Shown: positions 1-64,000 of the stretch, one piece after another
How positions within the stretch are numbered: the first letter of the stretch is position 1
Layout of the letters: each line of letters begins with the position of its first letter
Source of the DNA: Klugiella xanthotipulae
GTDB lineage: Bacteria > Actinomycetota > Actinomycetes > Actinomycetales > Microbacteriaceae
Length of the DNA: 64,000 bases
Assembly: GCF_006716695.1 (NCBI RefSeq)
Contig: NZ_VFPN01000004.1
Span: 62,001-126,000, forward strand
Direction: 5' to 3'
Notes under the pieces: generated by a model
What the model was told of the DNA's origin: nothing
The model's database searches: none
The model's input: only the letters and a program-made list of their open reading frames with translations
Program-made: the position numbers and the translations under genes

Positions 1-148
1 TCACGGAGGCCACGAGGGCCACCACGAGGAGGCCCAGGATTACGGCCGCCTCGGTGTTCAGGATGTAACGCTGCCAGAGCGGCTTGGCGTAGTCGGCGTA
101 GGTTTTGGTGCGCGAGTTTGCCTTCGCGGAGGCCCAGATGGTTGTCAT
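1..148 (-). CDS. Sugar ABC transporter permease (second permease), partial
   Basis: Only the first 49 codons lie in the window; the rest is beyond the left edge. The start codon ATG (148-146) overlaps the stop of the preceding permease in an ATGA arrangement, so the two are translationally coupled. The visible residues are a short hydrophilic N-terminus (MTTIWASAKANSRTK) followed by the start of a hydrophobic membrane segment (AAVILGLLVVALVASV). In CUT2/ribose-rhamnose-type systems the order ATPase, permease, permease, binding protein is common, so this is inferred to be the partner permease of the heterodimeric channel, with a substrate-binding protein probably encoded further left. Confidence 0.8.
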   Translation of the reverse strand, partial: MTTIWASAKANSRTKTYADYAKPLWQRYILNTEAAVILGLLVVALVASV

Positions 149-1197
149 GATGCGTCGGCCTTTGTCGTCAGGAGCTTTTTATGTTGTCTCAGGGCGAGCA
201 CGCGGTCGAGCACGATCGCGCCGATGATGAGCACACCCACCACGGCCTGCTGCCAGAAGTCCTGGATTCCCAGCACGGGCAGCGCGCTCTTAATAGTAAG
301 GAGCAGGATGGCCCCGAATGCGGCCCCCCAGAGGGTGCCCACGCCGCCCGAGATGGCGACGCCGCCGATCACGGCACCACCGATTGCGGTGAGCTCAACG
401 CCGTAGCCGGCCGCGGAATCCACCGTGCCGTAGCGCGCCGTGTAGAGCACCCCGGCCAGACCGGCCATCGCACCACAGAGCACAAAGGCCACCAGGTTGC
501 GCTTGACCACGTTGAGGCCGTACAGCTGTGCGGCCTCCGGGTCGGAGCCGAGGGCGTAAAATTCGCGGCCGCCGCGGGTGTTCTTCATGTACCAGGCCAG
601 CGCGATCAGCACCACAACGGCGATGATGGTGAGCACGGGAATCGACAGGATTTGCGCGGTGCCCAGCGAGGTGAACCCCTTGGGCATGTCCTGCGGGTTG
701 ATCCGGTTGCTGCCAGCCCACGCCACGTTGATGCCGCGGTAGGCATACATCGTGCCGAGCGTGATGACCATCGCGGGAACCCGGGCGTAGGCCACGAGTG
801 CGCCGTTAATCAGCCCCAGGAATCCACCGAAGATGATGCCGATCAGGAAGACGGCGATGATCGGGATGCCGGGGAAGTCGATGAACATCCGGCCCGTGAG
901 GTAGGCGGTGAGGCCCAGCGTGGAGCTGACCGAGAGGTCAACGCTGCGCGTGATGATGACCATCGCCACACCCACCGAGAGCAGGATGTAGATGGAGGGG
1001 TTGAGGAGCAGGTTGCGGAATCCGTCGTTCGAGAGCAGGAACTGGTCGTTGACGAGGGTGGCCGCCGCGATGACCACGAGAATGGCGATCACGATACTGG
1101 TCTCGCGCCGCTTGAACACGGCGGCGATTCCGCGCGTGACGGCGTTGCCCGGCGCGGCGGGTGCCGGCGGGGTGGGGGTTTCGGTGAGGGTCGTCAC
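145..1197 (-). CDS. Sugar ABC transporter permease (CUT2, rhamnose/AI-2-like)
   Basis: A 350-residue integral membrane protein with about eight to ten hydrophobic segments and the typical BPD_transp_2 family signature near residue 80 (MVIITRSVDLSVSSTLG) and Gly-rich helices near residues 270-300. Such permeases form the channel of ribose/rhamnose/autoinducer-2 importers. The start is GTG at 1197-1195, overlapping the ATPase stop as GTGA; the 3' end overlaps the next permease as ATGA, so three genes form one tight operon. Substrate cannot be read from sequence. The ATPase most resembles rhamnose or AI-2 transporters, so a deoxyhexose is a reasonable guess. Confidence 0.88.
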   Translation of the reverse strand: MTTLTETPTPPAPAAPGNAVTRGIAAVFKRRETSIVIAILVVIAAATLVNDQFLLSNDGFRNLLLNPSIYILLSVGVAMVIITRSVDLSVSSTLGLTAYLTGRMFIDFPGIPIIAVFLIGIIFGGFLGLINGALVAYARVPAMVITLGTMYAYRGINVAWAGSNRINPQDMPKGFTSLGTAQILSIPVLTIIAVVVLIALAWYMKNTRGGREFYALGSDPEAAQLYGLNVVKRNLVAFVLCGAMAGLAGVLYTARYGTVDSAAGYGVELTAIGGAVIGGVAISGGVGTLWGAAFGAILLLTIKSALPVLGIQDFWQQAVVGVLIIGAIVLDRVLALRQHKKLLTTKADAS

Positions 1198-2798
1198 TTG
1201 GTGTTCTCCAGGCTCTGTGTGGTGTCTGAGCTGTTGCGGGGGGCCGCGCCCTGGGCTGCCGCGGCGGCCTGGTCGAGGCTGGCCCCCGCGCCCACCGAGC
1301 TCTGTGTGGCGGCGAGCATGACGGCCTCGGCGGTGGCCTCGGCGCGGCTAAGTTCGCCCGTGATCCTGCCCTCGCGCATCACGAGAACGCGGTCGGCCAT
1401 GCCCAGCACTTCGGGCAGTTCGGAGGAGATCATGAGGATGCCGAGGCCCTGTCCGGCCAGCTCAGAGAGTAGTCGGTGCACCTCGGATTTGGTGCCCACG
1501 TCGATTCCGCGCGTGGGCTCATCAATGATGAGGAGCGAGGGATGCGTGGCCAGCCACTTGGCGATGACCACCTTCTGCTGGTTCCCGCCGGAGAGCGTGC
1601 CGACGGGAGTTGAGAGGGCGGCGGCTTTCACCTGGAGGGTGCTGGCCCAGCCGTCGGCCACCGCGTTTTCGGCACGGTTTGTAAGAATACCCCAGCGGGA
1701 GAGTCGGTTGCGGATTGCGAGCGTGATGTTGCGGCCCACGGGGAAATCGAGTACGAGGCCCTGCTTGCGACGGTCTTCCGGGATGAGGGCGAGACCCGCG
1801 CGCATGGCATCCGTCACGCTCTTCTTCTTGAGCCGGGCACCGCGCAGTGACACGGAGCCGCTGTCGTACCCGTCCACGCCGAAGAGGGCGCGGGCGACCT
1901 CGCTGCGACCGGCCCCCACGAGCCCGGCGAGACCCACGATTTCACCAGCTTTGACCTCGAATGAGATGTCCTCGAAGATACCCGCGGAGGTGAGGTTGGT
2001 AACCGTGAGGAGGGTATCGCCGATGTCGGCATCTTCCTTGGGGAAGAGGTCGGTGACGTCGCGGCCCACCATCAGGCGCACGATTTCTTCGACGCTGGTG
2101 CTGGTGGTGGCGACGGTGGAGATGTACTCGCCATCCCGCATCACCGTGATCTGGTCGCACAGGGCGAATACCTCGTCGAAGCGGTGGGAGATAAAGACGA
2201 GCGCACGGCCCTCATCGCGCAGGCTGCGGGCGACCGCGAAGAGACGCTCCACCTCGACCCCGCTGAGGGCGGCGGTGGGCTCGTCCATGATGAGCACCGT
2301 GGCGTTGAGCGAGATGGCCTTGGCGATCTCGATAATCTGCTGGTCGGCGATGGAGAGGCCGTCGGCGAGGCGGTCGGGGTCGATGCTGACGCCCAGGCGT
2401 CTGAAAATGGCGACCGTTTCGCTGTGCATCGCGGCGCGGTCGATGCGGCCGAGCTTGTTGGTGGGCTGGCGGCCCATGAAGATGTTTTCCGTGACCGAGA
2501 GGTCGGGGAAGAGGGTGGGTTCCTGGTAGATCACGGCAACGCCTGCGGCCTTGGAGTCGGCGGTTGTTTTGAATGTGACATCCGCGCCCTGCAACCGGAA
2601 CGTGCCGGAGTCGCGCTGGTAGAGACCGGCAATAATTTTCACCAGCGTCGATTTTCCGGCACCGTTTTCGCCCACGAGGGCGTGGATGGAACCGGAGTCA
2701 ACCACGATGGTGCCGGAGCGGAGTGCAACGACGGACCCGAAGGACTTCCCGACGTCTCGGAGCTCAAGTGCGGGTGGTGGGGCGGATCGTGACATCAT
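1194..2798 (-). CDS. Sugar ABC transporter ATP-binding protein (CUT2, two NBDs)
   Basis: A 534-residue double nucleotide-binding-domain ATPase energising import of a monosaccharide-like substrate. NBD1 has Walker A GENGAGKS (residues 43-50), the signature LSIADQQIIEIAKA and Walker B VLIMDEPT. NBD2 has the degenerate P-loop GLVGAGRSE, lacking the Lys, then LSGGNQQKVVIAKW and LLIIDEPT. One active and one degenerate site is normal for RbsA/RhaT/LsrA-like proteins. The start was set at ATG 2798 (tandem Met-Met) behind a GAGG ribosome-binding site; the longer upstream reading frame runs through the promoter and operator and is not coding. It is the first gene of the leftward operon, divergent from a LacI regulator. 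Rhamnose specificity is inference. Confidence 0.9.
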   Translation of the reverse strand: MMSRSAPPPALELRDVGKSFGSVVALRSGTIVVDSGSIHALVGENGAGKSTLVKIIAGLYQRDSGTFRLQGADVTFKTTADSKAAGVAVIYQEPTLFPDLSVTENIFMGRQPTNKLGRIDRAAMHSETVAIFRRLGVSIDPDRLADGLSIADQQIIEIAKAISLNATVLIMDEPTAALSGVEVERLFAVARSLRDEGRALVFISHRFDEVFALCDQITVMRDGEYISTVATTSTSVEEIVRLMVGRDVTDLFPKEDADIGDTLLTVTNLTSAGIFEDISFEVKAGEIVGLAGLVGAGRSEVARALFGVDGYDSGSVSLRGARLKKKSVTDAMRAGLALIPEDRRKQGLVLDFPVGRNITLAIRNRLSRWGILTNRAENAVADGWASTLQVKAAALSTPVGTLSGGNQQKVVIAKWLATHPSLLIIDEPTRGIDVGTKSEVHRLLSELAGQGLGILMISSELPEVLGMADRVLVMREGRITGELSRAEATAEAVMLAATQSSVGAGASLDQAAAAAQGAAPRNSSDTTQSLENTK

Positions 2799-2832
2799 TG
2801 GCAATACCTCGGTAGTCGGAAATCTGCGTTTG

Positions 2833-2844
2833 TGAATCGTTTCA
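2833..2844. promoter_or_regulatory. LacI-type operator
   Basis: TGAATCGTTTCA is a near-perfect palindrome (10 of 12 positions) centred on CG, the shape bound by LacI-family repressors. It lies just downstream of the -10 of the leftward ABC operon, where a bound repressor would block transcription, and the neighbouring divergent gene encodes a LacI protein. Assignment is by inference. Confidence 0.65.
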
Positions 2845-2861
2845 ATTACGCGATCTGTGAA

Positions 2862-2891
2862 ATAGTATGTCTCCTGAGTCGCACGCGTCAA
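2862..2891 (-). promoter_or_regulatory. Promoter of the sugar ABC operon
   Basis: On the minus strand, -35 TTGACG (2891-2886) and -10 TACTAT (2867-2862) are separated by 18 bases. Transcription would begin near 2855, immediately before the palindromic operator at 2833-2844, and run into the ATPase gene. Confidence 0.6.
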
Positions 2892-2957
2892 GTTGTTGGC
2901 AGGATTCGTTACCCGATAGTCGCTATCATCGGCAGAGGCAGAGAAACGGAGGACCAC

Positions 2958-4019
2958 GTGACGGTCAGCGTCAAAGACGTCGCAGCTCGTGCGGGGGTGT
3001 CGGTGGGCACGGTATCCAATGTGCTCAATCGACCCGAAAAGGTCAACGAAACAACCGCGAGGCGCGTGCACGATGCCATAGCTGACCTGGGGTTTGTTCG
3101 TAATGACGCGGCCAGGCAACTGCGCGAGGGCCGCAGCCGGAGCATCGGGCTCGTGGTGCTCGATGTGGCCAACCCCTTCTTCACCGACCTGGCTCGCGGA
3201 GCAGAAAACCGTGCGGCAGAGAATGGTTTATCGGTGCTCCTGGGCAACTCCGACGAGAACGACGAGCGCGAGAAGGCGTACCTCGAACTTTTTGAGGAGC
3301 AGCGCGTGCACGGCGTCCTCATCTCCCCCCGCGGCGAGGTGGACGAGAGCTTTGAGCGGATCCGCCGTCGTGGCACCCCGATTGTGCTCGTGGATCGGGA
3401 CGGCACCGAGCACGGTCTCTCCTCGGTGGCCCTCGACGATGTAGCCGGTGGATACCTCGCGGTGTCACACCTGATCGCCAGTGGCCGTAGGCGCATCGCG
3501 TTTGTGGGCGGTCCCGTGAGTATCCGCCAGGTGTCTGACCGGTTGGCGGGTGCGCGGAAGGCTGCGGCGGAGCATCCAGAGGTGACCCTTGACATTATTC
3601 TGGCCGACTCGTTGAGCGTGCTCGCGGGTCGGGCGGTGGGGGAGGAACTCCGGGAGCGGCCTGAGGGGGATCGACCCGACGCGGTTTTTGCGGCCAACGA
3701 TCTGCTCGCCATCGGCATCCTGCAGGCTCTCGTAATGCTCGGCCATGTGCGCGTGCCGGAGGATATCGCCCTGATCGGGTACGACGATATCTCGTTTTCC
3801 GCGACCGCGGTGATTCCGCTCTCCTCGGTGCGCCAGCCCAGCGAGCTGATCGGGTATACGGCGGTGGATCTGCTGATGCGGGAGGCTGAGCAGCGCGGCG
3901 ACTATGCGCCCGAACACGTTGTCTTCCAGCCGGAACTGGTGGTGCGCGCCTCGACGGTGAGCCCGGAGGGGGGCCGCGAGGGTGCCGCCGCCGCCGAGGC
4001 TTTGCCCGCCGCTCACTGA
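2958..4019 (+). CDS. LacI-family transcriptional regulator
   Basis: A 353-residue LacI/GalR regulator. The N-terminus (VSVKDVAARAGVSVGTVSNVLN) is the helix-turn-helix with the family's hinge region following, and residues about 60-330 form the periplasmic-binding-protein-like sugar sensor (GLVVLDVANPFFTDLARG, PDAVFAANDLLAIGILQ, IALIGYDDISFS). The start is GTG at 2958 because it directly follows a strong GGAGG site (2948-2952) and gives the canonical family N-terminus; the longer upstream frame crosses the operator. It is divergent from the ABC operon and is the obvious candidate repressor, released by the imported sugar. Confidence 0.9.
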   Translation: MTVSVKDVAARAGVSVGTVSNVLNRPEKVNETTARRVHDAIADLGFVRNDAARQLREGRSRSIGLVVLDVANPFFTDLARGAENRAAENGLSVLLGNSDENDEREKAYLELFEEQRVHGVLISPRGEVDESFERIRRRGTPIVLVDRDGTEHGLSSVALDDVAGGYLAVSHLIASGRRRIAFVGGPVSIRQVSDRLAGARKAAAEHPEVTLDIILADSLSVLAGRAVGEELRERPEGDRPDAVFAANDLLAIGILQALVMLGHVRVPEDIALIGYDDISFSATAVIPLSSVRQPSELIGYTAVDLLMREAEQRGDYAPEHVVFQPELVVRASTVSPEGGREGAAAAEALPAAH

Positions 4020-4149
4020 TTCACCCGCTAATGAACCGGCTGAGGTGGGACGGATGACATCCGAGGTTAAACCGGCCGTGCGGATTTCTTCTCCGTGGGG
4101 CCTACCGGATTTCTCCCCGCCCCGACGCGCTGCCTGTATCAGGGAAATT

Positions 4150-4215
4150 GTGTCGGTTGGACACTAAATTTGGTCTTTTTTGCCGATTAAGTGGGTAAAT
4201 TTTTTCACCTATGAT
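4150..4215 (+). promoter_or_regulatory. Candidate regulatory region of the cholesterol-oxidase-like gene
   Basis: A perfect 5-5-5 inverted repeat, GTGTC-GGTTG-GACAC (4150-4164), lies upstream of a -10-like TATGAT at 4210-4215 in an otherwise T-rich stretch. A weak -35 (TTAAGT, 4187-4192) is 17 bases from the -10. The inverted repeat could be an operator, but no regulator is identified. The gap 4020-4287 otherwise shows no gene and no clear terminator for the LacI gene. Confidence 0.3.
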
Positions 4216-4287
4216 GAGCGGGCCCAAGCTACCCGGGTGGGATCGCGTCGTTCGGCACCGGTCTCTATTTTACTAGGAGGCATCTAC

Positions 4288-5967
4288 GTGTCTATTTCTC
4301 GTCGTTCACTGATCGTCGGGTCCGCCGCAACGGCCACCACGGCTGCGCTTGCGGTGGGGGCCCAGCCCGCGGCCGCGGCACCCCCCGCTGGCCCCGCGCC
4401 GCTGAAACCCATTCCCGACGTTCCCGATAAGAGTTCGGCACTCATGGTCCTCAAATACAAGGCGATGGTTCCCGAGATTTTTAAACCGCGCCCCTCGGCA
4501 CCCGCCCACAGCGATGTGCTGGTCATCGGGAGCGGATTTGGTGCCAGCGTTGCGGCGCTCCGACTCGCGCAGGCAGGTCAGAAGGTCACGGTGCTGGAAC
4601 GTGGCTCCCGCTGGCCCCGCGATCCCAAACGCGCCATCTTTGCCACCGATGCCCTGCCCGATGGCCGTGGCTTCTGGTTCCGAAAGAAATTTACCGGCAT
4701 TACCGGCATTCAGCAGTCCTTCGACTCGTTTGGCGGCGTCCTAGACGTCACCGAGTACGCGAACATCCATGTCTGGCGCGGTGCCGCCGTTGGTGGCGGC
4801 TCACACGTCTTCACCGGCGTGCTCATCCAGCCGGAGCGCCGCTACTTCGAGGGCCTTTTTGGAAGCACCGTCAACTATGACGAGATGGATCGCACCTACT
4901 ATCCCCGGGCCATGGCCATGCTTAAGGGTGACCCCATGCCCGCCGATATCTACGCGTCGGCACCGTTTGGCCACTCGCGTCGCTGGGATAACAACGTGCG
5001 CAAAGCCGGTTATGAGCCCCAGCCGCTCAACTCGATCTTTAACTGGGACGTGATACGGAAAGAACTTAACGGCACCTCGCGCAAGTCGGCGACCGTTGGC
5101 GAGACCAACCTGGGCAACGCCAACGGGGCAAAGTACGACCTCACCCAGAACTACCTGTTGCAGGCCGAAGCGACCAACAACGTCACCATCCACCCGGGTC
5201 ACGTGGTGCAGGACATCGGCCAGAACAGCAACGGCACCTACTGGGCTACCATCCAGGAGATTGAGCCCACCGGGAAGGTCACCGCCACCCGCACGATCAC
5301 CTGCAACAAACTGTTTCTCGGTGCCGGCTCCATCGGCACCTCGGAGCTGCTGGTCAAGGCCAAGGCGAAAGGTTCGCTGCCCCGGCTGAACAACGAGGTG
5401 GGCCAGGGATGGGGGACCAACGGCGATGCCGCGCTCGTGCAATCGTTCTCTCTGTCCCGCGGTCTCAGCCAGGGTTCGCCCTCCCCCTCGCGAATCTCGG
5501 ATAGCTCGGGCACGATGCCCGTGACGCTGGAAAACTGGGGCATTCCCGGGGTCCCGCTCAATGTGGGTTTGATCGGTTCGCTGGGGATGACCCTCGACCC
5601 GCAGCGTGCGAGCTTCCGCTACGACTCAGCAACTAACGATGTGGTCCTCGACTGGCCCCGTGGCGGAAACGATCAGACGGTCGCGGCATTGCGCGTGGTG
5701 CACAACAAGATCGCCAAGGCCGCCGGTACGGTGGCGGGTCTGCCACTGCTCGCGAAGGACGTCAACGCCGCGTTTACCGCCCACCCGCTCGGTGGTGCCG
5801 TGGTGGGCAAGGCCACGGACGCCTACGGCCGGGTGCTGGGGTACAGCAACCTGTACGTGATGGATGCCGCGATCATCCCGGGTAACACCGGTGCGGTCAA
5901 CCCCGTGCTCACGATCACGGCGCTGGCCGAACGCAACATTGAGGAGATCATCCGCTCCGGTCGGTAG
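4288..5967 (+). CDS. Secreted cholesterol-oxidase-like GMC flavoprotein
   Basis: A 559-residue FAD enzyme of the GMC family, closest in motif layout to Streptomyces-type cholesterol oxidase, which oxidises and isomerises 3-beta-hydroxysterols. The N-terminus is a Tat-type signal (SRRSLIVGSAATATTAALA...AAA), so it is exported folded. FAD binding is seen at residues 81-85 (GSGFG). The presumed active-site residues are present: Glu415 (LENWG), His499 (HPLGG) and Asn538 (VNP), matching the Glu/His/Asn set of cholesterol oxidases. The start is GTG at 4288 behind AGGAGG (4275-4280). It is a single gene with a terminator downstream. A different sterol or alcohol substrate is possible. Confidence 0.85.
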   Translation: MSISRRSLIVGSAATATTAALAVGAQPAAAAPPAGPAPLKPIPDVPDKSSALMVLKYKAMVPEIFKPRPSAPAHSDVLVIGSGFGASVAALRLAQAGQKVTVLERGSRWPRDPKRAIFATDALPDGRGFWFRKKFTGITGIQQSFDSFGGVLDVTEYANIHVWRGAAVGGGSHVFTGVLIQPERRYFEGLFGSTVNYDEMDRTYYPRAMAMLKGDPMPADIYASAPFGHSRRWDNNVRKAGYEPQPLNSIFNWDVIRKELNGTSRKSATVGETNLGNANGAKYDLTQNYLLQAEATNNVTIHPGHVVQDIGQNSNGTYWATIQEIEPTGKVTATRTITCNKLFLGAGSIGTSELLVKAKAKGSLPRLNNEVGQGWGTNGDAALVQSFSLSRGLSQGSPSPSRISDSSGTMPVTLENWGIPGVPLNVGLIGSLGMTLDPQRASFRYDSATNDVVLDWPRGGNDQTVAALRVVHNKIAKAAGTVAGLPLLAKDVNAAFTAHPLGGAVVGKATDAYGRVLGYSNLYVMDAAIIPGNTGAVNPVLTITALAERNIEEIIRSGR

Positions 5968-5998
5968 CCCCGTTCGCGGACCGTCCGTGCGTCGCTTC

Positions 5999-6033
5999 GG
6001 GCGCGGGAACCTTCTGTTCCCGCGCCCGTTTGT
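5999..6033 (+). terminator. Rho-independent terminator
   Basis: A perfect 12-bp stem, GGGCGCGGGAAC / GTTCCCGCGCCC, with loop CTTCT, followed by GTTTGTG. It lies 31 bases after the oxidoreductase stop. Confidence 0.8.
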
Positions 6034-6244
6034 GTACCCCGCTGTGCGGTGCGGGGGTGCGGCGATAACGGTCTGAACATCCTCTCGTGGTGTATTTTTT
6101 GGCTGCTCTGTCGGCTATATTAAGTGACGTAACTTCATTGCTATTCGGGTGGGTTCTGCCGCTCTGATTCACGGGCACTTCTGGGAGAAGCGGCACGAGA
6201 ATCTCATGACGTGGATGCCGCCCCCTCACCCCGAGAGAGCCCTC

Positions 6245-8914
6245 GTGAAAAGACTCTTATCCGTGCTGATCTCTGCCGTTGTGGTGGCCGGTTCGGTACT
6301 TATCGCTCAACCGGCTGCCGCCGCCGATGAGCTCACTATTCCCGATCCTCAGTTGCGGGCCTGCATCTCCGCCCACGCGGGTGGCACCCCGACCGCGGAA
6401 AATGTCACAAAAATCACCACGTTGTCATGCGCGCTGTTCAACGGAGATCGTATGCGCGATCCCTTCCCTGACTTCTATAGCCTGACCGGTCTTGAAGCCC
6501 TCACCAACCTGACATCACTTTATCTGTCGCGGGCGAGCGTCCCCTCGCTCGAACCGCTCGCAGGGCTGACGCAGCTCACCTCGATCACCCTCGGCCGCCC
6601 ATATACCGGCAGGGCACAATTGGGCGATCTCAGCCCGCTCGTCGGCTTAACCAATCTGGAGACCCTGGCCCTCTACGGAACGAGCCTCTACCCACGATAC
6701 GATGAGACGGCGGCGCGGTTCAGCGACCTGTCACCCCTGCGCGGCCTCACCAAGCTGAAGGTGCTCGCCCTCCCGTATGCCCAGGTGAAGGATGTGACCC
6801 CGCTCGCCGGACTCACCCAACTCACCGAGCTTCAGCTCAATAACAACCGCATTGAGGACGTCAGCCCGCTCGCAAACCTGCCCCAGTTGTCCTGGTTGTA
6901 CCTCTGGGAAAACCGGGTCACCGACCTCTCTCCGCTCGGCGACTCGTCGGCACCCCTCACCCGGTTGTGGACGGAACGTCAGAACCCAGAATTGCCCCCC
7001 GTCGCGATTAACACGGCCCAGGCCAACCCCATTCATAATCTGAGTGGTGCCACAATTGTGCCGACATCCGCTACCGCAACCTACGATTCGGTGGCCCACC
7101 AGTGGAGCTACGGCCAGACCGGTGACAACCAGCTCACCTGGCGCAATGAGCTTGACCGGGATCAGTTTGTGGGCAACTACTTCTCGGGAACCCTCTTCCA
7201 GAGGTCAGAGACCCACCAGAGCAGGTTCACCAGCCCACAGGTGGAGGCGTGTGTTCGGGAGAACCTGGGCCTCTCCGCGGAAGTGCGGATTTATCCCACA
7301 ATGCTTGCAAGAATTACCTCCCTGAATTGTGGGTCGCGGAGGATTACGGATATCACCGATATGGCCCAGCTGCCCAACGTGGTCACGCTGAATCTCGGTG
7401 ACAACTCGATCTCGGACCTGACCCCGCTGAGCACTCTGACGAGTCTGACCACGCTCAAGCTGGGCCGCAACCAGATCAGCGACCTCAGTGCCCTCGCCCC
7501 TCTGGTCAAGCTTGACCGCCTTGAGCTCAACAACAACTTTGTGCAAGACCTGGCCCCGCTGCAGGGGATGCGGCGTCTTGACCGCCTGTACCTCTGGGAA
7601 AACGAAATCTCCGACCTTTCCCCGCTCGGGTCGCACCACATTCTTCAGCTGTGGGTGGAGCGCCAATACGTTGCCCTTCCCGACTTGGCAGCGGGCGAGT
7701 CCCAGCCCAACCCCCTGGTGAACCGTGATGGTAGCCCGGTCGTTCCGGAGAACGTCGTATACGATGAGGCGTTCAACTCCTGGGGCTACTCCACAACGGG
7801 CCCCTCGCAGGTCGCCTGGCGGGCGCCCCTCGCTGGCGGGTTAGGGTATCCCGATTTCTTCTCGGGTACGGTCTCGCAAATAGCCACTGCGGACGAGGTC
7901 ACCTCATTTGCACCCGAGTTCACGGCCTGCCTCAACGAACTCCTCGGTCAGGAGCCGGATGCCCCGATTTACGTGACCCAGATCAAGAGAATCAGCACGC
8001 TGGACTGTTCCGACCGTGGGATCTCCTCGCTGAGCGGCATCACCGAGATGCCGCAGCTCGCCTCGCTCAACCTGAGCAACAACGACATCACCGATGTGAC
8101 GCTCCTGGGGCACCTCAGCGCGCTGACCACCCTGAACCTCAGCGGCAACGCGCTGGGCGATGTGGCTGCCCTGAACAGTCTCAGCGCCCTCACGGAACTT
8201 CGCCTGAACGACAACAGGCTGAGCGATATCTCGGCCCTGAGCGGTCTGGCCCAGCTGACCACCCTGAGCCTGGATGACAACCAGATTGTCGATCTGACCC
8301 GCGTGCCAAAGCTGGCGGGTCTGAAGACGCTCTCGCTCGTGGGCAACGGAATACATAACATCAAACCGTTGGGGGGCCTCACCGGGCTCACCACCGTGAA
8401 CCTGAGCGCCAACAACATCAGCGATATTTCGACGTTCTACGACCTGGATAGCGTGGCAACCCTTGACCTGAGCAGCAACGACATCACCGATATCACGCCA
8501 CTCAAAGATCTGAAGCCGCTGGCCGCGCTCAACCTCGCGGGTAACACGGTGGCTGACCTGGGCCCGCTCACCCGTCTCACCAGAATGACCTCCCTCAACC
8601 TGGAGGGCAACGCCGTGACGGATCTGCGCCCGCTCAACGGGTTGGCCAAGTTGGCTAGCCTCAACGTCGCCGAGCAGGCCGTGACCCTGGCAGATATTGC
8701 GGTCAACACCCCCCAGGCGAACATTCTCGCCGATAACGAGGGCTTCCGTATCCGGCCAACCTCCACCACGGCGACCTACGACGCGGCACCCAACGTGTGG
8801 ACGTTTGCCGAGGCGGGACGCCACACGCTGACCTGGACATCCGAGGTGATAATCGGTCAGGTGACGACTTCCTTCACGGGTACGATAACCCAGGTCGCAA
8901 CCCGGGCGGAGTGA
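6245..8914 (+). CDS. Secreted leucine-rich-repeat protein with three tandem LRR/Ig-like modules
   Basis: An 889-residue exported protein. Residues 1-27 are a signal peptide (VKRLLSVLISAVVVAG...AAAAD). The rest is one module repeated three times, starting near residues 30, 335 and 560. Each has a Cys-bounded cap (ACISAH...LSC, ACVREN...LNC, ACLNEL...LDC), a block of about 22-residue internalin-type LRRs (LxxLTxLxLxxNxIxDISPL), and an Ig-like segment ending in TxTxxTYD...W.Y...QLTW. LRR blocks of this type bind proteins, as in Listeria internalins. No LPxTG-like signal or terminal membrane helix is visible, so it is probably released. The start is GTG at 6245, preceded by GAGAGAG; a -10-like TATATT is at 6116-6121. 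The binding partner is unknown. Confidence 0.85.
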   Translation: MKRLLSVLISAVVVAGSVLIAQPAAAADELTIPDPQLRACISAHAGGTPTAENVTKITTLSCALFNGDRMRDPFPDFYSLTGLEALTNLTSLYLSRASVPSLEPLAGLTQLTSITLGRPYTGRAQLGDLSPLVGLTNLETLALYGTSLYPRYDETAARFSDLSPLRGLTKLKVLALPYAQVKDVTPLAGLTQLTELQLNNNRIEDVSPLANLPQLSWLYLWENRVTDLSPLGDSSAPLTRLWTERQNPELPPVAINTAQANPIHNLSGATIVPTSATATYDSVAHQWSYGQTGDNQLTWRNELDRDQFVGNYFSGTLFQRSETHQSRFTSPQVEACVRENLGLSAEVRIYPTMLARITSLNCGSRRITDITDMAQLPNVVTLNLGDNSISDLTPLSTLTSLTTLKLGRNQISDLSALAPLVKLDRLELNNNFVQDLAPLQGMRRLDRLYLWENEISDLSPLGSHHILQLWVERQYVALPDLAAGESQPNPLVNRDGSPVVPENVVYDEAFNSWGYSTTGPSQVAWRAPLAGGLGYPDFFSGTVSQIATADEVTSFAPEFTACLNELLGQEPDAPIYVTQIKRISTLDCSDRGISSLSGITEMPQLASLNLSNNDITDVTLLGHLSALTTLNLSGNALGDVAALNSLSALTELRLNDNRLSDISALSGLAQLTTLSLDDNQIVDLTRVPKLAGLKTLSLVGNGIHNIKPLGGLTGLTTVNLSANNISDISTFYDLDSVATLDLSSNDITDITPLKDLKPLAALNLAGNTVADLGPLTRLTRMTSLNLEGNAVTDLRPLNGLAKLASLNVAEQAVTLADIAVNTPQANILADNEGFRIRPTSTTATYDAAPNVWTFAEAGRHTLTWTSEVIIGQVTTSFTGTITQVATRAE

Positions 8915-8933
8915 CGGCGCTTAGCGCGCCGTC
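8913..8933. terminator. Bidirectional terminator hairpin across convergent stop codons
   Basis: GACGGCGC-TTAGC-GCGCCGTC, a perfect 8-bp stem. It includes the last bases of the LRR gene and the stop codon of the leftward DUF1648 gene, whose stops are only six bases apart. There is no T tract, so termination strength is uncertain. Confidence 0.45.
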
Positions 8934-9964
8934 GCCCCGTTTGTGTTGGCCTGTCTCTCGGCGTAACGGGTGAGCAGGGCGGCACCCGTCTGGGCATCCT
9001 CCACCGTGACCACAAAGGTGCGTCGGCCGTCGTTGCGCTCCACTTCGATGGAGCTCTCGTGGCTGAGGATGACCCCCCACCGGCGGTTACCGCCAAACCG
9101 CACCCCGTAGCCGCCAAAATCTGCCAGGGGATTCACCTCGTTGACGCTCACGGCGGCCACGGCCGATACGGGAATGCGGATGAGGGGCCAGCCCATCGCC
9201 GGGCGCGCCGTGAGCCCGTTCGGGGCCACCGTCACGCGCCACGACAGCGTGCCGAGTACGAGGGCAACGATGACGAGCGGGAGGAGCGCCTGCCACCACA
9301 TCTGCGGGTCGGTCATGAACATCACGGCCGAGGACACCACGAGCACGCCGCTGGTGCCGATCAGAAGCCACCAGATAGCCGGGGATGCGCTGAGATGCTG
9401 ACTCCAAACGGCGCGTTCCTCCCCCGCGAGCGGCAGCGCGGCGACCGCCTCACCGCGCACCGAGACGGGGCTAACCTGCGGCGCGAGCAGCGCCGCCAGC
9501 AGGCCACAGAAGAGTGCGATGACCGGTCCGGCCAGGAGAAAAACCGTGCTGTTGTGGGCGTGGACCTCGGCCGTGGTCAGCTCCACCTGGCTGATCGTGG
9601 ACCCCGCGATCAGGATGCTGATAAAAACGGAGGACCACGTAGAGGTACCCACCATGAAACGGATCCACGCGGTACTCTGCCCGCGTAGGGCACCGTACCG
9701 GGTGCTGTAGTAGATCAGGGCGATGAGCCCACCGCCCACCACCGTGAGCAGCAGGATGGTGGTCCAGGGCGGTGCAAAACCGTCGGCCTGGCCGTCCGCC
9801 CCCCAATGGGTCGCTACCTCCGCGGGCAGCCGGGGCAGCGCAATCAGCATCGAGGTCACTGCCGCCACCACGAAGATGCCGGGCAGAACCAGCCCGGCAA
9901 AGAAGAGCTGACGTCTCTGGGTGGTGCTGAGGATGCGGCGGTGAGCCGGGTTGATCGGGGTCAT
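8921..9964 (-). CDS. DUF1648-type membrane protein
   Basis: A 347-residue membrane protein. The N-terminal part carries the DUF1648 pattern (LPAEVATHWGADGQADGF) after the first helix, with about six hydrophobic segments up to residue 250. The C-terminal 100 residues are soluble and beta-rich (VAPNGLTARPAMGWPLIRIP...GYGVRFGGNRRWGVILSHE), resembling a PH-like membrane-associated domain. Related SdpI-like proteins are linked to peptide-toxin immunity or signalling, but no function can be assigned here. The start at ATG 9964 follows AGGAG. It is transcribed alone, towards the LRR gene. Confidence 0.75.
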   Translation of the reverse strand: MTPINPAHRRILSTTQRRQLFFAGLVLPGIFVVAAVTSMLIALPRLPAEVATHWGADGQADGFAPPWTTILLLTVVGGGLIALIYYSTRYGALRGQSTAWIRFMVGTSTWSSVFISILIAGSTISQVELTTAEVHAHNSTVFLLAGPVIALFCGLLAALLAPQVSPVSVRGEAVAALPLAGEERAVWSQHLSASPAIWWLLIGTSGVLVVSSAVMFMTDPQMWWQALLPLVIVALVLGTLSWRVTVAPNGLTARPAMGWPLIRIPVSAVAAVSVNEVNPLADFGGYGVRFGGNRRWGVILSHESSIEVERNDGRRTFVVTVEDAQTGAALLTRYAERQANTNGATAR

Positions 9965-10064
9965 GCTGTACTCCTGAGTGATCCTGGTCGGGCTGGCGCG
10001 GGGCACCCGCCGCGCACAACGTTGTGCCCCACCCCCTGCTGAATCTACCGGAAAGAAATCGTAG

Positions 10065-10883
10065 CTACCGGAGGTAGTCCGGTGCCGCCGGCAACCCGAA
10101 GAATTCTTCGAGGGTCGTCACGCCGGTCCTGCGCATCTCCAGGGCGAGGTCGGTCCCCACGTAGCGGAAGTGCCAGGGTTCGAAGGTGAAACCCGTGACC
10201 CCCTGTTTTCCGTCCGGGTATCGCAGGATGAAGCCGTACTCGGGGGCGTGCTCCGCGAGCCACGCGCCCGTGGCGGTCTGGGCGAAGCAGGCCTGAAGGC
10301 CGCAGGAGCCCGAGTCATCCAGATCGGTGGCCAATCCCGTCTGGTGCTCCGAGTATCCGGGGCGCGCCGAGTAGGTGTCTGCTGCGGCCTGACCGTCCCG
10401 GCCCACGTAGCCGTTGTAGAGGCGGGTCTGGTAGGCAAAGTCTCGATAGGCGCTTGTGATGCGCAGGGAGAGCCCCGCCGCTGTTGCCGCGGTGTGCATG
10501 GTCTCCAGCGCGCGGGCGGCCTCCGCTCGCAGCGGGTGGCCGTTGGCGTTGCCGATGCCCTGTGGCATCGACAGGTCGGTCGGCGCATAGTCGAGCGGGG
10601 TGAGCGGGCGCGTCTTGTTGCTGACCACCCAGAGCGAGGTGGGGTCGTCACGTGAGCGGGCGACCGCGTCAAATGCGGCCGCGGGCGTCGGCTCCGCCGG
10701 GGCGCTGGATGCCGTGGCTGGCGATTCCGAAGCCGGGCTGGGCGAGGGGGTAGCGGAGGGGCGGGACGGGGTGGGGAAAATCTCCCCCTCCTGCGCCGCG
10801 CAGCCGCCCAGCATGGTCAGGAGCGTCGCGGTAACGCTGAGGCTGAGTACGGTGCGGGTGTGGCGGGTGCGGGCCGAAAACAT
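10065..10883 (-). CDS. VanY-like D-alanyl-D-alanine carboxypeptidase lipoprotein
   Basis: A 272-residue lipoprotein with lipobox LGGC (Cys about residue 28) and a Ser/Pro/Ala-rich linker to about residue 70. The catalytic domain of the VanY/peptidase M15B family follows. The zinc site is visible as SEHQTGLATDLDD (His and Asp ligands) and EPWHFRYVG (third His). Such enzymes trim the terminal D-Ala from peptidoglycan stem peptides outside the membrane. It lies 3' of mycP on the same strand with a 41-base gap, so it could be read from the type VII operon, but its role there is unproven. Confidence 0.87.
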   Translation of the reverse strand: MFSARTRHTRTVLSLSVTATLLTMLGGCAAQEGEIFPTPSRPSATPSPSPASESPATASSAPAEPTPAAAFDAVARSRDDPTSLWVVSNKTRPLTPLDYAPTDLSMPQGIGNANGHPLRAEAARALETMHTAATAAGLSLRITSAYRDFAYQTRLYNGYVGRDGQAAADTYSARPGYSEHQTGLATDLDDSGSCGLQACFAQTATGAWLAEHAPEYGFILRYPDGKQGVTGFTFEPWHFRYVGTDLALEMRRTGVTTLEEFFGLPAAPDYLR

Positions 10884-10924
10884 GGTACCAACCTAACCCG
10901 TTCGGCTGGGCTGCACCCCACAAT

Positions 10925-12238
10925 TTATTCGGGTGAGCGGCGGGCTGCCTGCCGAGCGGTCCGGCGCTCCGCCGCCCCGGGCCGGTAGACGAGCAGCAGG
11001 GTCGCGATGAGGCCCGTCACCCCGAGCACCCCGGCCCCCACGGCCAGCTCGCGGGTCGCGATGAGCGGTGAGGGGGTCTGGGTGAGGTCGATCGCGCGCG
11101 GCGTGGCCTTCGGTTCGGGCAGGGGCGCGGCGAGCGGGTTTTCGGGTCCACGCGCGGTTCCATCGGCAATAAAGGTGAGCGCGTTGTAGGGCTGGATGAG
11201 CCCCCACCCGTTGACGTCGTCACGCATACCGGGTTGGCTGCGGGATGCCGTCACCATCAGCCGGTACTTCCACCCGGCCGGACCCTCGGTGGGGAACGTT
11301 TGGGCAACGAGCGCCGCCGCTGCACTCGCGTAGGCTGTCGCGTAGCTGCTCGACGCCGTCGTCGTGGCCCACAGGCAGTCGCCCGCCGCGAGGAAGGTGC
11401 TGATCACGTTCATGCCGGGGGCCGAGACATCCACCTGGGGGCCGTGGTACGAGTCGTCGTTGACCACGTTTTCCGAGTTGGTGGCCGTCACGCCCAGCGC
11501 GCTCGGATGCCCGGCCGGGTAGCGCGGTGCCGTCGGGTCGTCGTCGGCCGAGGTGGACCGGTTTCCGGCACTCGCCACCACCAGGCTTCCCCTGCTGGTG
11601 GCGTACTCGACGGCTCTGCTCAGCTGATAGGTATTCTGCGAATCGCTCATGGAGACGTTAATGATGTGGGCACCGTGATCCGCTGCCCACTGGATGCCCT
11701 CGGCTATCCGGGCCAGGCTAGGCCCGATACCCGCCCGCTTTGACGCCTCATCATCAACGTTGAACACCCGCACGGGCATGACGATGGCTCCGGGCGCGTA
11801 GCCGACGAGCCCGGAGCCGGTAACGGGGCGCGCCGCGATGATGCCGGCCACCGCCGTGCCGTGACCGGCGTTATCGGTGTACCCCGAGGGATCCGTGCCG
11901 TCCGGGACGAGGTTGATGCCGGGGGTAACCGCCCCAACGAGGTGCGCATTGCGGGGGTTGATCCCCGAGTCAACCACGGCCACGAGGATACCCGCTCCCG
12001 TGGCGACCGGAGTCACCAGATCGCGCTGTAGCGTCTCGAGCGCGGGCGGAACATCCGGCATATAAACCACTGTGGTGGGGGAACACTTTTTGTCGTCGTC
12101 GGCATCTGGCACAACCGTGCCCGCGGTTGTCGTTACCTCGTCATGCTCCATCGCCCCGGCTCGGCTTGGCCCCGCGGCAAGGCCGCCAATCAGGAGGACC
12201 ACCGTCATGAGGACGGCTCGGCTGAATGCCGTTCGCAT
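10925..12238 (-). CDS. mycP: Type VII secretion mycosin (subtilisin-like serine protease)
   Basis: A 437-residue membrane-anchored S8 protease. It has a signal peptide (residues 1-29), a catalytic domain with Asp90 (VVDSGI), His126 (GHGTAVAG), oxyanion Asn226 (SAGN) and Ser298, and a C-terminal membrane helix (about 400-422) with a basic tail. Mycosins cap the periplasmic face of ESX secretion channels and are needed for complex stability. The serine motif reads SSSYATAYAS, where the family usually has GTSxAxPxVS, so Gly and Pro are replaced although the Ser is kept. The ATG follows the eccB stop with no gap, so the two are coupled. Confidence 0.9.
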   Translation of the reverse strand: MRTAFSRAVLMTVVLLIGGLAAGPSRAGAMEHDEVTTTAGTVVPDADDDKKCSPTTVVYMPDVPPALETLQRDLVTPVATGAGILVAVVDSGINPRNAHLVGAVTPGINLVPDGTDPSGYTDNAGHGTAVAGIIAARPVTGSGLVGYAPGAIVMPVRVFNVDDEASKRAGIGPSLARIAEGIQWAADHGAHIINVSMSDSQNTYQLSRAVEYATSRGSLVVASAGNRSTSADDDPTAPRYPAGHPSALGVTATNSENVVNDDSYHGPQVDVSAPGMNVISTFLAAGDCLWATTTASSSYATAYASAAAALVAQTFPTEGPAGWKYRLMVTASRSQPGMRDDVNGWGLIQPYNALTFIADGTARGPENPLAAPLPEPKATPRAIDLTQTPSPLIATRELAVGAGVLGVTGLIATLLLVYRPGAAERRTARQAARRSPE

Positions 12239-13612
12239 CTAGTCCTCCGTCTCGGAGGTTTCGGCCGGCGCTGAACTCGCCGCGGCCTCGGTGAGTGACG
12301 GACCGATGGGGAAGATAGTCAGCCAACTTTGCGGAACGTTTCGGACGTCATCGGACGTGTAGTTGAGCTGTTTGAGGATGTCGTCAGTGGCGTGAGGAAT
12401 GGGGAAGGCAACTCCACTGCTGTCGATGAGGTACAGGCTGCCCGCGTTTGGGGCACCCGCGCCGATTGCTCGCACGAGCGCGCCACGCGCGGGTGGTACC
12501 GTAATCTCGTTCTCGATACCACTGAGGGGTGATTCGTCTGCGAGTATGGAGAGCTCAACCGAGGGGCCCTTGCCCGAGCTGGGGGCGACCGTGGCGCAGG
12601 TGGCTGCGGCATCCGAACGGGCCGGGGTAACGATGTCGTCCGGCCAATTTTCGGGGGCGGCCTCGGCGGCGGCAGTGTTCAGGTTTTTGATGACCGCGGG
12701 CGGAACGTCAATCTCGTCCGCACCGGCACCCGCACCGATCAAGTACAGCTGATATGCCAGTGGCGTGAGACGCGCCAATTCTCCCGTGGCGGTGAGGATG
12801 TATCGCTTATCTTCGGCGAGTCCCTGGGGGTGTAATATCGTGCCCACCCGGAGGGAGGTCGAATCGACCGTGACCGGGGTGGGGGGAGCTTTCCCCGCGT
12901 CCGGGATAGTCAGCGTTGAGATCGTCGCACCGGCGGAGAAGAGGTTTAGCCACCGGGCATCCACCGTGATGGGAGTGACCTGGTCCATGCCGATGGCGCG
13001 GCGCACACCCGAGGTGTCTGTCGTGCTGATCAGGTATCGGTAACCGCCAACAACGAGGTAGAGGTTATCGTCTTGACGGGCGAGCACGGCATCCGATGTG
13101 GGCTGTGTGACCGCCTTCCGCGGTGTGAGCATCGTGAACTGGCTGCCATCCTCCACGATGCAGCTGGCCCACCGGGAGGTGATGAGGTCGTCGGCTGTCG
13201 GCAGCGAGTCGGGGGCACCGAGGATACCGATGACGCCACCGCGCGGTACCGTCGCAATCGTGTCTGCCGTGACCGTGATGATGTTGTAGGAGTCCGCAGG
13301 GATCACCAGTTGCGCGCTGGTGGTGTTGATGACGGGATAGAGCGTCCCATCTTTGGTGACGTAGCGAGCCCCGCTGTCCTTCACGATGAGCAGGGAGTTG
13401 TTTTCCCAACCGTCGGGGAGTCCCGGCTTGATGAAGCCAATGATCGCGCTCACGACGAGCACCAATACAGACAGTGCAATACCCGCGACAACCGCGCGCA
13501 GTGGCTTGGCCGGTTCCAGCTCTTTACCGCCGGGGGCACCGCTCACAAACGCGGTGAGCAGTCGCCGACGGCTATATCCCTGGGCCTGGATAAGTTCTTT
13601 TTTGGTCGCCAT
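12239..13612 (-). CDS. eccB: Type VII secretion protein EccB
   Basis: 457 residues. The N-terminus has the EccB hallmark (TKKELIQAQGYSRRRLLTAF, then VSGAPGGKELEPAKPLR) followed by a single transmembrane helix at about 45-65. The remainder is an extracytoplasmic domain with repeated beta-rich units (WASCIVEDGSQFTML, YLVVGGYRYLISTTDTSGV). EccB is a core subunit of the ESX membrane complex and carries the periplasmic repeat domain contacted by mycosin. Seven bases separate it from the upstream eccD, and mycP follows without a gap, so eccD-eccB-mycP is one operon. Confidence 0.92.
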   Translation of the reverse strand: MATKKELIQAQGYSRRRLLTAFVSGAPGGKELEPAKPLRAVVAGIALSVLVLVVSAIIGFIKPGLPDGWENNSLLIVKDSGARYVTKDGTLYPVINTTSAQLVIPADSYNIITVTADTIATVPRGGVIGILGAPDSLPTADDLITSRWASCIVEDGSQFTMLTPRKAVTQPTSDAVLARQDDNLYLVVGGYRYLISTTDTSGVRRAIGMDQVTPITVDARWLNLFSAGATISTLTIPDAGKAPPTPVTVDSTSLRVGTILHPQGLAEDKRYILTATGELARLTPLAYQLYLIGAGAGADEIDVPPAVIKNLNTAAAEAAPENWPDDIVTPARSDAAATCATVAPSSGKGPSVELSILADESPLSGIENEITVPPARGALVRAIGAGAPNAGSLYLIDSSGVAFPIPHATDDILKQLNYTSDDVRNVPQSWLTIFPIGPSLTEAAASSAPAETSETED

Positions 13613-13619
13613 AGCGGTC

Positions 13620-14966
13620 CTATCCGAGCCGGGCTACGGTGACACCGAGCGGGAGGAGGAGTGCGAGAGCGCAAAGATCAACGCCGTCGGCGATCCGCCC
13701 CAATCGCATATGCGGCTTGGTGGAGAGCAGGGTGAGGCCCACCAGCAGGGTCGCGATAACGCCCAGGGTGAGCACCAAAAACTCACGCCACTCAGGATGC
13801 GCGAGCGCCGCCGATAACCCGGTGAGAAGGAGCCCGGCCACGCCGGTCCCCATCACGATGAGCACATCGCTGCGGGCAAAGGTCTGCCGCGCACCCAGCA
13901 TGGTGCCCACAAAGCAGAGCGTGCACAGCAGCGCACCGGGCACACCCGAGGCCACCACAATCGGGGTCGAGGCGAGGGCCACGAGGCCGAGGGCCGCCCG
14001 CAGGGAGATCTGAACGCGCCGTCCCACGATAAACCTGGCCGTGATATCTGCGGTGTTGAGGGGGAGTGGGTCCTGGAATATCTCCATATCGGTCTGCGGC
14101 GAGGTCACGCGGATGCGGGATGACGAGAGGGCAAGCCACGGGATGCCGTTTCCCAGCGTGGCCGACACCGCCAGGGTCATCGCAAAGACCGCACCCGGGT
14201 CGGCGCTGGTGACGGCCGATACCGTTGCCGCACTTGCAATGATCACACCCCCGATCGTGGGAATAAAGCTGATTTCTTTGTGGGAGTTCACAATAATTGC
14301 CGCAATAATCCCCACAACCGCGGCCCCGGCACCGGCTGCGGCGATGTTCCAGCCCCAGGGAGCCTCTGAGGGTACCGCGAGGTAACCGCTGACCGCTCCG
14401 AAGACCGCCGCCGTGAGTGAGAGTACCTGCCCCGCCTGCGGCTGGTTCATTCGGCTCAGGACGGCACTTGCCGTGACGATGAGTAGGGCGGCGCAGCCCG
14501 CAATCAACGCGGCCAGGCCCACTTCGCGGCCGATCCCCAGAAGCAACAGCGCGCCCGCGATCAAAAACGCGGTGCTCGTCGCGAGCGCGGTGGTGGCGCT
14601 GTCGTGTGCGGTCCACGGGCGGTGCTGCTTTTCGACGGCATCCGCGACGGCTTCAACGACGTCGTCGTAGATCATCGGGTCGGGCTGGAGTGCCCCAGAG
14701 GTCAGTGTGAGGATGTCGCCATCCTTCACACTCTGCACCGAGAGCCCTCGATTGGCATCGAGCACGGTGGTGTCCGCTCGGAGGAGGGAGTACCCGCCGT
14801 GGACGAGGTCGGGCGAGAGCACTCCGAGGCTGCGGGCAAAGCCCGGGATCATTTCGGCGAGCGGGGTCGTCGCGGGTAGTCCGATGTCGAGACGACGGTC
14901 ATTGCTCATCACGGTAATTCGGATGAGCGAGCTGGTCGTCCCGCCGGGGGAGGGGGGAGGGGTCAT
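13620..14966 (-). CDS. eccD: Type VII secretion protein EccD (copy 1)
   Basis: 448 residues. Residues about 20-95 form a ubiquitin-like (YukD-type) cytoplasmic domain (RRLDIGLPATTPLAEMIPGF... SVKDGDILTLTSG), then about eleven transmembrane helices. EccD dimers form the membrane barrel of the ESX channel. The start at ATG 14966 follows AGGA (spacing 5); the longer upstream frame lacks family similarity and crosses intergenic DNA. It is the first gene of the leftward operon. A second, divergent EccD-like gene lies at 17822-19204, so the dimer may be heteromeric. Confidence 0.88.
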   Translation of the reverse strand: MTPPPSPGGTTSSLIRITVMSNDRRLDIGLPATTPLAEMIPGFARSLGVLSPDLVHGGYSLLRADTTVLDANRGLSVQSVKDGDILTLTSGALQPDPMIYDDVVEAVADAVEKQHRPWTAHDSATTALATSTAFLIAGALLLLGIGREVGLAALIAGCAALLIVTASAVLSRMNQPQAGQVLSLTAAVFGAVSGYLAVPSEAPWGWNIAAAGAGAAVVGIIAAIIVNSHKEISFIPTIGGVIIASAATVSAVTSADPGAVFAMTLAVSATLGNGIPWLALSSSRIRVTSPQTDMEIFQDPLPLNTADITARFIVGRRVQISLRAALGLVALASTPIVVASGVPGALLCTLCFVGTMLGARQTFARSDVLIVMGTGVAGLLLTGLSAALAHPEWREFLVLTLGVIATLLVGLTLLSTKPHMRLGRIADGVDLCALALLLPLGVTVARLG

Positions 14967-15480
14967 CGCTGTCCTGGATACATTGTTCTCGAACGTAAAA
15001 ATGGCGCTGCGACTGGTATTGGGGGGCCGCTCAGCGGGGGACGCCCGCCTGTTGGCGAGTGGGTCTGGCGTCTTTGCTGTGCCACTTGTACAGTACCCCA
15101 CCCGCCAAACATGGGTGCACGCTGAGGTCTCCTTGGTGGCCTCCTGTGCATAAACCGGGCAGTTTTTGGAGGTGTGGAGACAGGTCACCCCGGCGTTGAG
15201 TGGTTACCGGTCGGCGAGTGGGAAAAGGCGACTTTACTGGTTAATTCGGGGAGTTACCTTCTTTTTTTCACAGAGAAATATGTTGATTTTCCAGTGTTTT
15301 CTTGGAGGGATGGCAGGGAACCGCTTTGCGTCGTCGTCCGAGGGTCCGTTAGTGTGGCCCTAGTTTCGGTAAATCTCTGTGACGGGATGTGCCACAACTG
15401 CCAGGGGGCGATTCGAGTAATTCGAAGCGCCCTTTTTGCTTGCCTTCGGGCTCTGAATTGAGAAAAGGAAGTGAACAACT
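14967..15480. promoter_or_regulatory. Divergent intergenic region between eccD and the WXG100 genes
   Basis: A 514-base gap with no credible gene; the middle (about 15230-15300) is unusually AT-rich. A possible rightward promoter is TTGCGT (15326-15331), 18 bases, TAGTGT (15350-15355). A terminator-like hairpin follows at 15406-15437. No convincing leftward promoter for eccD was found. It probably drives both halves of the type VII locus. Confidence 0.45.
15406..15437 (+). terminator. Terminator-like hairpin in the WXG100 leader (possible attenuator)
   Basis: GGGCG.TTCGA pairs with TCGAA.CGCCC (10 bp and one mismatch, loop about 5 bases), directly followed by TTTTT. It lies 44 bases before the first WXG100 start, with no obvious promoter between. 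It either attenuates the WXG100 transcript or ends an unseen upstream RNA. Confidence 0.5.
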
Positions 15481-15798
15481 ATGGCTGGAGTTATCTCAGC
15501 TGAAGAAGGTGCCCTACGCCGCGGAGCGCAGGCTGTTGGCGAGGCTAAAGCCGGAATCGATCAGCAGACCAAAAATGTGCGCAACGAAATTGAGCAGGTT
15601 CGGGGTTTCTGGCGCGGCTCTGCTGCCGGCTCTTTCACCACGTTGATGACCAGCTGGGACGAGCAGGCGCGCAAACTTAACGAAACCCTGGTCACTCTTG
15701 AGGCCGCACTTTCCGGCACCGAGAAGGACCAGGCGCGGACCGAGGAGGAACACCGTTCCACTATTTCCGGTCTCAATTCGATGATGAATGGTGCCTAA
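15481..15798 (+). CDS. WXG100-family protein (ESAT-6-like), first of tandem pair
   Basis: A 105-residue helical protein with the WXG turn at W44-R-G46, flanked by two amphipathic helices, the WXG100 helix-turn-helix hairpin. These proteins are exported as dimers by type VII systems and are often secretion partners. No YxxxD/E export motif is visible in its C-terminus, so it may travel with the next protein, which has one. A good AAAGGAAG site precedes the ATG. 71 bases separate it from the second WXG100 gene. Confidence 0.9.
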   Translation: MAGVISAEEGALRRGAQAVGEAKAGIDQQTKNVRNEIEQVRGFWRGSAAGSFTTLMTSWDEQARKLNETLVTLEAALSGTEKDQARTEEEHRSTISGLNSMMNGA

Positions 15799-15869
15799 GC
15801 CCTCATCGCCCCAGAGTTTTTACCCGGAGTGTCCGGGTGTCTCATTTAGCGTGTAAAGGAAGTGTAATT

Positions 15870-16160
15870 ATGCAGTCAATGTCAGTAAACCCGGCGCAGG
15901 TGTCGGCGCTGTCCAACCAGATTCGCAACGGTGCCACCGGCATCCGTTCACAGCTTGATACTCTCCAGTCTGAGGTGGGTAAGCTCCGTGCCTCCTGGGA
16001 TGGTCAGGCGCAGAAGGCCTACGACGAGGCTCAGCGCAAGTGGTCCGCGTCGCTTTCTGAGATGCAGCAGTTGCTGGAGCAGATTGCGCGTAAGACTGAG
16101 GAAATGTCTCAGTCTTATGTCTCTGGTGACAGTTCGTCCTCCAACCGTTTCCAGATCTAG
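15870..16160 (+). CDS. WXG100-family protein, second of tandem pair
   Basis: 96 residues from ATG 15870, preceded by AAAGGAAG. The WXG motif is W43-D-G45 between two long helices. The C-terminus contains QSYVSGDS, matching the YxxxD/E type VII export signal. Paired with the gene just upstream it resembles an EsxB/EsxA couple, with this one carrying the targeting signal. The longer in-frame upstream extension has no family similarity. Confidence 0.9.
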   Translation: MQSMSVNPAQVSALSNQIRNGATGIRSQLDTLQSEVGKLRASWDGQAQKAYDEAQRKWSASLSEMQQLLEQIARKTEEMSQSYVSGDSSSSNRFQI

Positions 16161-16555
16161 TATCTGAATCGGAACAGCGTTATAACGGTTCGCAGCGTCG
16201 CCAGCCGGTCATATAACGAGTTCGTTGCGGAGACTATTGCAGCGTCGCCATAGTTCCCGCAACGACATAAATTTTATCCGCACCGATTGTGTGTTCTCTC
16301 GCACAGGCGCTCTCTGATTCACCTCAATTCCCCAGATTCTTTTATCCAGGGGGCTATCTCCCGCCTTTCAGTGACAGAGGGTTTCGTTCGGGCTATTCGG
16401 ATCACAGGGCGATATCACAGGGCCGGTTAAGGGTGGTTATGAGGGTTAAATAAAGGCGTTTTTCCACTAAAAACAATCGAGTGGTCGCTGAATCTTTCGG
16501 GATCGGCCTACACTTGCCGTGTTCGTCAGGGGGGCGAGAAATAAAGGTTGATATC
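16161..16555 (+). other. Intergenic region behind the WXG100 pair
   Basis: A 395-base gap without a credible gene. Its first hundred bases hold two adjacent hairpins sharing one loop sequence (listed separately). The remainder is moderately AT-rich, with a weak CCCC...GGGG inverted repeat near 16343-16355 and no clear promoter. Confidence 0.5.
16179..16265 (+). ncRNA. Twin hairpins with identical 12-base loop (possible structured 3' RNA)
   Basis: The 12-mer GCAGCGTCGCCA occurs at 16192-16203 and 16239-16250, each time in the loop of an inverted repeat. Hairpin 1 has GTTATA/TATAAC arms (16179-16184 and 16212-16217) with CGG/CCG above. Hairpin 2 has 16-base arms (16222-16237 and 16250-16265) with only two mismatches, including TCGTTGCGG/CCGCAACGA. 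It starts 18 bases after the second WXG100 stop. It may be a 3' stabiliser or terminator, or a small RNA. Function unknown. Confidence 0.45.
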
Positions 16556-17632
16556 GTGCTTATGCCGCACCGCCACGCGTGGGGAGTCCCTGTTCTTGTG
16601 GGCCTGCTCGGCGTTGCTGCGGCTTCGGCCGTGATGCCGTTGGTTGTGCGCCTAGCTTCTCTGGAGGGTACGGCCCCTGCGGTATTCACCCTGGTTGTGT
16701 TCCTCGTGCTCTGTGCTGCTGGAAGCCTGTTCTCCGCGGTGTGCGTGGGCATTCGCTGGCACCATCGCCATCGCGCTACCTCCTGGTTCGAGGAGGCCTT
16801 TGGCTCGGACACTCAGCGCGTTCTTGACACGCTTGATGCTGAGTTTCTCACGGATCGGCACGACCGGGAGGGGAGCCTGCGGTACAGCCCTACGGCGGTG
16901 ATGCTGGTGCGTGAGAAATATCGTTTTCTCCCCGAGGTTGCGGCCCATGAGGTTGTTCGGCTTGCCGTGGAGAAGCGAGAGTTATCCGCGGCGAGCCTGA
17001 GCACCCGTTACGGTTACGACCATCCGCTCGGTGGGGTGCCTCGTGAGTTGAGTTGCGCTCCGAACGAGCCCCGATGGGGGCTCTCGGCCGCGTGTGCCGA
17101 CCGAATGAGTATGCCGACCCTGCGCCGTATTGAGCGTTTGTGGCGGCTGCTCCCCTATATTGTGCCGAGTGGGTTTGGGGCAACGGTGGTCGTGGCGAGT
17201 GTGTACTCGGATGCGCATCCAGAATCCGCTCTTCCCCCGTGGGTGTTAGCACTCGCCTCGCTCTGGGCGGTGGTCAATGTGATGCTGTACCCGTCGATCA
17301 CGAGACTCGTACTGAACGAACTGCCCCTCGCGTGGTACCGGGCTACGCTGCGATCATCTCCCGAGGCCTTCCTTGACGCGTCCGGCCCGGAGTTTGCCCG
17401 CGATATTACCCAGATGGCCGCCGCACACGGCGTTGGCGGCCCGGTTGTTGATGCGGTTCGGGTGCGTTTCCGCTCGCTTGCCGGTGGTGACATGTACTTC
17501 CGGATGCCCACCCACATCATCGTCGAGGTGATCCGGGCCGCCCAGAAACGGAACGCCGCCGAAACGGTTGTGAAACGTGCGAGTGCCGTTGTCGATGCCC
17601 AGTCGCTTGTGACCAGTCGGGCTCGTGGCTAG
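16556..17632 (+). CDS. Membrane protein of unknown function in the type VII locus
   Basis: 358 residues from GTG 16556, preceded by AAAGG; ATG 16562 is an alternative. There are two transmembrane helices at the N-terminus (about 8-30 and 38-62), a soluble segment with acidic and basic helices (about 70-200), two further hydrophobic segments near 210-260, and a C-terminal cytoplasmic part rich in charged helices. I do not recognise a family. It sits where ESX loci may carry eccE, and two N-terminal helices plus a soluble domain are reminiscent of EccE, but the extra central helices argue against calling it that. Confidence 0.7.
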   Translation: MLMPHRHAWGVPVLVGLLGVAAASAVMPLVVRLASLEGTAPAVFTLVVFLVLCAAGSLFSAVCVGIRWHHRHRATSWFEEAFGSDTQRVLDTLDAEFLTDRHDREGSLRYSPTAVMLVREKYRFLPEVAAHEVVRLAVEKRELSAASLSTRYGYDHPLGGVPRELSCAPNEPRWGLSAACADRMSMPTLRRIERLWRLLPYIVPSGFGATVVVASVYSDAHPESALPPWVLALASLWAVVNVMLYPSITRLVLNELPLAWYRATLRSSPEAFLDASGPEFARDITQMAAAHGVGGPVVDAVRVRFRSLAGGDMYFRMPTHIIVEVIRAAQKRNAAETVVKRASAVVDAQSLVTSRARG

Positions 17633-17721
17633 TCTCGGTCGCGCCAGGCTGTCCCCTGCCGCTCGCCTGTGGCTGTTATCCACAAGCGCGTATCGCGCGG
17701 GGTGCCGGTTCGTGCCGGAGC

Positions 17722-17727
17722 TATAAT
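17722..17727 (+). promoter_or_regulatory. Perfect -10 box upstream of second eccD
   Basis: TATAAT lies 94 bases before the GTG of the downstream gene, in the 189-base gap after the membrane-protein gene. No good -35 is seen at 16-18 bases (sequence there is G-rich), so an activator or an alternative sigma factor may be needed. Confidence 0.4.
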
Positions 17728-17821
17728 TGCCGTAATACGCACCCCCCTTGGCGTTTCTGCTATCTACCTCCGTGCACGGTTGTGGGGGGTCGGGTGGGAA
17801 CAGAAGCTAAGGAGCGGGTGA

Positions 17822-19204
17822 GTGAGCAAGACCTTCGCCGAGCGGCGACGCATCGTGATCGCTCACGGTATGAGTCGGCACGATGTGGCTGTTCCTTCAG
17901 ACGTTCCGCTCGGTACAACGCTGCGGCACCTCGGATTGGCTACCCAGCCGCATACCGCCCTCGCCATTGGGGTGGATGGGCAGCGGATCGACCTCTCTCA
18001 GCCCCCCTCTGCGGCTATCGTAGAGGGCACCCTGGTAACCGTCGTTGACCTCGCCTCGCTCACGGCCTCCACCGAAAGCGACCGGATGCGCGCCACCGCC
18101 GCATCAAGCTTGCACCGTGCTGTCTGGCTGTTTATCGCGGCGGCGGCCCTCCTCACCGTCGTAAACGGCTGGCTTGACCTCGTTGTTGGGCGCAACGGCC
18201 CGTTGCTTGCCGAGTGGCGGGCGCTTGTGGCAACTGTTTTTGTGGCCGTCGCGTTTGTGTGTGTACTGTCATCCACTCGCTATTCCGTGGGTCACGCGCG
18301 TGTGAGCGCGCTCACGGTGCCCCCCCTTGTCGCATTTACCGCGGGTTTTACCGCAATCTCGCCGACGATAACTGCGGCCCCGCATCTTGCGGTTTTCTGC
18401 GGCCTTGTGGCCGCCGCACTGGCCGCTGGTCTGGTTCACCTTCGCTGCGTCGCTGCCTCCCCGCTGGGAGCTACGGGAACCCTCCTCACCGTGCTGACGA
18501 TCCTGGCGGGGATGTGGGGCCTGACCCTCCTGGTCAACTGGCCTGCTGCCGTTGCCGCCGCTGTTGCTGCGGGTGCCGCACCGCTCGGGCTTCGCCTGCT
18601 CCCGACGACGTGCCTGACGGTTCCCGATGGGCAATTCATCGAGTACGAGCAGTTTTCGAGCACCCGATGGACGGTGCGTGGTCGGCCGCCGGAAGGTTCT
18701 CAACCGGTGCGCTCGCTCTCGGTGGGCGGCCTCATCCTCAACGCCAACGCACAGTTAGCCACGGGCACGATCATCATTAGTGCTCTCCCGGCTGTTATGC
18801 TCCCGGTTGTTTTTCGTGAGCTTCCCGACGATCTCGTTGTACGTATCGGAGCCATCGTGATGTCTGTCAGTATTGCGGTGGCACTGCTTCTCGGACCGCG
18901 GGTTGCCACCGCCGGTATCACGCGCTGGGTGCCGCGAGCTGGCGCGGCCGTTGTCCTTGTTGAATTGGCCTTCACCGCCACCCAGGTCTGGGGAGACACC
19001 ACCTTGGTGTGGCTCGTGACGATTCTGCTGTTGATGGCGCTCGGGATAGGCGCGCTGACCGTTCCCATTTCGCGCGGCGTCCAATCCATGTCGTTGTCTC
19101 GAACAGCCGATATCGTGGAGGCGCTCACCACCGTACTAGCGTTGCCCGCTGCCCTGATCGCCGCCAACATCATCGCGATTGTGCAGGGGGTGGTGTCTCG
19201 ATGA
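17822..19204 (+). CDS. Type VII secretion EccD-like protein (copy 2)
   Basis: 460 residues from GTG 17822, seven bases after AAGGAG. Residues about 10-85 form a ubiquitin-like domain (RRRIVIAHGMSRHDVAVP...AAIVEGTLVTVVDL), followed by about eleven transmembrane helices, the EccD/YukD-plus-membrane architecture. It is clearly diverged from the EccD at 13620-14966. It is co-transcribed with the FHA/RDD gene, the overlap being ATGA. It may pair with copy 1 in a heterodimeric channel, or serve a second complex; the two options cannot be separated by sequence. Confidence 0.8.
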   Translation: MSKTFAERRRIVIAHGMSRHDVAVPSDVPLGTTLRHLGLATQPHTALAIGVDGQRIDLSQPPSAAIVEGTLVTVVDLASLTASTESDRMRATAASSLHRAVWLFIAAAALLTVVNGWLDLVVGRNGPLLAEWRALVATVFVAVAFVCVLSSTRYSVGHARVSALTVPPLVAFTAGFTAISPTITAAPHLAVFCGLVAAALAAGLVHLRCVAASPLGATGTLLTVLTILAGMWGLTLLVNWPAAVAAAVAAGAAPLGLRLLPTTCLTVPDGQFIEYEQFSSTRWTVRGRPPEGSQPVRSLSVGGLILNANAQLATGTIIISALPAVMLPVVFRELPDDLVVRIGAIVMSVSIAVALLLGPRVATAGITRWVPRAGAAVVLVELAFTATQVWGDTTLVWLVTILLLMALGIGALTVPISRGVQSMSLSRTADIVEALTTVLALPAALIAANIIAIVQGVVSR

Positions 19205-21876
19205 CGATGACACACCACCCCGAGACCGATCTCGTCTGTTACAAGTGCGGGCAGGCTCTCCCTCCGTCGGTTGCCTTCTGCATCCGCTGTGGCACGCCAC
19301 TTGCTCTGCGTGGCGAGGTACCAACGGGAGTGGCCCAGCCTCCGATCGCCGCCTCGGCTTACGTGGCCCCGGGTGGGTATCTCGCTCCCGGGACCTTTCC
19401 CGGAGTTGCCCCAGCGGCGGAGGGCCCGGCTGGCTTGGCTCGTGTCGAGGCGGCACCGCGAAGCGGTGGTCCCCTCCTGGGGCCCGGTTTTGACGGGTTC
19501 ACCCCGGCCGGGACGGGACGACGGTTGGCCGCGTTCACAGTTGATGTCGTCATCGTGCTGGTGGTCGGGTTAATCGTTGGCCTGACCACGTCAAGCGTTG
19601 TTTACGGGACCCTTGGCTCGGGTGAGATTGCGGTGGGAATTTGGGCCTGGGAAGCTGTCCGGGGTCGGACATTCGGAAACAGCCTGTTGGGTATCCGCAC
19701 CACCCGCGCTGATCGCCCCGATGCTCCCGGGGTGCTGCGGGCGCTGCTGCGCTCACTCACTACGGGTGCCGGGTTTGTTGTTGTCGGCGTCGGTGCGTGG
19801 GTCATGGTGGGGTCTTCGGCCTGGGATGCGTCTGGACGCCGCCAGGGGTGGCCGGATAAGGTCGCGCGCACATTTTCCGTGCGGGTGCCCACGAAGCGTG
19901 AGCAAGCGCATAATGCGGCCCAACGAGCCCAGGCCGCGCCACAGTACGCAATGCCCCAGCAGATGGTGGTGCCCGTTGGGCAGGCCGGGCAGATGCCGAT
20001 GGTGGATAACTCCCTCCCGTCCTACCCGATGCCACACTATTCCTCGCCACAGGTGACCCACCTCAATCCCGACTCCTCGAACGGTGGCGGCCAGCGTGCG
20101 GTCGCAGCAGACCCGCGCGCTATTCCTGATCGGGATGAGTCGGCATCCGTTCCCCCGGTTCCCCTACCCGGGAGCCACCCGGCGATGCCGTTGATGTCGT
20201 CCGGTGCGACCTCCCCCATGGTGACGATGGGTCAGGGGTCGCCCTGGGTGGCGAGCATCCCGCAGACAGAGCAGACAGAGCAGATCGGGCAGGGAATTCC
20301 GTCCGCTGCCGACATCGATGGGGTGGGAATCTCCAGTCCGCGGGTTGCTCCGCAGGGCGCGCCGCGGGTTGCTCCACAGAGCCCGCCGCGCGTAGTTCCG
20401 CAGGAAGTCCCGGTGCACTCTGCCGCGCCTATGGTGCCCGTGATGCCCCAGTCGCCGACCTTCTCGTCATCGCCTGTGGTACCCGAGATGGTTGTTCCGC
20501 ACTCGGCGGTTGCTCATCCCGAGGCAGGCTCACCAGCAGGGGTGACACCCGAACCGTCGGTTATCGGTCAGGTATCGGCTCCATCTCAGGTACCGGTTGC
20601 TCAGCAGGTGGTTACGGTGCCGCAGGTGGTTACGGTGCCGGAGATGCCTCGTGCGCCGCAGATTCACTCCGAACCACGGCCGTCTGCCCCGTTGCCGGTG
20701 GAGTCGTGGCCCTCCGCCACCCGCCGTGACGCGCTCCCTCCGTCGCTGCCCAATCACCCGATTCAACCAGAGGAATCGAGGGGTTCTCCGGGTGTCAATG
20801 TCAGCTTCGCGGGCCATCCGGGGCAGGTCGCTTCTGCGGCAAACGTCCCGGCGGCGGGCGAGACTCCCACCGCGCCCCACCGGCATCACCTCCTGAACCA
20901 GCCAGCTCCACGGCTGAGCGCCGAGCAACGGGCCGCTCGGCGTCAGGCATTGGCCGAGGCTTCCTCCCCGCACCCCCCGGTGCACCCCCAGGAGAGCCGC
21001 TCGGCAGCGCCTGTTTCTTCAGTGCCTGTTTCCTCAGCGCCTGTCTTACCGGCGGTGCTCACACCTCCGTCAGTGAGCCCATCGACTTTCGCCGGTCCGC
21101 TGGGGCCGCCCAGTGGTCCCCCGTCGGGGGACTACGACATGTCGGAGTCGGGCAGTGGCGGTTCGGCCCGCTCCCGCGCAATGAGGGTCACCGGGCATTC
21201 TCCGCTGGGGGAAGGGTCGGTCGGTTCTGGCGGGGTAGCGGGGTCCGATCCCGGCCTGGCCGCAGTCCTACCGGTATCCACCGCGGCTCCAACGTATTGG
21301 TCACGCCCGGTGGATGCACCGAGCCCAGTTGCCGCGGACGTTCCCCGGCCGACCGTTGTACCCCCTGTGGATGGTGCGGAGGCCACTATTGTGGGAGTCC
21401 CCGTTTATCAGCCGCGTGGTGTCACCGGCACGGTACGGGAGGATGTGGTGGCTCAGCGGGTCGCCTCACTCGACGAGAGGGTGTCGGCCCGTATCCGGCA
21501 GTCACCCCCCGAGCATCCCGAATCGGGTCGTACGGCGACCCACCTCGTCCTCACCTTTGATACGGGGCAGCGGGAACAGCTTGTGATCCCCTGTAGTGGG
21601 TTCATTGGGCGGAAGCCCAAATCGGCCAACGCCGATCTCCGTATGATCGCGGTGCAGGATCCCGATTTCACGGTGTCCAAGGCCCATCTTCAATTTGAAA
21701 TTGTGGCTGGCGAGCTGTGGGTCATTGACCGCACCTCGACGAACGGTACCGACCTCATCGACGAGCAGGGCGTGCCCACACCCGTCCCCCACGGTGACAA
21801 GGTTCGGGTTCCGCTGAACTACCGGGTGCGCATTGGTGAACGCATCTTCGCGGTGAGCGCCTTCACCGCTCCCTAA
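19201..21876 (+). CDS. Zinc-ribbon / RDD membrane / FHA-domain protein
   Basis: An 891-residue multidomain protein. Residues 13-30 are a zinc ribbon (CxxC-x10-CxxC). An RDD-type membrane domain spans about 105-240, with two or more helices. A very long Pro/Val/Gln/Ser-rich, probably disordered linker covers about 240-770 with short repeats such as PRVAPQ and VVTVPQ. The C-terminal 110 residues are an FHA domain (FIGRKPKSANADLRM... VSKAHLQFE ... DRTSTNGTDL). FHA domains bind phosphothreonine, so this may be a phosphorylation-dependent scaffold for the secretion machine. The ATG overlaps the EccD copy 2 stop. The Zn-RDD-FHA combination is typical of actinobacterial membrane sensors; its target is unknown. 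Confidence 0.82.
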   Translation: MTMTHHPETDLVCYKCGQALPPSVAFCIRCGTPLALRGEVPTGVAQPPIAASAYVAPGGYLAPGTFPGVAPAAEGPAGLARVEAAPRSGGPLLGPGFDGFTPAGTGRRLAAFTVDVVIVLVVGLIVGLTTSSVVYGTLGSGEIAVGIWAWEAVRGRTFGNSLLGIRTTRADRPDAPGVLRALLRSLTTGAGFVVVGVGAWVMVGSSAWDASGRRQGWPDKVARTFSVRVPTKREQAHNAAQRAQAAPQYAMPQQMVVPVGQAGQMPMVDNSLPSYPMPHYSSPQVTHLNPDSSNGGGQRAVAADPRAIPDRDESASVPPVPLPGSHPAMPLMSSGATSPMVTMGQGSPWVASIPQTEQTEQIGQGIPSAADIDGVGISSPRVAPQGAPRVAPQSPPRVVPQEVPVHSAAPMVPVMPQSPTFSSSPVVPEMVVPHSAVAHPEAGSPAGVTPEPSVIGQVSAPSQVPVAQQVVTVPQVVTVPEMPRAPQIHSEPRPSAPLPVESWPSATRRDALPPSLPNHPIQPEESRGSPGVNVSFAGHPGQVASAANVPAAGETPTAPHRHHLLNQPAPRLSAEQRAARRQALAEASSPHPPVHPQESRSAAPVSSVPVSSAPVLPAVLTPPSVSPSTFAGPLGPPSGPPSGDYDMSESGSGGSARSRAMRVTGHSPLGEGSVGSGGVAGSDPGLAAVLPVSTAAPTYWSRPVDAPSPVAADVPRPTVVPPVDGAEATIVGVPVYQPRGVTGTVREDVVAQRVASLDERVSARIRQSPPEHPESGRTATHLVLTFDTGQREQLVIPCSGFIGRKPKSANADLRMIAVQDPDFTVSKAHLQFEIVAGELWVIDRTSTNGTDLIDEQGVPTPVPHGDKVRVPLNYRVRIGERIFAVSAFTAP
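20605..20640 (+). repeat. 18-bp tandem duplication in the FHA-protein linker
   Basis: CAGGTGGTTACGGTGCCG occurs twice head to tail and encodes QVVTVP twice. It is one of several in-frame short duplications in the disordered linker, suggesting that linker length changes by slippage. Confidence 0.8.
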
Positions 21877-22083
21877 CAATCGCGTGCGACTGCTGCTTAT
21901 CCACAGGTGACCCTGATTGGTTTGCAGATTGTCGGAGGTGCGTGGAATGATCAACCCAATGCCCACACGGAACACGCGTCGTGGTGGTGGTGCCCCGCGG
22001 GGCAGCCCCGGAGATGCGACACGGAGGGAGACGTGCAGCGGCAGGTGAAGGCGGGGGGTCGTCCGTTCACAGAAGGAATCACG

Positions 22084-23277
22084 ATGGAAGTCGATTACGC
22101 CGAGCTTGCCCTCGTCGGCCAGGTTGTCACCCGGCAACAGGGCCATGTGACGGCTATCCGTGCCTATGTGATGAATACATGCGGCATCCCCTCGGGCGAG
22201 ATGGGCCTCCTGTTACAAGCGGTTTACCCACTCTCAGCGGCGGCCGTGTCTCTCGGCGGCAGAGCGCTCCGCGCGGTCGAGTCAGTTGTGGAGTGGGGCG
22301 CTCGCGCGACCCACGATACCGTCGATGCGTATCTTGCCGCCGATGTGGCCGCTCATCAGGATTTTTCCCGAGTGATGGCCGAACTGGGGGAGTCTCTGCG
22401 CTCCTACCCAGATCCTCGCGAGATACCGCCGACGCTTGGTGGCGCGCAGAGTCGCGCAGCATCCACGTATGGTGAAATGCCCGCGTGGGGTGGCGGGGAG
22501 GGGCTTAAGAACCTTTTCGGGGGCTCCTTAGCCGATGCCCAGGAGGGGGTATCCGGCTGGCGGGGCGGGTCGGTGGGGGTTGTGGAGCGTAGCGACGCGT
22601 CCTCCTACCTGGTGCTCCCTCATCCGGGTGAGACGTTTGTTGACGACCTTCGTCGGGGTGCCGCGCCTCTGCTCGGCAGCGTCGATTGGCTGGCCGAGCA
22701 GCTCCTCGGGTTCAGTATCCTGGAGGAGTGCATCACCACGCCGCTGAGCGGTGACTGGCAGGCTATCGGCTCTGCTGCCGGGGGGTGGTCACACGCAGGT
22801 CGGGCTCTCAGAGAGGTGGCAGGTAACCTCTCGCAGCTACCCGAACAGGTCACCACCTGGCAGGGGCGGGCGGCGGATGCTTTCCGAGCGACTATCCTCA
22901 CCGTGAGCGAGGCTGTGGTGGGTTTGAGCGCCGCGTGCGACGACGTCTCCGGGCTGCTCTCCGCAATTGGCTCGGTGGCCCAGGAAGCCTGTGCACTGAT
23001 CGCTCAGCTCCTCGAATTGATCGCAGAGAAGCTTCTCCGACTGGCGTTGGAGGCCTCGGTTCCCGGGGTCGGCGGGGTTGTTACCGGGGGCGATACGCTC
23101 TCCGGGGTCCGGGAGATCAGGGGGTGGGTAACGAAGATTAACCGGGCACTCAGCCTCATCCTTGACGCAATCGAGGGTTTCGCTGACGCGCGAGAGAAGC
23201 TTCTGCCTGCCGTCCGGGTGCTGGAGGATCTTGCGGAATACGTGGGCCAGAAGACGGCTGGGTCGGTGGTCTCGTGA
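22084..23277 (+). CDS. Large WXG-domain protein, probable type VII substrate or partner
   Basis: 397 residues from ATG 22084, behind GAAGGA. It is mostly alpha-helical. A helical region at about 1-40 is followed by a second long helical hairpin whose turn contains W259-Q-G261 (TTWQGRAADAFRATI), the WXG100 pattern inside a larger protein. The segment after 300 is amphipathic and hydrophobic (ACALIAQLLELIAEKLLRLA) with a Gly/Val-rich turn. I know no named family. Fusion of WXG modules to longer effectors is common in type VII substrates. The GTGA overlap with the next small gene suggests a substrate with a dedicated partner. A weak promoter, TTGCAG (21922), 18 bases, AATGAT (21946), lies upstream. 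Confidence 0.7.
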   Translation: MEVDYAELALVGQVVTRQQGHVTAIRAYVMNTCGIPSGEMGLLLQAVYPLSAAAVSLGGRALRAVESVVEWGARATHDTVDAYLAADVAAHQDFSRVMAELGESLRSYPDPREIPPTLGGAQSRAASTYGEMPAWGGGEGLKNLFGGSLADAQEGVSGWRGGSVGVVERSDASSYLVLPHPGETFVDDLRRGAAPLLGSVDWLAEQLLGFSILEECITTPLSGDWQAIGSAAGGWSHAGRALREVAGNLSQLPEQVTTWQGRAADAFRATILTVSEAVVGLSAACDDVSGLLSAIGSVAQEACALIAQLLELIAEKLLRLALEASVPGVGGVVTGGDTLSGVREIRGWVTKINRALSLILDAIEGFADAREKLLPAVRVLEDLAEYVGQKTAGSVVS

Positions 23278-23711
23278 ATTCACCGGACGACTTCTTCAGC
23301 GACCTTGCGGCCCTCAACGCGCGGGTGGAGACCTCCCTGGGTGAGATCAAGCTGATGCTGTCCCAGGTAGTTGACGAGGCGAGCCGCTCCGCTGAGCGCG
23401 ACGCCGCACACGACGAGGCTCGGGCCATCGCGGCGCGGCGCGGTGACCTGGGGCCGGAGTGGCGCAAGATTCAACATCGACTCGACCTCAACCAGACCAG
23501 CGTGCGCGACATTTTCAGTGGGACCGATGATTCCACCGAGGCGCAGGCGCTGCGGGCGACATCGCAGCAGCGCATTGCCGCCCTGCGCGAAGACCTGGTG
23601 CAGCAGGTGGAGGCGAGCGGAGAGGAGACGGATCCGCTCGTGGACATCCAGAATCTCAACTCCCAGCTGTACGCACGGCTGGACGATATCCGCGATCAAC
23701 TGGGTAAGTAA
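23274..23711 (+). CDS. Small helical protein, unknown, type VII locus
   Basis: 145 residues from GTG 23274, overlapping the upstream stop as GTGA. The sequence is acidic and almost entirely helical with coiled-coil character (ARVETSLGEIKLMLSQVVDE, RIAALREDLVQQVE), and has no membrane helix, cysteine or signal peptide. I do not recognise it. Tight coupling to the WXG-domain protein suggests a chaperone or partner. Confidence 0.7.
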   Translation: MNSPDDFFSDLAALNARVETSLGEIKLMLSQVVDEASRSAERDAAHDEARAIAARRGDLGPEWRKIQHRLDLNQTSVRDIFSGTDDSTEAQALRATSQQRIAALREDLVQQVEASGEETDPLVDIQNLNSQLYARLDDIRDQLGK

Positions 23712-23723
23712 GGTAGGTGACGA

Positions 23724-24017
23724 ATGAGTGCGCTCATCAGGGTAGAGGAGGGCGAGATTACCGTTCTCGCCGCGCGTTTGGAGTCTGCGGTGGCTCAGAT
23801 CCGCGACCTACTCGCGGATCTCGATGGCCGGGTGGCCATTCTGCGCCGCGAGTGGACCGGCGCGGCGCAGCAGGCCTATGCGGATGCTCAGGCCGAGTGG
23901 GGTGCCGAGATTGACCGAATGGTGCGGGTGCTTACCGACGCGATCACGGCGCTCGCCGGGGCCGAGTTGCGCTACGACCGTGCCGAAGACGCTAACACCG
24001 TGCGCTGGGCGTTGTAG
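23724..24017 (+). CDS. WXG100-family protein, third copy
   Basis: 97 residues from ATG 23724, 12 bases after the preceding stop and behind AGGTAGG. The WXG motif is W44-T-G46, followed by QQAYADAQAEW, the usual pattern after the turn. The C-terminus has RYDRAED, fitting a YxxxE export signal. It lies directly before eccC. It is probably the partner of one of the two proteins just upstream rather than of the 15.5-16.2 kb pair. Confidence 0.88.
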   Translation: MSALIRVEEGEITVLAARLESAVAQIRDLLADLDGRVAILRREWTGAAQQAYADAQAEWGAEIDRMVRVLTDAITALAGAELRYDRAEDANTVRWAL

Positions 24018-24035
24018 CCGCTGTGCCCCAGAAAA

Positions 24036-24058
24036 TCGTGCGAGCACGACGGTATAGT
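24036..24058 (+). promoter_or_regulatory. eccC promoter with inverted repeat
   Basis: TATAGT at 24053-24058 is a good -10, 28 bases before the eccC ATG. Immediately before it is the inverted repeat TCGTGC-GA-GCACGA (24036-24049), which would lie between -35 and -10 and so could be a repressor or activator site. No regulator is identified. Confidence 0.45.
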
Positions 24059-24086
24059 AAATGCTGGATTGTGAGGAACCCCCGCC

Positions 24087-27000
24087 ATGTCTGACCCAAC
24101 CCGTGGAACCCCCAGAGTCGCGCCCCCCAAGGTGCCATCGGGTAAATTGTCGATTCAAACGCCGCCGGAGCTAGAACCTGGTGACGGTATTAGCACACTG
24201 CTGAGTTCCATGCTGCCCATGCTCGGCAGCGTGGGTGCCATTGTCATGGTGTCGATGAATAATTCCGGCCCCACCGGCCTGCTCACCGGCGGCATGTTTC
24301 TCATGTCATCGCTCGGGTTTGTGGCGGTGAACGGCTGGCGGCAGCGTTCGCAGCGGGTGGCGGGCATCCTGGCTGCGCGCCGCGAATATCTGATGTACCT
24401 CACCGAGCTTCGACAGACGGTGCGGGTGGCGGCAAAGCAGCAGCGGAAGTCGGCCTACTGGGTTGACCCGGATCCGGCATCTCTTGTCTACGTGGCTGAG
24501 GAACGCAGTCGCGTCTGGGAGCGTTCGTCCGATGATTCCGACTTCATGAGCGTGCGGATAGGTCTGTCCAGTCAGCCGTTGTGCCTCACCCTGGAATCGC
24601 CCGATCTGCCCCCACTAGCCCAGCTTGACCCGGTGGCGGCCTCGGCCGCACACCGTTTTATGGTCACCCACCAACACCAACACGATCTGCCGCGATCCGC
24701 CGACCTCACCAACTTTTCACGCGTGGAGATTGTGGGCCCCCACGAGCCCTATCTACGCTCGCTCGCTCGCGCCATGGTCATCCAGGCCGCTACGCTGCAC
24801 AGCCCCGAGCATCTGCAGATCGCAATTATTGCCGGGGAGAACTCGATTGCCGAGTGGGAGTGGGCCAAGTGGTTACCGCACACCCACTCCCAGCACACGA
24901 CCGATGGCGTGGGTCCGGCCCGTATGATTGCGCCGGTGTTGTCGGAGATTGTTGATCTGCTGCCCAAAGATATTTCCGAGCGTCCCCGTTTTGGCCGTGG
25001 TAAAAGGTCTCAGCTCACTCCGCACCTGCTGATTGTGGTTGACGGTGGCCACGTGCCTTTCGGCAACCCGGTGGTGACGGAGGACGGCGTGCAGGGCGTC
25101 TCCGTGATTGAGCTCCCCACCCGGTGGCAGGAGGTGGAGGACCCGCTGCGGTTGCGGCTCACCGTTGAGCAGCACCCGCCCCTCGACGAGGCGGGTCGCC
25201 CACCCATGAACGTTATTGCGGTGGGGGAGACGCGAGAGGAGATCCGTGCCGACCAGATCACGGTGGAGGAGGCTGAGGCTGCCGCCCGCCGACTCATGCC
25301 GATGTTTAACGGTACCCGTACCGAGGTGGGGGAGTCGCGCGCCGCGACCTCCGCTGAGCTGGTTGATCTGCTCGGTATTGGCGATGTGCGCGACCTCGAT
25401 TTTGACGTGGTGTGGAAGCCGCGCCTGCAGCGCGACCGGTTGCGTGTGCCCATCGGTCTCACCACGGAGGGCATCCCGATTTCCCTCGATATTAAGGAGT
25501 CTGCCCAGCAGGGGATGGGGCCGCACGGCCTCATCATCGGGGCCACGGGCTCCGGCAAGTCGGAGGTGCTACGCACCCTGGTGTTGGCCCTCGCCCTGAC
25601 TCACTCGCCCGAGCAGCTCAACTTTGTGCTGGTTGACTTCAAGGGTGGGGCCACATTTGCCGGAATGGCGGGGATGCCGCACGTCTCGGCGATCATCACC
25701 AACCTGGGTGAGGAACTCACGCTGGTTGATCGAATGCAGGATGCGCTGCAGGGCGAGATGGTGCGCCGCCAGGAGTTACTGCGCTCCGCCGGTAACTTCG
25801 CCAATGTGAGCGACTACGAAAAGGCGCGTATGAACGGGCGCACCGACCTCGACCCGTTACCGGCCCTGCTCATCGTGGCCGACGAGTTCTCCGAGCTCCT
25901 GGAGGCCAAGCCCGAGTTCGTGGAAACATTTGTGAACATTGGTCGGCTGGGGCGCTCGCTCCAGGTGCACCTGCTGCTCTCCTCGCAGCGGTTGGAGGAG
26001 GGAAAGCTGAAGGGTCTCGATTCGCACCTCTCCTATCGCATCGGCCTTCGTACCTTCTCGGCCGCGGAGTCACGCGCGGTGCTTGGCGTGGCCGATGCCT
26101 ACACCCTGCCGCCGATGCCGGGTGTTGGGTACCTCAAACCCGACACGACCACCATGATTCAGTTTCGGGCATCCTACGTATCCGGTCCGCCCCAGTCGCG
26201 TCGTCGCCGATCCGTGGGTCCGGGGGTTGTGTCGAGTGCCGAGCTGGAGATTGAGCCCTTTACCGCTGCCCCCGTGGCTCAGCGCATTGACGCGCGCGAG
26301 CTGGCCCCGGTCGAACCTGAGAGTACTCCAGAACCGGAGGAGGATGGCAGCACCTTCGAGCTGGCGGTTGAGCGGATGCGCGGCCGCGGCCCCAGCGCCC
26401 ACCAGGTCTGGCTCCCACCTCTCGTGGTACCCGCCACCATGGATCAGCTCATGCCCGATCTCACAATTGACCCCGAACTGGGCCTCGTCTCGCGCACCTG
26501 GCGTGATGCTGGCGAGCTGGTTGTCCCGCTCGGTACGGTGGACCGCCCGCTCGAACAGCGGCGCGAAAATCTGACGATCTCACTCGGCGGTGCGGCCGGT
26601 CATATGGCAATCGTTGGTGGCCCCCGCACGGGGAAGAGCACCCTGGCCCGCACCGTTATGGTGGCGCTCTCGCTCACCCACACGCCCGTTGAGGTGCAGT
26701 TCTACGTCCTCGACTTTGGTGGGGGTACCTTCAGCCCATTGGCGAGCTACCCGCATGTGAGCGGTGTGGCGAGTCGCAACGAGCCCGAGGTGGTGCGGCG
26801 GTTACTCGCCGAGGTCACCGGCATCGTTAACAACCGCGAGCAGTACTTCCGAAATAACGGGATCGACTCGATTGAGACGTACCGTCAGTGGCGAGAATCC
26901 GGGCGTGCTGATGATGGCTACGGCGATATTTTCCTGATTGTGGACGGCTGGGCCACGGTGCGCACCGAGTTTGAGAGTCTTGAACCGCTTGTGCTCAACC

Positions 27001-28085
27001 TGGCAAGTCGCGGCCTCACATTTGGGGTGCACGTGGTCCTCACCGCCGCGCGTTGGATGGACGTGCGGGCCAATATCAAGGACCTGATGGGGACCCGACT
27101 GGAATTGCGCTTGGGGGACCCAACCGACTCGGAACTTGACCGTAAGTCCGCATTCAACGTGCCCCTTGAAGCCCCCGGTCGGGGGATTACCGCCACTGCC
27201 CACCAGATGCTCACGGCCTTACCTCGCATTGACGGTGATGGTGACCACACCTCCCTTGCCTCGGGAGTGGAGCATCTGATGGCGACGGTGCAGGATGCCT
27301 GGCACGGCCCCGTCGGCCCCAAGCTGCGCCTGCTCCCGGAGATGATCTCGATGGATGAGATTCGCGCCCTGGCCCCGCCCGAGCAGCGCACTATCTGGCT
27401 GGGTATCGACGAGGCCAACCTCGCCCCCATCGGCATCGACCCCCTGGTGGAGCCCCACCTCTACCTCTACGGTGACTCTGGTTCGGGGAAATCCTCCATG
27501 CTGCGCAGCTACGCGAGCGAAATTCGACGACTCTATACGCCGCAGGAGGCCAAGATATTTGTCGTGGATTTCCGCCGTGCGCTACTCGGGGAGATCCCGG
27601 ACGACTACCTGGGTGCCTACCTCACCACCCACGAGGCGGCGCTCAGCGGGATGAACGAGCTCTCCTCGTTCTTCCGCAGCCGACTGCCCGGCACCGATGT
27701 GACGCCGGAGCAACTGCGCTCGCGCTCGTGGTGGACGGGGGCCGAGGGGTTCATCCTGGTAGACGACTACGACCTGGTGTCTACCTCCCAGGGCAACCCG
27801 TTGCAGGCCATTGTTCCCCTGCTCGCCCAGGCCGCAGACGTGGGGATGCACGTCATCATGACCCGTCGTAGTGGCGGTGCCAGTCGCGCCAGCTACGACC
27901 CGATGATCCAGGGCATGACCGACCTGGGGGTGACGGGTATCTTGCTTTCCGGTAACCCGGAGGAGGGGCAGCTGATCGGTAAGCTCAAAGCCGTGCAGTC
28001 GGTGCCCGGCCGGGCCCAGATCGTGAACCGGGCGCACGGTATGCGTGGGGCGCATCTGGGATACGTGACGCCGACGCACGGGTAG
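24087..28085 (+). CDS. eccC: Type VII secretion ATPase EccC (three FtsK/SpoIIIE domains)
   Basis: 1,332 residues, the motor of the secretion complex. Two membrane helices lie at about 35-85. The three ATPase domains have P-loops GATGSGKS (485-492), GPRTGKS (845-851) and GDSGSGKS (1129-1136), and Walker B strands LLIVADEF, FLIVDGW and FILVDDY. Only the first has the Asp-Glu pair expected for strong hydrolysis, the usual EccC situation, where domains 2-3 bind substrate signals. It is a single polypeptide, unlike split EccCa/EccCb systems. It follows the third WXG100 gene but has its own promoter. Confidence 0.95.
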   Translation: MSDPTRGTPRVAPPKVPSGKLSIQTPPELEPGDGISTLLSSMLPMLGSVGAIVMVSMNNSGPTGLLTGGMFLMSSLGFVAVNGWRQRSQRVAGILAARREYLMYLTELRQTVRVAAKQQRKSAYWVDPDPASLVYVAEERSRVWERSSDDSDFMSVRIGLSSQPLCLTLESPDLPPLAQLDPVAASAAHRFMVTHQHQHDLPRSADLTNFSRVEIVGPHEPYLRSLARAMVIQAATLHSPEHLQIAIIAGENSIAEWEWAKWLPHTHSQHTTDGVGPARMIAPVLSEIVDLLPKDISERPRFGRGKRSQLTPHLLIVVDGGHVPFGNPVVTEDGVQGVSVIELPTRWQEVEDPLRLRLTVEQHPPLDEAGRPPMNVIAVGETREEIRADQITVEEAEAAARRLMPMFNGTRTEVGESRAATSAELVDLLGIGDVRDLDFDVVWKPRLQRDRLRVPIGLTTEGIPISLDIKESAQQGMGPHGLIIGATGSGKSEVLRTLVLALALTHSPEQLNFVLVDFKGGATFAGMAGMPHVSAIITNLGEELTLVDRMQDALQGEMVRRQELLRSAGNFANVSDYEKARMNGRTDLDPLPALLIVADEFSELLEAKPEFVETFVNIGRLGRSLQVHLLLSSQRLEEGKLKGLDSHLSYRIGLRTFSAAESRAVLGVADAYTLPPMPGVGYLKPDTTTMIQFRASYVSGPPQSRRRRSVGPGVVSSAELEIEPFTAAPVAQRIDARELAPVEPESTPEPEEDGSTFELAVERMRGRGPSAHQVWLPPLVVPATMDQLMPDLTIDPELGLVSRTWRDAGELVVPLGTVDRPLEQRRENLTISLGGAAGHMAIVGGPRTGKSTLARTVMVALSLTHTPVEVQFYVLDFGGGTFSPLASYPHVSGVASRNEPEVVRRLLAEVTGIVNNREQYFRNNGIDSIETYRQWRESGRADDGYGDIFLIVDGWATVRTEFESLEPLVLNLASRGLTFGVHVVLTAARWMDVRANIKDLMGTRLELRLGDPTDSELDRKSAFNVPLEAPGRGITATAHQMLTALPRIDGDGDHTSLASGVEHLMATVQDAWHGPVGPKLRLLPEMISMDEIRALAPPEQRTIWLGIDEANLAPIGIDPLVEPHLYLYGDSGSGKSSMLRSYASEIRRLYTPQEAKIFVVDFRRALLGEIPDDYLGAYLTTHEAALSGMNELSSFFRSRLPGTDVTPEQLRSRSWWTGAEGFILVDDYDLVSTSQGNPLQAIVPLLAQAADVGMHVIMTRRSGGASRASYDPMIQGMTDLGVTGILLSGNPEEGQLIGKLKAVQSVPGRAQIVNRAHGMRGAHLGYVTPTHG

Positions 28086-28090
28086 CGCGG

Positions 28091-28112
28091 GCCGCGGGGT
28101 GCGTCCCGCGGC
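28091..28112. terminator. Hairpin between convergent eccC and gntR
   Basis: GCCGCGGG-GTGCGT-CCCGCGGC, a perfect 8-bp GC stem six bases after the eccC stop, in a 43-base convergent gap. There is no T tract, so it may act as a weak bidirectional terminator. Confidence 0.4.
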
Positions 28113-28128
28113 GGTCGTGGGCGACGGG

Positions 28129-28824
28129 TTACGCGCCGTGCCGCGTGTAGGCCGCGAGCACCGTGCGCTCCGATTGGAGGAGGTAGTCGTTGAGGGCGAC
28201 CCCCGCCTCGGCGGTGCGCCCCTCGGCGTAGAGGGTGTCGATGGTGGTGTTGAGGTCCACGTAGGGGCCGTGTAGAAATTCGGGATCATCCAGCAGACTG
28301 AACGCGAGGCGCAGTTCGGCCGAAACGTTGGCGTAGAGGGCGTCGAGGCGCTGGCTGTCGGCGAGTGAGACGATGGCCGAGTGGAACTCCATGTTGGCGG
28401 TTCCGACGCCAACCCAGTCGCCGGCATCCCGCAGTCGGAGGGCCTCAGCGCTGGCCGTGCGCATTCGCTCACCCGCCGGGTGTTTGGGTAGCGCTTGGGT
28501 GAGCGCCTGGCATTCGATGATGCGGCGCACCCGGTAGATGTCGATGATTGACGCGATCGTGGGCACCACAACGAACACGCCACGGTGGTGCTGGTGCGTG
28601 AGCAGACCCTCGTAGGTGAGCGCTCGGAATGCCTCGCGCAGGGTGTTGCGTGAGATCGCGAGGTCGTCACTCAGTGCGGCCTCGGAGAGTTGCTGGCCCG
28701 GTACAAGCTCGCCCGCGATGAGCCGCTGCCGGATGGTTTCGGCGGCCTGGTCGGCGAGACCGGGCGGGTAGGCGGTGTGGGTGGTGCCCGCAGGGGGTGA
28801 GCCGGTGGGGTGTTCTGCTGTCAC
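28129..28824 (-). CDS. GntR-family regulator (FadR/FCD subfamily)
   Basis: About 231 residues. There is an N-terminal winged helix (QAAETIRQRLIAGELVPGQQLSEAALSDDLAISRNTLREAF) and a C-terminal all-helical FCD ligand domain with metal-binding-type residues (EFHSAIVSLADSQRL). It is divergent from the 5-oxoprolinase operon and is its likely repressor. The start is taken at GTG 28824. No ribosome-binding site is seen, but TACACT lies six bases upstream, so the mRNA may be leaderless. A longer frame to 28914 runs through the operators and is unlikely. The effector may be 5-oxoproline or a relative (inference). Confidence 0.85.
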   Translation of the reverse strand: MTAEHPTGSPPAGTTHTAYPPGLADQAAETIRQRLIAGELVPGQQLSEAALSDDLAISRNTLREAFRALTYEGLLTHQHHRGVFVVVPTIASIIDIYRVRRIIECQALTQALPKHPAGERMRTASAEALRLRDAGDWVGVGTANMEFHSAIVSLADSQRLDALYANVSAELRLAFSLLDDPEFLHGPYVDLNTTIDTLYAEGRTAEAGVALNDYLLQSERTVLAAYTRHGA

Positions 28825-28861
28825 CCGGCAAGTGTAACGGGAGGACAAGAATCTCACCGTT

Positions 28862-28936
28862 TTGTTGGACAAGTATTCATTAAATAAAGATTCAACGCGC
28901 AGATTGCTCAACAATTACTGGAATCTTGTTCACCAA
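28862..28936. promoter_or_regulatory. Cluster of GntR-like operators upstream of the 5-oxoprolinase operon
   Basis: Three related 11-mers occur: TTGTTGGACAA (28862-28872), TTGCTCAACAA (28904-28914) and TTGTTCACCAA (28926-28936). Each has TTG/CAA arms, and the first has the TTGTnnnACAA form typical of FCD-type GntR sites. They lie in the divergent gap before a possible -10 TATGCT at 28940-28945 for the rightward operon. Confidence 0.5.
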
Positions 28937-29026
28937 ATGTATGCTGTCTCGATCACCCCTACACTTTCCGCTGGCAACGACGCCCTCGGGACGACCGCTC
29001 ACTTTTCGAGAGAAACGGATAAACAG

Positions 29027-30334
29027 ATGACTGAGCCACGACACCCCTCGGCGGCCGAGGCCCCCGACACCACCGCAGCCGCCACCACCGCAGGCGGCGT
29101 GGGTGCGCAGGCGGCCACGTTTGCCCGGGCCCGCCGGGCCTCCCTGGTCGGCGCAATCTTCATGATGGCAACCTCCGCGATTGGCCCCGGCTTCATCACC
29201 CAGACGGCCACCTTCACCGCGACGATGGGGGCCGCGTTCGCGTTCGGCATCCTCGCCTCAATTGTGATTGACTTCGTGGTGCAGCTCAACATCTGGCGCA
29301 TCGTGACCGTGACCGGAAAGCGCGCGGCAGACCTGGCCAACGCGGCCATCCCGGGCAGCGGCTACCTGCTCGCGGTCATCGTGATCTTCGGCGGTCTCGT
29401 CTTTAACGTGGGCAACACGGCCGGTGCCGGTCTGGGCCTCAATGCGCTGCTCGGTCTCGACCCCAAGATCGGCGGATTAATCAGTGCGCTCCTGGCGATC
29501 AGCATCTTCCTCGTGAAGCGGGCCGGTGTCGCCGTTGATCGGGTGGTGGTGACGCTCGGAATCGTGATGATCCTGCTCACGGTCTATGTGGCCATCGTCT
29601 CGGGCCCGCCCGTCGGTGACGCCCTCCGGCAGACCGTGTGGCCCGACCAGATCAACTTCGCCACCATTACAACCATTGTGGGCGGCACCGTGGGCGGGTA
29701 CATCACCTACGCCGGGGCGCACCGACTACTCGACTCGGGCACCGCCACAGTTGACAATATTGCGCAGGTCTCGAAGGCGGCCCTCAACGGCATCCTGGTG
29801 ACCGGTGCGATGCGCTACATTCTGTTCCTTGCCATTCTTGGCGTGGTGGCGAGCGGTGTGGTGATCGACACCTCCGGTGCGGGCGCCAACCCCGCGGCCC
29901 AGGCGTTCCAGGCGGCGGCCGGTGAGTTTGGCCTGCGCGCGTTTGGTCTCGTGCTGTGGGCGGCCAGCATCACGAGCGTGATCGGGGCCGCCTACACCTC
30001 CATCTCGTTTGTCACGGTCTTCAACGGCAGAATCACGGAGCGCGGGCGCAACCTGGCAACTGTGGGGTTCATCCTGATCTCGCTCGTCGTCTACCTGCTC
30101 CTTGGCACGGCCCCCGCCGCTCTGCTCGTGTTTGCGGGGGGATTTAACGGTCTGGTGTTACCGATTGGCCTCACGATCTTTATGTATGTGGGCTGGTTCC
30201 GGCGCGACCTGATGAACGGCTACCGGTATCCCGTTTCCCTCCTGGTGCTCGGAACGCTGGTGTGCGCACTCACCTGGTACATGGGTGCGGTGTCGGTCGG
30301 CCCGATCTTTGCCTTCCTGGGCGTGGGGGTCTAG
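29027..30334 (+). CDS. NRAMP-like transporter of the 5-oxoprolinase cluster (YcsG-like)
   Basis: 435 residues. A Thr/Ala-rich N-terminus (1-35) precedes eleven or so transmembrane helices of the NRAMP fold. The first helix reads [14 protein letters not shown], where true Mn/Fe transporters have the DPGN metal motif, so canonical metal coordination is missing. In Bacillus subtilis an NRAMP-like YcsG is encoded beside the ycsF (pxpA) and kipI/kipA genes, the same arrangement as here. It is therefore a candidate carrier of 5-oxoproline or a related organic acid, by context only. The ATG at 29027 has a weak GGA site. It is first in the operon, two bases before pxpA. Confidence 0.82.
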
Positions 30335-30336
30335 TC

Positions 30337-31131
30337 GTGACGCGGATGACGATTGACCTCAATAGCGACCTGGGCGAGGGCTTCGGCCGCTGGAGCCTGG
30401 GCGACGACGACACCATGCTCGGTCTCGTGACGAGCGCCAACATTGCGTGCGGTTTCCACGCGGGTGACCCGGCCGGTATTCTGCGCACGGTGCGGGGGGC
30501 TCGGGATCGCGGGGTCGCCATCGGTGCGCACGTCTCCTACCGTGACCTGGCCGGGTTTGGCCGGCGCGCGATGGATGTTGACAGTGCCGATCTCGTTGCC
30601 GAGGTGATCTACCAGATTGGCGCGCTTCAGGGCCTGGCCCGCGCGGCTGGCAGCGCCGTCACCTACGTGAAACCGCACGGTGCGCTCTACAACACGATTG
30701 CACACGACGAGCGCCAGGCTCGGGACGTGATCCGCGCTATCCGTGAGAGCGACCCCTCCCTCGTGCTGATGGGCCTCGCCGGTTCAACCGTACTGCGGCT
30801 CGCCGACGAGGCCGGGCTGCGCACCGTTGCCGAGGCCTTCGCCGACCGCGCCTACACGCCCGCGGGCGCACTCGTGTCGCGCCGCGAGCCCGGGTCGGTG
30901 CTGCACGACGCCGAGGAGGTGGCCCGGCGGATGGTGCGGCTCGTGACGGAGGGTACCGTCACCGCGATTGACGGTAGCGTTGTTCCGATGAGCGCCGAGT
31001 CGATCTGTGTGCACGGGGACAGCCCCGGGGCCGTCGAGATGGCCACCCGGGTGCGCGCGGCGCTCGCCGGAGCCGGGGTGGGCCTCCGCCCGTGTGCGCC
31101 TCCGCCCGATTCTGCACGGGCTGGTGGCTAG
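30337..31131 (+). CDS. pxpA: 5-oxoprolinase subunit A (LamB/YcsF)
   Basis: 264 residues, the LamB/YcsF family. The N-terminus [15 protein letters not shown] and the motifs [31 protein letters not shown] and VKPHGALYN are diagnostic. With PxpB and PxpC it hydrolyses 5-oxo-L-proline (pyroglutamate) to glutamate at the cost of ATP, a damage-repair and salvage step in the cytosol. GTG 30337 starts two bases after the transporter stop; ATG 30346 is an alternative that shortens it by three residues. The pxpBC start is two bases after its stop. Confidence 0.93.
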
Positions 31132-31133
31132 CC

Positions 31134-32738
31134 ATGCGGTTTTTACCCGTTAATACCGATGCTCTGCTGGTGGAGCTCGACGGTCTGGAGCAGACACTAT
31201 CGCTGCTTGATTCCCTCACGGCTCGGCCGATTTCGGGCGTGGTGGAGCTGGTTCCCGCGGCCCGCACTCTTCTCGTGAGCTATCGGCCGAGTGCCGTGTC
31301 CGCCGCTGAGATTGTGGCGGATATTCGTGCCCGCGGTCGGGGCGAACGCCTGGCCGCGACGGGTCGACTCGTGACCGTTCCCGTGCGCTACGACGGGGCG
31401 GATCTGGTTGAGGTTGCCGGGATTCTGGGCGTCACGCCCGACGAGGTTATCGCCATGCATACCGAGAGTGAATACACCGTGGCCTTCACGGGGTTTGCTC
31501 CCGGCTTTGCGTATCTCACGGGGGGCCACCCCGCCCTCGACGTACCGCGGCGGCTGACGCCGCGCACCCGTATCCCGGCCGGTGCCGTGGGACTGGCGGG
31601 TACGTTCAGCGGGGTATACCCGCAGGCGAGTCCTGGCGGGTGGCAGATCATTGGGGTGACCGACGAGCGGATGTGGGATGTGGCGCGCGAGGTGCCCGCG
31701 CTCTTGCAGCCCGGGTTCCGGGTGCGTTTTGTGGAGGCGGCCGCGAGCGTTCGCTCCGGTGTGAGTGCGGTGGCTGCCGAGTCTCGGCCCACTGTGCCCG
31801 AGCGCAGCGCAGCCCCGGCTCCACCTGCGGCTCCGGCCCTGCGGGTGCAGGCCACCGGTATCCAGACCCTCTATCAAGACCTGGGCCGCCGCGGTCGGGC
31901 CAGTCAGGGCGTTTCGGCCGCGGGGGCACTCGACCACTCCTCGCTGCGTGTGGCCAACAGGCTCGTGGGTAACGCCTCCGACACCGCCTGTCTGGAGGTC
32001 GTTGACGGTGGCCTGAGCGTAGTGAGCGTGGGGGACACCCTGATCGCCGTCACCGGGGCGGACGCCCCACTCACGGTCACGCTCCCTGACGGCGGCTCCG
32101 TGGTCGCCGCCCCCTACCAGCCGATTGTGCTGGGTAACGGGGAGGCGCTCCACCTGGGCACCCCGACGCACGGCATCCGTTCGTATCTTGCGGTACGCGG
32201 CGGTTTTGCGGTGCCGCCCGTGCTCGGCAGTCTCTCTACCGATACCCTCTCCACGGTGGGTCCCGCCCCCGTTGCGCCGGGGGACGTGCTGCCGGTGCGA
32301 GCCGTTCTGGGGGCCGCGGATGCCGTGGCCCTGGAGGCCGGTACCGCACCCAACTTCCCCACCGCGAACGAGGAGGTGGTGCTCGACGTGGTGTGGGGCC
32401 CCCGCACCGACTGGTTTACCCCCGAGGCGCTCCGGCTGCTGTGCAGCCAGGCCTGGACGGTGACCCCGCAGTCCAACCGTGTGGGCCTCCGGCTTGCGGG
32501 CGATGCGGCCCTCGCCCGCGACATCGCGGGCGAATTGCCGAGCGAGGGCACCGTCGTGGGCTCGATTCAGGTTCCGCCGAACGGACAGCCCGTGCTGTTC
32601 CTCGCCGACCACCCGCTGACCGGCGGCTACCCCGTGATCGGGGCCGTGGCCAGTCACCATCTCAACCTGGCCGGGCAGATTCCCCTCGGGGCGCGCATCC
32701 GGTTTCATCCCGTCACCGCGTTTGGCGAGTTGGGCTAA
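31134..32738 (+). CDS. pxpBC: Fused 5-oxoprolinase subunits B and C (KipI-KipA type)
   Basis: 534 residues. Residues 1 to about 205 are PxpB/KipI-like ([38 protein letters not shown], with key motifs near 120-180). An Ala/Pro-rich linker (about 205-235) joins PxpC/KipA ([25 protein letters not shown], then [20 protein letters not shown]). In most bacteria these are two adjacent genes; the fusion matches urea-amidolyase-like and actinobacterial arrangements. Together with PxpA it forms the ATP-dependent 5-oxoprolinase. Alternative names come from the B. subtilis sporulation-kinase inhibitor KipI and its antagonist KipA, but a kinase role is not implied here. Confidence 0.92.
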
Positions 32739-32779
32739 CACCCCGACCCTCACGCCCTACTACCCAAGGACACTCCCCC

Positions 32780-34573
32780 ATGAAAAAAGTTTTGATTGCC
32801 AACCGCGGTGAGATCGCCGTGCGCATTATTCGTGGCTGCGCCGACTACGGGCTCGCCTCGGTGGCCGTCTACGCCGACCCGGATGCCGATGCTGTGCATG
32901 TCCGTCTCGCCGACGAGGCGTACGGGCTGGTGGGTGACCGGCCAGCGGATACCTATCTCAGCATCCCGAAACTGCTCGAGATCGCCGTGCGATCCGGGGC
33001 CGATGCCGTGCACCCCGGCTACGGTTTCCTCTCGGAGAGCGCGGAGTTTGCCCGCGCCGTTGAGGCGGCGGGGCTCACCTGGATCGGCCCGAGTCCCGAG
33101 GCCATTGATCTGCTGGGCGACAAGGTCGCGGCCCGTAAAATTGCCGAGCGGGTGGGTGCGCCGCTCGTCTCGGGCACCTCCGACCCGGTCGCCGACGCGG
33201 GGGAAGTGGTTGCCTTTGCCGAGGAGCACGGATTGCCCATCGCGATCAAGGCCGCGTTTGGTGGTGGGGGTCGCGGGCTCAAGGTGGCGTGGCGGCTCGA
33301 CGAGGTGGCCGAGCTCTTCGACTCCGCCGTGCGCGAGGCCGTTACCGCGTTCGGCCGGGGCGAGTGTTTCGTGGAGCAGTTTCTCGACCGCCCCCGGCAC
33401 ATCGAGGCGCAGGTGGTGGCCGATGCCCACGGCAACGTTGTGGTCGTCGGTACGCGCGATTGCTCGTTGCAGCGGCGCAACCAGAAGCTGGTGGAGGAGG
33501 CCCCGGCGCCGTTCCTCACCGACGGCCAGCGGGAGCGCATCCACTCGGCCTCGCGCGATATCTGCGCAGCTGCCGGGTACCGCGGGGCCGGCACGGTTGA
33601 GTTCCTGCTGAGTGCCGACGGCACCATCTCGTTTCTGGAGGTGAATACGCGGCTTCAGGTGGAGCACCCCGTCACCGAGGAAACCACGGGTGTTGACCTG
33701 GTGATCGAGCAGTTCCGCATCGCCGAGGGTCTGCCCCTGTCGATCACCGAGACTCCGGCGCCGACGGGACACTCCTTCGAGTTTCGACTGAATGCGGAGG
33801 ATGCCGGTCGCGGCTTTCTGCCCACCCCCGGCACCATCCTGAGGTTCTCCCCGCCCGCGGGGCCGGGTGTGCGCGTTGATTCGGGGGTGGAGTCGGGCTC
33901 GATCGTTCCGGGAACCTTTGACTCGATGATGGCGAAGCTCATCGTCACCGGGGCCACGCGCGAGCAGGCCATCCTGCGCGCTCGCCGGGCCCTCGCGGAG
34001 TGCACCATTGAGGGCGTTGCGTCGGTGCTGCCCTTCCACCGTGCGGTTATGGCGCACGATGATTTTGTTTCGCCCGACCGGTTTGGTGTGCACACCCGCT
34101 GGATCGAGACGGAGGGTGTGGCGCAGATCCCGTTGTCGCCGCGCTCTGAGCCGCTGCCCGGTGAGGCCCTCAGCCGCACGTTTGTTGAGGTTGATGGCCG
34201 CCGGATGTGCCTCGGCCTGCCCGCTGCGTTGCTCACCGGTCTGGCCGCGGTGGCCGGTTCGGGTTCCGGCACTGCGGGCGGGGTTGGCGACGCGGTGGCG
34301 GATGCCGGTGGGGCCGTTCCGTCCAGCGCATCCGCCCCCGATGATCCCGCCGTGTGTGTCGCACCCATCACGGGGACCCTGCTCGCCTGGCAGGTCGCGG
34401 CGGGCGATACCGTGGTGGTGGGCGATGTTCTCGCGATCATGGAGGCCATGAAGATGGAGACGCAGGTGCTCGCGCATCGGGCCGGGACCGTGACGACGCT
34501 CGTGGAGACGGGTGTGTTTGTGCCGGCCGGTACGGCGCTGCTGCGTGTGGAGCGGGAGGGCCGCGCGGGATAG
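32780..34573 (+). CDS. Biotin carboxylase with biotin-carrier domain
   Basis: 597 residues. Biotin carboxylase occupies about 1-450: [17 protein letters not shown] at the start, the ATP-grasp glycine loop GGGGRGLK, and the catalytic region [14 protein letters not shown]. After an Ala/Gly/Ser-rich linker, residues about 520-597 are a biotinyl domain with EAMKMET, biotinylated Lys558. It carboxylates biotin with ATP and bicarbonate. Such acetyl-/propionyl-CoA-carboxylase alpha chains need a carboxyltransferase, and none is encoded nearby. It is the last gene of the 5-oxoprolinase operon (41-base gap, AAGGA site). Biotin carboxylase genes recur in YcsF-type clusters, but their reaction there is unclear. 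Confidence 0.92.
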
Positions 34574-34621
34574 TACCGGGGGTGTGGTCGGCGGTGGTGC
34601 GGAGCGGTTGATCATTCGGGG

Positions 34622-34650
34622 TTGACCTCGTTCACTGTGCGCGCTTATAT
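34622..34650 (+). promoter_or_regulatory. Promoter of the SRPBCC gene
   Basis: TTGACC (34622-34627), 17 bases, TTATAT (34645-34650): a near-consensus housekeeping promoter, 56 bases upstream of the ATG. A strong promoter on a frameshifted gene suggests recent or reversible inactivation. Confidence 0.7.
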
Positions 34651-34705
34651 TCGCCTCAGGAGAACCCCTCCGGCACGCAATCCCCTCAGTATCAGGAGAA
34701 CGATC

Positions 34706-35147
34706 ATGAGTAACGGATTGACCATCACTCGAATATTCACCGTGCCACCCGAGAGCGTGTATGCGGCTTGGACTCGGCCGGAGCACTTTTCCGTATGGTT
34801 TGGCACCGCGGCCGTCTCTGTGCCGCTCGACACGCTCTCGCTTGATGTGCGGGTGGGCGGTGAGTGGCGGGCGGTGATGCACCTGGCTGATGGTCATGTG
34901 ATCAACTGGGTCGGCGAATATGTTGAGCTGGATCCACCGCACCGCTTGGTCTTCACGATGACGGATCGCCCGGACGACCCCGCGCGCGCGCGTCACCGTC
35001 ACCTGTGTGGCGGTCGAGGGCGGTACCGAGATGACGCTTCACCAGGGTGCTGATTCCTTTACCGAGGAGCAGCGGGCGCAGACCGTGGCGGGGTATAACG
35101 CGTTCTTTGACGATATGGCGACCGTGCTTACCGCCGCCCGGGAATAA
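34706..35147 (+). pseudogene. SRPBCC/AHSA1-type protein, frameshifted at a (CG)6 tract
   Basis: The ATG at 34706 opens an AHSA1/SRPBCC reading frame (TITRIFTVPPESVYAAWTRP, VGGEWRAVMH, NWVGEYVELDPPHRLVFT), a small cup-fold domain for hydrophobic ligands or chaperone activation. At 34981-34992, (CG)6, the frame shifts. Downstream the family C-terminus continues in the +1 frame (VTVTCVAVEGGTEMTLHQGA, FFDDMATVLTAARE) to TAA at 35145-35147. One extra CG unit restores a complete protein of about 147 residues. If unshifted, translation ends at 35053 with a nonsense tail. Its last 20 bases overlap the convergent oxidoreductase stop. It could be phase variation, a true pseudogene, or a sequencing error. 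Confidence 0.8.
34981..34992 (+). repeat. (CG)6 dinucleotide tract at the frameshift
   Basis: Six CG units preceded by CCC. Loss of one unit relative to an intact (CG)7 version explains the broken SRPBCC frame exactly, which is the signature of slipped-strand mispairing. Confidence 0.85.
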
Positions 35148-36117
35148 GTAGCGTCTTTCCCGTGGTGCCCCGCCCCTCCAGTGCCCGGTGGGCCGCGGCA
35201 GCCTCTGCCAGCGGAAAGGTGGCCCCGATGCGTACCGCGAGTGTGCCCGCCTCGATTGCCTCGAAGAGTTCGCGATACCGCCACTCCCGCTCCGCTCGGT
35301 TGAGCAGGAAGTGGGTCGAGGTGGGCCGCGTGATCGTGATCGAGCCGGCCGTGTTGAGCCGCTGCAGATTAAACGGAGGTACCTGGCCGGAGGCCCCACC
35401 AAACAGCACAAACGTGCCGCGGATGCGCAGGCTAGCCAGCGATCCGTCAAACGTGTCTTTGCCCACGCCGTCGTACACGACATCCACCCCGCGCCCGCCG
35501 GTCAACTCGCGCACCCGGGTAGCGAAGGCGTCGTAGCCGATGGTGTGCTGCGCCCCGGCTGCGCGGCTGAGCGCCGCTTTTTTCGGGGTCGATGTCGTTG
35601 TGATGACGGTTACGCCTGCGGTTGCGAGCAGCTGGGTGAGCAGGAGGCCCACACCGCCCGCGCCCGCGTGCACGAGCGCCACCTCGCCAGATCGGGCCGG
35701 GTAGGACGAGGTGGACAGGTAGTGGGCGGTGACGCCCTGGAGCGAGACTGCTGCTGCGGTCTGGATATCGACGCTCGCGGGGATGACAACAGCTCGCTCG
35801 GCATCCACCACGAACGCCTCCGCGTAGGTGGCCTCGGTTTCGGTGGTCGTCACCCGGTCACCCACGCTGAGCCCCGTGACACCCTCGCCAACAGCCTCGA
35901 CCGTTCCCGCGGCCTCCATGCCGGGGGTGAACGGCAACTGTACGGGATAAATCCCCGCACGCTGGTAGGTCTCAATGAAGTTGACCCCCACTGCACCCGT
36001 GCGCACGCGCACCTGGCCGGGGCCGGGGGAGGGGAGGGGGACGCGGGCGCTGTGCAGGACATCCGGCCCGCCGTGCTCGGTGAGGACAATGGCCTGGATA
36101 CTGTCTGGGGGTGTCAT
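35128..36117 (-). CDS. Quinone oxidoreductase (zeta-crystallin-like MDR)
   Basis: 329 residues of the medium-chain reductase family, QOR branch. It has an N-terminal GroES-like fold (VGVNFIETYQRAGIYPVQLP, GMEAAGTVEAVGEGV) and a Rossmann domain with AGAGGVG near residue 150, the NADPH site. The zinc ligands of alcohol dehydrogenases are absent, as expected for QOR. It reduces quinones or alpha,beta-unsaturated carbonyls one electron or hydride at a time. ATG 36117 follows AAGGAG. It is divergent from the TrmH gene and convergent with the broken SRPBCC gene. Confidence 0.9.
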   Translation of the reverse strand: MTPPDSIQAIVLTEHGGPDVLHSARVPLPSPGPGQVRVRTGAVGVNFIETYQRAGIYPVQLPFTPGMEAAGTVEAVGEGVTGLSVGDRVTTTETEATYAEAFVVDAERAVVIPASVDIQTAAAVSLQGVTAHYLSTSSYPARSGEVALVHAGAGGVGLLLTQLLATAGVTVITTTSTPKKAALSRAAGAQHTIGYDAFATRVRELTGGRGVDVVYDGVGKDTFDGSLASLRIRGTFVLFGGASGQVPPFNLQRLNTAGSITITRPTSTHFLLNRAEREWRYRELFEAIEAGTLAVRIGATFPLAEAAAAHRALEGRGTTGKTLLIPGRR

Positions 36118-36203
36118 ACGGAGCTCCTTCGGCGGGGTTTCTGTGTGCCTCTCTCATGCTGCCACAGGCCACCGACACGGGGGGGGAATGGGAGAATGGC
36201 CTG

Positions 36204-36839
36204 ATGACCGCATCACCGACTCCCGAACACTCCACCTCCGGCGTTGGCCCCTGGGTGGGTGAGTGGCCGGAGGGCGACCACTACGACCCCGAGTTGCTGG
36301 AGCGTGGCGATACCCGCAACGTGATTGACCGTTACCGCTTTTGGACGATGGCGGCGATTGTGGCGGATCTGGATCAGCATCGGCACCCGTTTCACGTGGC
36401 GATTGAAAACTGGCAGCACGACCTCAATATCGGTTCGATTGTGCGCAGCGCCAACGCGTTTGCGGCGGATACTGTGCACATTGTGGGCCGTCGCCGCTGG
36501 AATAAGCGCGGCGCGATGGTCACCGACCGTTACCAGCATGTACTGCACCATCCCGAGGTGGCGGATCTGGTGGAGTTTGCGGCGGAGGCGCAGATTCCGA
36601 TTATTGCGATTGACAATGTGCCGGGCTGCGTGCCGATGGAGACATTTGAGTGGCCGGAACGCTGCGTGATGCTTTTTGGCCAGGAGGGCCCTGGGCTCTC
36701 GGCGGAGGCGATTGCGGCGGCGGATGCCGTGCTGGAGATTACGCAGTACGGTTCGACTCGCTCGATTAACGCTTCGGCGGCTGCGGCCGTGTCGATGTTC
36801 TCGTGGATGATGCAGCACCGTGGAGCAGCCGGGGCGTAG
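36204..36839 (+). CDS. TrmH/SpoU-family RNA 2'-O-methyltransferase
   Basis: 211 residues of the SPOUT class. The three motifs are clear: NIGSIVRSANAF (about 83-94), VMLFGQEGPGLSAEAI and STRSINASAAAAVSMF near the end, forming the knotted SAM site. It methylates a ribose in tRNA or rRNA; the exact target cannot be read. The start at ATG 36204 follows GGGAG; an upstream in-frame extension overlaps the oxidoreductase promoter region and lacks similarity. Confidence 0.9.
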   Translation: MTASPTPEHSTSGVGPWVGEWPEGDHYDPELLERGDTRNVIDRYRFWTMAAIVADLDQHRHPFHVAIENWQHDLNIGSIVRSANAFAADTVHIVGRRRWNKRGAMVTDRYQHVLHHPEVADLVEFAAEAQIPIIAIDNVPGCVPMETFEWPERCVMLFGQEGPGLSAEAIAAADAVLEITQYGSTRSINASAAAAVSMFSWMMQHRGAAGA

Positions 36840-36895
36840 CGGCGCGGGATGGTTCTATGACGGCGAACGGCTGAAGCTGCACGTAGGCGTGAATA

Positions 36896-37204
36896 GTGCC
36901 CACGTTAAAACAATTTCTTCTAGCACTCCGATTATTTTTTGCTTTTTGGGTGAGGGTACATATTTCCCTCGTGCTCACGTCTGTGGACGTCGAGACCGCC
37001 AGAAGAATTCTTTATCAGCAGATAATGCGGTTCAGAGAAAACAAACTTCATCATGTTGGAGATAGTGAGTACTATTTCTACGGGGCGTATGGGCAGGTGA
37101 CCTGTTTGTGTATTGTGATGTTCTTCTCGCGATATGAGGGGTGCCGATTCCCCCGAGAAAGGCGGGTTTTTCCGCGGCTCTCAGAGAATATTAATCTCCC
37201 GTAA
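36896..37204 (+). CDS. Doubtful small AT-rich reading frame
   Basis: A possible 102-residue protein from GTG 36896, in a 377-base gap much richer in A/T than its surroundings. The translation starts with a hydrophobic stretch (TLKQFLLALRLFFAFW) and continues with plausible protein-like sequence (DVETARRILYQQIMRF, GDSEYYFYGAYGQVT). It ends 12 bases before the DUF805 start. A weak AGGCG site precedes it. Codon choice at third positions is unlike its neighbours. It could be a transferred or decaying gene, or plain leader DNA. I know no family. Confidence 0.3.
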   Translation: MPTLKQFLLALRLFFAFWVRVHISLVLTSVDVETARRILYQQIMRFRENKLHHVGDSEYYFYGAYGQVTCLCIVMFFSRYEGCRFPRERRVFPRLSENINLP

Positions 37205-37216
37205 AGAAAGAATAAC

Positions 37217-37801
37217 GTGACTTATCCAGAAGCTCCTCAATATTCCCCGCAGCCGTCACTGGTGCCGGTCGGTGCGGCTACCCCCGGTGATCTACGACTT
37301 CCGCTCTACGGGGCCACCTTCGGTCAGGCCGCCAGTCGTTTCGTGAAAAAGTATGCAACGTTTACCGGACGCTCCTCCCGCAGCGAATACTGGTGGGTTG
37401 TCCTCCTGAACTTCCTGCTTTCGTTGATTCCCACGGCGCTTGCCGTTATCGGTATCGTTATCGGTGCGAGCTACGCCGCAGCGAATCCTGTCAGTACCGT
37501 GATCGGCTATGACGCCGAAACCGGCGAGCCAGTAACGTATGAGAGCAGTAGTGGAATTATCAACTATGCGCCTGCAGCCGCACTCATCTTCATTGGCCTG
37601 GGGCTTCTCGTGTTGATCGGACTGGCCCTGATTATCCCCACTTACGCGCTGCTGTGGCGTCGCCTCCACGATGCCAATCTGCCCGGCCCATTGGCCCTTC
37701 TCACGCTCATTCCCACGGTGGGAGGAATTGCAACAATTATTATTGCGTTGCTTCCTTCTCGGCGGGAAGGTCAGCGCTACGACCTTCCCCCAGCGGTGTA
37801 G
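37217..37801 (+). CDS. DUF805 family membrane protein
   Basis: 194 residues from GTG 37217. The DUF805 hallmarks are present: FTGRSSRSEYWWVVLLN before the first helix, then LLWRRLHDANLPG between helices, and a final LLPSRREGQRY. About four transmembrane segments. An N-terminal Pro-rich cytoplasmic stretch of 30 residues precedes the domain. DUF805 proteins (YhaH/YhaI-like) are inner-membrane proteins without a settled function. Confidence 0.88.
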   Translation: MTYPEAPQYSPQPSLVPVGAATPGDLRLPLYGATFGQAASRFVKKYATFTGRSSRSEYWWVVLLNFLLSLIPTALAVIGIVIGASYAAANPVSTVIGYDAETGEPVTYESSSGIINYAPAAALIFIGLGLLVLIGLALIIPTYALLWRRLHDANLPGPLALLTLIPTVGGIATIIIALLPSRREGQRYDLPPAV

Positions 37802-38602
37802 CTGTCGGGAACGAAGGGGTGCACGTGCTGCCGAGCCTGGGTTACCGTCCGTGTGATGCGATTTTCTCCTGTGCGCCGGGAGAGGGTGACTTTAGTGGCT
37901 AAATTTCAGGACATTAACCCTTTGTGCTCCAAGTGATTCTCTAGTCTGACAAGTGTCGTTGTGAGCCGAGATTCTTCGGTAAAACAGCAGCCGTCAGCAA
38001 CTGAAAGGTCTGATCGTCCGTGATTTCCCGCAGCTATCGCCCGCGCATCTCAGGTGAGTGCGGTGGATTCGGGAATCCAGGGTGCTTCATCGCGGTTCCG
38101 GCGCGATGGGTCCCGCCAGGGGTGCGCTTCTCCGGTACCGTCGGCGAAGCGCACCCACCCCATAGCTCCGGGATCACTCATAGTCCGCTCCCCCCCTAGT
38201 GCCGTGAGTGATCCCGGTAACTCGTGATCGAGTTCGACCTCGGTTGGACCGTCACTGTACCTCGATGGTGAGGTCTCGTGCGTGAACCGCGAAAGGCGAC
38301 TCCCACAGACGGATTCTGTGGCTGAGTGGGAGTCGTCTCTCGCGGTTCACGCACGAGGATGCGCGAAAAAGAGGTCCGAGGAGGTGCCCCCCGCGGTGGG
38401 CGGGGCACTCGCAGATCTGGGAATCTCGCTTCCGCTCAGTGCGAATGTCTGAGGGTTAGAGCCTCGGGCGACTCCAAAAATCAAGCGGGTGTATCTGTCT
38501 GATTAAGCGTGTGGTGCTCTCCGGGTGAGTACAGGTGAGTTTCGGGACGAAAAAGCCCGGGATTTGACCCGTTTGGGGCCCCAAGCGGCATATGGTTACA
38601 GA
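37802..38602. other. Long non-coding region upstream of 6C RNA
   Basis: About 800 bases with no credible gene: frames here are short and cross the hairpins. Positions 38065-38408 carry a run of strong inverted repeats (separate entry). 38573-38584 is a perfect 12-base palindrome, TTGGGGCCCCAA, just upstream of the 6C RNA and perhaps part of its promoter. 37802-38060 shows no clear structure. Confidence 0.6.
38065..38408 (+). ncRNA. Hairpin-rich region, possible undescribed structured RNA
   Basis: Successive inverted repeats: GGATTC-GG-GAATCC (38065-38078); CATCGCG/CGCGATG (38088-38108); GGTGCGCTTC/GAAGCGCACC (38121-38155); CCGGGATCACTCA/TGAGTGATCCCGG (38168-38217) with seven C residues in the loop; an 18-bp perfect stem CTCGTGCGTGAACCGCGA (38275-38292 with 38340-38357) enclosing CGACTCCCAC/GTGGGAGTCG; and GTGCCCC/GGGGCAC (38384-38408). 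Within the large stem, CCACAGA/TCTGTGG (38303-38321) competes with the inner stem. The strand is arbitrary. No known RNA family was recognised; the C7 loop recalls 6C RNA. Confidence 0.5.
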
Positions 38603-38767
38603 CGTAACGACGAGCGCAACGCTCGTAACGTTACGGCGAAATATCCCCCCCTTTTGGCGGGCTTCTCACATCCCCCCCTAACGAGAAGCCCGCCAAATCC
38701 CCCCTACTCCGGGACCGCTCGGCGCTACCCCCAACCTTGCTTCCGAGCGGTCCCGGTTTGATTTTTG
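38603..38767 (+). ncRNA. 6C RNA
   Basis: This matches the actinobacterial 6C RNA: two hairpins with C-runs. Hairpin 1 is a perfect 15-bp stem (TTTGGCGGGCTTCTC, 38653-38667, with 38683-38697) with seven C in the loop. Hairpin 2 is a perfect 14-bp stem (CCGGGACCGCTCGG, 38709-38722, with 38743-38756) with five C in the loop, followed by TTTGATTTTT, an intrinsic terminator. C-runs also lie before and between the stems (38645-38651, 38699-38704). An extra 5' hairpin, CGTAACG-ACGAGCG-CAA-CGCTCGT-AA-CGTTACG (38603-38635), precedes them and may be part of the transcript; the start is uncertain. 6C RNAs act through their C-rich loops on G-rich mRNA sites. Confidence 0.9.
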
Positions 38768-38861
38768 CGTGGCGCAGTGGGAGTGCGACGGGTCTCCCAT
38801 CGTGAGTTCTCGGCTGTTACGACGGCCCGGGTGTCAGGGTTGTGGTGGGATAGCATTGAGT

Positions 38862-39278
38862 GTGACCCGAGAGAACTTATTGGGCGTGCCGCCCACGCTG
38901 TTACCCGTTGAAGCCGACGTTCTATCGGCTCTGGACCGGGGCGAACCCCTCACAGAGGTCGTCCGTTCGTATCCGGCGTCCTCATTGGCCTGGGCTCTTC
39001 TCGCAGATGAGGCGGATGCCGGGGGCCAGGTTCTTCCCGCATACGCCTACGCTCGCGTGGGTTATCACCGCGGGCTTGACGCGCTGCGGGGTGCCGGGTG
39101 GAAGGGGCACGGTCCCGTGCCGTGGTCACACGAACCGAACCGCGGAGTGCTCCGTTCGCTATATGCACTCCGCAGGGGGGCAGAACGTATTGGGGAGACC
39201 GCCGAGGTGGTGCGGCTCACCGAGTTTTTGCGTGGCGCAGACCCAGACGCGATATCGCGCATAGATGAGGGAGAATAA
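38862..39278 (+). CDS. DUF3151 family protein
   Basis: 138 residues from GTG 38862 (TTG 38856 is possible). The family pattern is clear: TRENLLGVPPTLLP, SSLAWALLADEA, AYAYARVGYHRGLDALRGAG and GPVPWSHEPNRG. DUF3151 is confined to Actinobacteria and has no known function. Its stop codon abuts the purA ATG without a gap, so the two are translationally coupled. The gene starts 95 bases after the 6C terminator. Confidence 0.9.
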   Translation: MTRENLLGVPPTLLPVEADVLSALDRGEPLTEVVRSYPASSLAWALLADEADAGGQVLPAYAYARVGYHRGLDALRGAGWKGHGPVPWSHEPNRGVLRSLYALRRGAERIGETAEVVRLTEFLRGADPDAISRIDEGE

Positions 39279-40565
39279 ATGCCTGCCGTACTGATTGTTG
39301 GTGCCCAGTGGGGCGACGAGGGCAAGGGTCGGGCCACCGACCTGCTCGGTAGCCGGGTGGAGTACGTCGTCAAGTTCAACGGCGGGAACAACGCCGGTCA
39401 CACGGTTGTGGTGGGCGATGAGAAGTATGCTCTGCACCTGCTGCCCTCCGGCATCCTGACCCCCGGCGTGGTTCCCATCATTGCCAACGGTGTTGTGGTT
39501 GACCTGGAGGTGCTCTTCCACGAGCTGGATGCGCTCAGTGCCCGCGGTGTCGATGTGTCCCGCCTGCGTGTGAGCGCCAATGCCCACGTCATCACGGCCT
39601 ATCACCGCACGCTCGATAAGGTAACAGAGCGCTTCCTGGGCAAGCGTCAGATCGGCACGACGGGGCGCGGTATTGGGCCGGCCTACGCCGACAAGATTAA
39701 TCGGGTGGGAATCCGTGTCCAGGATATTTTTGACGAGAATATCCTCCGTCAGAAGGTGGAGGGCGCACTTGAGCAGAAGAATCAGCTGCTCGTTAAGGTC
39801 TACAACCGCAGGGCTATCGAGGTTGACGAGGTCGTGGCTGACCTCCTCTCCTACGCCGAGCGCCTGCGACCGATGGTGAGCGATACCTCGCTGGAGATCA
39901 ATACCGCGCTTGATGCGGGTAAAACCGTGTTGTTTGAGGCTGGTCAGGCCACCATGCTGGATGTTGACCACGGCACGTACCCGTTTGTCACCTCCTCCAA
40001 TGCCACGGCGGGTGGGGCCGCGACGGGCTCGGGTATTGCGCCCGCCCGGATTGAGCGCGTGATCTCGGTGATTAAGGCGTACACCACCCGGGTGGGCTCG
40101 GGGCCGTTCCCCACCGAACTCTTTGACGAGTCGGGTGAGTATCTGCGCGATAACGGCTTCGAGTTTGGCACCACAACGGGCCGCCCGCGCCGCTGCGGCT
40201 GGTACGACGCCCCGATTGCGCGGTACAACTCGCGTATCAATGGCGTGACCGACTACGTGTTGACCAAGCTTGACGTGCTCTCGGGCTTGGAAACAATCCC
40301 GGTGTGTGTGGCCTACGAGGTTGACGGGGTGCGCCATGATGAGGTGCCCGTGAATCAGACGGACTTCCACCACGCGACCCCTATTTACGAGGATTTTCCT
40401 GGCTGGTCGGAGGACATTACGGGCTGTCGTGACTTTGCGGATCTGCCCGAGAACGCGCAGAAGTACATTCGCACGCTGGAGCAGATGAGCGGCGCGCGCA
40501 TTTCCGCGATCGGGGTTGGCCCCGAGCGCGAGCAGGTTGTTGTTCTGCACGATCTGCTCGGTTAG
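39279..40565 (+). CDS. purA: Adenylosuccinate synthetase
   Basis: 428 residues, full length for the family. It joins IMP and aspartate with GTP to give adenylosuccinate, the committed step to AMP. The P-loop GDEGKG (12-17), the following [10 protein letters not shown], the [14 protein letters not shown] motif and [11 protein letters not shown] are all intact. The normal GDEGKGK reads GDEGKGR here, a conservative change. It is coupled to DUF3151. Confidence 0.97.
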
Positions 40566-40573
40566 CTCTGTGG

Positions 40574-40603
40574 CGGGGCCGGTTCGTGTGCGGACCAGCC
40601 CCG
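40574..40603 (+). terminator. Hairpin after purA
   Basis: CGGGGCCGGTTCG-TGTG-CGGACCAGCCCCG, a 13-position stem with one mismatch and one wobble, starting nine bases after the purA stop. It lacks a T tract, so chorismate mutase may still be reached by read-through. Confidence 0.4.
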
Positions 40604-40650
40604 TCGCGCATCCCGCGTACTCACCCCCGCTGCACCCACCAGGAGACCCG

Positions 40651-40950
40651 ATGGATCAGAGTATTCCCACACAATTACAGAATCTGCGCAACAGCATCGA
40701 CAACATTGATGCGGCGCTCGTTCACATGCTGGCCGAGCGGTTTCGCTGCACCCAGCAGGTCGGCGTGCTCAAGGCCGAGCATGACCTGCCCCCGTCGGAT
40801 CCGGCGCGCGAGGCTCGACAGATCAAGCGCCTGAAGGCTCTCGCCGAGGAGTCGCACCTCGACCCCGAGTTCGCCGAGAAGTGGTTTAACTTTGTGGTCG
40901 CCGAGGTTATTCACCACCACGTGCAGATCGCCCGGGATAGCGCGGAGTAG
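40651..40950 (+). CDS. Chorismate mutase (AroQ type)
   Basis: 99 residues, an all-helical AroQ-class enzyme that converts chorismate to prephenate on the route to Phe and Tyr. Family features: LRNSIDNIDAALVHMLAERF, CTQQVGVLKAEHDLPPSDPARE, and a third helix ending FNFVVAEVIHHHVQIA. There is no signal peptide, so it is cytosolic. The ATG at 40651 follows AGGAG. Confidence 0.92.
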   Translation: MDQSIPTQLQNLRNSIDNIDAALVHMLAERFRCTQQVGVLKAEHDLPPSDPAREARQIKRLKALAEESHLDPEFAEKWFNFVVAEVIHHHVQIARDSAE

Positions 40951-41084
40951 CCCGGTCTCCCGATCACTCACCCCCTCCGTTAGAAAACACGGGATCATCT
41001 TTTTGGTATGGTCGAGGATGTCGCGCGCTGCGACCTCCGCGAGGACTGCCGCGCCAAGCGCGACCTCACCAAGAGGAGAGACGA

Positions 41085-42653
41085 GTGAAAAAGCGTTACG
41101 CGTTGTCAAGTGGCCTGTTGTTGGCGGTGTTGCTGCTGGGTGGTGCCCCTGCGGCCCGGGCGGTCGATTCGGCCGACCCCACCGATTCCACCGCACCGCC
41201 CAGCTACGTGGTGATGGGAGATTCCTACACCTCCGGTTTTGGCCTTCCTCCCTACGCGCGAAACACCTACAGCCCCCTCGGTGTCACAAACAACTGCCAG
41301 CGATCCTTCTCGTCCTACCCCGCTAGGGTCGCGGCACAGCGAGGGTATCGCGTGACCAATGTGTCCTGCCAGGGGGCGGTCACCACCGACTTTTTCCTGT
41401 CTCCGGCCCGCCGACCACGCTGGGGTGAGCCGCCCCAGCTGGATGCTCTGGGCGCCGATACCGCCCTCATCACGTTCACCCTGGGCACCAACGATGCCGG
41501 TTTCGGCCCGGTTCTGACGGAGTGCATTGCCCGTCCCGATTTCCTGCTGCCGTCTCGGACCTGCTCCGGCGACCCCCGGGTCACGGCCCGGGTGGATGCC
41601 GCGATTGCCGCGCTGGACGGGCGGGGTGTGAGCGGTGATGTGCGGAGCCTGGACTCCGTTCTGGCTGAGATTCGGGCCCGCGCTCCCCGCGCTCAGGTGG
41701 TGGGGGTGGGATATCCGGCTCTCTACCCGGAGGGCGGTAGCGACAGCGGCATTCTGGTTCAGGGGCAGCGTTGTGAGGGGGTGAAGCGTGCCGACCAGCG
41801 GTGGATGTTCGAGAAAACTACGGAACTGAACGCTGTGATTCGTTCGGCCATGCTCCGTAACGGGTATCTCTACGCGGACCCTGAGCCGTATTTTTCGGGT
41901 CATGCGCTGTGTGACGCGGGGCCCAGCTACTTTTTTGGGCTCGTGAGCACCGGGCTCTTTCACCCCAATCAGGCCGGTCAGAACGTCCTGGCCGATATGG
42001 TGCTGGATACCCTTGCTGCGGCCCCCTCCTCCGCGTTGAGCGGTATCGCGGGGTCGGTTGATGTGGGCATTTCCGAGGCGTTGGGTGACCCGGGTGCGGG
42101 GGTGCCTGCCCGGCCCGATGCGGCGCTGACCGTCACGCGTGCGGGGGACACGCTCACCCTGGACGCACCGGGTGTCCGGGGCGAAGAGTCGTCGGTGGCC
42201 GAGTGGTACGTCGAGGGGGCGACGGTTGACCGCGTTGCGGTCGGCGACCACGTTGAGTTGGATATCGGTTCTGACGAGTCGGTTTCGGTGACACTCGTGG
42301 CGACCGGGGGAAACGGGCTGACATCCTTTGCGACGGCGACGGCGACGGCGATGGCTGGTGATGGCGAGAAGTCGGATGCCGCTTCGGGAGGATCTTCGGC
42401 AACGCCCCAGAGTGGTCGGGGAGCGCTGCCGACCGTGACCGCACCGGGTGAGACGGTGGCGGAGCATCCCGGGGTGATGGTGGATATTCCCGAGGGTGAG
42501 GTGAGTGACGCATCTCTCTCGGCGAGTGGGGTGGTCACGCGGAGCAGGGCGATGCCCGCGGAGGAGACCGGAGAGACGGATGAGCGAAACGGGGGGCTGA
42601 TGACCATGCTGGCTGTTGCTCTGGTGACCGTGGCGGCCGGGTGGAGGAGATAG
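41085..42653 (+). CDS. Secreted SGNH/GDSL hydrolase with PKD-like tail
   Basis: 522 residues: signal peptide (1-27), SGNH hydrolase domain to about 315, a PKD-like beta domain (about 350-425), a Ser/Gly/Pro-rich stalk and a weak C-terminal hydrophobic helix (TMLAVALVTVAAGWRR), perhaps a membrane anchor. Catalytic elements: Ser47 (GDSY), Gly in SCQGA, Asn136 (GTND) and His293 (FHPN). The usual Asp three residues before His is Gly, so this is probably a Ser-His dyad as in Streptomyces scabies esterase. It hydrolyses an ester of unknown identity. GTG 41085 follows AGAGGAGAG. Two bases separate it from its paralogue. Confidence 0.88.
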   Translation: MKKRYALSSGLLLAVLLLGGAPAARAVDSADPTDSTAPPSYVVMGDSYTSGFGLPPYARNTYSPLGVTNNCQRSFSSYPARVAAQRGYRVTNVSCQGAVTTDFFLSPARRPRWGEPPQLDALGADTALITFTLGTNDAGFGPVLTECIARPDFLLPSRTCSGDPRVTARVDAAIAALDGRGVSGDVRSLDSVLAEIRARAPRAQVVGVGYPALYPEGGSDSGILVQGQRCEGVKRADQRWMFEKTTELNAVIRSAMLRNGYLYADPEPYFSGHALCDAGPSYFFGLVSTGLFHPNQAGQNVLADMVLDTLAAAPSSALSGIAGSVDVGISEALGDPGAGVPARPDAALTVTRAGDTLTLDAPGVRGEESSVAEWYVEGATVDRVAVGDHVELDIGSDESVSVTLVATGGNGLTSFATATATAMAGDGEKSDAASGGSSATPQSGRGALPTVTAPGETVAEHPGVMVDIPEGEVSDASLSASGVVTRSRAMPAEETGETDERNGGLMTMLAVALVTVAAGWRR

Positions 42654-42655
42654 CG

Positions 42656-44533
42656 GTGAAAAGATACCTCCTCACGATTGCCGTGGCGCTCACCCTCCTG
42701 GTGCTGGCAGGTGCCCCCACCGCATACGCCGAGAGCCCGGCTCCGGCCCCGTCGGGGTACGTTGCGATGGGGGACTCGTTTGCCTCCGGTTTTGGTCTCG
42801 TCCCCTACGAGAAGAACACCTTTACGCTGCTGGGGGAGGGGAATGACTGCCAGCGTTCGAAGGTCTCGTACACTGTCGAGGTGGCCCGCCGGACGGGCTA
42901 CGACCTCACCTCGGTCGCCTGCAAGGGCGCACCCACGTCCTCCTTCTACGCGGTTCCGTCTGATCGTGTGGCCTGGGGGGAGCACGCCCAATTGGATGCG
43001 CTGTCTCAGGAGACGGCCCTCGTCTCGTTCTCTGTGGGCGGCATCGACGCGGGTTTTACGCAGGTGTTCACCGAGTGCCTCACGAGTGTTAAATTTCTCC
43101 TCCCCGTTAACAACTGCTCGGGGGATGCCGCGATCAACGCCCGGATTGATGACGTTATTGCGGCGCTCGACGGACGCGTAGTCTCGGCGGATATCCGTAG
43201 CTACGACCAGATTCTTGTCGATATCCGCGCGCGTGCCCCGCGTGCCCAGGTGGTCGGGGTGGGCTATCCGGCGTTTTTCCCGGAGGACGGTGCCGGGCGG
43301 ATCTTCACCCTGGGGCAGCGTTGCGAAGGCGTTAAACGAGCCGACCAGCGCTGGATCGTGGAGAAGACAAAAGAGCTGAACGCGGCCCTCCGTGCGGCGA
43401 TGCTGCGCAACGGGTATCTGTATGCCGACGCGCAGGAGCAATTTGCGGGGCATGAACTGTGTGGAACCGGTACCGAATACTTCAACGGGCTCGTGAGTCC
43501 GGGGATTTTCCACCCCAACCGTCCGGGCCAGGGGGCCCTGGCCGAGTCGGTGATGGCTGCGCTTGGCACGGGTGCGAACGGCACGGGTGCGAACGGTCTT
43601 GAGGGTTCGGCGGCTGCCCCCGGCCGCGTCCTCACTGCCGCGCCAGCCGTCGCCTCCGTCGAGCTCGCGGCGAACGAGCGCCCGGAGGCGACGTTTTCGG
43701 TGCGTCGCGAGGCTGGCGTGCTGACCCTTGACGCGACCGAGTCCCAGGATGCTGACGGAGATCTCTCCTCGGTGCAGTGGTATGTGGAGGGTGTGGCTAC
43801 GGAAGAGGTGGCCGAGGGGAACCGGGTTGATCTCGACATCCACTCGGAGGAGCCGGTGAGCGTAACCCTGGTGGTGACGGATGATCGCGGCCTGGCCGAT
43901 TTTTCCACCACGACGGTCCCGGCGGCCCGGGTGAGCAGCTCGGTGCAGGGGGTGGTGGCCGATGGCCGGGTGTCGGTAACCCTCGTCTCGACCCCGGATG
44001 CGCGGATGGCAGACATCGTTGACCTCGATTCTCTGGTCTGGCCCGCTCGTGCCGGAGTCTCGGCAACGGTGGCCGTTGACGAATCGAGTGGTGAGGTGAC
44101 CGTGAGTGCCAACGCGGCGCAGCTGGGCCTCTCGGTGGGTGCGAGTACGGTGTGCCTCTCAGGGGTCATGACCGATGGGCGGCCGCTCTCCTCGTGCGTC
44201 CCCGTGAGTCTCTCCGCGGAGGCGGTTGCGGCTTCGGAGCGGCTGGCGAGCGCGCTCGTACCGGCTGCGGAGGAGGTCGAGCCGGCTGCGGAGGAGGTCG
44301 AGCCGGCTGCGGAGGAGGTCGAGCCGCGTGATTCCGTGGGGGAGACGGGCGCGGTGGTGGCGAGCGCGAACGACACTCCCGGTCCCGACAGTGCGGGTGG
44401 GCTGACCGACTCGTTCTGGCCCAGTGTGACGGGTGGGGTGGCCGTATTGCTGCTCGCCGGTGGTGGCGTGTGGGGTGGCCTTCGGTCCCGGCGGCTCAGC
44501 GTGCGGTCACCTCTGCATCTCGGGCAGGGGTGA
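42656..44533 (+). CDS. Secreted SGNH-like paralogue, probably impaired oxyanion hole
   Basis: 625 residues, a tandem duplicate of the preceding gene: signal peptide, SGNH domain (Ser41, His286 in FHPN), PKD-like domain, a second beta domain, an acidic repeat (PAAEEVE three times) and a C-terminal membrane helix (VAVLLLAGGGVWGGL) followed by arginines. The block III motif is GGID (Ile130) where the first copy has GTND, so the oxyanion-hole Asn is missing. It may be a weak enzyme or a binding protein. GTG 42656 lies two bases after the upstream TAG, with the GGAGGAG site inside that gene. Confidence 0.85.
   Translation: MKRYLLTIAVALTLLVLAGAPTAYAESPAPAPSGYVAMGDSFASGFGLVPYEKNTFTLLGEGNDCQRSKVSYTVEVARRTGYDLTSVACKGAPTSSFYAVPSDRVAWGEHAQLDALSQETALVSFSVGGIDAGFTQVFTECLTSVKFLLPVNNCSGDAAINARIDDVIAALDGRVVSADIRSYDQILVDIRARAPRAQVVGVGYPAFFPEDGAGRIFTLGQRCEGVKRADQRWIVEKTKELNAALRAAMLRNGYLYADAQEQFAGHELCGTGTEYFNGLVSPGIFHPNRPGQGALAESVMAALGTGANGTGANGLEGSAAAPGRVLTAAPAVASVELAANERPEATFSVRREAGVLTLDATESQDADGDLSSVQWYVEGVATEEVAEGNRVDLDIHSEEPVSVTLVVTDDRGLADFSTTTVPAARVSSSVQGVVADGRVSVTLVSTPDARMADIVDLDSLVWPARAGVSATVAVDESSGEVTVSANAAQLGLSVGASTVCLSGVMTDGRPLSSCVPVSLSAEAVAASERLASALVPAAEEVEPAAEEVEPAAEEVEPRDSVGETGAVVASANDTPGPDSAGGLTDSFWPSVTGGVAVLLLAGGGVWGGLRSRRLSVRSPLHLGQG
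44261..44323 (+). repeat. Three 21-bp tandem repeats (PAAEEVE)
   Basis: A 21-base unit starting CCGGCTGCGGAGGAGG is repeated three times in frame in the stalk of the second SGNH protein, a region free to change length. Confidence 0.9.
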
Positions 44534-44608
44534 CCGCTGTGGGTTATCAGTCTGCTCGCTCGGGAAAGGCCACCATCACCCTGTCGGCCGCCCCCGGTGT
44601 GACCGGGC

Positions 44609-44998
44609 CTACAGCGACATTCCGGCGAACATCCCCAGGCCCGCCAGCGCGATGCAGAGGAGGAGCATCCCCACCCCGTTGAGGAGCGCAGCTCCGTAGC
44701 GTCGCTCCCGCACGAGTGCGACGGTCTCGTAGCTTGCCGTGCTGAACGTGGTGTACCCACCGAGAAACCCCGTGCCGAGTACGACCCCCATCTCGGTGCC
44801 GAGTCCGGTGGGCAGCAGCTGGGTCATCAGGAGGCCGGTGAGAAAGCCGAGTGCGAGTGATCCCGAGGCGTTGATGACGGTTGTTGCCCAGGCGAATTTG
44901 GTCGATGTTCGGCTGCGGATGAGGTGATCCACCAGGTAACGCACGCCAGCGCCGACCCCACCGGCGGTGGCGAGGAGGATAAAAATCAGGGGGCTCAT
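44609..44998 (-). CDS. crcB: Fluoride channel FluC/CrcB (second of pair)
   Basis: 129 residues, four transmembrane helices. The family signature GFLGGYTTFSTASYE carries the Thr/Phe residues of the fluoride pore, and INASGSLALGF supplies the conserved Asn. Fluc channels are dual-topology dimers expelling fluoride. Actinobacteria often encode two adjacent genes whose products pair as an antiparallel heterodimer, as here. It starts three bases after its partner's stop. Confidence 0.93.
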   Translation of the reverse strand: MSPLIFILLATAGGVGAGVRYLVDHLIRSRTSTKFAWATTVINASGSLALGFLTGLLMTQLLPTGLGTEMGVVLGTGFLGGYTTFSTASYETVALVRERRYGAALLNGVGMLLLCIALAGLGMFAGMSL

Positions 44999-45001
44999 GG
45001 C

Positions 45002-45460
45002 CTACTCCGTCCCGTCACTGGGGGATGCGTTGGTTGTCGGGGCGAGCTTGTTCCGTCGGCTGGCCACCAGGATTCCGCCCAGCGTCGCGCTTGCCCCCAG
45101 CGCAAGCGTTCCGAACGCGTAGGCGACAGCCAGGCCGACCCGGTGGGTGAGAACCAGCGTGATCGTATCGGTGGCGAGCGTGCTGTAGGTGGTGAACCCG
45201 CCGCAGAACCCGGTGCCCAGAAGAAGTTGAGTGTGGCGGGCTCGCGCGCTTCCCCGCTGGTGTCGGGTGAGCCGCTCAATGAGGTAGCCGAGGATGAAGG
45301 CTCCCAGGATATTGACGAGTGCGGTGGCGAGGGGTACGGATTCCAGTGAGGGGATGGTGAGCGTGAGACCCGCGCGGGCGGCAGTTCCGAGGGCGCCGCC
45401 GAGCATCACCAGGATGACTGCCCGGGGTTGCGAGGGGGTGATTTTTGTGGTATCGGTCAT
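45002..45460 (-). CDS. crcB: Fluoride channel FluC/CrcB (first of pair)
   Basis: 152 residues from ATG 45460, behind GAGG (GTG 45481 would add seven). Four transmembrane helices with GTGFCGGFTTYSTLATD and VNILGAFILGYL, the conserved pore motifs. The C-terminus has a short basic and polar tail. It is first of the two-gene fluoride-export operon. I saw no crcB-type fluoride riboswitch in the upstream 280 bases. Confidence 0.92.
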   Translation of the reverse strand: MTDTTKITPSQPRAVILVMLGGALGTAARAGLTLTIPSLESVPLATALVNILGAFILGYLIERLTRHQRGSARARHTQLLLGTGFCGGFTTYSTLATDTITLVLTHRVGLAVAYAFGTLALGASATLGGILVASRRNKLAPTTNASPSDGTE

Positions 45461-45746
45461 CCGTGGCCTCTTCCCCTCCACATTCGGGTCTTGCCGCGAG
45501 TTTGCACCGTACAGCTATACCAGAAAATTGTGTGGCCTCGGCACGGAGCTTGTTCGGTGGGGGGTAAGTATTGTGTTTTCTCACAGGGTCGGGTGAAATT
45601 GCCGGATGGTTTCGTGCAGGAAGTCACTAATTTTGAGCGAATTTCCGACCTTATACCAGATTTAGAAAAATACTCAACCGTTTCTTCTGTTATGAAAATG
45701 TTATTCACTTCTTATCTAACTCGGCCTATCTTGAGAGAGTCTGGGA

Positions 45747-48700
45747 ATGAACCCAGAGAGCACATTTGACAGGGTGAGGGTCATGCCAAATCTACGATCG
45801 AGTTCGTCTCGTTCCACTAACCGTCGCGTTCGCGCGCTTCCGTCGCTGTTTACTCGCACACGAGCCACACTCGTGGGGATGCTTGTCCCCGCGCTCGTGC
45901 TGGGGGTTGCCTTTACCGGTTTTTCCGGAACAGCCGCGCAGGCTGCCGTGGGGGACACCCGCAGCGCCGGTGTGATGACCACCACACCCGTCATCCGGTT
46001 TACCGCCCTGGGCACGAAACCGGCCACCGTCACGCCGAACGCGGACCCCGCTGCCGACCCGGCGGCACCCAGCGCGGCGACTCCCACGGTGGAGGTGCCC
46101 GTTGCCGACCCCGCACCGGCCCCCGTGGTAGAGGAACCCGCCACGGACACCTCGGCCACGGACACCCCCGCTGCCGATCCAGTTACCGACCCCGCCCCCG
46201 CGGTGGAGGAACCAGTCGTCAGCGGCCCGGCCGCCTCCCGTAAAGCTGCCGCCGCTCCCGCCGCCGCAGCCACCGATGTCTCGGTGTTCTCCGTTCCGGT
46301 TCCGGCCGCGGGTGAGGCCGTGATCACGGTCAAGGTGGGCGGTATCCGCACCTCGCTCACGAGTGTGGCTGGGCTGGCCGGTGTCACCCTCAAGCTTTAC
46401 GACGGAAACGCCGGTGGCCCCAACGCCACCCCGCGCACCGACACCTGGGCCACCTGTGTCTCGGATGCCCAGGGCGACTGTAACTTCGTGGTGCCCAACA
46501 CCGCGGCTGGTGGGGCCAACCGGGATGCTCGGTTCTGGATCAAGCAGGCCACCCCCGCCGCCTCCGGGTACTTCATCAACTCCACGCTCGCCGCGGGCGA
46601 CCCCGCCACCTCGTCCGCGTACCAGTTCCGCACCGGAAACCAACTGCGCTCGGGCGTTACTTATTCGTCAACCGCAGAATTTATGATCGCCTCCGGCTCC
46701 GCTGACAATGCCTCGGGTGGTATCTGGCAGAACTCGCTCAACAACCCCACAGCGCCCCAGCAGTGTGGGCTCGACGTGGCCCTGATTCTCGACCTCTCCG
46801 GTTCGGTTTCCCCATTCATCACCAATCTTCGCAACGCGGCCAAGACCTTTGTTGACTCCCTCACTGGCACACCCAGCACGGTCTCGCTGTACACCTTCGC
46901 GGCCACGGCCCCCGCAGCAGGCGGGGCTAACTTGGGCGTGACCCCGGTCTCCACGGCGGCCGGTGCCACCACCGTTAAGAACCGCATCGACACGTACACA
47001 ACCGGTGGCACGACCAACTGGGACCGCGGCCTCTACCAGGCGGCCAACGCGGCCACGATCTACGATGTGGCCGTTGTTATCACCGACGGTAACCCCACGG
47101 TGTACGCTAACGCCGAGGGTCCCGGTAACACCACCCGGTTCCGTGAGGTGGAGAACGGTATTTTCTCGGCCAACGCCATCAAAGCCCAGGGCACCCGTAT
47201 GGTGGTTATGGGGGTCGGTGACGGCATTGACGGCTCGCCGGACAACCTCAAGTCCATTTCTGGCCCCACGCTCAACTCCGACTACTTCCAGAGCGCGGAC
47301 TACACCACGGCCGGTAACACCCTGCGCCAACTGGCGCTCGGTAACTGTAACGGCTCCGTCTCCGTGGTGAAGCAGGTCGTACCCAACACCAACACGGGTG
47401 AGAACATCACGGGGGCTACCCCCGCGGCAGGCTGGAGCTTCGCGGCCACCACGGCCACCCCCGGTGTAACCCCAACCTCGCAGAACGGGGTCACCCAGGC
47501 GGGCACGGGTGCCGTCAACTTCCCGTTGTCCTTCTCCGGTGGAACCACCACCGGTACCGTGAAGCTCGCCGAGACGCAGCAGGCAGGCTACAACCTCGTG
47601 ACCCAGGGCGGTAAACGGGCGGTCTGTCAAAACATTGCCACGGGGGCGGCGGTGACCGTCACCAATGACGGTGTTGATCCCAACGCCTTCAGCGTGGATG
47701 TCCCCTCCACGGTCGCCGTGAGCTGTACGGTCTACAACCGACCGCCCGTCCCGGTGGCGAGTATCACGGTCGATAAAAAGTGGATCGTCAACGGGGTGTC
47801 GTTCAACGATGGCGATCAGCCCCTGGGCTTCAACTCGCAGCTGACCCTCGCCGGCACGAACCAGGCCTGGTCGGTGGCCCGTACCGGGCTCACCGCGGGT
47901 GGCAGCATCGCCATCAATGAGACCACGAGCTTCACGGGTCGCGACCTGTGTACGGTTGATAGTTCCAAAGTCACCACCCAGAACGGCGCAACTGTTGACC
48001 TCGCGCTCCCCTACAGCGCGACCCTTCTGGCCGGCAGCAACACCTACACGGTGACCAACACCGTCACGTGTACCGCCCAGGTGACCCTGGTCAAGCAGGT
48101 GCAGGGCGGTTCGGTAACGCCCTCCTCGTGGACCCTCGACGCGGTCGCTCCCGCCGGTGCGCTCGCCGGGCCCAACGGTGCCACCGGCACGGCCGGTGCG
48201 ACGGCCCCGGTTACCCCCAATGTGCGCTACCCGCTCGTGGAGTCGGGCGGTAGCGGCCTCTACACGCAGAGCATCACCGCGGGTGGTGTGCCGGTCGCCC
48301 CCTCGATTGGGAGCTGGCAGTGTGTCCAGCTGGACTCGGGTGGCAACGTCATCCCCGGTTTTGCGGACGGTATCAACGGCGGTGTCACGGTACCCCTGGG
48401 CTTCCGGGTGCGCTGTACCGCGGTGAACCAGACCGCCTCGCTGACCCTGATTAAGCAGGTCGTGAACAACAACGGTGGCACCAAGCTACCCGCCGACTGG
48501 ACGCTCACGGCGACCCCGACCGGAACCAACCCGGTGGATGTTGTGGCCCAGTCGGTCGCCGGTTCCACCGTAGGGAACACCATCAATGTGCGCCCCGGCA
48601 CCGCCTACAACCTCACGGAGACCGGCCCCAGCGGGTACACGCAGACCTCCCTCCAGTGCAATACCGGGCCGGGCGGTACCTTTGTGGATGCCACCTCGGT

Positions 48701-51700
48701 GACCCTCAACCCGCTCGACCAGGTCACCTGTCAGTACGTCAACGACGACCAGGGTGCTAAGCTCACCCTCGTCAAGAACGTGCAGAACGGCACGACCGGT
48801 GCCACGCACACGGCAACCGAGTGGACCCTCACCGCTGCTGGCCCCACACCCCTCTCGGGTGTGACGGGTAGCCCCGCGGTTACGGCGGCTAACGTCAACA
48901 TCGGGGCCTACACCCTCGGGGAGACCGGCCCGGCGGGCTATACCGCCGGTGCGTGGAGCTGTACCGGCGCCACCCTCGCGGCCGGTGTCGTCACGCTCGT
49001 GGGCAATAGCGATGCCACCTGTACCATCACCAACACGGCCAACCAGCCCACGCTCACCCTGGTGAAGAACGTGCAGAACGGCACCACCGGTGCCACCTCG
49101 GTTGCCTCCGATTGGACGCTGACGGCCACCGGCCCCAGCAGCACGATCACGGGGGCGGGTAATAGCGCCGCCGTGACCAACCAGAACGCCACAATCGGCA
49201 CCTACACCCTGAGCGAGGCTGGCGGCCCTGCAGGCTACACGGCCTCCGCCTGGAGCTGTGTGGGTGGTGCCTCAACGACGGGGACCACCGTCACGCTGGC
49301 TCTCGGTAGCTCGGCGACCTGTACCATCACCAACACGGCCGTGGCCCCCACGCTCACACTCGTGAAGAACGTGGCCAACACGAGCGGAGGCTCGGCCGCG
49401 GCCAGCGCCTGGACCCTCGGCTTCACTGGCCCCCAGAACGGGAGCGGCGCGACGGGCACCTCCGGGGTCACCTCCGTGACGGTTCCCGTGGGGGCTTACG
49501 CTCTGAGCGAGACGGGCGGTGCGAGCGGCTACACCGCCTCCGCCTGGTCGTGTGTGGGTGGCAGTCTCGCGGGTAGCACCGTGACGGTGGGTCTCGGCCA
49601 GAACGTGACCTGTACCATCACCAACACCGACCAGCCGGCAACGCTGACGCTCGTCAAGGTGGTCTCGGGCGGCGAGACGGGCAGTACCAAGACCGCTGCC
49701 GACTGGACCCTCACCGCGACCCCGAACAGCATTACCGGCCAGAACCCCGTCAGCGGTAACGGTACGGGCGTGACCGCCGACGGTGGCATCCAGGTGCAGA
49801 GCGTCTTCAGCGGCAGCTACACGCTCGCCGAGGATGGTCCCTCCGGCTTCGACGCTGGCAATTGGGTCTGTCAGGGCGGTGTGGTCACGGATGACACGGT
49901 GGCCATCCCGGCTGGTGGCAACGTGATCTGTACCATCACCAACACGGCCGTCTCGCCCGAACTCACGCTGGTGAAGACGGTTGACAACGGCTCCGGGCTC
50001 GGCACCGCGGTCGCGACGGATTGGACGCTCTCGGCGGCCGGACCCACACCGATCAGCGGCGCAACGGCCTCGGCTACCGTGACGGCTGCCCCCGTGAAGG
50101 TGGGCGAGTACACGCTGAGTGAGACCGGACCGACCGGCTACACGGCATCCGATTGGGTGTGTGACGGCGGAGAACTTGACGGTAACGTGCTGACTCTGGC
50201 GGAGGGCGAGGAGGTCTCGTGTGCGATTGTGAACACCGCGATTGCGCCGAAGCTGACCCTTGTGAAGAATGTGGCTAACGGCTCGACCGGTGGCACCGCG
50301 GTGGCGACGGATTGGACGCTCAACGCGGCAGGCGGCCCCGCCGGTAACATCAGCGGCGTGAGCGGTTCGGCCGCCGTGACCAACGCGGCAGCGAAGGCGG
50401 CCACCTACACCCTGACCGAGACGGACGGCCCCACCGGCTACACCGCCTCCACCTGGGCCTGTGTGGGCGCGACCGCGACCACGGCATCCACCGTCCAACT
50501 GGCCGCTGGTCAGTCGGCAACCTGCCAGATCACCAACACCGCGGTTGCTCCCGTGCTGACCCTGGTGAAGGAGGTGGACAACGGTGACACCGGTGCCACC
50601 CAGGTACCGGCCGATTGGACCCTGACGGCCGACGGTCCCACAACCGTGACGGGAGCGAGCGGCGCGGCCACCGTGACCGACGCGACCGTCACCGCCGGAT
50701 CCTACGACCTGAGCGAGAGCGGACCCGAGGGGTACGACGCCTCCGACTGGACCTGTGACACCGGGCACTCGGTGTCCGGCGGCGCCGTTGAGTTGGCGGT
50801 GGGTGACGAGGTCACCTGCACCATCACCAACACCGCCCAGGAGTCCACGCTGACGCTCGTGAAGACCGTGTCTAACACGCACGGCGGCGTCGCCGTGGCG
50901 GATGACTGGACGCTGGAAGCCGGGGATCTCGTGAGCGGTATCACCGGAGTCAGCGAGACGGTCCCCGTGGGCAGCTACGACCTGAGCGAGACGGGTGGCC
51001 CCAGCGGCTACACGCTCCAGGGCCTCAGCTGCACGGGCTCGACCGGCACCTCCGTGGGCAACCCCGAGGTTACGATTGGCCTGGGCGATGACGTGACGTG
51101 TACCTTCACGAACGCTGACCAGCCGGCCTCCCTGTCACTCACTAAGCTCGTTGACCCGGGCTCGACGGGGGCGACGGAGGTGGCCGCCGACTGGATGCTC
51201 ACCGCCACCCCGGACGGCATCACCGGCCAGGACCCGGTTGAGGGTGCCGGTGGCTTCGCGGCCACCCCCGTGAGCGCCGGGGTCTACGACCTCAGCGAGG
51301 ACGGTCCCGACGGCTACACCGCGAGCGACTGGACGTGTGTGCTGGGCAGCGGGTCCACCCAGGTGGGTACCGAGCTGACCCTGACCTCGGGCAGCAGCGC
51401 GGCGTGTACCATCACCAACACGGCTCAGGCTCCCACTATCACGCTCGTGAAGGATGTGGAGAACACGCACGGTGGTGCCCTGGCAAACACCGAGTTTCCG
51501 CTGACCGCGACGAGCGGTGCGACCGTGGTGACGGGTGAGACCGCCACGCCAGAGGTAACTGACGTTGAGGTGCCCATCGGCTCCTACACGCTGACCGAGA
51601 CCAACCCCGACACCGTCGGCTATACGCTCGATGAGTTGAGCTGTACGGTCAACGGCGACGCGGTGGGTACCTCGGTGAATGACCCGACCGTGGCGCTCGC

Positions 51701-54182
51701 CCTCGGCGACGACGCGATCTGTACCTTCGTGAACGACGACAAGGCCGCAACGCTCACCCTGATCAAGGATGTGCAGCCAAACGACTCGGGCACGACGAAA
51801 CTGCCGAAGGACTGGACGCTGACCGCGACCCCCAACGGCATCACCGGGCAGGACCCCGTGACCGGTAACGGTACCGGCGTCACGGCGGATGGCGGTGTGC
51901 AGCAGGCCTCGGTCTTCGCCGGTACCTACGATCTGTCTGAGGACGGCCCCACCGGCTTTGAGCCGGGCGACTGGGTGTGTGAGGGTGGCGTGGTAGACGA
52001 TGGTTCCGTGACCGTGCCGAACGGCGGCAACGTCATCTGTACCATCACGAACACCGCAACCTCCCCGCTACTCACCCTGGTGAAGGTGGTCGATAACGGC
52101 ACAACGGGCGGCACGGCCGTGGCAACGGATTGGTCGCTCACCGCGGCTGGCCCCACCCCGATCACGGGTGTGATTGGTGCTGCCACGGTCACGGATGCCC
52201 CGGTCCAGGTGGGTACCTACACCCTGTCCGAGGCTGGTGCGGCCCTGGGCTACACGGCCTCTGAGTGGAGCTGTACGGGAGCCACTGTCGCCGCCGGTCA
52301 GATCACACTGGCCGAGGGTGATGACGCGACCTGTACGATCACCAACACGGCTCAGGCGAGCGTGTGGACCGTGGCGAAATCGAGTACGCCGCCCAGCGGC
52401 TCCTCGGTGCAGCCGGGCTCGCAGATTGACTACACCCTCACGATCGTCCACACCGGGGGCGTCCTGCCCACTGGTGTGGAGGTGACGGATAACCTGAGCG
52501 ACGTTCTCGACGAGGCGACACTCGTGGGAACGCCGGTGGCCTCCGTGGGCACGGCGGCCCTCAGCGGTACGAACCTGGTGTGGACGGTGGGAACCTTCTC
52601 GGGAACCCAGACGCTCAGCTACTCCGTGCGGGTGAACAACGACGCAATCGGGGCGACCCTGCACAACGTCGTGACCCCGCCGACCGGCTCGAGCTGTGTG
52701 GGTGAGTGTGAGACCACCCACTACACACCCGAGTGGGCGCTGTGGAAGACGAGCGACCCGGCAACGGGCTCCGTCGTTCAGCTGGGTGATGAGATCACGT
52801 ACACCCTGCACGCGGAGAACACGGGTGCGGTTCCGGCGACGGGAGTCTCGGCGATTGACGATCTGAGTGACGTCCTGGACGACGCCACGCTGAGCCAGCC
52901 GCTGGCCCCGGGCCTCACCTACGATCCCGGTACCCAGAAGCTGACGTGGGCCCTGCCCACGATGGCGGTGGGTGCCGCGGAGTCAACCGTGAGCTACACC
53001 GTGACGGTGAAGGAGGATGCCTTCGGTGCCGACCTCAACAACGTGGTGACGCCGACAATCGGTGGCGAATGCCCGGTGGCGGGCCAGCCCGGTCTGGTCC
53101 CCGTCGATGCGACGTGTGAAACTGAGCATCACGTGCCCAATGTGAACCTGTTCATCGCTAAGTCGCACGCTCCCGTGGAGGGTGGTGCCGTTGATTCCGG
53201 GAGGGATCAGCAGCTCGACTACACGATTGAGGTCAGCAACATTGGTGATGATCCGGCCCACGACACGACGGTATCGGATACCCTGCCCGACGGGCTGACC
53301 TACGTGGAGGGCAGCCTGGTTGTTCCCGCCGGCTGGACCGCGACGTTTACGAATGGCACGCTGTCGGCGAGCTACGCCGGCGACTTCAACCCGGGAGACA
53401 CGGCCTCGTTCACCTACTCGACGATTGTGGGTGACATCGCCCGGGTGAGTCCGACGGGTGCCTTCGTGGATATTGCCAACACGGCGTGTGACTCCACGAG
53501 CGATCCCGATAGCGACACCACCAATGACTGTGCCACGGATGTGACCCCCGTCAAGTCGCTCGCGGTGACCGCGCTCGCGGTGTGTCAGAACGACACCCCG
53601 CTCGCGTCCTACTCGGTTACACCGATCAACCTCACGGAACTGCCGTCGATTGCGTTGATCTGGTGGACCCCGGAGGCCTACGCGGCCCACGACCCCAGCA
53701 TTGACGCCTCCGACACGGCGGCGATCCTGGCCGATGGGGCCTCGCAGGTGAACCAGATTCCGGTTCCTGCCGGTTGGCAGCCGGGTGACGTCATCGAGGG
53801 TACCCAGCTCTGGCCGGGGGCTGCGGTGGATGCTGCGGGTGAACCGATTGACTGGCCGGGCTGGACACTGGGTGCCGATGGGGTCTGGTTCCTTGACCCC
53901 TCCGCCCCGTTCTACAACCTGCGCGACGAGGCTGCCCTGGAGGTTCGGGTGAACCCGTCCACGGCGAGCACCCTCGTCTACCCGCCGGCCACGCCGAACT
54001 GTAGCGCCTACCCGCCGGGGGCGGTGCCCGCCGGTCTGCTGAGCAACACGGGGAGCGACTCGCACAGCATCCTGCTCGCGGGCGGCACGCTGCTCCTGCT
54101 GGGCCTGGGTGCCGGGATGGTGGGGATGCGCCGCCGTCGGGAGGGCTTCGGCCGCCCGATGTCGGGGGGTCACCTCGGCTAA
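45747..54182 (+). CDS. Giant wall-anchored adhesin: vWA, CnaB-like repeats, DUF11 domains
   Basis: 2,811 residues. Order: long signal peptide (1-66), Pro/Ala/Asp-rich stalk (to about 170), beta domain (about 190-310), vWA domain (about 345-530) with a MIDAS-like site (DLSGS, then TNWDRG and ITDGNP), then about sixteen SpaA/CnaB-like repeats, three DUF11 domains (about 2205-2610), a terminal domain, and a sorting signal LSNTG, helix, RRRRE. Most repeats keep TLVK (Lys), YxLxE (Glu) and TITNT (Asn), the triad that forms Lys-Asn isopeptide bonds, plus two cysteines. It is a long, rigid surface fibre, probably an adhesin. ATG 45783 (GAGG upstream) is an equally likely start. Confidence 0.88.
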   Translation: MNPESTFDRVRVMPNLRSSSSRSTNRRVRALPSLFTRTRATLVGMLVPALVLGVAFTGFSGTAAQAAVGDTRSAGVMTTTPVIRFTALGTKPATVTPNADPAADPAAPSAATPTVEVPVADPAPAPVVEEPATDTSATDTPAADPVTDPAPAVEEPVVSGPAASRKAAAAPAAAATDVSVFSVPVPAAGEAVITVKVGGIRTSLTSVAGLAGVTLKLYDGNAGGPNATPRTDTWATCVSDAQGDCNFVVPNTAAGGANRDARFWIKQATPAASGYFINSTLAAGDPATSSAYQFRTGNQLRSGVTYSSTAEFMIASGSADNASGGIWQNSLNNPTAPQQCGLDVALILDLSGSVSPFITNLRNAAKTFVDSLTGTPSTVSLYTFAATAPAAGGANLGVTPVSTAAGATTVKNRIDTYTTGGTTNWDRGLYQAANAATIYDVAVVITDGNPTVYANAEGPGNTTRFREVENGIFSANAIKAQGTRMVVMGVGDGIDGSPDNLKSISGPTLNSDYFQSADYTTAGNTLRQLALGNCNGSVSVVKQVVPNTNTGENITGATPAAGWSFAATTATPGVTPTSQNGVTQAGTGAVNFPLSFSGGTTTGTVKLAETQQAGYNLVTQGGKRAVCQNIATGAAVTVTNDGVDPNAFSVDVPSTVAVSCTVYNRPPVPVASITVDKKWIVNGVSFNDGDQPLGFNSQLTLAGTNQAWSVARTGLTAGGSIAINETTSFTGRDLCTVDSSKVTTQNGATVDLALPYSATLLAGSNTYTVTNTVTCTAQVTLVKQVQGGSVTPSSWTLDAVAPAGALAGPNGATGTAGATAPVTPNVRYPLVESGGSGLYTQSITAGGVPVAPSIGSWQCVQLDSGGNVIPGFADGINGGVTVPLGFRVRCTAVNQTASLTLIKQVVNNNGGTKLPADWTLTATPTGTNPVDVVAQSVAGSTVGNTINVRPGTAYNLTETGPSGYTQTSLQCNTGPGGTFVDATSVTLNPLDQVTCQYVNDDQGAKLTLVKNVQNGTTGATHTATEWTLTAAGPTPLSGVTGSPAVTAANVNIGAYTLGETGPAGYTAGAWSCTGATLAAGVVTLVGNSDATCTITNTANQPTLTLVKNVQNGTTGATSVASDWTLTATGPSSTITGAGNSAAVTNQNATIGTYTLSEAGGPAGYTASAWSCVGGASTTGTTVTLALGSSATCTITNTAVAPTLTLVKNVANTSGGSAAASAWTLGFTGPQNGSGATGTSGVTSVTVPVGAYALSETGGASGYTASAWSCVGGSLAGSTVTVGLGQNVTCTITNTDQPATLTLVKVVSGGETGSTKTAADWTLTATPNSITGQNPVSGNGTGVTADGGIQVQSVFSGSYTLAEDGPSGFDAGNWVCQGGVVTDDTVAIPAGGNVICTITNTAVSPELTLVKTVDNGSGLGTAVATDWTLSAAGPTPISGATASATVTAAPVKVGEYTLSETGPTGYTASDWVCDGGELDGNVLTLAEGEEVSCAIVNTAIAPKLTLVKNVANGSTGGTAVATDWTLNAAGGPAGNISGVSGSAAVTNAAAKAATYTLTETDGPTGYTASTWACVGATATTASTVQLAAGQSATCQITNTAVAPVLTLVKEVDNGDTGATQVPADWTLTADGPTTVTGASGAATVTDATVTAGSYDLSESGPEGYDASDWTCDTGHSVSGGAVELAVGDEVTCTITNTAQESTLTLVKTVSNTHGGVAVADDWTLEAGDLVSGITGVSETVPVGSYDLSETGGPSGYTLQGLSCTGSTGTSVGNPEVTIGLGDDVTCTFTNADQPASLSLTKLVDPGSTGATEVAADWMLTATPDGITGQDPVEGAGGFAATPVSAGVYDLSEDGPDGYTASDWTCVLGSGSTQVGTELTLTSGSSAACTITNTAQAPTITLVKDVENTHGGALANTEFPLTATSGATVVTGETATPEVTDVEVPIGSYTLTETNPDTVGYTLDELSCTVNGDAVGTSVNDPTVALALGDDAICTFVNDDKAATLTLIKDVQPNDSGTTKLPKDWTLTATPNGITGQDPVTGNGTGVTADGGVQQASVFAGTYDLSEDGPTGFEPGDWVCEGGVVDDGSVTVPNGGNVICTITNTATSPLLTLVKVVDNGTTGGTAVATDWSLTAAGPTPITGVIGAATVTDAPVQVGTYTLSEAGAALGYTASEWSCTGATVAAGQITLAEGDDATCTITNTAQASVWTVAKSSTPPSGSSVQPGSQIDYTLTIVHTGGVLPTGVEVTDNLSDVLDEATLVGTPVASVGTAALSGTNLVWTVGTFSGTQTLSYSVRVNNDAIGATLHNVVTPPTGSSCVGECETTHYTPEWALWKTSDPATGSVVQLGDEITYTLHAENTGAVPATGVSAIDDLSDVLDDATLSQPLAPGLTYDPGTQKLTWALPTMAVGAAESTVSYTVTVKEDAFGADLNNVVTPTIGGECPVAGQPGLVPVDATCETEHHVPNVNLFIAKSHAPVEGGAVDSGRDQQLDYTIEVSNIGDDPAHDTTVSDTLPDGLTYVEGSLVVPAGWTATFTNGTLSASYAGDFNPGDTASFTYSTIVGDIARVSPTGAFVDIANTACDSTSDPDSDTTNDCATDVTPVKSLAVTALAVCQNDTPLASYSVTPINLTELPSIALIWWTPEAYAAHDPSIDASDTAAILADGASQVNQIPVPAGWQPGDVIEGTQLWPGAAVDAAGEPIDWPGWTLGADGVWFLDPSAPFYNLRDEAALEVRVNPSTASTLVYPPATPNCSAYPPGAVPAGLLSNTGSDSHSILLAGGTLLLLGLGAGMVGMRRRREGFGRPMSGGHLG
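48438..52355 (+). repeat. Thirteen tandem CnaB-like repeats inside the adhesin
   Basis: Units of roughly 95-110 codons, each beginning TLVKxVxN or close and ending TCTITNT or close. Neighbouring units such as those starting near 48762 and 49050 share long nearly identical DNA, including GTGCAGAACGGCAC, so recent expansion is likely and the copy number may vary between strains. Three more diverged units precede this array. Confidence 0.85.
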
Positions 54183-54194
54183 CCCGCTTCGCTG

Positions 54195-54241
54195 AACCAC
54201 AACGGGTGCTGTCCCTCTCCGGGGCGGCACCCGTTGTGGTT
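54195..54241 (+). terminator. Terminator hairpin after the adhesin
   Basis: AACCACAACGGGTGC pairs perfectly with GCACCCGTTGTGGTT (15 bp, loop 17 bases), starting 13 bases after the stop. Confidence 0.7.
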
Positions 54242-54541
54242 GGTGCGGGGCGCTACCGCTGAGGCGCGGTGATCTTACCCTGATTTGTTGCCGATTTCCA
54301 TCCTGGCCACCCCCCGCTTTCCCTCGGGTTTCCTGATAAAAGCCCTGATCACATGGCAATATGCTACGGTGAACTCCTCGTTCCCCCGTCGTCTTTTTGA
54401 CTGCACTCCATCCGTTTTTCGGGGTGCTATCGGAAGCTGCGGAGGGTGAAGCTGTACATCTGGAGTGTGTGTGAAGACTCTCCGTGCGCGGTTGTCCCCG
54501 GAGCGAGTCGCCCCTACTACCCCTAGCGCGAAGGAGCTTAC
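54242..54541 (+). promoter_or_regulatory. Intergenic region upstream of the M60 peptidase
   Basis: 300 bases with no gene. A possible -10 TATGCT lies at 54360-54365, with no good -35. The ribosome-binding site of the next gene (AAGGAG, six bases before GTG 54542) is clear. Nothing else stands out. Confidence 0.3.
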
Positions 54542-57517
54542 GTGCCTCGAATAACCCGCCGCCTTGCCGCGGCCTCCTCACTGCTCATAGTGGCAAGCCT
54601 GATCATGGGTGCCCAAGCGGCCAGCGCCGCTCAGCCTGCACAGTCGCCACCATCCGTGCCCACCGTATCCGTGTCGGCTCCCGCCAACGGTACGGCCGCC
54701 GCGGCTGCGGCCCGTGAAAACCGGTGGATGTCACACAGCGAACTCACCCCAACGGGACTGTTTGTCCGAAAAGGGACCAGCCTCACCGTCTCGGTTACCG
54801 AGGGGGACCCCACTCAGCTCTTCCTGGGGGTTGGTCTGATCCCCGCATACCCGGATTTTAACGGGGGAAAAGAGGTCGGGATTTCTCGCCTGCCCCTGGC
54901 ACTCGGCGAAAACACGATAGAAGCCGCGGCCGATGGCATGGTCTACGTGATTAACCTATCCGGCGATACCCCGGCAACCGCCGCGGTGACGGGCGGCGAG
55001 CAGGTGCCGTTTTTTGAGCTGGGGAAGATGACCCAGGATGAGTGGGCTGCCTCATTGGCCGCGCATCCCAACGCCCCCTTTGTGGAGATGGTTGGTGCGC
55101 GAATGTTCCTGACGTTCCGTGCACAGGTTGTGCGCGATAACCTCGCTGGCCGCTCTGCCGCGGACCTGATGGAGTACCTCGACGAGGTGACTCAGATCAC
55201 CAACGGTGTCTACGGCCTTGACGACAACGCCGTGGGCGTGGCGCACAAGAGCGCACACCGGGTGCACCTCGTGAACCCGGAGGTTTCGGGGGAGAACGTC
55301 TACGCCTCGGCCACCAACGACCACCTCAACTTTTTCACGGATAGTGGTGCCGCCGCCCGTCTGCTGGAGGGTCATCACAACGCCGATCAGTGGGGCCTGT
55401 GGCATGAACTCGGACACACGTACCAGACACCGCAGTATCTGTGGTCAGGGGTTGAGGAGGTAACGGTCAATATCGCGTCGCTCACGGTGCAGGAGAAACT
55501 GGGCTACCCCAACCGGCTGCGTGATGAAAAATTCACGTCCAAGATCACGTCTTTCCTGGAGAAAGCCGATGGTGACCGCGACTATAACACGTTGAAAGAC
55601 CCCTATACCAAGCTGGCCATGTTTGAGCAACTGCGCCTGGGCTTCGGTAACGATTTCTACCCGCGCGTAGCGCAGGAGTTTCGGGCCAACCGTGCACTGG
55701 GTCAGCCTGATCCCGCTACGGACGCCGAGAAGCAGCAGGCGTTTATCCGCACCGCCTCCCGCGTGGCGGATCGTAACCTGAGCGAGTTCTTTGACCGGTG
55801 GGGCCTGGCCCCGAGTGCCGAGACGCGTGAGGAGATCGGTGCGCTGCCCGCTCTGGGGGAGCCGATCTGGGAGAACCTCCTCGGGGAAAAGCCTGTTGAC
55901 GAGGGCCAGGTGGGGTCTTCTGCCCTGCCGACCGGCACCCTTACCGTACTGGGCAACCCGACTATCCTGCTCGGTCAAACCGGCCCGTTCACGGGGCCCC
56001 TGGGCCTGGATGACCTGCGGAGTGGTAACGGTACCGTCACGAGTGGCGAGGCCCGCATCGTGGCAGACGAGTCGGGTCCCCACGCGGGGACTATCTCGGT
56101 TCCCATCACCGATAGCTCCGGTGCGCGTAACGTGCTGGTGGCACCCGTTGACGTCGCGATAGGAAATACGGTGGCGATCCGGCAGTCTAACCGTGCTGTC
56201 GGGTCGCTCACGTTACATCCCGATACCGAGACCATTCGCGTCGTGAATAACGGGGTCGAGGCTCGTGCCCCGTTCAACAATCCGCACTTTGCTGAGGTGT
56301 CGCTTCTCAGCGCTGCGGGCGAGGTGAAAGCCCACACGAGCATTAACCGCCTGGAGACCGCAGCCCAATTGCGGCAAGATTTCGATAACCTGGCGTATGC
56401 CGAGGGAGATTTCCTGAAGATACATCACAGCCAGCCGATCGGAGGTCTGGTGCGTTACGACCAGGGCGTCCCGGTGAAGCCCGCGTCCACGGATGCGCTG
56501 CAGATATTTGTGATCCAGAGCGGGAACTTTGTTCCCGTTGAAGAATTGAGCGCACCCACTCCGCTTGCGCACGCCACGGTCGGTGTGGGGTACGACGTCC
56601 TCGGGGTGTCGCTGAGTGCAGGTAACGCCGTCCTGGCGGGCGGTAGCCTGCCGGAGGGCATCACCTTCGACCCGGCCACCGGTCGGGTGACCGGTACGCC
56701 AACAACCGCGGGGGTGTACACCTTCAAATTGCACCTGAGTGGAGGCCCGGAGGGGGAGGTCTCGACCTCACGCAGTATCACGGTGGTGGGCGGTGAGCCG
56801 AGTCTCGGTGAATCGGGTACCTCTACCCTTGTGGCTACCGACGGCGAGTTGACGTCTATTGAGCCGACAAAAACGGTTACCGTTACGATTCGGGATGCTG
56901 CGGGTAATCCGCTGCCCGGCGTTGCGGTCACGCTCAGTGGCGCGGCGGAGCTGCAGTTTTCTCGGCACGACCTGGTAACTGATGAGGCGGGTAACGCGAG
57001 CACGCTTGTGGGATCAACGGTACTCGGTACCTTTGAGGTTTCCGCCCGGGTGGGAGATGTGGTTGTTGGCACAGCGGTGTCTGTTGACCTGAACTCTGTG
57101 GCACCCGAGGCAGAGACCCCGGCACCCGAGGGTGGACAACCTCCCGTGGGCGAGGAGCACCCTACCTGGGTGACCGGTGAGATCCCGGACTTCACGGGGG
57201 CGGGTGCGACCGTCGCCGGCCGGACACCGAGCATCGTGAACGCCGCGAAGCTTCCGCTTGTGGACGGTCGGATCGGGGTGGAGCCCGAGGAGGTCACGGC
57301 AGAAACTGCAACGGCGGAGTCGGGAGCGGCGGCGACCGCCGCCACGAAAGCACTCTCCCGTTCTGCGGATGTTTCCCCGCACCCTGCCGCATCCGGAGAG
57401 CAGCTGGCCCACACCGGAGCGCCCGGGACGGCTCTCCTGATCGCTATCGGCTTCCTCCTGCTCGGCTCCACGGCTGTCATCCTGGCACGCCGCGGGCGAG
57501 AGCGGGTAGAGGTGTAG
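54542..57517 (+). CDS. Wall-anchored M60-like metallopeptidase (mucinase type)
   Basis: 991 residues from GTG 54542. Signal peptide (1-29), beta-rich domain, then the peptidase M60/enhancin catalytic domain with H288-ELGH-292 and the downstream Glu (SGVEEVTVN, 305/306), the gluzincin zinc site. These enzymes cleave glycoproteins such as mucins. After about 470 come further beta domains, a putative Ig domain (about 675-740, LPEGITFDPATGRVTGTPTT), an invasin-like Big domain (VTVTIRDAAGNPLPGVAVTL) and the sorting signal LAHTG, helix, RRGRERVEV. LAxTG suits an actinobacterial class E sortase. It follows the adhesin on the same strand; the product is surface-bound. Confidence 0.9.
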   Translation: MPRITRRLAAASSLLIVASLIMGAQAASAAQPAQSPPSVPTVSVSAPANGTAAAAAARENRWMSHSELTPTGLFVRKGTSLTVSVTEGDPTQLFLGVGLIPAYPDFNGGKEVGISRLPLALGENTIEAAADGMVYVINLSGDTPATAAVTGGEQVPFFELGKMTQDEWAASLAAHPNAPFVEMVGARMFLTFRAQVVRDNLAGRSAADLMEYLDEVTQITNGVYGLDDNAVGVAHKSAHRVHLVNPEVSGENVYASATNDHLNFFTDSGAAARLLEGHHNADQWGLWHELGHTYQTPQYLWSGVEEVTVNIASLTVQEKLGYPNRLRDEKFTSKITSFLEKADGDRDYNTLKDPYTKLAMFEQLRLGFGNDFYPRVAQEFRANRALGQPDPATDAEKQQAFIRTASRVADRNLSEFFDRWGLAPSAETREEIGALPALGEPIWENLLGEKPVDEGQVGSSALPTGTLTVLGNPTILLGQTGPFTGPLGLDDLRSGNGTVTSGEARIVADESGPHAGTISVPITDSSGARNVLVAPVDVAIGNTVAIRQSNRAVGSLTLHPDTETIRVVNNGVEARAPFNNPHFAEVSLLSAAGEVKAHTSINRLETAAQLRQDFDNLAYAEGDFLKIHHSQPIGGLVRYDQGVPVKPASTDALQIFVIQSGNFVPVEELSAPTPLAHATVGVGYDVLGVSLSAGNAVLAGGSLPEGITFDPATGRVTGTPTTAGVYTFKLHLSGGPEGEVSTSRSITVVGGEPSLGESGTSTLVATDGELTSIEPTKTVTVTIRDAAGNPLPGVAVTLSGAAELQFSRHDLVTDEAGNASTLVGSTVLGTFEVSARVGDVVVGTAVSVDLNSVAPEAETPAPEGGQPPVGEEHPTWVTGEIPDFTGAGATVAGRTPSIVNAAKLPLVDGRIGVEPEEVTAETATAESGAAATAATKALSRSADVSPHPAASGEQLAHTGAPGTALLIAIGFLLLGSTAVILARRGRERVEV

Positions 57518-57527
57518 TTTCGCACCC

Positions 57528-57573
57528 CACAGCAGCGGATATCGTCCTCCACGGGGCGGCATCCGCTGCTGTG
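57528..57573 (+). terminator. Terminator hairpin after the M60 peptidase
   Basis: CACAGCAGCGGAT pairs perfectly with ATCCGCTGCTGTG (13 bp, loop 20 bases), starting ten bases after the stop. No T tract follows. Its loop (CCTCCACGGGGCGG) resembles that of the adhesin terminator. Confidence 0.6.
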
Positions 57574-57620
57574 ACGTCCCGTGATGGCCGCTGCCGACCC
57601 GCTGCGGTAGCCTTGCGGGT

Positions 57621-58268
57621 ATGAGTTTTGACGGATTCTCGCGCGCGGCCCTCGACTTCTACGCCGGGTTGGAGGGTGATAATTCGAAGGGGTTCTGGCT
57701 CGACCACAAACCCGTTTACGAATCCGCCGTGCGTGGCCCGCTCGCGGCACTCGCCGACTCGCTGGTGGAGGAGTGTGGCCCGTACAAGATTTTCCGTCCG
57801 CACCGCGACGTGCGCTTCGGGGCAGATAAGTCACCCTATAAGACTCACGCGGGGGCCTACTTCGAATCGGGTGGTTACATTCAGCTTGCGGCCGACGGCC
57901 TGGCCTGCGGTGCCGGGTACTACTCGATGGACCGCGGTCAGCTCGCGCGGTTTCGGGATGCCGTGGTTGCCGAGCCGAGCGGCACGGAACTCGACCGGAT
58001 CATCGCCGCCGTGCCCGCCGACATCGAGGTGCGCCGCCTCGACCCCCTCACGACGGCACCGCGGGGTTACCCGGCCGACCACCCGCGGATCACCCTGTTG
58101 CGCGCCAAGGGTCTCGTGCTCTGGCGTGATTGGCCGGTTGAGCCGTGGCTCTTCACCGCCGAGGTGCGCGACCGGGTGGCGGAGTTTCTGCACGCAGCGG
58201 TGCCGCTGTGTACCTGGCTGGATGCGCGGGTGGGCCCGGCCTCACCCGTTGCGGGGCGCTCGCGTTAG
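57621..58268 (+). CDS. DUF2461 family protein
   Basis: 215 residues. The family features are visible: a start FDGFSRAALDFYAGLEGDNSK, FRPHRDVRFGADKSPYKTH and a mid-region GLACGAGYYSMDRGQLARFR. DUF2461 is widespread and cytosolic, of unknown function. The TAG stop shares bases with the stop of the convergent neighbour at 58265. Confidence 0.88.
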   Translation: MSFDGFSRAALDFYAGLEGDNSKGFWLDHKPVYESAVRGPLAALADSLVEECGPYKIFRPHRDVRFGADKSPYKTHAGAYFESGGYIQLAADGLACGAGYYSMDRGQLARFRDAVVAEPSGTELDRIIAAVPADIEVRRLDPLTTAPRGYPADHPRITLLRAKGLVLWRDWPVEPWLFTAEVRDRVAEFLHAAVPLCTWLDARVGPASPVAGRSR

Positions 58269-58873
58269 TGGTGGGCACTCAGCCGCGGCAGGATGATGTT
58301 GTCGTCCGACTCCGGGTCGGAGATCGCGACCGTCCACCCGTTACCCAGTTCCTTCTGCACCCGCACCGTGAGCAGGTAGCCGCGCTGCGTAAACCCCGCG
58401 GGGAGCGGGGCCGAAGCCGACGGGTTGCTCGGGTTGAAACCTTCATCGTACGCGGCGGCCCACGTCTGCAGGTCTGCCCACAGCTCGGTACTGAGCCCCA
58501 GCTCGGGGCCGGTCACATTTCCCGCACCGTAGCGCCCTGCGATCCAGAGTGGATGCTGGCCCCACTCGGCGGCGACGCGCACCTCGGCCGGTAGCCCGGC
58601 ATTCTGCACGGTGAGGCCCGCGGTCGTCCCGTTCAGGCGCAGACTGTTCGGATTGGCCCCCAGGATGTGGCCGTTCGCGGCGACGGCGACGGCGACCGTG
58701 AGCATCCGCCCGTCGAACTCAACCGCGTAGAGCGGCCGCGTGCCCTGTTTACCCACCTTCTCACCCGTGCTGAGCGAGGCGCGCAGGAGCTGCTGAATTT
58801 GAGCGGTGGCGACACCGACCGTGCGGAAAAGTGCCGCGTGGCGCTGGATATGTTGCGGGCCGGAGGGGCGCAT
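58265..58873 (-). CDS. Conserved hypothetical protein, cytosolic
   Basis: 202 residues from ATG 58873, with AAGGA 11 bases upstream. There is no signal peptide or membrane helix. The sequence is mixed alpha/beta: an N-terminal helical 50 residues, a beta-rich middle (PLYAVEFDGRMLTVAVAVAANG) and a C-terminal half with ELGLSTELWADLQTWAAAYDEGFNP, ending in SAHH. I do not recognise a family. It overlaps the stop of the convergent DUF2461 gene by four bases. Confidence 0.7.
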   Translation of the reverse strand: MRPSGPQHIQRHAALFRTVGVATAQIQQLLRASLSTGEKVGKQGTRPLYAVEFDGRMLTVAVAVAANGHILGANPNSLRLNGTTAGLTVQNAGLPAEVRVAAEWGQHPLWIAGRYGAGNVTGPELGLSTELWADLQTWAAAYDEGFNPSNPSASAPLPAGFTQRGYLLTVRVQKELGNGWTVAISDPESDDNIILPRLSAHH

Positions 58874-58971
58874 AGGGGGGTGGTTCCTTTCGGGGACCGT
58901 CTTAATCTAGTTCAGACAGGTGCCCCAGCAAGAATCGGAGGGACCCATGGTGGGTCGGTCGGCGGCCCGGT

Positions 58972-59238
58972 CTACAGGCGGGGCGTTCGCAGCTGGCCCG
59001 ACCCGCTGCCGCGCCCCACGAGGAACCACGCTGTCGGGCCGAGAACGGGGAACACGCACGAGGCCATCAGCCACAGGGTTTTCACCCCGCCAGAGATGCG
59101 CTTTGAGTTGAGGATGGACGCGACCGCCAGCACAAAGTACAGGACCAGCGCGGCGCACACCGCGATGACCGCGACGACAATCCACGCGCCCGCCAGGGGG
59201 TCAATCCCCGCAAGAAACCGGTTGGCTGTAAGAAGCAT
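58972..59238 (-). CDS. PLDc_N-domain membrane protein
   Basis: 88 residues from ATG 59238, preceded by GGAG at seven bases. Two transmembrane helices (about 15-40 and 55-75). The second contains TLWLMASCVFPVLGPTAWFL, the pattern of the phospholipase-D-nuclease N-terminal domain, which anchors diverse proteins and also occurs alone, as here. Function unknown. The gap to the next gene (59239-59513) shows only a small TGAG...CTCA inverted repeat. Confidence 0.75.
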   Translation of the reverse strand: MLLTANRFLAGIDPLAGAWIVVAVIAVCAALVLYFVLAVASILNSKRISGGVKTLWLMASCVFPVLGPTAWFLVGRGSGSGQLRTPRL

Positions 59239-59513
59239 GATGAAACTCCACTCGCTGTGTGAAACGTATCGACATCCGGGTGATGCCGCTGTTCTCGAGC
59301 GTAGATTTCTCCGCGAGGGGGGTCATCGACCGGCGGTACCGGCTGCGTCATACCCCGGTGCTACGTTGGGCGGCAGACGGAGGGGAACGGTTGTGGCCCA
59401 CGGGGTCGGCTCGGGCCACACCGGGTGACTTTTCCTCACGAACCCCGCAAAGTTTTGTCGTTCTGTGAGTTTTTCTCACCCAGAGCGCCGGATGCGTCGT
59501 GACGGGAGGGAGG

Positions 59514-59756
59514 CTAGTCAGCGTCGAGGATTTCCTCTTCCAGGCTCCACACGCGGTCGCCGCGGTCGCTGTCGCTCAGCGCGATGATGAGGGCGTGGGC
59601 GTCGATGTCGTCGGCGTACAGGTTGTCGCGGGCCTGGTCGAGCACGGATGCGCGGTCGGAGTCCGTATCGGCGGCCTCCTTAGCATCCACGAGTGCATCA
59701 CGGTACAGGGCAACGGCCTGATCAAACTCGTCGCTGGTGAAGTGGAGCGAAGTCAT
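59514..59756 (-). CDS. Small acidic protein, unknown
   Basis: 80 residues from ATG 59756 (AGGA eight bases upstream). Helical and acidic, with EFDQAVALYRDALVDAKEAA and a C-terminal EEEILDAD. No membrane helix or known motif. A longer His-rich N-terminal extension upstream is unlikely to be real. Confidence 0.6.
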   Translation of the reverse strand: MTSLHFTSDEFDQAVALYRDALVDAKEAADTDSDRASVLDQARDNLYADDIDAHALIIALSDSDRGDRVWSLEEEILDAD

Positions 59757-59853
59757 GGCGGGGGTCCTAGCGTGGCGGTGGTGGGAGTGATGCACTCACA
59801 ACGTTACCCCGCAACCGGTGCGGACGGTAGCGAGGCGGGGTGGGGCATCCCGC

Positions 59854-60207
59854 TTAGGGGGTACCCAGCCGCCCCAGCAGGTACCAGACCGCCGTGCTCA
59901 GCTCGGGGTGCTCACGGGGGATCTCGTGCAGCAGTCGGCGCTCGACCGCCTCGGCATTACGCCGATGTTCCGCGGCGTCGGACACGGTACTCATCCCGGC
60001 CAGTCGGGCCAGGCCGTGCTCGGCGGCCAGGCCGCGCCCGTGCAGCTCGTCGTCGAGCAGGGTCGCCACGACGAGCTCGTCCACGCTGGGCATTACGGCC
60101 ATGAACTCGGCCGGGTCTTCACCCTCCCTGGCGTGGTGCTCGATTAGCGCCGCACGCTCGAGCCGGGCGTTGCGCCGCAGGTGGGGGATGCTCTCGGTGT
60201 CGATCAT
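59854..60207 (-). CDS. Small hypothetical protein coupled to the next upstream gene
   Basis: 117 residues. The ATG overlaps the upstream gene's stop as ATGA (60207-60204), so it is translated with it. It is helical, rich in Glu, Arg and His (NARLERAALIEHHAREGEDP, DEAEHRRNAE-like segments), with no membrane segment. I do not recognise it. Pairing with the upstream gene is the only clue. Confidence 0.65.
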   Translation of the reverse strand: MIDTESIPHLRRNARLERAALIEHHAREGEDPAEFMAVMPSVDELVVATLLDDELHGRGLAAEHGLARLAGMSTVSDAAEHRRNAEAVERRLLHEIPREHPELSTAVWYLLGRLGTP

Positions 60208-61133
60208 GCGGCCCGCACCCCGCCCCCGGCGGCGGCCCGCGCCGCGGCAATCGCCTCCACTACTCGGCTGCGCAGCGCGTTGGAGCGCTCCGTGAAGCTG
60301 CGCTGCTGGCGCACGTACTCTGCCTTACCGGCATCCGTCTCGATGGCCACAGCGGGCAGTCCGTAGGCCGACACATCGTAGGGGGAGGCCTGCATATCGA
60401 GTGTGCGGATGCTCAGGGCCAACTCAAAGGTGTCGAGCAGTAGCTCGCCGGGTACGAGCGGCCCGAGCTTGCTCGCCCACTTGTATACGTCCATCCCCGC
60501 GTGCAGGCAGCCGGGCTGCTCCGTGCTGGGCTGGTTGTCGCGCGTGGGGACGGGCGCCGCCCGGTTGAGTGGCACCGCCTCGGGCGTAAAGAAGCGGAAC
60601 GCGTCGTAGTGGGAGCAGACAATCTTGTGCGACTCAACCACGGCATCCGTGTCGCCCCGCGATAGTCGGAGCGGCGTGTGCTCGTGCCGCTGCTCACCCG
60701 GGTGCTGCCGGTAGACCATCGCCCACTCGTGCAGCCCAAAGCAACTGAACTGCCCGGCCCGCGCGGCCGTCTGCGAGAGCAGCTGTTCCACGAAGGTGAC
60801 CGTACCGAGTTTGGCCGTCAGAAACGCGGATGCATTCACCACGCGGCCCGCCCCGCAGCCCCGGTACCAGCGCCACTCGGCCCGCTCGTGGGCTCCGGCA
60901 TCCGCCAGACAGACCCCCGCGCCGGGGTGCCAGCGGCGTAGCAGCGCGGGTCTGACCGGGTAGTAGGTGAAGAGGAAATCCTCGACGGCGTGGGTCTCAC
61001 CCGAGAGCCGGCGTGCGCGCCAACCTGCTGTGAGCGTATCGGCCCGTTCGGCGTGTTCGAGGGCGCGCTGCTGCCAGTGCTCGGGGCTGAGGGCCACCGA
61101 TCCGCAGGTGATGCAGCGCGTATCCATAGGCAC
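60204..61133 (-). CDS. Conserved actinobacterial protein, often labelled 3-methyladenine DNA glycosylase
   Basis: 309 residues. The motif EDFLFTYYPVRPALLRRWHPG, an internal LHEWAMVYRQ and CLHAGMDVYKWASKLGP identify a conserved actinobacterial family usually annotated as 3-methyladenine DNA glycosylase. None of the known glycosylase folds' key residues are evident to me, so the label should be treated as unproven. The N-terminus has a CxxC pair (CITC). It starts at GTG 61133, or at ATG 61127. TAGAAT, a near-perfect -10, lies immediately upstream, so the mRNA may be leaderless. Confidence 0.7.
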   Translation of the reverse strand: MPMDTRCITCGSVALSPEHWQQRALEHAERADTLTAGWRARRLSGETHAVEDFLFTYYPVRPALLRRWHPGAGVCLADAGAHERAEWRWYRGCGAGRVVNASAFLTAKLGTVTFVEQLLSQTAARAGQFSCFGLHEWAMVYRQHPGEQRHEHTPLRLSRGDTDAVVESHKIVCSHYDAFRFFTPEAVPLNRAAPVPTRDNQPSTEQPGCLHAGMDVYKWASKLGPLVPGELLLDTFELALSIRTLDMQASPYDVSAYGLPAVAIETDAGKAEYVRQQRSFTERSNALRSRVVEAIAAARAAAGGGVRAA

Positions 61134-61261
61134 AGATTCTACCCGCCACCGCCGACACGAGCCGGGATGAGCGATATCCGGTATCCTGGTGAGCGATTCT
61201 GCGACGGTCCGGCAGTACCACGGCCCAGGAGACCTCGCCCCGATAAGAACAGGACTACCCC

Positions 61262-62008
61262 ATGACTGCTCCCACCCTGTGGTCGATTCCCACGCCGGTG
61301 AGCCACACGCTGTCCACCTCCGAGGGGTTCTCGCGGCACGTCAAACCGGAGAGTGCGCTCGGTAAGGCGCTCGCCGTTGTGGGTTTTATCGCCCTGCTTC
61401 TGCTCATGTACAACGTGTTCAGCACGGTGTCGGGGGCGCTTGACTCGGGCCTGGGGTCGCGCTATTGGCTCCCGCTCTTCTTCTCCACCCTGGGGGAGAA
61501 TGGCAACGTTAACCCGATCCTGGTCGCGTATGTGTGGGGCCCGGTGATCGCGCTGCCCATCGTCCTGGTCCTCTGGGTTCTGCGGCTGGCGACGCGTCGT
61601 CAGCTCGCCGAGAAGGTCTTTGCCGCCTACAGCCAGGGCGGATTCCTGGTGAAGGCCCTGGGCCTGCCCCTCGCGTTTAACCAGGGCAAGGTGCAGCTGG
61701 TGCCCCAGATTGCGATGCCTGCCCACGCTGACGATATCGAATCGGCGCAGTGGTTTGTGAACCTCCAGCAGACGCTTGCCGCTTATGACTCCCGCACGGC
61801 CAAGCCTCTCCTCAAGTCGCTCACGGGCACGCTGAAGAACGTTAAGACGGTCGTGCCGGCCAGCGCCGTCTTTGCGGATGCTCCGCGCGAGGCGCTCCTC
61901 ATGGCGGCCCCCGCGGCCTCCGGCGAGGCCACGATCCGGGCCATCACGAGCACTGATAAGGGCTTGACCTCGGCGATCGTGAACATGAAGGGCTTTGAGG
62001 GCGTCTAG
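61262..62008 (+). CDS. Hypothetical membrane protein
   Basis: 248 residues from ATG 61262, behind AGGA. There are two transmembrane helices at about 35-55 and 90-110, then a soluble cytoplasmic domain of 130 residues with short helices (LQQTLAAYDSRTAKPLLKSL) and a Val/Ala-rich end. I do not recognise a family. It is followed by a 101-base gap and the potassium-transporter gene. Confidence 0.7.
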   Translation: MTAPTLWSIPTPVSHTLSTSEGFSRHVKPESALGKALAVVGFIALLLLMYNVFSTVSGALDSGLGSRYWLPLFFSTLGENGNVNPILVAYVWGPVIALPIVLVLWVLRLATRRQLAEKVFAAYSQGGFLVKALGLPLAFNQGKVQLVPQIAMPAHADDIESAQWFVNLQQTLAAYDSRTAKPLLKSLTGTLKNVKTVVPASAVFADAPREALLMAAPAASGEATIRAITSTDKGLTSAIVNMKGFEGV

Positions 62009-62109
62009 CCGTGGCCTCCGGCCTATGACGATGTGGGGAACCGTGCCCGCCGCGTATCGTTACCAAAAGGTGTCTCAATAGCTCCCGTCCAGGAGTAGTG
62101 TTCTCGTTC

Positions 62110-64000
62110 GTGACGGATAAAAGTCGTGCGAGTGACGGAGACCTGCGAGCAGCCAAACGGTGGATCATCGGTGACCCGCTGCCCAACCACAAGTTGGAGG
62201 GTCAGCTACTCTCGAAGCGTCTCGCCCTGCCCATCTTTGCGAGCGACCCGCTGTCGAGTGTGGCCTACGCGCCCCAAGAACTCCTGATGATTCTGCTGCT
62301 CGGCGGGCTCACCTTCCTCAGCTTCGCACCGTGGGTGGCCGCGGCCGTCGTGCTGCTGCTGCTCGTGGTGGTGGCGAGCTACCGCCAGCTGATTCGCGCG
62401 TACCCCTCGGGCGGTGGCGACTATGAGGTGGCCCACAAAAACCTGGGCGAGAAGGCCGGGGTGATTGTGGCCTCTGCCCTGCTCGTGGACTACGTACTCA
62501 CGGTGGCCGTGTCGGTGGCGAGCGGCGTGGACAATATCCTCTCCGCGATCCCCGAGCTCAACCCGTTTCGGGTGGAGATCGCGGTGGGTTTCGTGGTCAT
62601 CATCGCGGCGGTCAACCTGCGGGGTGTGCGCGAGTCGAGCACGGCGTTTGCGGTGCCCACGTATCTGTTTGTGGCGAGCATCCTGGTGATGGTGATTGTG
62701 GGGCTGGGCCGTACCCTGCTGGGTGATGCGCCCGTTGCCGAGTCCGCGGGCTTCGACGTGCAGGCGGATTCGCTCACCCAGGCCGCCGTTGTGCTGCTCA
62801 TCTTGCGCTCGTTTGCGAGCGGCTGTAGCGCGCTGACCGGTGTGGAGGCGATCTCGAACGGTATCCCGGCCTTCCGCCTGCCCAAGGTGCGTAACGCCCA
62901 GCGCACGCTCACCTGGATGGGGGGCATCGCGATCACGCTCTTTGTGGGACTGTTGTCGCTGGCCATGATTAGTGGCGTGCACTACGCGGAGGATGCCTGC
63001 CACCTGATCGGCCTGGCCGACTGTGAGAACACGCCGCAGCGTAGCCTGGTGGCCCAGGTGGCGGCGGCCACGTTTGGCAACAACAGCATCCTGTTTTTCG
63101 TTGTGCAGGCGGCCACGGCGGCGGTGCTGCTGCTCGCCGCCAACACGGCATTTAACGGCTTCCCGTTGCTCGGTTCGGTGCTGGCCCGGGACGGCTACGC
63201 GCCCAAGGCGCTCAACACCCGCGGCGACCGCCTCGTCTACTCCAACGGGATGCTCGTGCTGGCCCTGTGCGCCGTCGCCATTCTGGTGATCTACCAGGCC
63301 AACCTGACGCAGCTCATCCAGCTGTACATCATCGGCGTCTTTGTGTCGTTTACGCTCGGCCAGACGGGAATGGTGGTGCACTGGGTGAAGCTGATGCGCC
63401 GACTGGGGTGGACCTCCCGTGCTCGGCCCACTATCCTGCTGCGGCTTTCAATCAATTCGCTGGGCGCGCTGATGACCGCGAGTGTGTTGATCGTGGTAAC
63501 GATCACCAAGTTTACCCACGGGGCCTGGATCGTGTTTGCGATTATGCCCCTGCTGGTCCTCGTGATGATCGGTATCAACCGCTACTACCGGGATGTCAAC
63601 CACGAGATTGCCCTGGACGGGGTGACCCACTTCGGGGCGCGCGGCGACCACGCGATTGTGCTCGTGGGGAGCCTGCAGAAGCCCACTCTGAAAGCTCTCG
63701 AGTACGCGATTGCGGCCAAACACGAGAGCCTGGAGGCTGTGCACGTCTCGGTGGATCAGGAGTCCACCCGCCACCTGCAACAGCAGTGGATTGACCTGGA
63801 TATGCACCAGAAATTGCGCATTATCTCCTCGCCCTACCGTGACATCGCGATCCCGCTCACCGAGTACATTGTTGCCCGGCGCAAGAAGCACGGTGCCGAG
63901 GTGGTCACGGTATACCTGCCGCAGTACATCGTGGGTCACTGGTGGGAGCGCCTCCTGCACAACCACAGGGCCACCCGGGTGCGGCAGAAGCTCATGCTCA
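62110..64000 (+). CDS. KimA-like potassium transporter (APC superfamily), partial
   Basis: 630 codons are visible; the stop lies beyond the right edge. About twelve transmembrane helices of the APC superfamily. Conserved blocks closely match KimA, the high-affinity K+/H+ symporter of Bacillus subtilis: SDPLSSVAYAPQELL, SYRQLIRAYPSGGGDYEV, NLGEKAGVIVASALLVDYVL, FASGCSALTGVEAISNGIPA and GVFVSFTLGQTGM. The cytosolic C-terminus (after about residue 500) is the KimA-type regulatory domain. KimA is inhibited by c-di-AMP in other bacteria. The start is uncertain: GTG 62110 or GTG 62098, with AGGAG at 62091-62095. I saw no c-di-AMP riboswitch in the short upstream gap. Confidence 0.85.
   Translation, partial: MTDKSRASDGDLRAAKRWIIGDPLPNHKLEGQLLSKRLALPIFASDPLSSVAYAPQELLMILLLGGLTFLSFAPWVAAAVVLLLLVVVASYRQLIRAYPSGGGDYEVAHKNLGEKAGVIVASALLVDYVLTVAVSVASGVDNILSAIPELNPFRVEIAVGFVVIIAAVNLRGVRESSTAFAVPTYLFVASILVMVIVGLGRTLLGDAPVAESAGFDVQADSLTQAAVVLLILRSFASGCSALTGVEAISNGIPAFRLPKVRNAQRTLTWMGGIAITLFVGLLSLAMISGVHYAEDACHLIGLADCENTPQRSLVAQVAAATFGNNSILFFVVQAATAAVLLLAANTAFNGFPLLGSVLARDGYAPKALNTRGDRLVYSNGMLVLALCAVAILVIYQANLTQLIQLYIIGVFVSFTLGQTGMVVHWVKLMRRLGWTSRARPTILLRLSINSLGALMTASVLIVVTITKFTHGAWIVFAIMPLLVLVMIGINRYYRDVNHEIALDGVTHFGARGDHAIVLVGSLQKPTLKALEYAIAAKHESLEAVHVSVDQESTRHLQQQWIDLDMHQKLRIISSPYRDIAIPLTEYIVARRKKHGAEVVTVYLPQYIVGHWWERLLHNHRATRVRQKLML

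What the first reader, a model, noticed from the sequence alone, without database searches (positions are those of the whole stretch)
38065..38408. Run of six hairpins upstream of 6C RNA: possible undescribed structured RNA
Over about 340 bases there are inverted repeats with perfect stems of 6, 7, 10, 13 and 18 bp, one having seven C in its loop. The 18-bp stem encloses two competing inner stems (CGACTCCCAC/GTGGGAGTCG against CCACAGA/TCTGTGG), the layout of a structural switch. There is no coding potential, and I do not match it to RNase P, tmRNA, SRP RNA or a riboswitch I know.
Basis: seen in the sequence. Interest (0 to 1): 0.6.

Follow-up and report, generated by a model that had tools for sequence, protein, structure and literature searches.

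The report
Twin C-loop RNA hairpins, plus giant hairpin
A long gene-free gap in a Microbacteriaceae genome holds what looks like two diverged copies of a small hairpin RNA with runs of C in its loops, resembling known bacterial gene-silencing RNAs, plus one unusually long hairpin; the structure is real, but it is a modest variation on a known theme and its function is unproven.

Summary
The hairpins are real and beyond chance: four of the five lowest folding z-scores among 913 windows of the 64 kb lie in this gap. But a single six-hairpin switch RNA is not supported. They look like two copies of one C-rich-loop RNA; only the downstream copy has a U-tract. (2) That RNA is not a proven 6C: 28.8 bits against 47; the syntenic 6C lies elsewhere in this genome with CCCC loops. 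(3) The 32-nt-arm hairpin is the window's strongest and single-copy; its 'competing' stems differ only at the tip (-65.2 against -62.2 kcal/mol). Best reading: a lineage-specific pair of C-rich-loop sRNAs that would pair with G-rich ribosome-binding sites, as reported for 6C/B11, with the giant hairpin as a possible U-less terminator. No promoter was found; expression, targets and conservation are untested.

The parts
38065..38078 (.). H1, GGATTC/GAATCC palindrome with a 2-nt loop; probably incidental
38080..38114 (+). H2, hairpin with 7-bp core CATCGCG/CGCGATG; lies just before H3, as hairpin a does before hairpin b downstream (positional likeness only)
38110..38222 (+). Unit 1: diverged copy of the C-rich-loop RNA (H3, 11-nt linker, H4); no U-tract
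   Evidence: SW 44 against shuffle mean 20.9, 0 of 1000; structure-keeping shuffles 2 of 5000 and 0 of 5000; five pairs changed on both sides
38120..38156 (+). H3, first hairpin of unit 1 (no C run in its loop)
38168..38217 (+). H4, second hairpin of unit 1, 13-bp perfect stem, CTCCCCCCCTAG in its loop
38275..38357 (.). H5, hairpin with 32-nt arms, strongest in the window, single copy in the genome; possible U-less terminator of unit 1
38384..38408 (.). H6, GTGCCCC/GGGGCAC hairpin
38603..38635 (+). Hairpin a before unit 2 (7+7 bp with AA bulge)
38643..38767 (+).
38653..38697 (+). Hairpin b, 15-bp perfect stem, loop ACATCCCCCCCTAAC
38709..38756 (+). Hairpin c, 14-bp perfect stem followed by a U-tract: intrinsic-terminator-like
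37217..37801 (+). DUF805 protein gene, upstream flank
38868..39278 (+). DUF3151 protein gene (conserved part), downstream flank, followed by purA 39279-40565

Best explanation
The flagged stretch contains the upstream, diverged copy (unit 1, 38110-38222) of a two-stem C-rich-loop small RNA whose better-equipped copy (unit 2, 38643-38767) lies 0.5 kb downstream. Inferred mechanism: each copy is transcribed on the + strand as a short RNA; rigid GC-rich stems display C6-C7 runs in loops and linker; these pair with G-rich ribosome-binding sites of mRNAs and block translation, as reported for 6C/B11 and, with a UCCC motif, for LhrC. Unit 2 ends at its own U-tract; unit 1 lacks one and may end at the giant hairpin H5, in the style of the U-less hairpins that follow genes in this window. 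Shown here: the stems, the likeness of the two units, the both-sided changes, the C runs, the U-tract. Inferred: transcription, strand, pairing with mRNAs, the role of H5.
For: Likeness: SW 44 against dinucleotide shuffles mean 20.9, sd 3.5, max 38, 0 of 1000 as high; the five best of 3181 window positions that do not overlap unit 2 are all over unit 1, and the best place elsewhere scores 33. With stems kept paired but shuffled: 2 of 5000; with unpaired parts kept as they are: 0 of 5000. Both linkers are 11 nt (coordinates). Of 29 pairs, 19 are the same in both units, 5 changed on both sides, none on one side only, 4 unpaired in unit 1, 1 gapped there. TCCCCCCCTA occurs 5 times in the whole genome: two are these hairpin loops, three lie within long ORFs. 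C6+ runs on the + strand: 5 of 19 in the window are in the gap, p 8e-6, four of them in the two units and one in H6. A covariance model of the two units finds only these two places, and one hairpin's own complement, in the genome at E<=10. Mechanism by analogy: B11/6C C-rich loops repress through a G tract in a 5'UTR (PMC10470900, passages); [quoted passage not shown]
Against: No promoter was found on either strand by two scans, though these scans also show none for the DUF3151 gene. The flanks upstream of the two units are not significantly alike (147 of 1000 shuffles). Unit 1 has lost the C run of its first loop and the U-tract. With two sequences the both-sided changes reach only 17 of 500 in the column-shuffle control, and template-switch repair of palindromes could mimic them (recalled). 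Folding does not choose a strand: z is stronger on the - strand, and the only two terminator-like sites are on the - strand (expected 1.0). Counting C and G runs together, 5 of 41 are in the gap, p 4e-4, weaker than C alone. No relative carries the pair. No exact 10-nt target lies just before an ORF start: the three TAGGGGGGGA sites outside the gap fall within ORFs.
Confidence: 0.45

Rival explanations
1. Unit 1 is an unexpressed relic of a tandem duplication; its stems stay paired because replication template-switching corrects inverted repeats, and only unit 2 is a functional RNA.
For: Unit 1 lacks the U-tract and the first C loop; no promoter found; H3, H4 and H5 are all perfect or nearly perfect palindromes.
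Against: The C run sits in the other loop (C7, against C5 in unit 2) rather than having decayed everywhere.
Confidence: 0.25
2. The hairpins, H5 above all, are transcription terminators or insulators (U-less type), not a regulatory RNA.
For: Other top hairpins of the window (54195, 57528, 5998, 40569) start 3-30 bp after gene stops, and one at 8898 overlaps a convergent gene end, without TTTT in the next 12 nt (the one at 40569 falls inside the next gene of that rough model); long hairpins also precede DUF3151 in some relatives, e.g. 25 bp in L006.
Against: H3, H4 and H5 lie 318, 366 and 472 bp beyond the DUF805 stop and have loops of 7, 24 and 19 nt, where those five have 4-6; terminators do not explain the C runs or the likeness of the units.
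Confidence: 0.2
3. One long structured RNA covering all hairpins, with H5 as a switch.
For: No U-tract after any hairpin on the + strand before 38756, by reading; strong overall folding.
Against: The alternative stem slips only the tip at a cost of 3 kcal/mol; unit 1 resembles a separate unit.
Confidence: 0.06
4. A REP/MITE/PATE-like mobile palindrome.
For: Long single hairpin H5 in an intergenic gap.
Against: Single copy in the genome; in the 58 other genomes only two short matches, which read as coding; no Y1 (REP-type) transposase found in the genome.
Confidence: 0.04

Closest known systems
6C RNA / B11 (Rfam RF01066)
   Same: Actinobacterial, two stem-loops, runs of about six or more C in loops, GC-rich stems
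   Different: 28.8 of 47 bits, with the stem of the first 6C hairpin missing from the match; no TTCCCCCCAA motif, which 26 of the 30 best family 6C matches have twice and 29 at least once; extra C run in the linker; other locus, the syntenic 6C being elsewhere
LhrC of Listeria
   Different: No sequence relation tested; other phylum; the five LhrC copies are nearly identical, these two are diverged
Streptomyces C-rich-loop sRNAs scr5583 and scr1434; Caulobacter GsrN
   Same: C-rich loop; GsrN pairs with a G tract in the katG leader (PMC3765725 and PMC5869019, passages)
   Different: No homology tested; other organisms and architecture
Extra 6C copies in mycobacteria
   Same: More than one C-rich two-stem RNA per genome (PMC9569102, passages)
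   Different: Those keep 6C-like structures, on chromosomes and plasmids; here the two units lie 0.5 kb apart and fall below the 6C cut-off

Membership tests
6C RNA (RF01066) | Score at or above the Rfam gathering cut-off (47 bits) | tested here: not met
   Unit 2 28.8 bits; unit 1 not listed at E up to 10. Weak as a criterion in this family: only 5 of 150 family genomes reach the cut-off
6C RNA (RF01066) | Two adjacent hairpins, each with about six C in the loop | tested here: inconclusive
   Unit 2: C7 and C5 loops plus C6 linker; unit 1: only the second loop has C7
6C RNA (RF01066) | Usual place next to acs and a TadA-like ATPase gene (a habit, not a definition; extra copies elsewhere are known) | tested here: not met
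   Seen for L035, L036; in G000 that locus is on contig C2 with CCCC loops, and G003 has like loops before its TadA-like gene
C-rich-loop antisense sRNA (6C/LhrC/GsrN type, functional class) | Unpaired C run that pairs with G-rich sites of mRNAs | not testable with these tools
   C runs in predicted loops; targets not shown (searches found no exact 10-nt site just before an ORF start)
C-rich-loop antisense sRNA (6C/LhrC/GsrN type, functional class) | Discrete expressed transcript with promoter and terminator | tested here: inconclusive
   Hairpin plus U-tract for unit 2; no promoter found; expression not testable
REP/PATE/MITE | Multiple copies, or a Y1 transposase in the genome | tested here: not met
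Riboswitch / attenuator | Mutually exclusive folds, or a known aptamer | tested here: not met
   No Rfam hit at gathering score; the alternative H5 fold shares the outer stem

The most novel reading that the evidence does not exclude
In one Microbacteriaceae lineage the ancestral 6C RNA has lost its long C runs (4C loops in G000 and G003) and its C-loop function has been taken over in G000 by an unrelated, locally duplicated pair of C7-loop RNAs whose two copies carry different sets of C runs, one of them ended by an extreme 32-nt-arm U-less terminator.
Probability: 0.15. Interest if true: 0.6.

Novelty: new variant of a known kind. Interest (0 to 1): 0.38.

Why it matters
6C is widespread in Actinobacteria and is reported to act through its C-rich loops; a lineage where its loops are shortened while another C-loop RNA pair exists would be a natural test of whether a C run in a rigid loop is by itself the functional unit.

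Tried and rejected
Switch idea: tested by constrained folding, rejected. Mobile element: own-genome copies, 58 other genomes and Y1 transposase, rejected. DNA matches in plasmids and phages: none. The two foreign matches (L003, 39 bases; L004, 27 bases) read by eye as coding sequence (not tested further). Hidden protein: ten short ORFs of the gap have no Pfam match. Orthologous gap: upstream of DUF3151 in 46 loci (29 family genomes, 17 named; at least one species is in both) there is no hairpin with C6 in its loop; 5 of the 46 (L019, L021, L026, L068, L081) have a C6 run somewhere in 1.5 kb. One search did this on loci not turned for minus-strand matches and is void for those. Covariance model R1 over 398 family genomes (own included, strict filters): 13 of 398 at E<=1, own included; best other 31.8 bits (E 2.7e-6), a single hairpin with C8 loop between two facing ORFs (L088), so not a copy of the pair; next 24.6 (L089) and 20.6 bits (L090). 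Of the loci L089-L100 I looked at L089-L093 and L095 and read them as chance; the rest I did not view. Duplication of the upstream flanks: not significant. Exact targets TAGGGGGGGA: none just before an ORF start.

Full report
Setting. The window is G000:C4:62001-126000 of a 2.98-Mb genome. I take it as Microbacteriaceae because contig G112:C82 of its family has the length (137148 bases) and DUF3151 position of the Subtercola vilae contig of L068; that Subtercola belongs to Microbacteriaceae is recalled. No other genome of the genus is held. The finding lies in a 967-bp gap between a DUF805 gene (37217-37801) and a DUF3151-purA pair (conserved part 38868-39278; 39279-40565), families confirmed.

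Observation. The 361-nt stretch folds far better than shuffles on both strands (z -6.95 and -8.92, 0 of 100 each), so folding does not choose a strand. In a scan of 913 windows over the 64 kb, four of the five lowest z-scores are in this gap. Of the 16 hairpins with score 14 or more, five are here (p 3e-6), and H5 is the first of all 1042. The gap also holds 5 of 19 + strand C runs of six or more (p 8e-6), or 5 of 41 C and G runs together (p 4e-4). The cut-offs were chosen after seeing the region, so these p values are descriptive.

What it is. The middle two hairpins, H3 and H4, align with the two hairpins of the C-rich RNA downstream over their whole length: score 44 against a shuffle mean of 20.9 and maximum of 38 (0 of 1000); elsewhere in the window the best is 33. 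Because palindromes inflate such scores I repeated the test with shuffles that keep the stems paired: 2 of 5000 reach 44, and 0 of 5000 when unpaired parts are kept as they are. Taken singly the first arms are only weakly alike (p 0.016), the second arms better (p 0.001). Both units have an 11-nt linker between the hairpins. Of 29 pairs, 19 are the same in both, 5 differ on both sides and still pair, none differs on one side only, 4 are unpaired and 1 gapped in unit 1; with two sequences this is modest support (17 of 500 column shuffles as good; slid versions give 0-2). The 10-mer TCCCCCCCTA occurs five times in the genome: twice in these loops, three times within long ORFs. The flanks before the two units are not significantly alike (147 of 1000). 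A covariance model of both units finds no third copy in the genome.

The neighbour is not a proven 6C RNA. Rfam gives 28.8 bits where 47 are needed, without the stem of the first 6C hairpin. With RF01066, 114 of 150 family genomes (own included, strict filters) have a match at E<=10, 5 of them over the cut-off, so family 6C also mostly misses the cut-off; score alone is weak evidence. But the letters differ: of the 30 best family matches, 26 carry TTCCCCCCAA twice and 29 at least once, unit 2 never. In the two 6C loci whose ORFs I listed (L035, L036) it lies between acs and a TadA-like ATPase gene (names recalled from the translations). The same locus in G000 (L083) has two loops with only CCCC, and G003 (L101) shows like loops before its TadA-like gene; cmscan at E<=1 finds no 6C in either. 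For G000 one search listed only a 21.4-bit match on contig C1, neither unit 2 nor L083.

H5. Its two 'competing' inner stems share the outer stem; forcing CCACAGA/TCTGTGG costs 3.0 kcal/mol. It is single-copy, with no REP-type transposase found in the genome, and no convincing copy in 58 other genomes. In this window long hairpins without U-tracts follow gene stops within 3-30 bp (gene model by codon composition, 46 genes, approximate), so a U-less terminator is the likeliest role, possibly for unit 1, which lacks a U-tract and whose H4 ends 57 nt before H5. This is inference.

Mechanism. By analogy: B11, the mycobacterial 6C, represses through a G tract in a 5'UTR, either loop being enough (PMC10470900, passages); GsrN pairs its C-rich loop with the katG leader and activates (PMC5869019, passages), so the sign of the effect cannot be read from the C run; [quoted passage not shown] Runs longer than six are known in 6C itself: eight C in Corynebacterium glutamicum, where its function was then unknown (PMC4046766, passages). 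Extra 6C copies are known in mycobacteria (PMC9569102, passages). My searches showed nothing on this locus: (Microbacteriaceae, small RNA, hairpin, intergenic) found 0 papers, and the listings show none by title or abstract start.

Against it. No promoter was found by a sigma-70 scan or by a laxer actinobacterial one, neither of which finds one for DUF3151 either. The two terminator-like sites are on the - strand (expected 1.0). No relative has the pair: of 398 family genomes only the own one matches 38500-38780 by DNA (two candidates per genome scored), and beyond the own genome R1's best is a lone C8-loop hairpin. So conservation, the usual test of an RNA, is absent or untestable here.

Verdict. 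Real, strongly structured, non-coding; two likely copies of a C-rich-loop RNA plus one extreme hairpin; a variant of a known kind; function plausible but unproven.

Noticed in passing
L083 (G000:C2, about 656 kb) and L101 (G003): The 6C-like RNA at the usual 6C place before the TadA-like gene has loops of only CCCC in this genome and in G003, unlike the C6 loops of the best-scoring family members.
   Followed up: partly
L088 (G064:C1:646844-646908): A hairpin between two facing ORFs (they read like DUF3145 and fabF, recalled) has the loop ACATCCCCCCCCAAAC, almost that of hairpin b.
   Followed up: partly
window 54195-54241, 57528-57573, 8898-8948, 5998-6028: Long hairpins without U-tracts sit 10-30 bp after gene stops or over a convergent gene end: perhaps the terminator style of this genome.
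   Followed up: partly
window 38569-38588: Near-perfect palindrome (90% complementary arms) upstream of hairpin a of unit 2, next to TTGACC at 38564: possible operator or promoter.
   Followed up: no
window 38393-38377 and 38003-37988 (- strand): Two terminator-like sites on the - strand (1.0 expected by chance): possible antisense transcription.
   Followed up: no
L078 (WNZI01000008.1): A contig labelled Vibrio cholerae encodes a DUF3151-like protein (56% identical to the window's), otherwise found here in Actinobacteria: probably contamination or a mislabelled record.
   Followed up: no
L014 325-431: A hairpin of 40 bp with 3 mismatches lies 1.2 kb upstream of DUF3151 in another family member, G082.
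   Followed up: no
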